Source of the DNA: a virus
Direction: 5' to 3' (one strand)
Length of the DNA stretch: 20,167 nt
Virus record (IMG/VR): IMGVR_UViG_3300020446_000106
Location: 1-20,167 of that record
Positions 1 through 20,167 of this stretch are shown piece by piece; positions within the stretch are counted from its first letter, which is position 1, and each line of letters starts with the position of its first letter. The notes under the pieces are model-generated. The model was not told the origin of the DNA and made no database searches. It saw nothing but the letters and a program-made list of their open reading frames with translations. Position numbers and translations under genes: made by a program.

Positions 1-1566
1 TGCTTCGTCTTTTACAGGAAGGTCAAAATAGTTTTCATAGCCAGCAGTTTGTGTTGTGATACGAGACTCTGGCATAGGTATTTTTGATTGTATGTCAAAT
101 CCAGCAGCCTTTGCAGATTTGCCATAAAAAGATGACACTTGAGAAGAAAACTCTCTGTCGATATCAGAAACTTCGCCCGGAAATGCTTTTTGATAGGTGG
201 CTAACTCCCCTGTAGAACCTTTTGACGCTGCTTTTAAGCTACGTCCTTGTAGGTATGCTGTTCGCTCTTGAGGTATACCTATGGATAAAGAAACAGACGA
301 GTGTACGTTACGAAGAAGCGGAGAGCCTGACTTACTCGGTCCGTCTTCTGGATGAAGAGAATCGTAGAATGTTTTAGTAGCTTGGTCATACATTATCTTA
401 GGAACTTTTACAGCTCTCAGTATTTTATTCACGTCTGCTGTTCTAACTTTAGCTCCTGTCGATTTAGTAAAGAACCTATCACCGGGCTGCTTACCCACCA
501 ACAACTCTTGCAAAATAGCATCAGCAACAGGATTTAAGGGTATGTTAACAGCACGACCTTTAGCACCCTTTGCGTCCGATTCTACGTAGACAGCCCCCGA
601 ATCTGGAAAGTATTGGTCCAGAGTAAGACCCAGCACAGCGTTAGGGCGTAGCCCCGTGTTTAAATTAAATATGATAGCTAGTGCTGCAGGTCTAGTCGTA
701 GGGTCATCTAAATACTTTGACACACCTTCAAATAGTTTTGCTTGTTTTTTAGGGTCAGAACTGATTGCTACTTGAGATTCAGCTTTAGTTGGTTCTGCTC
801 TGCCAAAGATACGTTTGTTTAAATCTGTGTCAGGTTTCTCATCAGGTAACAGTTTGTATTCAGGTGTGTCAGGACCTATGTTCTCCTTTAAAAGAAGGCC
901 AACCTGCCTGATATTTTGCATAGCAGTTTTAACTGGAGAGTCTTCTGGAAGACTAGTAAGCGTTCTAGCTAAAAGAGTACGACCTTCTTTATCCTTCTGG
1001 AATAACAAAAGAGCCGAACCCGGCTCATCAGCTATGTCTTTAAAATACTGAATAGTAGGCCCAACAAAGTCTTTACGTCCAGACTTCTTTGCGTACGCTT
1101 CAGCAACTTCACGTAGGGTTGCGGTTTGGGGGTCTATGGTCGCCACAGATTTTCTTTCTTCACCTATAAATTCAAGAGGACGAGTAGGGTCTGCATCACT
1201 TCTCAAACGATTTGTGTATATGTCCTCATCATCTATATCAATCCATCGTGCTAATTTAGGGTCTTTGCGTGATGTTGCTAAATAAGTGTAGCCAGCACTA
1301 CGGTTATTTAATACACGAAGAACTTCTTCTCTATTGATTCCTACATCAGAAGGACGAAGTTCATCTCCCCTGTAAAAATCATAAACGTCCCCACGTTTTT
1401 TGATGGTAAGGATATTACCCTGTCTTTGAGAGGGGTTATAGTCTGAGCCTTTTTCATTTTTCATAAACCCAATAATAAGCTGAGGCTTATCTAGGTCTTT
1501 TTTGGTTATCGGCTTGCTTGCAATACTATTTTCTTTTACAAACTTGATGTCGTCATTTTTTGCCAT
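1..1566 (-). CDS. Tyrosine-recombinase-fold phage protein, catalytically degenerate, partial (left edge)
   Basis: This frame is open for 522 codons and leaves the window without a stop, so the C-terminus is missing. The ATG shares one base with the terL stop (TGATG) and has no clear Shine-Dalgarno, so translational coupling is likely. Residues 1-280 match nothing I recognise. Residues 283-460 follow the tyrosine recombinase (Xer/integrase) catalytic domain. Box I reads NTGLRPNAVLGL with Arg307, and a beta-hairpin lysine appears in AKGAKGRAVNIPL (Lys333). Box II aligns without gaps as PLLRNVHSS (Arg419), followed by LQGRS and the candidate nucleophile Tyr458. The HxxR histidine is Pro416 and the second His/Trp is Arg442, so two of the six usual catalytic residues are replaced. 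A functional integrase normally keeps them. Position behind TerL suggests a virion or packaging role rather than lysogeny. The fold is fairly sure, the function unknown. Confidence 0.8.
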   Translation of the reverse strand, partial: MAKNDDIKFVKENSIASKPITKKDLDKPQLIIGFMKNEKGSDYNPSQRQGNILTIKKRGDVYDFYRGDELRPSDVGINREEVLRVLNNRSAGYTYLATSRKDPKLARWIDIDDEDIYTNRLRSDADPTRPLEFIGEERKSVATIDPQTATLREVAEAYAKKSGRKDFVGPTIQYFKDIADEPGSALLLFQKDKEGRTLLARTLTSLPEDSPVKTAMQNIRQVGLLLKENIGPDTPEYKLLPDEKPDTDLNKRIFGRAEPTKAESQVAISSDPKKQAKLFEGVSKYLDDPTTRPAALAIIFNLNTGLRPNAVLGLTLDQYFPDSGAVYVESDAKGAKGRAVNIPLNPVADAILQELLVGKQPGDRFFTKSTGAKVRTADVNKILRAVKVPKIMYDQATKTFYDSLHPEDGPSKSGSPLLRNVHSSVSLSIGIPQERTAYLQGRSLKAASKGSTGELATYQKAFPGEVSDIDREFSSQVSSFYGKSAKAAGFDIQSKIPMPESRITTQTAGYENYFDLPVKDEA

Positions 1567-3263
1567 CAGTATCCGAATGTCCCGTCAAAAGGTTGGAACG
1601 CCTGTTCTTTTATGCCTTGCAAAGTTTTGTGAATTGATGTATAACCAGAAGTGCGAGTCATAACCATATAACGGAGTGCATCATATGCGTGGTCTTCAGC
1701 TTTGGTATCTACATCTTCACTGTTTGTTTTCGACAGTGGTATTCCCGACAGTTGCGCTGTGGTGTGTTTACATGTCGAGAAGATGCGTAAACGAGGCTCA
1801 TTGGTATACGGGTCATCTGCCAATCTTCTGTGCAGTTCCATCTTGCCTTGAAGTCGGTTACGGTCAGATGGTGTCCAACGTACCCCTGCCCTCATCATAG
1901 TTTCTGCGATAGATGGGCCGAATCCTGTCTTGTTCCAGCACGAGGCATCTAACACGTTATAATGGGGAAGAGGGTCAAGTTCTTCCATTTGTAGTATTTT
2001 ATCAGCCAACTGTTCTGCTGTCAAGTGCTTGGCATATAGTTCACGATACACCCAGATGTTGTTATCCCAATCTATTGCACCCCACAAGACACAAGATGGT
2101 GAAGCGTAGCCGTAGTCAGCGGCTCGTATACGGGGCCAGTTGTACGGCATCTCGAACGGTTCGACCACATGCCTTGCCCGTGAGAACTCAGGAAAGGCTG
2201 CGCCTTCCGCTACGTCCCAGTCCCCGTCCAGTAACCTACGACGTTCGACATCTGGCAACGAACGCAGCATAGCTTCGTACTGCCCGTCTGCCATCAGGTA
2301 CGGATTGTCCGTCAGTCTTGCGGGGACAAACTTCCTGTAGAAGAGTGGCTTGCCTGCCTTGGTCGGATGTGTGTCAGGCCAAAGAAACGCTTTACCCGTC
2401 TCCGGGTCACTCGCCGCAAAAGCTTCGTTGGGTTCCGACGGGTCAATATACATTTTCTTAACCCACCAGCCACCAACGCCACCGGGGTTGGCAGTACAGC
2501 GCATACATAAGTTCTGTTGTAATTCTGGGTCTGTTGAGCGAAGGCGCGAACGCAAGTAATCCCAAACATAGCTACTCGGATATTGTGTTATTTCATCAAC
2601 GCCTATCCAGTTGAAAGCCTGACCTTGGAAACGGGTCACGTCTTTGTCCCTGTCTAGGTAAGTAAACCACATGGTTGCCCCAGAGGGGAAGACCCATGTA
2701 GATTTGGATTCTCTATAGATTGCACCGGGAAACGCTTTTGGGTAAAGCTGTTTTGCCTTGTCAATCAGTTCAGTTAATTCGTCCAGAGTCCTGCGGAGAA
2801 GTAGACCACGGTGATTAGGATTGTGACAATACCTGAGAGGGTCAGCAAGCAAGGCAAAGCTTTTTCCGCCCCCTGCTGCACCGCCATACAGTACGTCCTG
2901 TTCTGGAGCAGACAGAAACTCTTCTTGAGGACCTTCATTAGGTTGGAATATAACTGGTGTATCATCTATTAACTCTTGTACGGTTGCTGGGAGATTAGCA
3001 ACGTCGTTGCCATCTACAACCCGCGAACCTGTGCCGTTAAGCGCGGTTTCTACCTTCTTCGCACTCTTCTTTAGTTTACGTGCGTAGCTGGCTTTGTCCT
3101 GCGCTTTCTTCTGGTGTTTTTCTTTTGCTTTCTCAGCCTTGCGAACACGGGCTTGTAATGCTCGTCTAGCTCTTTCGGCACGAGACAAATTGTATCGAGC
3201 CTTTGGTGCGTTAGGGTCTTTTTTTGGACGACCACGCTTTTTAGGCTGGGTCTCTTCTGACAT
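1566..3263 (-). CDS. terL: Terminase large subunit (TerL), ATPase and nuclease
   Basis: This is the DNA packaging motor: an ATPase that drives the genome into the prohead and a nuclease that cuts the concatemer. At 565 aa it is a full-length TerL. The Walker A motif is GGAAGGGKS (residues 127-135), Walker B ends in VDE (222-224), and a coupling-type motif CTANPGG lies at 256-262. The RNase H-like nuclease half has acidic residues Asp383 (AADYGYA), Asp439 (VLDAS) and Asp528 (DHAYDALRYM). The first ~75 residues are an unusual, very basic extension with an AT-hook core RGRP at 10-13, then KKDPNAPK and a Lys/Arg/Ala-rich probable helix. It lies downstream of terS and two small genes in one leftward operon, and its stop overlaps the next start. 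Only a weak ribosome binding site is visible. Confidence 0.95.
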   Translation of the reverse strand: MSEETQPKKRGRPKKDPNAPKARYNLSRAERARRALQARVRKAEKAKEKHQKKAQDKASYARKLKKSAKKVETALNGTGSRVVDGNDVANLPATVQELIDDTPVIFQPNEGPQEEFLSAPEQDVLYGGAAGGGKSFALLADPLRYCHNPNHRGLLLRRTLDELTELIDKAKQLYPKAFPGAIYRESKSTWVFPSGATMWFTYLDRDKDVTRFQGQAFNWIGVDEITQYPSSYVWDYLRSRLRSTDPELQQNLCMRCTANPGGVGGWWVKKMYIDPSEPNEAFAASDPETGKAFLWPDTHPTKAGKPLFYRKFVPARLTDNPYLMADGQYEAMLRSLPDVERRRLLDGDWDVAEGAAFPEFSRARHVVEPFEMPYNWPRIRAADYGYASPSCVLWGAIDWDNNIWVYRELYAKHLTAEQLADKILQMEELDPLPHYNVLDASCWNKTGFGPSIAETMMRAGVRWTPSDRNRLQGKMELHRRLADDPYTNEPRLRIFSTCKHTTAQLSGIPLSKTNSEDVDTKAEDHAYDALRYMVMTRTSGYTSIHKTLQGIKEQAFQPFDGTFGY

Positions 3264-3264
3264 T

Positions 3265-3468
3265 TTATTTTTTCTGTGCTTTTCTTACTGAACGATAAAT
3301 ACGTTCTTCAGCAAGTGTAGCTTTTTGACCTGTGCGTTTATTTATTAATTCACCTAAATTATTTATCATGTAATCATCCATGCGAAATTCGGGTGGTCCT
3401 TGCATCTCACCTTTTGTTTCACTATTTGATGCAGCCTTACGTGGTGGAGTAATGTAATCTTTTATCAT
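3265..3468 (-). CDS. Small hypothetical protein in the packaging operon
   Basis: A 67-aa charged soluble protein of unknown function. Its ATG overlaps the stop of the preceding gene (TGATG), with a GGAG about 7 nt upstream. The C-terminal half is rich in Lys/Arg (LAEERIYRSVRKAQKK) and probably helical. No membrane segment, signal or cysteine motif is visible. It ends one base before the terL start, so it belongs to the same transcript. Co-transcription with TerS and TerL suggests a packaging or head-related role, but nothing in the sequence proves it. Confidence 0.7.
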   Translation of the reverse strand: MIKDYITPPRKAASNSETKGEMQGPPEFRMDDYMINNLGELINKRTGQKATLAEERIYRSVRKAQKK

Positions 3469-3884
3469 CAGTCTGCTCCACGCATGGCTTTTCTTCCACG
3501 GTGTACCATCCCACCTACAGCAAATCCTGCTGGGTTTTGTTCTTTCTGGTCTATCAAATCTTTTGCTCTTCCAGCACTGTCTTTACCAGTAGTGTCATAG
3601 TCGTCGTATTTTCCTGATGCCACACCTAAATAAGACAATATCTCATTTCGTATTCTTTTATCAGTATACTGGTCTTTTGAACCTTTTGGACCGTACTCTT
3701 CAGGAACATTATCAGCTAACCATTTTTTATTTACGATAGTTCGTTTTTGTTTAGTTGTTAATTTATCAAAGCCGGGATGTAGCTTTCTCATTTGAGGACC
3801 GTATTTTTTTAAATCTTTTGCAAAGTAAAATGCGTTGTCCTCTATATCATCACCTTTAGTTCTTAAACGAGTTGCTCTAGCCAT
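3468..3884 (-). CDS. Hypothetical basic protein between TerS and TerL
   Basis: A 138-aa protein starting 8 nt inside the end of terS, with AAGGAAG as ribosome binding site. It is lysine-rich, with a segment around residues 40-60 (TTKQKRTIVNKKWLADNVP) and a Gly/Met/Arg tail GFAVGGMVHRGRKAMRGAD. Similar glycine-methionine tails occur at the ends of small proteins in marine phage structural modules, but I cannot name a family. Tight overlap with both neighbours places it in the packaging operon. An accessory packaging or capsid-associated protein is a guess only. Confidence 0.75.
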   Translation of the reverse strand: MARATRLRTKGDDIEDNAFYFAKDLKKYGPQMRKLHPGFDKLTTKQKRTIVNKKWLADNVPEEYGPKGSKDQYTDKRIRNEILSYLGVASGKYDDYDTTGKDSAGRAKDLIDQKEQNPAGFAVGGMVHRGRKAMRGAD

Positions 3885-4275
3885 CGATTACTACTTCCTT
3901 CTTTGGTGGCAGTAATACGACACCGTGAACTGCCTGTACATTGTGATTCATTGTTTCTTGCTTACCAAGGCCAACTCTATTCAAGATTGCTTCTGCTGCA
4001 CGTAGTTTTAGGTCGTCCCCACGCTCGATAACTGGCGTGTCAACTAACTCTACCATCTTATTTGCAGCCTTGAGGGAGTTTCCCGCCAACACCGCACGGG
4101 TACGTTCGACGATTTCCTCTGCTAGGGTGTCGCGTAGCCACGTAACAGACCCACGGGCATACCCCGCAATCTCTGCCGCTTGGTTGAAATTGCCGTTAGA
4201 CTCGAAAAGGGCTGTCAAGAAGTTTTCTTGCTTCTCAGACAACTGCTTTTTCTTAGCTTGTTGTACTAAATTCAT
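3877..4275 (-). CDS. terS: Terminase small subunit-like protein (TerS)
   Basis: A 132-aa protein that fits a small terminase subunit, which recognises the packaging site and hands DNA to TerL. Residues 11-48 look like a helix-turn-helix (LSEKQENFLTALF, then NFNQAAEIAGYARGSV), a common start of TerS proteins. A helical central part (LAEEIVERTRAVLAGNSLKAANKMVEL) follows, then LRAAEAILNRVGLGKQ near residues 91-106, a segment that recurs in TerS families. It is the first gene of the leftward packaging operon. A leftward promoter sits at 4393-4421, giving a leader of about 110 nt. The start is preceded by AAGG at a spacing of about 9. The call rests on pattern and position together. Confidence 0.8.
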   Translation of the reverse strand: MNLVQQAKKKQLSEKQENFLTALFESNGNFNQAAEIAGYARGSVTWLRDTLAEEIVERTRAVLAGNSLKAANKMVELVDTPVIERGDDLKLRAAEAILNRVGLGKQETMNHNVQAVHGVVLLPPKKEVVIDG

Positions 4276-4392
4276 AGAATTTGCCTTGATTAGGTGCTGG
4301 GTAGCGTTCTGTCACTCGGTTTCTGCCTGTTTCGTAAAGGAACTAGCGTGATAGGTGAGGCGAACCAGCGTTTTGCAACCCCAGCAACACCC

Positions 4393-4421
4393 ATTATGGT
4401 AACAATCGGGCGAACTGTCAA
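4393..4421 (-). promoter_or_regulatory. Sigma70-type promoter for the packaging operon
   Basis: On the minus strand a perfect -35 TTGACA (4416-4421) and a -10 CATAAT (4393-4398) are separated by exactly 17 bases. Transcription would start near 4386 and run into terS, terL and the recombinase-fold gene. The match implies use of the host housekeeping RNA polymerase. Confidence 0.7.
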
Positions 4422-4472
4422 CTGTTTTCCCTAAATATTATAAAAAAAATTACGCGAAGGGCATTTTTGGGG

Positions 4473-4501
4473 TTGACGGATGCGATATACGACCCTACAA
4501 T
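4473..4501 (+). promoter_or_regulatory. Rightward sigma70-type promoter of the candidate small RNA
   Basis: The -35 box TTGACG (4473-4478) and the -10 box TACAAT (4496-4501) are 17 bases apart. The start would fall near 4507-4510. No credible plus-strand gene follows; an intrinsic terminator comes about 55 bases after the predicted start, so the product should be a short RNA. Confidence 0.7.
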
Positions 4502-4543
4502 GGCCTATCAGCCGCCGGGTAAACCCCCATATACCCTGCAAGG

Positions 4544-4565
4544 CTACCTTACACGTTTGCCGGGA
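4544..4565 (+). repeat. 22-bp direct repeat, copy 1
   Basis: This 22-bp unit begins CTACCTTACACG and ends GCCGGGA. It is identical to 4602-4623, with a 58-bp period. It lies inside the candidate small RNA and its last bases form the 5' arm of the terminator. The bases just before it (TGCAAGG) resemble those before copy 2 (TGCAGGGT), so the duplicated unit may be nearly 30 bp. Confidence 0.9.
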
Positions 4566-4587
4566 CCCCTAGTCGGGTCCCTTTTTT
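4562..4587 (+). terminator. Rho-independent terminator of the candidate small RNA
   Basis: A perfect 7-bp stem GGGACCC (4562-4568) / GGGTCCC (4575-4581) with a 6-base loop is followed directly by six T residues on the plus strand. The minus strand has no matching T-run, so it works for rightward transcription only. Confidence 0.8.
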
Positions 4588-4601
4588 GTTATTTGCAGGG
4601 T

Positions 4602-4623
4602 CTACCTTACACGTTTGCCGGGA
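4602..4623 (+). repeat. 22-bp direct repeat, copy 2
   Basis: Exact second copy of the unit at 4544-4565, located 20 bases after the small RNA terminator. Here the sequence after the repeat does not form a terminator hairpin. Two spaced identical sites beside terS could be protein-binding sites (terminase, recombinase or repressor), or the remnant of a tandem duplication. Confidence 0.9.
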
Positions 4624-4696
4624 AGACCATATCGATAACCCCCAAAATACAAAAAATATGTCGGGATTGCATAGCAAATGCGGGGGGTCCCCAGTG

Positions 4697-4734
4697 GCCC
4701 ATGCGTACCCGCACAGGGGCAATATTTTTCTTTT
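4697..4734 (+). terminator. Possible second rightward terminator
   Basis: The nested stems GCCC (4697-4700)/GGGC (4717-4720) and TGCG (4702-4705)/CGCA (4710-4713), with a TACC loop, are followed by a T-rich tract (ATATTTTTCTTTT). The stem is interrupted, so this is weaker than the terminator at 4562-4587. It may act as a back-up stop for rightward readthrough toward the opposing early operon. Confidence 0.4.
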
Positions 4735-4969
4735 AGGCATACCTCACCGAGACGGTCAACCTTCCCGACAAACTACCCCAGCAACACCGCACCGCATCCC
4801 CAAACGATAACACACCCGCACCCGCCCACGTCCGCGTTTTGTCTTTTGTCATATGGTTAACCTACTGGGCTGGCCTTTACGGTTAATATAACATGGCTCA
4901 CAGGGCAAACACCCCGCACCGTAAACCCAACAAATACAACGGCTACACTATTATTCTGGTTAACCGCAT

Positions 4970-4997
4970 AAAAAAAGCCCCACCGGATAGGCGGGGC
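4970..4997 (-). terminator. Rho-independent terminator of the early leftward operon
   Basis: Read on the minus strand, GCCCCGCC and GGTGGGGC form an 8-bp stem (one G-U pair) around a short loop, followed by seven T residues. It lies just after the last gene(s) of the 5017-10405 leftward block and separates that block from the packaging operon. It is enclosed by a 10-bp inverted repeat (4950-4959 and 5025-5034). Confidence 0.8.
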
Positions 4998-5016
4998 AAG
5001 GTTGCTGGGAGGAAAA

Positions 5017-5076
5017 CTAGAGGCCCAGAATAATCAGGGCCAACAGTAACAGGTCGAATATATCACCCGCTGACAT
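5017..5076 (-). CDS. Tiny hydrophobic (membrane) peptide, 19 aa
   Basis: The ORF reads MSAGDIFDLLLLALIILGL and stops at TAG. Residues 5-19 are almost entirely Leu/Ile/Ala, enough for a short membrane segment. The ATG lies inside the last codons of the preceding gene (14-nt overlap, different frame), and AAGG occurs about 9 nt upstream, as expected for a coupled gene. It is the last ORF before the operon terminator at 4970-4997. Such peptides may act on the host membrane, for example in lysis timing or superinfection exclusion, but no function can be assigned. The main doubt is whether a 19-codon ORF is real. The hydrophobic composition, coupling and position argue for it. Confidence 0.5.
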   Translation of the reverse strand: MSAGDIFDLLLLALIILGL

Positions 5077-5290
5077 CACTTACTACCTTAACATCTGCAA
5101 GGGTCTTAGTATGCTTTTCGAACGAGTACATAGTAATTCCCGCATTGCCAAGCAAAGTTTCCAACACTGCCATCTGCTTATTAATGACATTGACCAACTG
5201 GGCAATCGCCATAAGGTCTTCATGCGGGATGACTGCAAAGTCTTCTTTATTCTCTTCGTTTACGTTGAAGTTAAAAGCTTCTTTCTTCAT
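5063..5290 (-). CDS. Small hypothetical protein, early operon
   Basis: A 75-aa protein beginning MKKEAFNFNVNEENKEDF. The start at 5290 is chosen over an upstream ATG (5332) because AAAGG lies about 8 nt before it and the upstream residues look like leader sequence. The middle (HEDLMAIAQLVNVINKQMAVLETLLGN) is a likely amphipathic helix and may dimerise. It is acidic, soluble and has no cysteine motif. I do not recognise the family. It is the penultimate gene of the leftward early operon, overlapped at its end by the tiny hydrophobic peptide ORF. Confidence 0.7.
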   Translation of the reverse strand: MKKEAFNFNVNEENKEDFAVIPHEDLMAIAQLVNVINKQMAVLETLLGNAGITMYSFEKHTKTLADVKVVSDVSG

Positions 5291-5349
5291 CGGTTTTACC
5301 TTTCTAGATTGGCGGGGATTGCAACAGCGCAACCCCCTATAAGTTTGTT

Positions 5350-5616
5350 TTAGTCGAATTCAACAGAGACTGTCAACCTATCTCTGAATACATTCTGGAT
5401 ACGTTCTTCCAGATGATTGTCGCACCAAGCCTCAATGTAGCTGTCGATTTGATTATCCAGTTCACTTGTAATCATATCTTCTACATCGCTTTCTGTGATG
5501 ACTTCATGCTCATTTGAAACAACGTTCTTTATTTCCTGCTGGAGCAATTCGCGCAAACCCTGCAAGGTTTTTGCTTCGTTGCCGTTCAAGGTGATATTCA
5601 CGTTCATATCTTCCAT
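5350..5616 (-). CDS. Small acidic hypothetical protein
   Basis: An 88-aa acidic protein starting MEDMNVNITLNGNEAKTL. A second in-frame ATG three codons later (5607), with GGAAG just upstream, could be the true start. The central part is rich in Glu/Asp/Asn and likely helical (SDVEDMITSELDNQIDSYIEAW). It begins 2 nt after the stop of the winged-helix gene, in the same operon. No family is recognised. One of the three exact CCCTGCAAGG sites in this window lies inside it (5558-5567). Strong acidity is common among phage early proteins that mimic DNA or bind host proteins, but that is only a possibility. Confidence 0.7.
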   Translation of the reverse strand: MEDMNVNITLNGNEAKTLQGLRELLQQEIKNVVSNEHEVITESDVEDMITSELDNQIDSYIEAWCDNHLEERIQNVFRDRLTVSVEFD

Positions 5617-5618
5617 TA

Positions 5619-6035
5619 CTACGCCCCCAACTTATACTTGCGCTTTGCACGTCCGGTAGTAATGGATTTCACATTATATCCAGCATTGCGTATCGCGCTA
5701 ATATGGCAATGAACCGCCATCTTGGATTTAACGTCAGTATTCCGCAAGATAGTGTCGAGAGTAACGGGATAAGGTCGAGTAACAAGCACGTTCAAAACCT
5801 GCCTAGTCATCGGCTCGAGCGTATTAGTTCCCCCGACTACTGGCTTCCCCCTTTCTGCTTTTTTTTCATCCGCGAAAACATAATCCAGCAAGCGTTTTGC
5901 CGCGCCTTCTTGGTCTTTCCGGTCTTGTGCAAAACCCTTCAAAGCCTCGTTCAAATATTGCCTAGCCTTCGGTGGTGAATACACCCAAGCTAACCCGATA
6001 TTCTCAACAATCTTATTTCGTGTTTCGGTTTTCAT
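5619..6035 (-). CDS. Probable winged-helix DNA-binding protein
   Basis: A 138-aa protein, MKTETRNKIVENIGLAW at the start, with AAAGGAACC as ribosome binding site. The N-terminal half is helical and charged. Residues ~76-136 read like a winged helix-turn-helix: MTRQVLNVLVTRPYPVTLDT, then NTDVKSKMAVHCHISAIRNA, and a basic wing GRAKRKYKLGA. That suggests DNA binding, possibly a transcription regulator of the phage. No catalytic motif is visible. It lies between a tiny membrane peptide and a small acidic protein in the leftward early operon. The fold assignment is by eye. Confidence 0.7.
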   Translation of the reverse strand: MKTETRNKIVENIGLAWVYSPPKARQYLNEALKGFAQDRKDQEGAAKRLLDYVFADEKKAERGKPVVGGTNTLEPMTRQVLNVLVTRPYPVTLDTILRNTDVKSKMAVHCHISAIRNAGYNVKSITTGRAKRKYKLGA

Positions 6036-6053
6036 CGCTTTGGTTCCTTTCGT

Positions 6054-6137
6054 TTAGTTGGCGATAAATACAGCATAGATAATCATGCATAGAAGAACAA
6101 CAGTTATTGTTCGGTAGATGACGTAAAGAGCTTCCAT
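6054..6137 (-). CDS. Tiny membrane peptide, 27 aa
   Basis: This ORF starts at the ATG that shares a base with the stop of the DUF932-like gene (TAATG) and ends at TAA 18 nt before the next gene. It starts MEALYVIYRTITVVLL and continues with a hydrophobic run to the C-terminus (CMIIYAVFIAN), so about residues 9-26 form a single membrane segment with a short N-terminal part. The perfect stop-start coupling and the way it fills an otherwise empty 100-bp gap support a real gene. Function is unknown; small phage membrane peptides often serve lysis control, exclusion or host inhibition. Confidence 0.6.
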   Translation of the reverse strand: MEALYVIYRTITVVLLCMIIYAVFIAN

Positions 6138-7141
6138 TAAGCGGCAACCCCTTCCAATACCTGCCAAGGCTCAGAGGTCAAAACATCCCGTACCATATCC
6201 GCACGTTTACGTTGAGCGTCATGTTGTTTCTGCTTTTCCCTGCCTTTCTCAAGCGTATGTGTAGACCAGTGAGTTAAAGCGTTATAGCCTGACCACATGG
6301 TCTCGCCCAGTTCTTTCGCTTCCTCTTCAAACTGGTCGCCCAGATAGTTGAGCAAGCTCTTATTAATCGGCTGGTCTTCCTTATCACTTGGTCTGGCTTT
6401 ACGTTTGCAGATTGTCTCAGATAACAATTCGACAAACTGCCTAGAAGACAATCCAAGGCTGGCCCACCTGTCCATCTGTTCCCGTTGATTTTGGAACATG
6501 TCCAGAGACAACACAGCCTTTCCGGTCAATGCAGACGTGTCCAGATTGCGAGTGTGACGGCGTTTCTGGTGATAAGCTTTCTCACCGCCAAAAACTAGCG
6601 TATTACGGCACAAGTCACGATATGCACCGCTGAACACTTGGAAAGACCAAGACATATCAATACTGTTGAACACGTCCAAGCGCGGCACGACACTATCTGA
6701 ATCCTGACGGCTTCGAACGTCTGCTTTCAAGTCTTCAAAATAGATAGTTCTGTGCGCCTTTTTTCCTGCTTCGAATAGCCTATCGACTACCCGCAACCGT
6801 CCACCCAGTGGGCTATCGGCAAGCTGCTCAGCCTGTACTTGCATCATGTTTTGATGAGGTACTAGCTGATAGGATTTAGGAATAGGCCGCATATCGACAA
6901 GCTGGCCCGTGGCTTTGTTTAAGATTGCGTGATAGTTGTCAATCTTAGTCGGCTCAACTACCTGCTGGATAGTGTCACCATACGGGGTCTTATCTTCCCA
7001 GTATGTTTGCGCCTCAATCGGTACACGTTCGAACACTGCCCTATCAGTAAACAAGGACAGGTCAAACGGGTCGTTATGGTCGTACTGGATGCCGTCCCGA
7101 ATATCTGACAGGCGGCTATTGTTTGGTATTAAATCGAGCAT
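6137..7141 (-). CDS. DUF932-like phage/plasmid protein
   Basis: A 334-aa protein resembling the DUF932 (phage/plasmid-like) family, which is common on phages and plasmids and has no settled function. Supporting stretches are SYQLVPHQNMMQVQ near residues 90-103, FSGAYRDLCRNTLVFG in the middle, where DUF932 proteins carry a conserved core, and a helical, charged C-terminal third with a probable coiled segment (HTLEKGREKQKQHDAQRKRA). There is no membrane segment. An AGAAAGG ribosome binding site precedes the start. A 216-base gap upstream (7142-7357) gives it its own long leader, and a possible promoter lies at 7333-7361. It is one of the largest genes in the early block. The family call is from memory of the pattern. 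Confidence 0.65.
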   Translation of the reverse strand: MLDLIPNNSRLSDIRDGIQYDHNDPFDLSLFTDRAVFERVPIEAQTYWEDKTPYGDTIQQVVEPTKIDNYHAILNKATGQLVDMRPIPKSYQLVPHQNMMQVQAEQLADSPLGGRLRVVDRLFEAGKKAHRTIYFEDLKADVRSRQDSDSVVPRLDVFNSIDMSWSFQVFSGAYRDLCRNTLVFGGEKAYHQKRRHTRNLDTSALTGKAVLSLDMFQNQREQMDRWASLGLSSRQFVELLSETICKRKARPSDKEDQPINKSLLNYLGDQFEEEAKELGETMWSGYNALTHWSTHTLEKGREKQKQHDAQRKRADMVRDVLTSEPWQVLEGVAA

Positions 7142-7357
7142 AAATCATGCCTTTCTGTTGTTGGTTTATTAATGGGGAAAGCCCCCGGTTTGATTCTAAG
7201 GCACAAACGGCCCAGAAAGTAAAGCAATTTGTTTCGCTGGCAATTCGCCCCACCTCGCGAAAAATTGCCCGATATACCCAGACCAGTAGCAGATAAAGGA
7301 AACAAAATTCTGCCCTTGTGATATATCCCCAAAGAAAACTTTAGCGTGGCCTTTTTG
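7142..7357 (-). promoter_or_regulatory. Long leader of the DUF932-like gene
   Basis: This 216-base gap is the longest inside the early operon. Read on the minus strand it contains a 7-bp inverted repeat GGCAATT/AATTGCC around a G-rich loop, then GGGG/CCCC with a CTTT spacer closer to the start codon, followed by ATTAAT instead of a T-run. The minus-strand ORF across it looks like random sequence. It may be a structured 5' leader controlling translation, or simply spacer. Confidence 0.35.
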
Positions 7358-7361
7358 TCAA
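7333..7361 (-). promoter_or_regulatory. Possible promoter upstream of the DUF932-like gene
   Basis: A perfect -35 TTGACA (7356-7361, overlapping the end of the Gp88-like gene) is 17 bases from a poor -10, TTTTCT (7333-7338). It is listed because the same spacing recurs upstream of the neighbouring gene. Confidence 0.3.
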
Positions 7362-8047
7362 TGCGTCATAAATAAAACTTGCCTAGTATCTGCCGACCAA
7401 CAAAGCGCACAGTTTGCACAGTTGGCAACATCGCCTGTTTGTTCTGGACAAACAAAAGAACGTCCCTTCACTGGCTTGGCTCGTTCAGTACTATTAGCCG
7501 CAAACTTATAAGTAAGGTCATTACTAAAACGAACTGCAAAACGATTGCCCATAAAATTAGTAAGCGAACGAATAGCAAGCCCTATAGGACTGTTTCTTGT
7601 GTTTCCGGTATATCCCCAGATTGCTAGATTATCGTATTTACACAATAAAGACTGCCACAATTCCACATACTGCACAGAATAAAAATCACCTAATACATGC
7701 AAGCGGATGATAACGCCTTTATAAGTAGAACATAATTCGTCTACTTCTTCTTTTAATTTTGCTTCGAGTGCTGGCCCGTGTTCTATACGATGAGCGAACG
7801 CCATATTATTTCCGTAACAGTTATCCCAGTGGTAGCACTCGCGGGGACACGTTGCCCGTTCTTCAAGCGTAAGCGTAAAGATAACATAGCCTTTAAACTT
7901 GCCTTTCTTAACAACTGGCAATTTCCCCTTATCTGCTATCTTGTTATTCTTAGATAGTTTAAGCGCACCAGTTTTAAGTTCTGCAATTGACCGCCTAGCG
8001 TTCGGATACATGGTGACCGCTGGCTTGTTTATATCTGCTTTTCTCAT
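7358..8047 (-). CDS. Gp88-like cysteine-rich phage protein
   Basis: A 229-aa protein resembling the phage Gp88 family (named from a mycobacteriophage gene), whose biochemical role is not established. Two cysteine clusters stand out: CPRECYHWDNC (Cys67, Cys71, Cys77) and a C-terminal group Cys200, Cys210, Cys213 and Cys216 (CPEQTG, then CANCALCW). Together they could bind an iron-sulfur cluster or zinc. Between them lies a conserved-looking core, RLHVLGDFYSVQYVELWQSL, and GYTGNTRNS. The length is normal for a complete protein. A possible promoter at 8078-8106 lies just upstream, and AAAAGGAAA serves as ribosome binding site. Membership is inferred from the motif arrangement; a metal-dependent enzyme is plausible but unproven. 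Confidence 0.65.
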   Translation of the reverse strand: MRKADINKPAVTMYPNARRSIAELKTGALKLSKNNKIADKGKLPVVKKGKFKGYVIFTLTLEERATCPRECYHWDNCYGNNMAFAHRIEHGPALEAKLKEEVDELCSTYKGVIIRLHVLGDFYSVQYVELWQSLLCKYDNLAIWGYTGNTRNSPIGLAIRSLTNFMGNRFAVRFSNDLTYKFAANSTERAKPVKGRSFVCPEQTGDVANCANCALCWSADTRQVLFMTH

Positions 8048-8077
8048 TGGTATGTTTCCTTTTCTGTTGGTAAAGAA

Positions 8078-8106
8078 ACAAAATCAGAATATCAGAACGT
8101 TGTCAA
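8078..8106 (-). promoter_or_regulatory. Possible promoter upstream of the Gp88-like gene
   Basis: Perfect -35 TTGACA (8101-8106), 17-base spacer, weak -10 TTTTGT (8078-8083). It would start transcription about 24 bases before the gene's ATG, a natural position. The poor -10 keeps confidence low. Confidence 0.35.
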
Positions 8107-8273
8107 GTGCCTTTTTGTTTAGCTAAATAACAAACAGCGCAGTAAGTATCGAACGCATCCCAGACATCCGCCTTCGCACCACACCCGCAATAATACTCTT
8201 GTTTAGTGGGATGATTGCGTGGCTCATTTGTCATGTTTGGCGTGGCTGATTTGTCACGTTTAGCGTTTGTCAT
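8103..8273 (-). CDS. Small zinc-binding-type protein, 56 aa
   Basis: The ORF starts 3 bases after the stop of the upstream gene. It begins MTNAKRDKSATPNMTNEP and contains a CGC pair (Cys29, Cys31) and a CAVC pair (Cys45, Cys48), spaced like a small zinc ribbon (YYCGCGAKADVW, then TYCAVCYLAKQ). It ends with a basic KQKGT tail. It fills a 230-base gap in the operon. The function is unknown; such mini zinc proteins are common in phage early regions, often binding nucleic acid or host proteins. An internal Met at residue 14 is an alternative start. Confidence 0.7.
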   Translation of the reverse strand: MTNAKRDKSATPNMTNEPRNHPTKQEYYCGCGAKADVWDAFDTYCAVCYLAKQKGT

Positions 8274-8276
8274 TTG

Positions 8277-8516
8277 TCAGCAAACGTCCTTCCCTTGACA
8301 GTCTTTAGGGTAACACTGAGCAATCATAGCGTAATACGGATTTTTGCTGTGTCTTGTCCAGCGTTTGTCATCGGCTAGTTTCTCACACTCTCTTTTTGTC
8401 ATGGGTGTTTCTAATATCATCTGATTGCCTATGTATTCCCAGCCCTCGTTGAACTCCCCCTCAAGATAGTATGTAGTATTTGCCCACATACTAATTACAA
8501 GCATAAACTCTTTCAT
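8277..8516 (-). CDS. Small hypothetical protein (MKEFMLVISMW family)
   Basis: A 79-aa protein. The ATG at 8516 overlaps the stop of the upstream gene (ATGA) with GGAG about 9 nt upstream, so I prefer it to a GTG five codons earlier. It begins MKEFMLVISMWANT and contains WEYIGNQMILETPMTKRECE and a C-terminus with Cys residues (AQCYPKDCQGKDVC). Small proteins of this general pattern (an ISMW start, then GNQ and a CEK motif) recur in marine phages, but I know no function. Confidence 0.75.
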   Translation of the reverse strand: MKEFMLVISMWANTTYYLEGEFNEGWEYIGNQMILETPMTKRECEKLADDKRWTRHSKNPYYAMIAQCYPKDCQGKDVC

Positions 8517-8716
8517 TGATACTTGCTCCACTTCTCATGCCATGCTTCGTTTAGTATCTCGTCATATTCTTGGTCGCTGTAATGTGTCATCATGTCACGA
8601 AACCGTTTCATCTCGTGTGCAAACTGAGCGAACACTTCACACGAACCAGCCCAGTAGTCAGCCTTTTCGTACCACTGGCTTTCAAGTTCTATTGCCATAT
8701 CTCTAACTCTACCCAT
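8513..8716 (-). CDS. Small acidic hypothetical protein
   Basis: A 67-aa protein with a strong GGAGG ribosome binding site 6 nt before its ATG, which lies within the last codons of the upstream gene (8-nt overlap). It is rich in aromatic and acidic residues (QWYEKADYWAGSCEVFAQFA, later YDEILNEAWHEKWSKYQ) and probably all-helical. No known motif was found. Confidence 0.7.
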   Translation of the reverse strand: MGRVRDMAIELESQWYEKADYWAGSCEVFAQFAHEMKRFRDMMTHYSDQEYDEILNEAWHEKWSKYQ

Positions 8717-8888
8717 CTTTCACCTCCCAAACATTTTCCAAAATCCAATCGTGACCGCTATCTGTTCTGACCCACTGCGAGGTATCGTCTGTTTCATCCG
8801 CTATCTTCCAAGCTGTATCCTCATCTGGTGCTTCAACGATTAGTTCGTAGCCTACGTCCATTGTGGCAGTTATTTTAAACTTTGGCAT
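8709..8888 (-). CDS. Small hypothetical protein, 59 aa
   Basis: It begins MPKFKITATMDVGYELIVEA. The start at 8888 is supported by GGAG 7 nt upstream; a longer reading to 9008 would run through the upstream gene in another frame and looks random. The N-terminal part alternates hydrophobic and polar residues like two beta-strands. It is followed by an acidic helix (DEDTAWKIADETDD) and a Trp-containing end, which resembles small single-domain phage proteins with a beta-alpha-beta arrangement. It overlaps both neighbours by 8-14 nt. Function unknown. Confidence 0.7.
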   Translation of the reverse strand: MPKFKITATMDVGYELIVEAPDEDTAWKIADETDDTSQWVRTDSGHDWILENVWEVKDG

Positions 8889-9105
8889 CATGCGTCTCCA
8901 AATACCACTCTTTATATTTTTTGTAGGCCAACAGCTTGTAAGCGTACAAGTCTGCGTGTTCCCAATCTGCAATCGGGTCAATCCCATACGAATTATATCC
9001 ATAATCAAATGTTGTTTCTATCTCACTCTCAATCATCACCATCAGTGCGTTAGCTTCTGGGGGCGATAGGTCTAGAGGTCTCTTAATCTTCTGCGTTGTC
9101 TTCAT
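8875..9105 (-). CDS. Small hypothetical protein, 76 aa
   Basis: It begins MKTTQKIKRPLDLSPPEANA. The start at 9105 has AAGGGAAGAAG immediately upstream and is better than an in-frame codon at 9129. The middle is acidic and aromatic (ETTFDYGYNSYGIDP, then DWEHADLYAYKLLAYKKYKE), and the protein is probably helical. It overlaps the zinc-ribbon ORF upstream by 23 nt and the next gene by 14 nt. No family is recognised. Confidence 0.7.
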   Translation of the reverse strand: MKTTQKIKRPLDLSPPEANALMVMIESEIETTFDYGYNSYGIDPIADWEHADLYAYKLLAYKKYKEWYLETHDAKV

Positions 9106-9244
9106 CTTCTTCCCTTTCTGAATCTGCAATCATGTGGTCGTAATCACAGTTGCGGCAAAATCCACCGCTGTCATAACTGTAATGCTTTAGGCGGTTGTAG
9201 TCCTCATGGTAGTGACCGCATCGTAAACAAGTTAGTCCATCCAT
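9083..9244 (-). CDS. Small zinc-ribbon protein, 53 aa
   Basis: The ATG at 9244 overlaps the previous stop (TGATG). The protein has two CxxC pairs, Cys6/Cys9 (TCLRCGHYH) and Cys30/Cys33 (FCRNCDYDH), the classic spacing of a zinc ribbon, followed by an acidic tail (ADSEREEDEDNAED). It occupies an otherwise empty gap. The function is unknown; zinc ribbons with acidic tails can bind proteins or nucleic acid. Confidence 0.7.
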   Translation of the reverse strand: MDGLTCLRCGHYHEDYNRLKHYSYDSGGFCRNCDYDHMIADSEREEDEDNAED

Positions 9245-9498
9245 CACGCAAATACAATCTCTGTTATTTCTCCATGTGTGTCAAATATCTTAACCCACTC
9301 TGTTGTTTCTATCCACACTTTAGCACCGCACGATAGCGGTTTGTCCGGTGAGTACACAACCCGTCCAGATGCAAACTCTACGCCATGTCCTGTGTAGTTC
9401 TTACCGTTAGCCTTTACAGATACAACAGGCTTGCAGTCACCTGTCTTGCTGTTGTGGCGGATGTGGTGTTGATTGATGTGTATTCTTTTAATTGTCAT
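9244..9498 (-). CDS. Small conserved-type hypothetical protein
   Basis: An 84-aa protein starting MTIKRIHINQHHIRHNSKTG. A beta-rich pattern runs through PVVSVKANGKNYTGHGVEFA and VVYSPDKPLSCGAKVWIETT. I recall similar IHINQH...PLSCGA...WIET sequences in other phages, always without function. It overlaps the upstream gene by 11 nt. Basic N-terminus, no membrane segment. Confidence 0.75.
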   Translation of the reverse strand: MTIKRIHINQHHIRHNSKTGDCKPVVSVKANGKNYTGHGVEFASGRVVYSPDKPLSCGAKVWIETTEWVKIFDTHGEITEIVFA

Positions 9499-9709
9499 TT
9501 TCTACAATCTCCAAATTCGTTGTGATTTCTGAATGGTCAAGGTCTACAGATACGCAATCCCACCCAACACTCTCTCTATCATCAACGTAAGCTTGTTGCA
9601 TTTCATGTTTAATAGCGTCAACAGACATACCAGTGCAGTCTAGCACCCACTCTTCAGTATACTGCTTCATCAGCTTTGCTCGTATTATCATTTTATTGTT
9701 CGAACGCAT
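9488..9709 (-). CDS. Small hypothetical protein, 73 aa
   Basis: It begins MRSNNKMIIRAKLMKQYTEE; AAGGGAAA about 8 nt upstream supports this start. An upstream in-frame ATG at 9748 (MGNETANKQ) is possible, but it would lie on the -10 box of the promoter at 9744-9772. The sequence is acidic toward the C-terminus (DLDHSEITTNLEIVENDN) and looks like an alpha/beta mini-domain. It is the first gene after a terminator/promoter pair, so it starts a new transcription unit. Confidence 0.65.
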   Translation of the reverse strand: MRSNNKMIIRAKLMKQYTEEWVLDCTGMSVDAIKHEMQQAYVDDRESVGWDCVSVDLDHSEITTNLEIVENDN

Positions 9710-9743
9710 CTGCTTTCCCTTCTGTTTGTTTGCAGTTTCATTA

Positions 9744-9772
9744 CCCATACAGCAAACTATCGAACGTGTCAA
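9744..9772 (-). promoter_or_regulatory. Probable early promoter after the 9777-9812 terminator
   Basis: Perfect -35 TTGACA (9767-9772), 17-base spacer and TATGGG as -10 (9744-9749). The -10 is similar to that of the rightward primase promoter (TATGGA at 10525-10530). Its position directly behind a terminator fits a re-initiation point. Confidence 0.5.
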
Positions 9773-9776
9773 CCCT

Positions 9777-9812
9777 AAAAGAAAACGGGGCTATCCAAAA
9801 GGACAACCCCGC
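9777..9812 (-). terminator. Rho-independent terminator inside the early block
   Basis: On the minus strand GCGGGG...CCCCG forms a 5-bp outer stem, with an inner TCC/GGA pairing around TTTT. It is followed by TTTTCTTTT. It lies just after the first three leftward genes (9843-10405), so it limits or attenuates transcription into the rest of the operon. Confidence 0.65.
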
Positions 9813-9842
9813 TTCCCAACCAACAGAAAGGACACCCTATGT

Positions 9843-10091
9843 CTATGCAACCTCATAGGGCGTACTTAGTCTTAACACATAACCAGCGTTGGTGTCAAGC
9901 CATTTCTTTGCTTGGCGTTGAGAATTTGTCACATGGACTGTGACCCACTTTGTCAGGTCAACAGCTTCACCTTGCTTAACAAGTTCACGGCTTGTCTCAC
10001 CCAGCCTTACCATACTAGCTGGCGTGAGAACTTGCCATTTCCCGTCAAACTCTCGTTCGACTATTTCAGCCTTCAGTTCCCGTCTTTTCAT
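9843..10091 (-). CDS. Small hypothetical protein, 82 aa
   Basis: It begins MKRRELKAEIVEREFDGKWQ, with AGGAAGAAG directly before the ATG, and overlaps the ribbon-helix-helix gene by 26 nt. The sequence alternates strand-like segments (KWQVLTPASMVRLG, KWVTVHVTNSQRQAKKWLD) and is basic at the start. No motif I can name. Its stop is followed by the terminator at 9777-9812, so it ends the first leftward transcription unit. Confidence 0.75.
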   Translation of the reverse strand: MKRRELKAEIVEREFDGKWQVLTPASMVRLGETSRELVKQGEAVDLTKWVTVHVTNSQRQAKKWLDTNAGYVLRLSTPYEVA

Positions 10092-10281
10092 CTTCTTCCT
10101 CTTGTTCGATTACGTGGATGTACAGGTCGATTGCTTCCCGTATTAGGTCAGCAACACTGACTTGTTCTAGTTCGGTCTTTTGTCGTTCCTCTGATAACGT
10201 TGCAAGTTTGTCATACTGACTCACCGTCATCAGTAGGTTGTAAGTCTTTGTTTTCTCTTCTATTTTCGGTGGTCTCGCCAT
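10066..10281 (-). CDS. Ribbon-helix-helix-type DNA-binding protein
   Basis: A 71-aa protein starting MARPPKIEEKTKTYNLLMTV. The layout of a basic start, one beta-strand (TYNLLMTVSQ) and two helices (YDKLATLSEERQ and SVADLIREAIDLYI) is that of Arc/CopG/MetJ-type repressors, which bind DNA as dimers through the strand. A very acidic tail follows (EQEEEDEKTGTEG). The start at 10281 is preferred over an ATG at 10347 because AAGGA is close and the upstream part reads like out-of-frame sequence of the overlapping gene. Being in the first leftward unit beside the divergent promoters, it could regulate them. That is an inference. Confidence 0.7.
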   Translation of the reverse strand: MARPPKIEEKTKTYNLLMTVSQYDKLATLSEERQKTELEQVSVADLIREAIDLYIHVIEQEEEDEKTGTEG

Positions 10282-10405
10282 CTTCCTTGTCCATCCATTC
10301 AGCAACCCAATCGTAGGTTTCGTCCACGCCTCGTTTGTTAGGAACAACTCGTGTCCTATAAGTAGGGTTACGTATCTGTTTAGCTATAGGGTTTCTTTTC
10401 TTCAT
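10211..10405 (-). CDS. Small basic hypothetical protein, first leftward gene
   Basis: A 64-aa protein starting MKKRNPIAKQIRNPTYRTRV, a start pattern I recall from small proteins of several phages, without function. The N-terminal half is strongly basic, the C-terminal half acidic and polar (DKEDGETTENRRENKD), suggesting disorder. It overlaps the next gene by 71 nt. No clear Shine-Dalgarno precedes it; the leader is A/T-rich. Confidence 0.65.
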   Translation of the reverse strand: MKKRNPIAKQIRNPTYRTRVVPNKRGVDETYDWVAEWMDKEDGETTENRRENKDLQPTDDGESV

Positions 10406-10439
10406 AGTAATATATAATAAGTAAATATAGTAGGGTTAT

Positions 10440-10449
10440 CCCTGCAAGG
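10440..10449. promoter_or_regulatory. Operator-like imperfect palindrome CCCTGCAAGG
   Basis: A near-palindromic 10-mer at or just beyond the predicted start of the leftward promoter. Exact copies occur at 4534-4543 (inside the candidate small RNA) and 5558-5567 (inside a gene). Its location suits a repressor site, but the binding factor is unknown. Confidence 0.35.
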
Positions 10450-10457
10450 TATACTGG

Positions 10458-10486
10458 TTATTAGCACGGATTAGATTTGCCGTCAA
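10458..10486 (-). promoter_or_regulatory. Leftward early promoter
   Basis: On the minus strand -35 TTGACG (10481-10486) is 17 bases from TAATAA (10458-10463), which is preceded by TGC as in an extended -10. It would feed the whole leftward early block. It is back-to-back with the rightward primase promoter, 15 bases apart. Confidence 0.5.
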
Positions 10487-10501
10487 CAAAAAAAAATCAT
10501 G

Positions 10502-10530
10502 TTGACAGTGTTTTTAGTTTGTCGTATGGA
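10502..10530 (+). promoter_or_regulatory. Rightward promoter of the replication operon
   Basis: Perfect -35 TTGACA (10502-10507), 17-base spacer, -10 TATGGA (10525-10530). The predicted start falls at about 10537, which is the A of the primase ATG, so the mRNA may be leaderless. Confidence 0.55.
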
Positions 10531-10536
10531 TATGTC

Positions 10537-11334
10537 ATGGCTAAATGGATTAAAGACTTTGTGATGGACTTGCCTCTGCAACCGAATGGTCGGATGCGGA
10601 TGGATTGTCCTGCTTGCGGAAAGAAGAACACGTTTAGTGTAGGAGAAGAGAATGGCGTACGTTTATATCATTGCTTCCATGCTGACTGTACTGCTTCTGG
10701 TCGTACAGGCTTCAGGCTAACCAAGGATGTAACAACACACCCTATGTTATTGAAAAGAAACAACAAGGGTGATACCACTGTTACTTACTGTGCTACTTTT
10801 GAAATGCCAAGCACGTTCGTTCCGATAACCCGTAGCCAAGAATCAGTGGACTACCTCAAACGAGTACATGCTTACGATGCCTATCTAGATGGTCGGGTAG
10901 ACTTGCGGTTTGATTTCCAACGTAATCGAATCGTCTACCTCATCACAGACGGCAAGCGTGTAGTCGATGCGGCAGGCCGAACATTAACCAATGAGAAACC
11001 GAAGTGGTGGAGATATGGAAAGTCAGGTAATCCTTTCGTTTGCGGCAGGGGACGTGTCGCTGTTCTTGTCGAAGATTGTGCTAGTGCTTGTTGTGTATCA
11101 TCTGTTTTTTCGGGCGTAGCACTGCTTGGAACGAACCTTCTTGACACTCACGTCAAAGTATTGCAGAACTACGACAAGGTGTTTGTAGCTCTTGATAAGG
11201 ATGCTACCCAAAAGGCACTAGAAATTGTAAGAAAATTACAAGGCATTGTGCCGACTAACATGATGATTTTAAATCAAGACATAAAGGACATGGATAATGC
11301 AACAAGAGAGCGAGTCCTCGCAAAGTACGCTTGA
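10537..11334 (+). CDS. DNA primase, zinc ribbon plus TOPRIM
   Basis: A 265-aa primase of the T7 gp4 N-terminal type, making RNA primers for DNA synthesis. The zinc ribbon has CPAC (Cys24, Cys27) and Cys46/Cys51. The TOPRIM domain shows VAVLVEDCASA (Glu179) and FVALDKDATQKA (Asp220, Asp222), then QDIKDMDNATR near the end. There is no helicase domain; the helicase is the next gene, unlike the fused T7 protein. I chose the ATG at 10537; an upstream TTG at 10477 would place the coding start before the promoter. No Shine-Dalgarno precedes the ATG. The 3' end overlaps the helicase start by 38 nt. First gene of the rightward operon. Confidence 0.9.
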   Translation: MAKWIKDFVMDLPLQPNGRMRMDCPACGKKNTFSVGEENGVRLYHCFHADCTASGRTGFRLTKDVTTHPMLLKRNNKGDTTVTYCATFEMPSTFVPITRSQESVDYLKRVHAYDAYLDGRVDLRFDFQRNRIVYLITDGKRVVDAAGRTLTNEKPKWWRYGKSGNPFVCGRGRVAVLVEDCASACCVSSVFSGVALLGTNLLDTHVKVLQNYDKVFVALDKDATQKALEIVRKLQGIVPTNMMILNQDIKDMDNATRERVLAKYA

Positions 11335-12535
11335 ACATCAGGTGTTGGGCTTCATGCTCAACCACGAGTTCTACGGTAAGGTAAAAAACATTGTCACCAA
11401 AGATATGTTCACGGGACGAGATGCAACCATCTTCGACGTAATTACCTACGGTCATAGGGAGTATGGTGTTGATATGCACCCTAGTCAAGTAGCGGCACTG
11501 GTCAGTGACCGAAATCCCGCTATGCCATCTAGCGCAGTACAAGAGATATACAGCATACTAAACAACCTATCCACGAACATGTCAGAGGAGATGGCACTCG
11601 AACAGGATGTGGTCAAGAACTTCTGGGTAAGAGACAGGGCAAGACAGATTGGTGAAAAGGCGATTGCTATCTTCACCGGAGAATCAGAACACTTTGGCGA
11701 ACTAAAGACGCTTATCGATATGGTTGAAGATGGGCGGATGACAGATAAAACAACGTATAGTGAAATGGACAAAGACTTTACACAACTAGTGCAAGAAGAA
11801 ACAGGTGACCCTGACTTCCCATTCGGATGGGACTTGTTGTCAGAGCATTTGTCAGGCATGGATAGAGGTAATCTTGGTATTATCTTTGCCCGTCCAGAGG
11901 TAGGCAAAACAACGTTCTGTTCTTTTCTTGCCGCGAACTACATACGGCAGAAGCACAAGGTAGTTTATTGGGCAAACGAGGAGCCTGCTGAGAAGATTAA
12001 GCTGCGTATTATCCAATCGTTTTTCCAACGTACACGACAGCAAATGATAGAAGAACAGCAGACACTACAGCAACGCTACAATGAAGAGGTAGCACCTTAT
12101 CTCATTGTCATGGACTCTGTGGGTACATCTATGGAAGAACTGAACGAGTACGCCCAGCTAAACGAACCGGACGTTATGTTCTGTGACCAGCTTGACAAGT
12201 TTAGAGTCGCTGGGGATTTCAATCGTGGGGATGAACGTTTGAAGGAAACGTATGTAGTTGCGAGAGAGATTGCCAAGCGTAACAAACTTCTGATATGGTC
12301 AGTCTCACAGGCCAGCTTCGAGGCACACGACAGGCAGTTCATCGACTACGCTATGCTAGATGGTTCGCGAACTGGCAAGGCGGGTGAGGCAGACGTTATT
12401 ATTGGTATAGGTAAGACAGGAACGTCTGAGGAAGAGAATACAGCACGACACATCTGTATCTCTAAAAACAAATTGAACGGGTGGCATGGTATGTTTACTA
12501 GCCACATTGATGTACACACGGGTATTTACTACTAA
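11297..12535 (+). CDS. Replicative DNA helicase, DnaB-like
   Basis: A 412-aa hexameric 5'-3' helicase that unwinds DNA at the fork. The N-terminal ~110 residues resemble the DnaB N-terminal domain (EHQVLGFMLNHEFYGKV, MFTGRDATIFDVI). The RecA-like domain carries Walker A ARPEVGKTT (198-206), acidic WANEEP (225-230), Walker B-like DVMFCDQLD (Asp297), SVSQAS (Gln338) and GSRTGKAGEADVIIGI (356-371). AAGGAC lies upstream of the ATG, which is inside the primase gene. Its stop and the next ATG share a base. It works with the adjacent primase. Confidence 0.9.
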   Translation: MQQESESSQSTLEHQVLGFMLNHEFYGKVKNIVTKDMFTGRDATIFDVITYGHREYGVDMHPSQVAALVSDRNPAMPSSAVQEIYSILNNLSTNMSEEMALEQDVVKNFWVRDRARQIGEKAIAIFTGESEHFGELKTLIDMVEDGRMTDKTTYSEMDKDFTQLVQEETGDPDFPFGWDLLSEHLSGMDRGNLGIIFARPEVGKTTFCSFLAANYIRQKHKVVYWANEEPAEKIKLRIIQSFFQRTRQQMIEEQQTLQQRYNEEVAPYLIVMDSVGTSMEELNEYAQLNEPDVMFCDQLDKFRVAGDFNRGDERLKETYVVAREIAKRNKLLIWSVSQASFEAHDRQFIDYAMLDGSRTGKAGEADVIIGIGKTGTSEEENTARHICISKNKLNGWHGMFTSHIDVHTGIYY

Positions 12536-12777
12536 TGACAACACCCAAACCAAAAGAAGCAACGTGGTCTACAGCCAAGCTGTACAGGGTAGACTTGTAC
12601 AACGTCAAGTGGCCTCGTTCTGGCACACGTTTGGTTTGGGCTGTTGTAGGTAGGAAGTGGGTAAGAATCTGCATACCCATCGAGTTGATTAAGTTTCGCA
12701 TGAGAAGAGATGAGTGGGATGCTATCCCGCATGAATTGTTTGTAAAGGAAGAGACTGATGAGAGTCCTGACGTTTGA
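12535..12777 (+). CDS. Small basic hypothetical protein
   Basis: An 80-aa protein, MTTPKPKEATWSTAKLYRVD at the start. The ATG overlaps the helicase stop (TAATG), and its end overlaps the exonuclease start by 20 nt. Strand-like stretches (TRLVWAVVGRKWVRICIPIE) suggest a small beta-rich fold with many Trp/Arg, and the end is acidic. No family is recognised. The position between helicase and exonuclease suggests a replication accessory role only by association. Confidence 0.7.
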   Translation: MTTPKPKEATWSTAKLYRVDLYNVKWPRSGTRLVWAVVGRKWVRICIPIELIKFRMRRDEWDAIPHELFVKEETDESPDV

Positions 12778-13336
12778 CGTAGAAACAACTCACAAGGAGA
12801 AACCCAATGGTTCATCTACACCCCTGCCGTACTTCGGTAACACACTTGTCTCTGTGGGCTACAAGTGGCTGGGCATTGAACAGGTACACTACCTTTGCTT
12901 TGACCACAGTACCCAGCAACCTAGCAAGGATGGCTTCAATATATTCCAAGATGCCTTAAACCTTGCTGATGTAGTTGTAGGTCACAACATCAAGTTCGAT
13001 TTATCGTGGATACGCGAGTGTAACTTCAAGTATGATGGACATGTATATGATACGATGGTTGCTGAGTATATACTTGCCAAAGCCAGACGCTGGCCTCTTA
13101 GCCTCGCCGCTGTTGCTGAGAAGTATGGTGGCGTACAAAAAGAGAAAGACCTAATCTCTCCTTACTTCAAGGAAGGTAAAACATTTTTTGACATACCGTG
13201 GGATACTATAGTAGAATACGGAATTGCAGATGTAATCGCTACGGAAGAAGTAGCACTAGAACAACTCAAAGCCTTTGGCTCATCGTTTGAGGAACTGTTT
13301 AATGACTCTGATACCAACACTGAAGTTGTCGCTTGA
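12758..13336 (+). CDS. DnaQ-like 3'-5' exonuclease, separate from the polymerase
   Basis: A 192-aa proofreading exonuclease of the DEDDy type. ExoI is LTFDVETT (Asp7, Glu9), ExoII is GHNIKFDLSWI (Asp81), and ExoIII is EYGIADVIAT (Tyr154, Asp158), so all catalytic residues are present. In most family A polymerases this domain is fused to the polymerase; here it has its own stop codon. A GGAAGAG lies before the start. The last 35 nt overlap the polymerase ORF in the +1 frame. It probably associates with the polymerase product to form a proofreading enzyme. Confidence 0.88.
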   Translation: MRVLTFDVETTHKEKPNGSSTPLPYFGNTLVSVGYKWLGIEQVHYLCFDHSTQQPSKDGFNIFQDALNLADVVVGHNIKFDLSWIRECNFKYDGHVYDTMVAEYILAKARRWPLSLAAVAEKYGGVQKEKDLISPYFKEGKTFFDIPWDTIVEYGIADVIATEEVALEQLKAFGSSFEELFNDSDTNTEVVA

Positions 13337-14834
13337 GATGACAAATGTTCTAGCTCACATCGAGCAGAACGGCATTAAGATAAACAAAACAACTCTAGCT
13401 GAGATTCGAGAAGAGTACGAACAAGAGCTGTTTCAGCTAGAACGCAGATTAAACGAACTAGCTCAGTATGCCATGGGGGATACCCCCGTCAATCTCGACA
13501 GCCCAGATGACAGGTCTATGCTGATGTACTCTTGTAAAGTAGTTGACAAGAAAACGTGGGCTGAGATATTCAATCTTGGTCATGAAGTTCGTGGCGCAAC
13601 TAAGAAACCCAAGATGCGTAAGCGTATGTCCCGCGCAGCTTTCAAGGGAAACGTGTTGCGAGAAACTGATGTGGTATACAAAACCATAGGCTCACAGTGT
13701 TCAGACTGTAATGGTAAGGGCAGGTACAACCCCCTAAGAAAGGATGGAAGCGTTGGAAAAGCTGTTAGAATATGCCGAACGTGTTCGGGTAAAGGTGTGG
13801 TTTATGAGAGTACGGGTGAGGTTGCGGGTTTTAAAATGCTTCCTCGTGACGTATTTGATGTTGCGGCGGGTGGCTTTAAGACTGACAAGGAGACGTTAGA
13901 AGATATGTCACTGTCCTTGCGGGGTGATGCTCGTGAGTTTGCACAGTCATACATACGATATTCTGCGTTGCGAACCTACCTGCGTTCCTTCGTTGAAGGG
14001 ATGGAGAACAACATGGACAGCAATGGCTTCATCCACACAGAGTTCATGCAATGCGTTACGGCAACAGGTCGTTTGTCTTCTCGCAATCCGAATTTCCAAA
14101 ACATGCCTCGTGGCTCTACCTTTGCGATTCGCAGGGCAGTAGAAAGCAGGTTCGAGGGTGGGCAGATATTAGAGGGTGACTACAGCCAGTTAGAGTTTAG
14201 GGTTGCTGGATACCTTGCCAACGATGATGGCATCTTGACCGATGTAGAAGCTGGCACAGATGTTCATAGCTACACTGCTAGTGTTATAGGCTGTACAAGA
14301 CAGGAAGCGAAGGCACACACCTTTAAACCACTTTACGGGGGCGTCAGCGGTACAGATGACCAGCAACGCTACTATAGAGCGTTTAAGGAGAAGTATCGTG
14401 GCGTTACCGAATGGCATAAGCTGTTGCAGAAAGATGCGGTAACCAAAAAGGAGATTACCCTACCATCTGGCAGACAGTATGCTTTTCCAGATGCTAGATG
14501 GACTGAGTGGGGTACGGCTACCAATCGCACAGCTATCTGTAACTATCCTGTGCAAGGCTTTGCTACTGCAGACCTGTTGCCTATGGCTCTTGTCAAACTA
14601 CACTATGACATGGAGAACATGCAGTCTGTTATCTGCAACACAGTACACGATTCGATTGTGATTGATGTGTATCCCGGCGAAGAGGACCAGTGTGTTGAGG
14701 TCATGTCCAACGCCATGTTGTGTTTGCCGCAGGAGACAAAACGTAGGTATAACAAGGAGTACAGTATGCCTGTCGGAATAGAATTAAAAATGGGAAAAAA
14801 CTGGCTTGACTTGGAAGCCGTGTTTGAGGTATAA
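13302..14834 (+). CDS. Family A DNA polymerase with DnaJ-type zinc finger
   Basis: A 510-aa replicative polymerase lacking its own exonuclease. Motif A is EGDYSQLEFRVAG (Asp293). Motif B is RQEAKAHTFKPLYGG (Arg333, Lys337, Phe341, Tyr345), so the residue equivalent to E. coli Pol I Phe762 is Phe. Motif C is TVHDSIVID (His449, Asp450) with Ser in place of the usual Glu. Between residues ~133 and 165 sit two CxxCxGKG repeats (Cys133/136, Cys158/161), as in DnaJ; I recall this insertion from phage HMO-2011. The start at 13302 has GAGGA 8 nt upstream. The residues before Met24 (LIPTLKLSLEMTNVLAHIEQ) match the usual exo-pol linker, so the later ATG at 13338 would be too short. An internal promoter lies near the 3' end. 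Confidence 0.92.
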   Translation: MTLIPTLKLSLEMTNVLAHIEQNGIKINKTTLAEIREEYEQELFQLERRLNELAQYAMGDTPVNLDSPDDRSMLMYSCKVVDKKTWAEIFNLGHEVRGATKKPKMRKRMSRAAFKGNVLRETDVVYKTIGSQCSDCNGKGRYNPLRKDGSVGKAVRICRTCSGKGVVYESTGEVAGFKMLPRDVFDVAAGGFKTDKETLEDMSLSLRGDAREFAQSYIRYSALRTYLRSFVEGMENNMDSNGFIHTEFMQCVTATGRLSSRNPNFQNMPRGSTFAIRRAVESRFEGGQILEGDYSQLEFRVAGYLANDDGILTDVEAGTDVHSYTASVIGCTRQEAKAHTFKPLYGGVSGTDDQQRYYRAFKEKYRGVTEWHKLLQKDAVTKKEITLPSGRQYAFPDARWTEWGTATNRTAICNYPVQGFATADLLPMALVKLHYDMENMQSVICNTVHDSIVIDVYPGEEDQCVEVMSNAMLCLPQETKRRYNKEYSMPVGIELKMGKNWLDLEAVFEV

Positions 14835-14835
14835 T
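14806..14835 (+). promoter_or_regulatory. Near-consensus internal promoter
   Basis: -35 TTGACT (14806-14811), 18-base spacer, perfect -10 TATAAT (14830-14835) at the very end of the polymerase gene. It would start transcription about 30 bases before the 275-aa protein gene, giving this gene extra expression. Confidence 0.65.
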
Positions 14836-14871
14836 CATTTTACGTTCAACTTTAGCCCAATGGAGAATGTC

Positions 14872-15699
14872 ATGGGTAACTTAGAAAACGAATTTGCTGT
14901 TAGTATAACTGATGATAATGCTGCTTTGCTTGCTGCTCTTGGTCAGGATGGTATATCCGAAGCCAAGCAGTCTGGCCCAACCACTCTTCGTATCAACTAT
15001 GATGCTGATACCGAAGATGGTCATACCTTGAAGCGTGGTACGTGGAAGGTATGGAATGGTACGGAAAACGTATTTGCTGACTCTGTAATTATTAATCCTA
15101 TGGTTCGCACCTACGAGTATAGTATCTACGACCAAGAAGAGCAGACGTTTACTTGCCGTTCGATGCAGCGTAAGAAGATGACTGAACCTTTCGAGGATAA
15201 TGCTGGTGGTCTAAAGTGTGGTAGGCTCACCCGTAAAGAGGAAGAAGGTCTCGATGATGATGACCCTCGCCTGTTACTGAGTAAGTCTGTAACCTGTAAT
15301 TTGATTGTGTATGGTCAGCTTGATATGGCTGATGCTGTCAACGCCGCAGGGGAAGCTTCTCCTGTAGAGAACCTGCCTTTTGTCGGTTACTTCAAGCGTT
15401 CTGGATTCCGTCCTATGAACGACTTTATCCAGCAGAAGCTAGGTAATAAGATACCGTTACCGACTGCTCTTGTTGAAATAAGGACTAAGCGTATGGCTAA
15501 CGGTGGGGTGACCTATTGGATTCCGCAACCATCTCTTGTTAAGGAAGTGCCTCTGACTCCAGAGCGTAAGGCTCTTTGCCAGAAGTTTTTCGATACGGTT
15601 GCAGCGTCTAATTCCAAGCTGTACGCTGAGCATAAAGAAGCTCGTAAGCAGATTATGCCTGACGAAGATGTCGACCTTGCTAATCGGTTAGCGGGATGA
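14872..15699 (+). CDS. Hypothetical protein, possible DNA-binding replication protein
   Basis: A 275-aa protein starting MGNLENEFAVSITDDNAALL. The ATG at 14872 has GGAG 6 nt upstream, better than the ATG at 14860. The protein is acidic in the middle (EEEGLDDDDPRLLL) with beta-like stretches (KSVTCNLIVYGQLD, GGVTYWIPQPSL) and a helical C-terminus. I do not recognise a family. It lies exactly where single-stranded DNA-binding proteins sit in many phage replication operons, between polymerase and recombination nuclease, and has its own strong promoter, which fits an abundant protein. The SSB idea is an inference; no OB-fold signature is clear by eye and the C-terminus is not the acidic tail of T7 gp2.5. 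Confidence 0.75.
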   Translation: MGNLENEFAVSITDDNAALLAALGQDGISEAKQSGPTTLRINYDADTEDGHTLKRGTWKVWNGTENVFADSVIINPMVRTYEYSIYDQEEQTFTCRSMQRKKMTEPFEDNAGGLKCGRLTRKEEEGLDDDDPRLLLSKSVTCNLIVYGQLDMADAVNAAGEASPVENLPFVGYFKRSGFRPMNDFIQQKLGNKIPLPTALVEIRTKRMANGGVTYWIPQPSLVKEVPLTPERKALCQKFFDTVAASNSKLYAEHKEARKQIMPDEDVDLANRLAG

Positions 15700-16583
15700 T
15701 AGCCCTTCTAGAAGTACAGGACTTCTTGAAGAAAGCAGGGCGGGGGGAGATTGACTCTTCCCGCTTCGACGACCTGATAGAGCAGTTCGGGGAAGACTGT
15801 AAGGACTCCTTGCGAAAACAGTTGTCATCTCGTGGTGGCTACCGTATTCGTATGTCAGGTCTGGGCCGTCCTCTGTGTCAGCAGAAGATGGAAAAAAAAG
15901 GCCACACCCAAGAGGTTGCGTATAATGATATTATGCGTTTCCTCATGGGTGACCTTGTTGAAGCGATTGCAGTGTTTGTTATGAAAGCTGCGGGAGTTAC
16001 CGTTGTTGATACCCAGCGACAGTGTAATTTAAAATTAGGTGACACAGATGTTAAGGGAACTTTAGACATCATCTTAAATGATGGTCAGGATAAAGTATGG
16101 GATGTCAAGTCAACTAGTCCGTGGTCTTTTGACAACAAGTTCTCAAACCGTGGTGGCTATGAGGTAATCAAAGAGGATGACCCCTTTGGTTACATCATGC
16201 AGGGTTTTTTATATTCAGAGTCACAGGACATGCCGTTTGGTGGTTGGATAGCTATCAACAAATCGTCCGGTGAGTGGGATTTTGTAGAAGCACCTGCCGA
16301 CCAAGAAGACGACCGTAAAAGGTACATTGCTGACGCTAGGAGCCGCGTGGAGAGCCTTCTCAAGGATGATAAGTTCAAGATACCTTTCGAGGCAGTTGAC
16401 GAATCCTACACCGTTAAAGGCGAGAAGATTTACACAGGTAACAAACTGATGCCGAAGACCTGTACTTTCTGCTCGTTCAAGGAACATTGCTGGAAGAAGG
16501 CAGAGTATCACGATAAGGTTACGTCTAAGGCTAAGTTCCCACCGAAAGCTTGGTACACCAAGATAGTCAACAGGAGCATCTGA
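15696..16583 (+). CDS. Cas4/RecB-like PD-(D/E)XK nuclease with Cys cluster
   Basis: A 295-aa nuclease of the RecB/Cas4 type, probably a DNA exonuclease for recombination or host DNA degradation. The core has GDLVEAIAVF (Glu89), GTLDIILND (Asp124), WDVKSTS (Asp136, Lys138) and a downstream Gln169 (YIMQGFLYSE). Cys61 plus Cys256, Cys259 and Cys265 (TCTFCSFKEHC) repeat the Cas4/AddB-type arrangement of one N-terminal and three C-terminal cysteines that hold a 4Fe-4S cluster. The start overlaps the previous stop (ATGA). No CRISPR repeats are present in the window, so it is a stand-alone replication-module nuclease. Confidence 0.85.
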   Translation: MIALLEVQDFLKKAGRGEIDSSRFDDLIEQFGEDCKDSLRKQLSSRGGYRIRMSGLGRPLCQQKMEKKGHTQEVAYNDIMRFLMGDLVEAIAVFVMKAAGVTVVDTQRQCNLKLGDTDVKGTLDIILNDGQDKVWDVKSTSPWSFDNKFSNRGGYEVIKEDDPFGYIMQGFLYSESQDMPFGGWIAINKSSGEWDFVEAPADQEDDRKRYIADARSRVESLLKDDKFKIPFEAVDESYTVKGEKIYTGNKLMPKTCTFCSFKEHCWKKAEYHDKVTSKAKFPPKAWYTKIVNRSI

Positions 16584-16978
16584 TGCCCCTTCTATACACA
16601 GAGACATACCCACGGAAGTTGCTGACTATGAATCCAGCTTTGCGGTGTGTTTATGTGGAGTCACACGAGGAGAGGGGCGGTGACCCAGCAACCGTGCATG
16701 TTCGCGGGTTGGAAACATCATTGCCCCTCACCTTACGCAATAACTATACCGACACTGGCTATCTTATTTCCGACACGGAAGCTAGGGATATAATTCGTAT
16801 CGAAGAAGAATTTCAACAAATCAATTACAACTTGAGGATGGGCGTTACTGTATGTCTACCGACAATGCTGTTAAGCGAAGAACTAAACTACCTAGAAAAG
16901 CATACACCAAAAGTAGAACAGTATCTCTTAAAAAGGCTAAGTCTGGCAAAAACATCATTTCCCCTGCTAGAATTATGA
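16583..16978 (+). CDS. Hypothetical protein, 131 aa
   Basis: It starts MPLLYTETYPRKLLTMNPAL at the ATG sharing a base with the nuclease stop (TGATG), with AGGAG 6-7 nt upstream. The N-terminal two thirds look like a small alpha/beta domain (RCVYVESHEERGGDPATVHV, then TGYLISDTEARDIIRIEEEF). The last 42 codons overlap the endonuclease I reading frame. No family is recognised. It may be a small replication accessory protein. If endonuclease I really starts at 16975, this gene would end normally with ATGA coupling. Confidence 0.65.
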   Translation: MPLLYTETYPRKLLTMNPALRCVYVESHEERGGDPATVHVRGLETSLPLTLRNNYTDTGYLISDTEARDIIRIEEEFQQINYNLRMGVTVCLPTMLLSEELNYLEKHTPKVEQYLLKRLSLAKTSFPLLEL

Positions 16979-17346
16979 GAAACACAAGATATCGGTCTAT
17001 GTTCGAAATCAACATAGCCAAAGCCCTTGCAGAAAAAGGCATTACATTCGAATACGAATCGAAGAAACTAACGTATATACCAAAGCCCCGTAATTACACA
17101 CCTGACTTCTACATCCCGCATAAAGAATTGTACATAGAAGCCAAGGGTCATTTAGATAAGGGGGACCGTGTTAAGATGTTGCTTATTAAACAGCAACACC
17201 CAGACCTTGATATCCGGTTTGTGTTTCTCAACGCGAAAAACAAAATTTATAGAGGCAGTAAAACCACCTATGCTGCTTGGGCAACTAAGCACAACTTTGT
17301 GTGGGCAGAGAAAGCAATCCCAGAGGAGTGGCTAAAAGATGGATGA
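16852..17346 (+). CDS. T7 gp3-like endonuclease I (Holliday junction resolvase)
   Basis: A junction-resolving endonuclease that cuts branched DNA during replication and packaging and can help break down host DNA. It follows T7 endonuclease I closely: RSMFEINIAKALAEKGITFE holds the first catalytic Glu (residue 52), YTPDFYIP the Asp (85), and YIEAKGHLDKGDR the Glu96/Lys98 pair; later KQQHPDLDIRFVF, KNKIYRGSKTTYA and IPEEWLKDG match the T7 end. Relative to T7 the N-terminus carries about 30 extra, very basic residues. A shorter start at 16975 (ATGA overlap, 123 aa) would remove this extension and the two-frame overlap; the catalytic residues are all in the shorter form. Confidence 0.88.
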   Translation: MSTDNAVKRRTKLPRKAYTKSRTVSLKKAKSGKNIISPARIMRNTRYRSMFEINIAKALAEKGITFEYESKKLTYIPKPRNYTPDFYIPHKELYIEAKGHLDKGDRVKMLLIKQQHPDLDIRFVFLNAKNKIYRGSKTTYAAWATKHNFVWAEKAIPEEWLKDG

Positions 17347-17695
17347 TATAAACAATCAGGTAGAACGAGCCAGTTTGCTCCCAAATAGGTATTACCTTAT
17401 TCTTAACTACGAGGACGAGGATTCGTTTTCGATGACAGCTTACGATACCACGAAAGGTAACACAGTTGATTTAGAAAGTGTGCCTGCTGGTATGGTAATC
17501 TTGTCAGGTATCATAGAGATGATGGAGAATGACTTTGACAGTGTGTGGGATGCTGGTATGGCTAGACTTAGTTTCGTAGCTATGGCAAACTCATTCAAGA
17601 AAGAATCGAACAGTGATGAAGATAACAAAATTATAGACAAAGTAATTGCCCGTGAGGATAACATAGTTAAAGTAGATTTTGGAGAGAAGCAATGA
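17339..17695 (+). CDS. Small acidic hypothetical protein
   Basis: A 118-aa acidic protein, MDDINNQVERASLLPNRYYL at the start, with its ATG inside the last codons of endonuclease I (8-nt overlap). It contains NYEDEDSFSMTAYDTTKGNT and a helical middle (GMVILSGIIEMMENDFDSVW), then a charged tail with Lys/Asp. No known motif was found; it is probably soluble. It overlaps the MazG-like gene by 4 nt (ATGA). Confidence 0.7.
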   Translation: MDDINNQVERASLLPNRYYLILNYEDEDSFSMTAYDTTKGNTVDLESVPAGMVILSGIIEMMENDFDSVWDAGMARLSFVAMANSFKKESNSDEDNKIIDKVIAREDNIVKVDFGEKQ

Positions 17696-18033
17696 AAGAC
17701 CAGTGGAGCCTAAATTACTATCAAAAACAAGCGGTTAGGACTGCTATCTATCCCGATAGTCATAAGATAACTTACCCTGCTCTTGGCCTAGCTGGTGAAG
17801 CTGGTGAGGTTGCTAACAAAGTAAAGAAGTTTGTACGTGACGGTTACGATGTTGAAGGATTCGAACTCAAGAAGGGAGAGCTTGCAAGTGAGATAGGTGA
17901 TGTGCTATGGTATTGTGCAGCATTGGCTAATGACATCGGTTACAATTTGCAGCATATAGCGCAAGGTAACATACACAAGCTGGATAGTCGTGCCAAGCGT
18001 GGCAAGATAGGTGGAGATGGAGATAATCGGTGA
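17692..18033 (+). CDS. MazG-like nucleotide pyrophosphohydrolase
   Basis: A 113-aa all-alpha NTP pyrophosphohydrolase of the MazG family, which hydrolyses NTPs or dNTPs (possibly (p)ppGpp-related control) to monophosphates. The signature GLAGEAGEVANKVKK gives Glu36/Glu39, and ELASEIGDVLWY gives Glu67/Asp70, the EExxE...ExxD metal site. The C-terminal helix QHIAQGNIHKLDSRAKRGKI is typical of single-domain phage MazG. GGAGAG lies before the start. Phage MazG proteins occur widely in marine phages and may keep the host in a growth-like state. Next to the DUF3310 and nrdJ genes it forms a nucleotide metabolism group. Confidence 0.85.
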   Translation: MKDQWSLNYYQKQAVRTAIYPDSHKITYPALGLAGEAGEVANKVKKFVRDGYDVEGFELKKGELASEIGDVLWYCAALANDIGYNLQHIAQGNIHKLDSRAKRGKIGGDGDNR

Positions 18034-18311
18034 CAAGCTACATGAACATCATGAAAAAGATAGAAGAAAACGAACAAGCAGGTAAAGAGGCATATAGCGG
18101 CTATGACATGGTTGACAAACCCTTCCACTACAATCAGGCAGGTATCGAGTGCATTGAGGCAATCAGGGCGGCGACGGGTACAGGCTTTGAACAATACCTA
18201 CAAGGGAACATCATCAAGTACGTCTGGCGATACAGATACAAAGGCAAACTACAAGACCTCAAAAAAGCCCAGTGGTATCTCCAAAAGTTAATTGATGAGA
18301 AAACAGAATGA
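18030..18311 (+). CDS. DUF3310 (SaV-like) protein
   Basis: A 93-aa protein with the DUF3310 signature: DKPFHYNQAGIECIEAI (residues 29-45), FEQYLQGNIIKYVWRYRYKG (53-72) and LKKAQWYLQKLI near the end. The family is common in phages and is often annotated through T7 gp1.7, a nucleotide kinase; activity here is not proven. The start is a GTG overlapping the MazG stop (GTGA) with GGAG 7 nt upstream; an ATG at 18042 is the alternative. It lies between mazG and nrdJ, consistent with nucleotide metabolism. Confidence 0.8.
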   Translation: MTSYMNIMKKIEENEQAGKEAYSGYDMVDKPFHYNQAGIECIEAIRAATGTGFEQYLQGNIIKYVWRYRYKGKLQDLKKAQWYLQKLIDEKTE

Positions 18312-18466
18312 ACTGTTGGCATTGCAAGACAGAATTAATTTGGGGCGGAGACCACGATATATCAGAAGAAGATTCTGAATATAGCATGGTAACCAACCTA
18401 CACTGTCCTAATTGTAACAGTGAAGTACACGTATATTATCCAAAGGAAAGAGAAGACAATGAGTAA
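18308..18466 (+). CDS. Small zinc-ribbon protein, 52 aa
   Basis: It begins MNCWHCKTELIWGGDHDISE, with CWHC (Cys3, Cys6) and HCPNC (Cys33, Cys36) forming a compact zinc ribbon, and ends with an acidic tail (PKERED). The ATG overlaps the previous stop (ATGA), and the last 8 nt overlap nrdJ. I recall very similar small ribbons next to nucleotide genes in marine phages, without known function. The tight coupling makes it a real gene. Confidence 0.75.
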   Translation: MNCWHCKTELIWGGDHDISEEDSEYSMVTNLHCPNCNSEVHVYYPKEREDNE

Positions 18467-20167
18467 CATGTTACCGACTACCTATCAACAATTTATCCAC
18501 AAGTCACGATATGCACGTTGGCTGGATTCCGAGCAACGTCGTGAGGATTGGCACGAGACGGTTGACCGTTATGTTGACTTCATGGTCAATCAGGTTCGCG
18601 GGAAGCATAACTATGAACTGCCTAAGAAGGACGTAGAGGAGATTCGCGAGGCTATCCTAAACCTCGAAGTGATGCCGTCCATGAGAGCTATGATGACATC
18701 TGGTCCTGCTCTTGCCCGTGACAATATCTCAGGATACAACTGCTCGTATATCCCTGTAGATAGCCCTCGCTCGTTCGATGAGTGTATGTATATTCTTATG
18801 TGTGGTACAGGTGTTGGATTTTCAGTAGAGCGTGAGAACGTAGACAAGCTGCCTGTGATTAGTGACGCTATGCACGATACAGATACTGTAATTAAGGTTG
18901 GCGATTCGAAGCCCGGTTGGGCCAAGTCACTTCGCGAACTGATTGCGTTGCTGTATGCAGGGCAAATTCCTACGTGGGATATGTCACAAGTTCGTGCTGC
19001 TGGTGAGCGTCTCAAGACGATGGGTGGTAGAGCATCTGGGCCGCAGCCCCTTGATGACCTGTTCCGTTTTACTGTGGAGACCTTCAAAAAAGCACAGGGA
19101 CGCAGACTGTTTCCTATCGAATGTCACGACTTGATGTGTAAGATTGGTGAAATTGTAGTTGTGGGGGGAGTCAGACGGTCAGCTTTGATTAGTCTGTCGA
19201 ATTTAAACGACGACCAAATGGCACATGCTAAGTCTGGTCAGTGGTGGGAGAATGAGGGCCAACGTGCCTTGGCTAACAACTCTGTGGCCTACAAAGGCAA
19301 GCCTGAGATGGGTACGTTTATGCGTGAATGGCTTGCGTTGTACGATAGTAAATCTGGTGAACGTGGTATGTTCAATCGTGAGGCTGCTGACAAACAGGTT
19401 GCCCAGAATGGACGGCGAGAGACAGGACATATGTGGGGTACTAACCCATGCTCTGAGATAATCCTACGTCCGTATCAGTTCTGCAACCTATCAGAGGTGA
19501 TGGTTCGTGAAACAGATGACCTAGCCAGCCTGAAGCGTAAGGTTCGCATAGCAACCATACTAGGAACTTTACAGTCCACCCTAACAGACTTCAAGTATCT
19601 GAGGAGCGTATGGAAGAAAAACACAGAGGAAGAACGCTTATTAGGCGTATCCTTAACTGGTATCATGGACCACGCAGTTCTGTCAAAGAACGTAGACAGC
19701 AAAAGGTGGCTACAGGAGATGCGGGAAGAGTCCGTCAAGACGAACGACAAGTATGCGAACATGCTTGGAATCCCAGTATCCGCTGCAATCACCTGTGTAA
19801 AGCCGTCGGGTACTGTGTCACAACTAACCGATACCGCTAGTGGTATTCATGCACGGCACAACGATTACTACATCAGGACAGTTCGCGGCGATAACAAAGA
19901 CCCGCTAACTCAGTTTATGATTGAGGCAGGTGTACCCCACGAACGCTGTGTTATGAAACCAGATTCAACTACCGTATTCTCGTTTGCTATGAAGTCTCCT
20001 AGCAACGCCGTAACGCGAACTCAGATGACAGCCGTAGAACAACTAGAACTATGGAAGACATATGCTATCCACTGGTGCGAACACAAGCCATCTGTAACTA
20101 TATCTGTCAAGGAAAACGAGTGGATGGATGTAGGAGCGTGGGTGTATGAGAACTTCGATGTAGCCTC
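18459..20167 (+). CDS. nrdJ: Class II (B12-dependent) ribonucleotide reductase, partial (right edge)
   Basis: 569 codons of an adenosylcobalamin-dependent ribonucleoside-triphosphate reductase, which makes deoxynucleotides for phage DNA and needs no oxygen. The sequence follows the monomeric Lactobacillus-type enzyme: SGYNCSYIPVDS with Cys95 (first active-site cysteine), GTGVGFSVERENV (116-128), VGGVRRSALISLSN (235-248) and NPCSEIILRPYQFCNLSEV (329-347). CVKPSGTVSQL follows later. The C-terminal part with the last cysteines lies beyond the window. The start is the ATG inside the end of the zinc-ribbon gene, with AAGGAAAG upstream. A host with cobalamin supply is implied. The missing end prevents a check of the redox-active C-terminus. 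Confidence 0.93.
   Translation, partial: MSNMLPTTYQQFIHKSRYARWLDSEQRREDWHETVDRYVDFMVNQVRGKHNYELPKKDVEEIREAILNLEVMPSMRAMMTSGPALARDNISGYNCSYIPVDSPRSFDECMYILMCGTGVGFSVERENVDKLPVISDAMHDTDTVIKVGDSKPGWAKSLRELIALLYAGQIPTWDMSQVRAAGERLKTMGGRASGPQPLDDLFRFTVETFKKAQGRRLFPIECHDLMCKIGEIVVVGGVRRSALISLSNLNDDQMAHAKSGQWWENEGQRALANNSVAYKGKPEMGTFMREWLALYDSKSGERGMFNREAADKQVAQNGRRETGHMWGTNPCSEIILRPYQFCNLSEVMVRETDDLASLKRKVRIATILGTLQSTLTDFKYLRSVWKKNTEEERLLGVSLTGIMDHAVLSKNVDSKRWLQEMREESVKTNDKYANMLGIPVSAAITCVKPSGTVSQLTDTASGIHARHNDYYIRTVRGDNKDPLTQFMIEAGVPHERCVMKPDSTTVFSFAMKSPSNAVTRTQMTAVEQLELWKTYAIHWCEHKPSVTISVKENEWMDVGAWVYENFDVA

Follow-up and report, generated by a model that had tools for sequence, protein, structure and literature searches.

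A noncoding gap in front of the terminase genes of an uncultured virus raises the question of what a short, terminated transcript would do at such a position. The virus is represented by a 20.2-kb piece, and the window is the whole of this stretch, 20,167 nucleotides. Its terL and terS genes run leftward, and those for primase, a DnaB-type helicase and polymerase run rightward. The terminase is nearest to those of HMO-2011-type podophages, with 55% to roseophage CRP-13 and 50–54% to pelagiphages and HMO-2011. HMO-2011-type phages belong to the dominant groups of marine viruses and, to our knowledge, their regulation, replication and DNA packaging are almost wholly uncharted. A first-pass annotation, made from the letters of the window, had read positions 4473–4588 as an undescribed gene for a small RNA, equipped with a promoter and a terminator of its own. 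The features of the region are as follows.

3877–4275, minus strand: terS, small terminase subunit (PHROG 2538, E 1.2e-3; at most 43% identity to annotated terS of CRP phages)
4276–5062: noncoding gap of 787 bp between terS and a leftward 89-aa ORF (5063–5332), holding all parts listed here but terS
4393–4421, minus strand: P_L, predicted promoter of the terS operon, TTGACA-17-CATAAT, conserved in alignments
4442–4449, plus strand: A tract upstream of P_R, with A/T tracts at the same place in relatives
4473–4501, plus strand: P_R, sigma-70-type promoter (TTGACG 4473–4478, 17-bp spacer, TACAAT 4496–4501)
4502–4513, plus strand: dyad GGC-CTATCA-GCC across the putative start
4507, plus strand: putative transcription start, placed by alignment of relatives at the A of a TA conserved six bases past the −10 box
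4507–4587, plus strand: predicted untranslated RNA of about 81 nt, delimited by promoter and terminator
4514–4526, plus strand: 5′ leader hairpin GCC-GGG-TAAA-CCC
4544–4565, plus strand: direct repeat copy 1 (CTACCTTACACGTTTGCCGGGA), within the RNA
4562–4587, plus strand: intrinsic terminator (GGGACCC 4562–4568, GGGTCCC 4575–4581, six T 4582–4587)
4602–4623, plus strand: direct repeat copy 2, past the terminator
4624–4715: most conserved untranscribed block (the core), kept in most relatives

Conservation of the promoter and terminator

Within the single window, the signals were unremarkable. There were 34 promoter-like sites against 30.6 expected from shuffled sequence, which makes the score of P_R unexceptional, and 26 terminator-like sites against 17.0 expected, a modest excess. 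Thus, both signals were tested for conservation in relatives. Gaps upstream of terS were taken from 80 terL-relative loci and a few loci fetched by repeat sequence, and the presence of a promoter was not required. Those of at least 450 bp were clustered at 90% identity, giving 36 groups, although contig ends truncate many gaps. A promoter on the same strand, defined as TTGAC(A/G)-17-(TAnnnT or CATACT), was kept in 35 of the 36 non-redundant gaps, compared with 0.2 expected from shuffles. The CATACT −10 box was admitted post hoc, having been seen in place of TACAAT at identical spacing in two relatives (L002 and L004), and 33 of 36 were counted without it. The 36th cluster (L018) also has this promoter, its spacer being 16 bp. 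A rightward terminator, on the strand of P_R, was found in 26 of the 36 clusters, whereas shuffles gave 2.3 ± 1.6 and the reverse strand 1. The terminator stems of relatives differ in sequence and remain paired (GGGACCC/GGGTCCC, AGGACCC/GGGTCCT, GGCTCCC/GGGAGCC and CCCCGCTGG/CCGGTGGGG); therefore, selection keeps termination and not the sequence.

The counts of 35 and 26 among 36 clusters are strong but are not probabilities, since the clusters are related and do not represent independent events. Even so, the ordinary number of promoter-like sites in the window would allow both signals to be functionless chance matches, a reading that is hardly tenable against such counts in relatives. Because relatives conserve both signals, a transcription unit very probably exists at 4473–4588, and the TTGACG-17-TACAAT promoter and the GGGACCC terminator with six T were present as the first-pass annotation had described them.

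The predicted RNA measures about 80 nt in the window and about 60–110 nt in relatives, and it folds better than shuffled sequence (z = −2.5). It had been said to encode no protein, which agreed with the sequence, as no ATG lies within it. A small-protein reading of the frame 4467–4736 was rejected because this frame is broken in relatives by indels, some within the run of T and some within the downstream core; its only ATG near the start overlaps the −10 box. The RNA was also rightly called undescribed: Rfam 15 gave no match at the gathering threshold in the window or in the loci of ten relatives, and a permissive scan gave no family across 4473–4588. A BLASTN search with the element in three forms matched none of 50,697 phage records. 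In viral contigs, the promoter-plus-leader pattern was found in at least 120 stretches, most of which belong to this type of phage, with some chance matches among them. A loose promoter-leader pattern in genome contigs was dismissed as chance, being scattered over unrelated bacteria among the matches listed.

P_R and P_L are arranged back to back, their −35 boxes 51 bp apart, which agrees with the claimed rightward orientation and divergence from the terS promoter. The −35 box of P_R reaches 1.90 bits per column, and the A tract at 4442–4449 is possibly an UP-like element common to both promoters. Since the two promoters are kept jointly in relatives of the window and in the cultured pelagiphage HTVC115P, divergent firing of P_R might tune P_L by supercoiling or competition for RNA polymerase, with the RNA as waste. 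This explanation is decidedly unlikely, as it leaves the flanking repeats and the conserved core unexplained, and many relatives have P_R about 100–200 bp further from terS.

In HTVC115P, the module upstream of terS comprises TTGACA-17-TATAAT, GACCTGCCGGG and then CCC..GGGG-TTTTTTT, its terminator being CCCTGCCTAAACCGGTGGGG followed by T7. HTVC103P and HTVC104P have the promoter and no obvious terminator, and no such unit was found before terS in the CRP roseophages or HMO-2011. Because a cultured pelagiphage also has the locus, the transcript and its possible role at a pac site or origin are testable. The genes to the right in HTVC115P (gp01 onwards) run in the direction of P_R, as would be expected if the unit were the remnant or attenuated leader of a former rightward operon, like the terminated lambda pR′ leader awaiting its antiterminator. 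This origin is very improbable, however, because every gene to the right of the gap in the window is leftward up to 10405, and the HTVC115P gene cluster preceded by P_R, TGCCGGG and the terminator has a promoter-like site of its own at gp01.

The RNA body, its 5′ leader and possible action in trans

The region between promoter and terminator had been described as structured, with nested stems AGCC/GGCT and GGGTA/TACCC. As the conserved part of the unit, this fold was not borne out. The RNA body reaches 0.53–0.63 bits per column, among the least conserved stretches, and it drifts strongly in sequence and length among relatives. In an alignment of 15 close elements, 80% of cells were paired in these stems, and both-sided changes were seen in only 3 cells. 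The same alignment, in which several terminators are misplaced, also gave weak covariation counts for the helix of the terminator and for the leader hairpin; the evidence for the terminator is taken from the counts in relative gaps (26/36) and not from this alignment. The CCCTGCAAGG site to which the first-pass annotation had pointed occurs in the window and is not conserved, the closest relatives carrying CCCCGCAAGG, CCCTGCAGGG and CCCCGCTGCA. Thus, of the proposed small RNA gene, the selected promoter and terminator, the arrangement with P_L and the novelty were supported, and the conserved fold was not.

The best-conserved part of the RNA is its leader hairpin (1.28 bits per column). The first ~20 nt are conserved and read (C/T)GCC-GGG-TAAA-CCC across relatives. 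The arms of the dyad across the putative start change together between lineages: the mean stem was 3.7 bp, compared with 2.2 bp (at most 2.9 in 1000 trials) when arms were exchanged between relatives, and paired A/T flips distinguish near-identical relatives (L038 vs L102, L100 vs L118). An RNA hairpin was rejected for this dyad because its left arm, lying upstream of the putative start, would stay untranscribed; it is more likely a DNA feature. Separately, an insert AGTAAG(G/T)A, with G-rich sequence before or after it, recurs within the element (L029, L035, L037, L053, L066, L116 and L166) and resembles a small mobile motif or a binding motif.

The retained promoter and terminator would also suit a phage small RNA acting in trans, which might sequester a leader-binding protein as a decoy or pair with phage or host mRNAs. 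A decoy role is possible because the leader (YGCCGGG-TAAA-CCC) equals the opening ~20 nt of a late mRNA of these phages. The predicted late promoter for this mRNA lies downstream of a structural gene, and the transcript would open with the leader TGCCGGGGGTAAACCC, which is placed one to three bases before the ATG of the late gene in relatives that include G003, G006, G010 and G012; the close relative G001 has the variant GCCGGGATAAACCCCATG. By sequence, the small RNA and the late mRNA would thus have their first ~20 nt in common. A leader that is both conserved and common to the late mRNA suggests that something is read at the RNA level, which counts against a purely local role. The strong drift of the body and length speaks against action in trans, and the leader hairpin may be a mere 5′ stabiliser. 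Moreover, although the early leftward operon has in its leader (10441–10450, minus strand) a complement of CCCTGCAAGG, namely CCTTGCAGGG, the pairing does not track. Antisense pairing at this site was rejected because the early leaders of relatives have the palindrome CCCTGCAGGG whether or not the RNA carries a copy. A trans-acting RNA is the main rival to a local role, possible but rather unlikely.

The common leader may bind a protein as a hairpin, stabilise the RNA or act as a signal to RNA polymerase, and it provides a second lead open to experiment. The late promoter CCCCCTTGACA-17-TATAAG, with the leader TGCCGGGGGTAAACCC right before the ATG and without a Shine-Dalgarno sequence, was seen in L527 (G003 11755), L526 (G012 7610), L515, L518, L521 and about 25 more loci. 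In other marine phages, a leader CCCGCCGGGG(G)TA(A/C)ACCCA is located just before a start codon (L347 5241, L352 1258, L370 5989 and L373 8961), and in L352 and L370 it lies downstream of a capsid-like gene.

Flanking repeats, the conserved core and a proposed local role beside terS

The direct repeats flanking the terminator were found in 22 of 34 relatives, compared with 0.4 expected. The copies co-diverge between lineages, taking the forms CTACCTTACACGTTTGCCGGGA, CCCTAATGGTTCGCAAAAT and CTACATAACCTGTTGCAAACA. To the right of the second copy, the core (1.17 bits per column) comprises CATATCGATAACC, an A-rich tract AAAATACAAAAAATATGTCGGGATTGCATAGCAAATGC and then the G/C-rich GGGGGTCCCCAGTGGCCCATGCGTAC, and it is a candidate for a protein-binding, pac or origin core.

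The promoter, terminator, repeats and core are conserved. Because the promoter, leader, repeats and untranscribed core are kept while the RNA body drifts, a cis element is favoured over a trans-acting RNA. Accordingly, the reading we prefer, at a probability of roughly 0.4, is that a short transcript, ended by the terminator, has a local effect in a region that controls packaging or replication. P_R would serve as a strong host-type promoter for an untranslated RNA of ~80 nt, ended by the intrinsic terminator upstream of terS, and its firing would open and supercoil the DNA. The terminated transcript would span one copy of the repeat, with the second copy past the terminator. The repeats and the A-rich core might then be read by a phage DNA-binding protein (TerS or an initiator) whose specificity drifts between lineages. 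The terminator would stop the polymerase before it enters the core and before it collides with the leftward early genes. The local event could be pac cleavage, the start of replication or the timing of the divergent terS promoter.

This local reading is favoured by a promoter and terminator kept far above chance even though the terminator sequence changes, and by the fixed position of the module beside terS, HTVC115P included. In addition, the strict promoter-leader pattern occurred once in the records of 7 of 10 relatives, not at all in those of the other three, and never more than once. Against it stand the gap of phage PhiM6, which is without the unit, the absence of a clear terminator from about ten of the 36 relatives, and the scatter of contig ends. 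GC skew follows gene direction and gave no origin signal.

A link of the element to packaging is plausible from its position and from the pac site of PhiM6, a relative of HMO-2011. PhageTerm put the initiating pac cleavage of PhiM6 at position 1 (PMC6256558). This predicted cleavage falls in the matching gap, about 600 bp upstream of the gene that occupies the terS position, and a packaging role is suggested because the element likewise adjoins terS. No P_R and no terminator were found in the PhiM6 gap, and pac therefore does not need the unit. It is also possible to regard P_R transcription, or the RNA, as a working part of packaging initiation, with a transcription-coupled headful start in which a terminated polymerase or a repeat-bound RNA would help terminase choose and cut pac; we consider this improbable. 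The contig ends gave no support for a cos site with a fixed end, being spread over the gap and not stacked at one point. The 54.9-kb contig G003 (L200–L202) is self-closing by an exact 91-bp overlap, which lies in the conserved core immediately to the right of the element.

Other observations were made in and near the gap. Variants of GTTNGCYGGGAA / GTTGCTGGGG occur at 4293, 4388 (minus), 4555, 4613, 4773 (minus), 4785 (minus) and 5001; they are clustered in the gap on both strands, are rare in the rest of the window, and are possibly sites for one binding protein. On the minus strand, 4962–5030 gave a sub-threshold match to the alphaproteobacterial small RNA suhB/mmgR (25.3 bits, gathering 41, E 0.0068). 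This stretch forms the 3′ end and terminator of the transcript of the ORF at 5063–5332, carries TTTTCCTCCC (anti-Shine-Dalgarno) and is kept in close relatives; it is possibly a 3′-UTR small RNA. Two genes from the element, a 138-aa protein (5619–6035, minus strand) has a weak HTH_11 match under the cut-off (E 0.0047) and is a candidate DNA-binding regulator.

For HMO-2011-type phages, the unit thus represents a single, compact and conserved control locus that had not been named previously.

Comparison with known systems

Phi29 pRNA is a phage noncoding packaging RNA that belongs to a different motor and has a much larger conserved fold. The unit would resemble it as a phage noncoding RNA in a packaging setting, although the Rfam scan of the window was without a match. 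At lambda pR′, a strong promoter and a terminator give a short RNA (6S), the leader of the late genes, which is antiterminated by Q. The unit similarly has a strong promoter followed by a terminator, whereas the window genes beyond it are on the other strand.

In PhiM6 and the HMO-2011 group, the pac region is, as in the window, a noncoding gap upstream of the terS position. The cleavage in PhiM6 is a predicted one and, unlike the window gap, that of PhiM6 has neither P_R nor a terminator.

The lambda OOP RNA (77 nt), transcribed from pO, is like the unit in being short and having its own promoter and intrinsic terminator (PMC3985674; PMC12197685). Both are oriented against the operon next to them and adjoin a control region that contains repeats. 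OOP is antisense to the regulator gene cII and has as its neighbour the origin within gene O, whereas the RNA of the window overlaps no gene, being wholly within the noncoding gap with terS as its neighbour. The activity of pO affects lambda replication (PMC3985674). The conservation pattern, the position of the PhiM6 pac site and this lambda precedent together favour a local role of the unit in packaging or replication.
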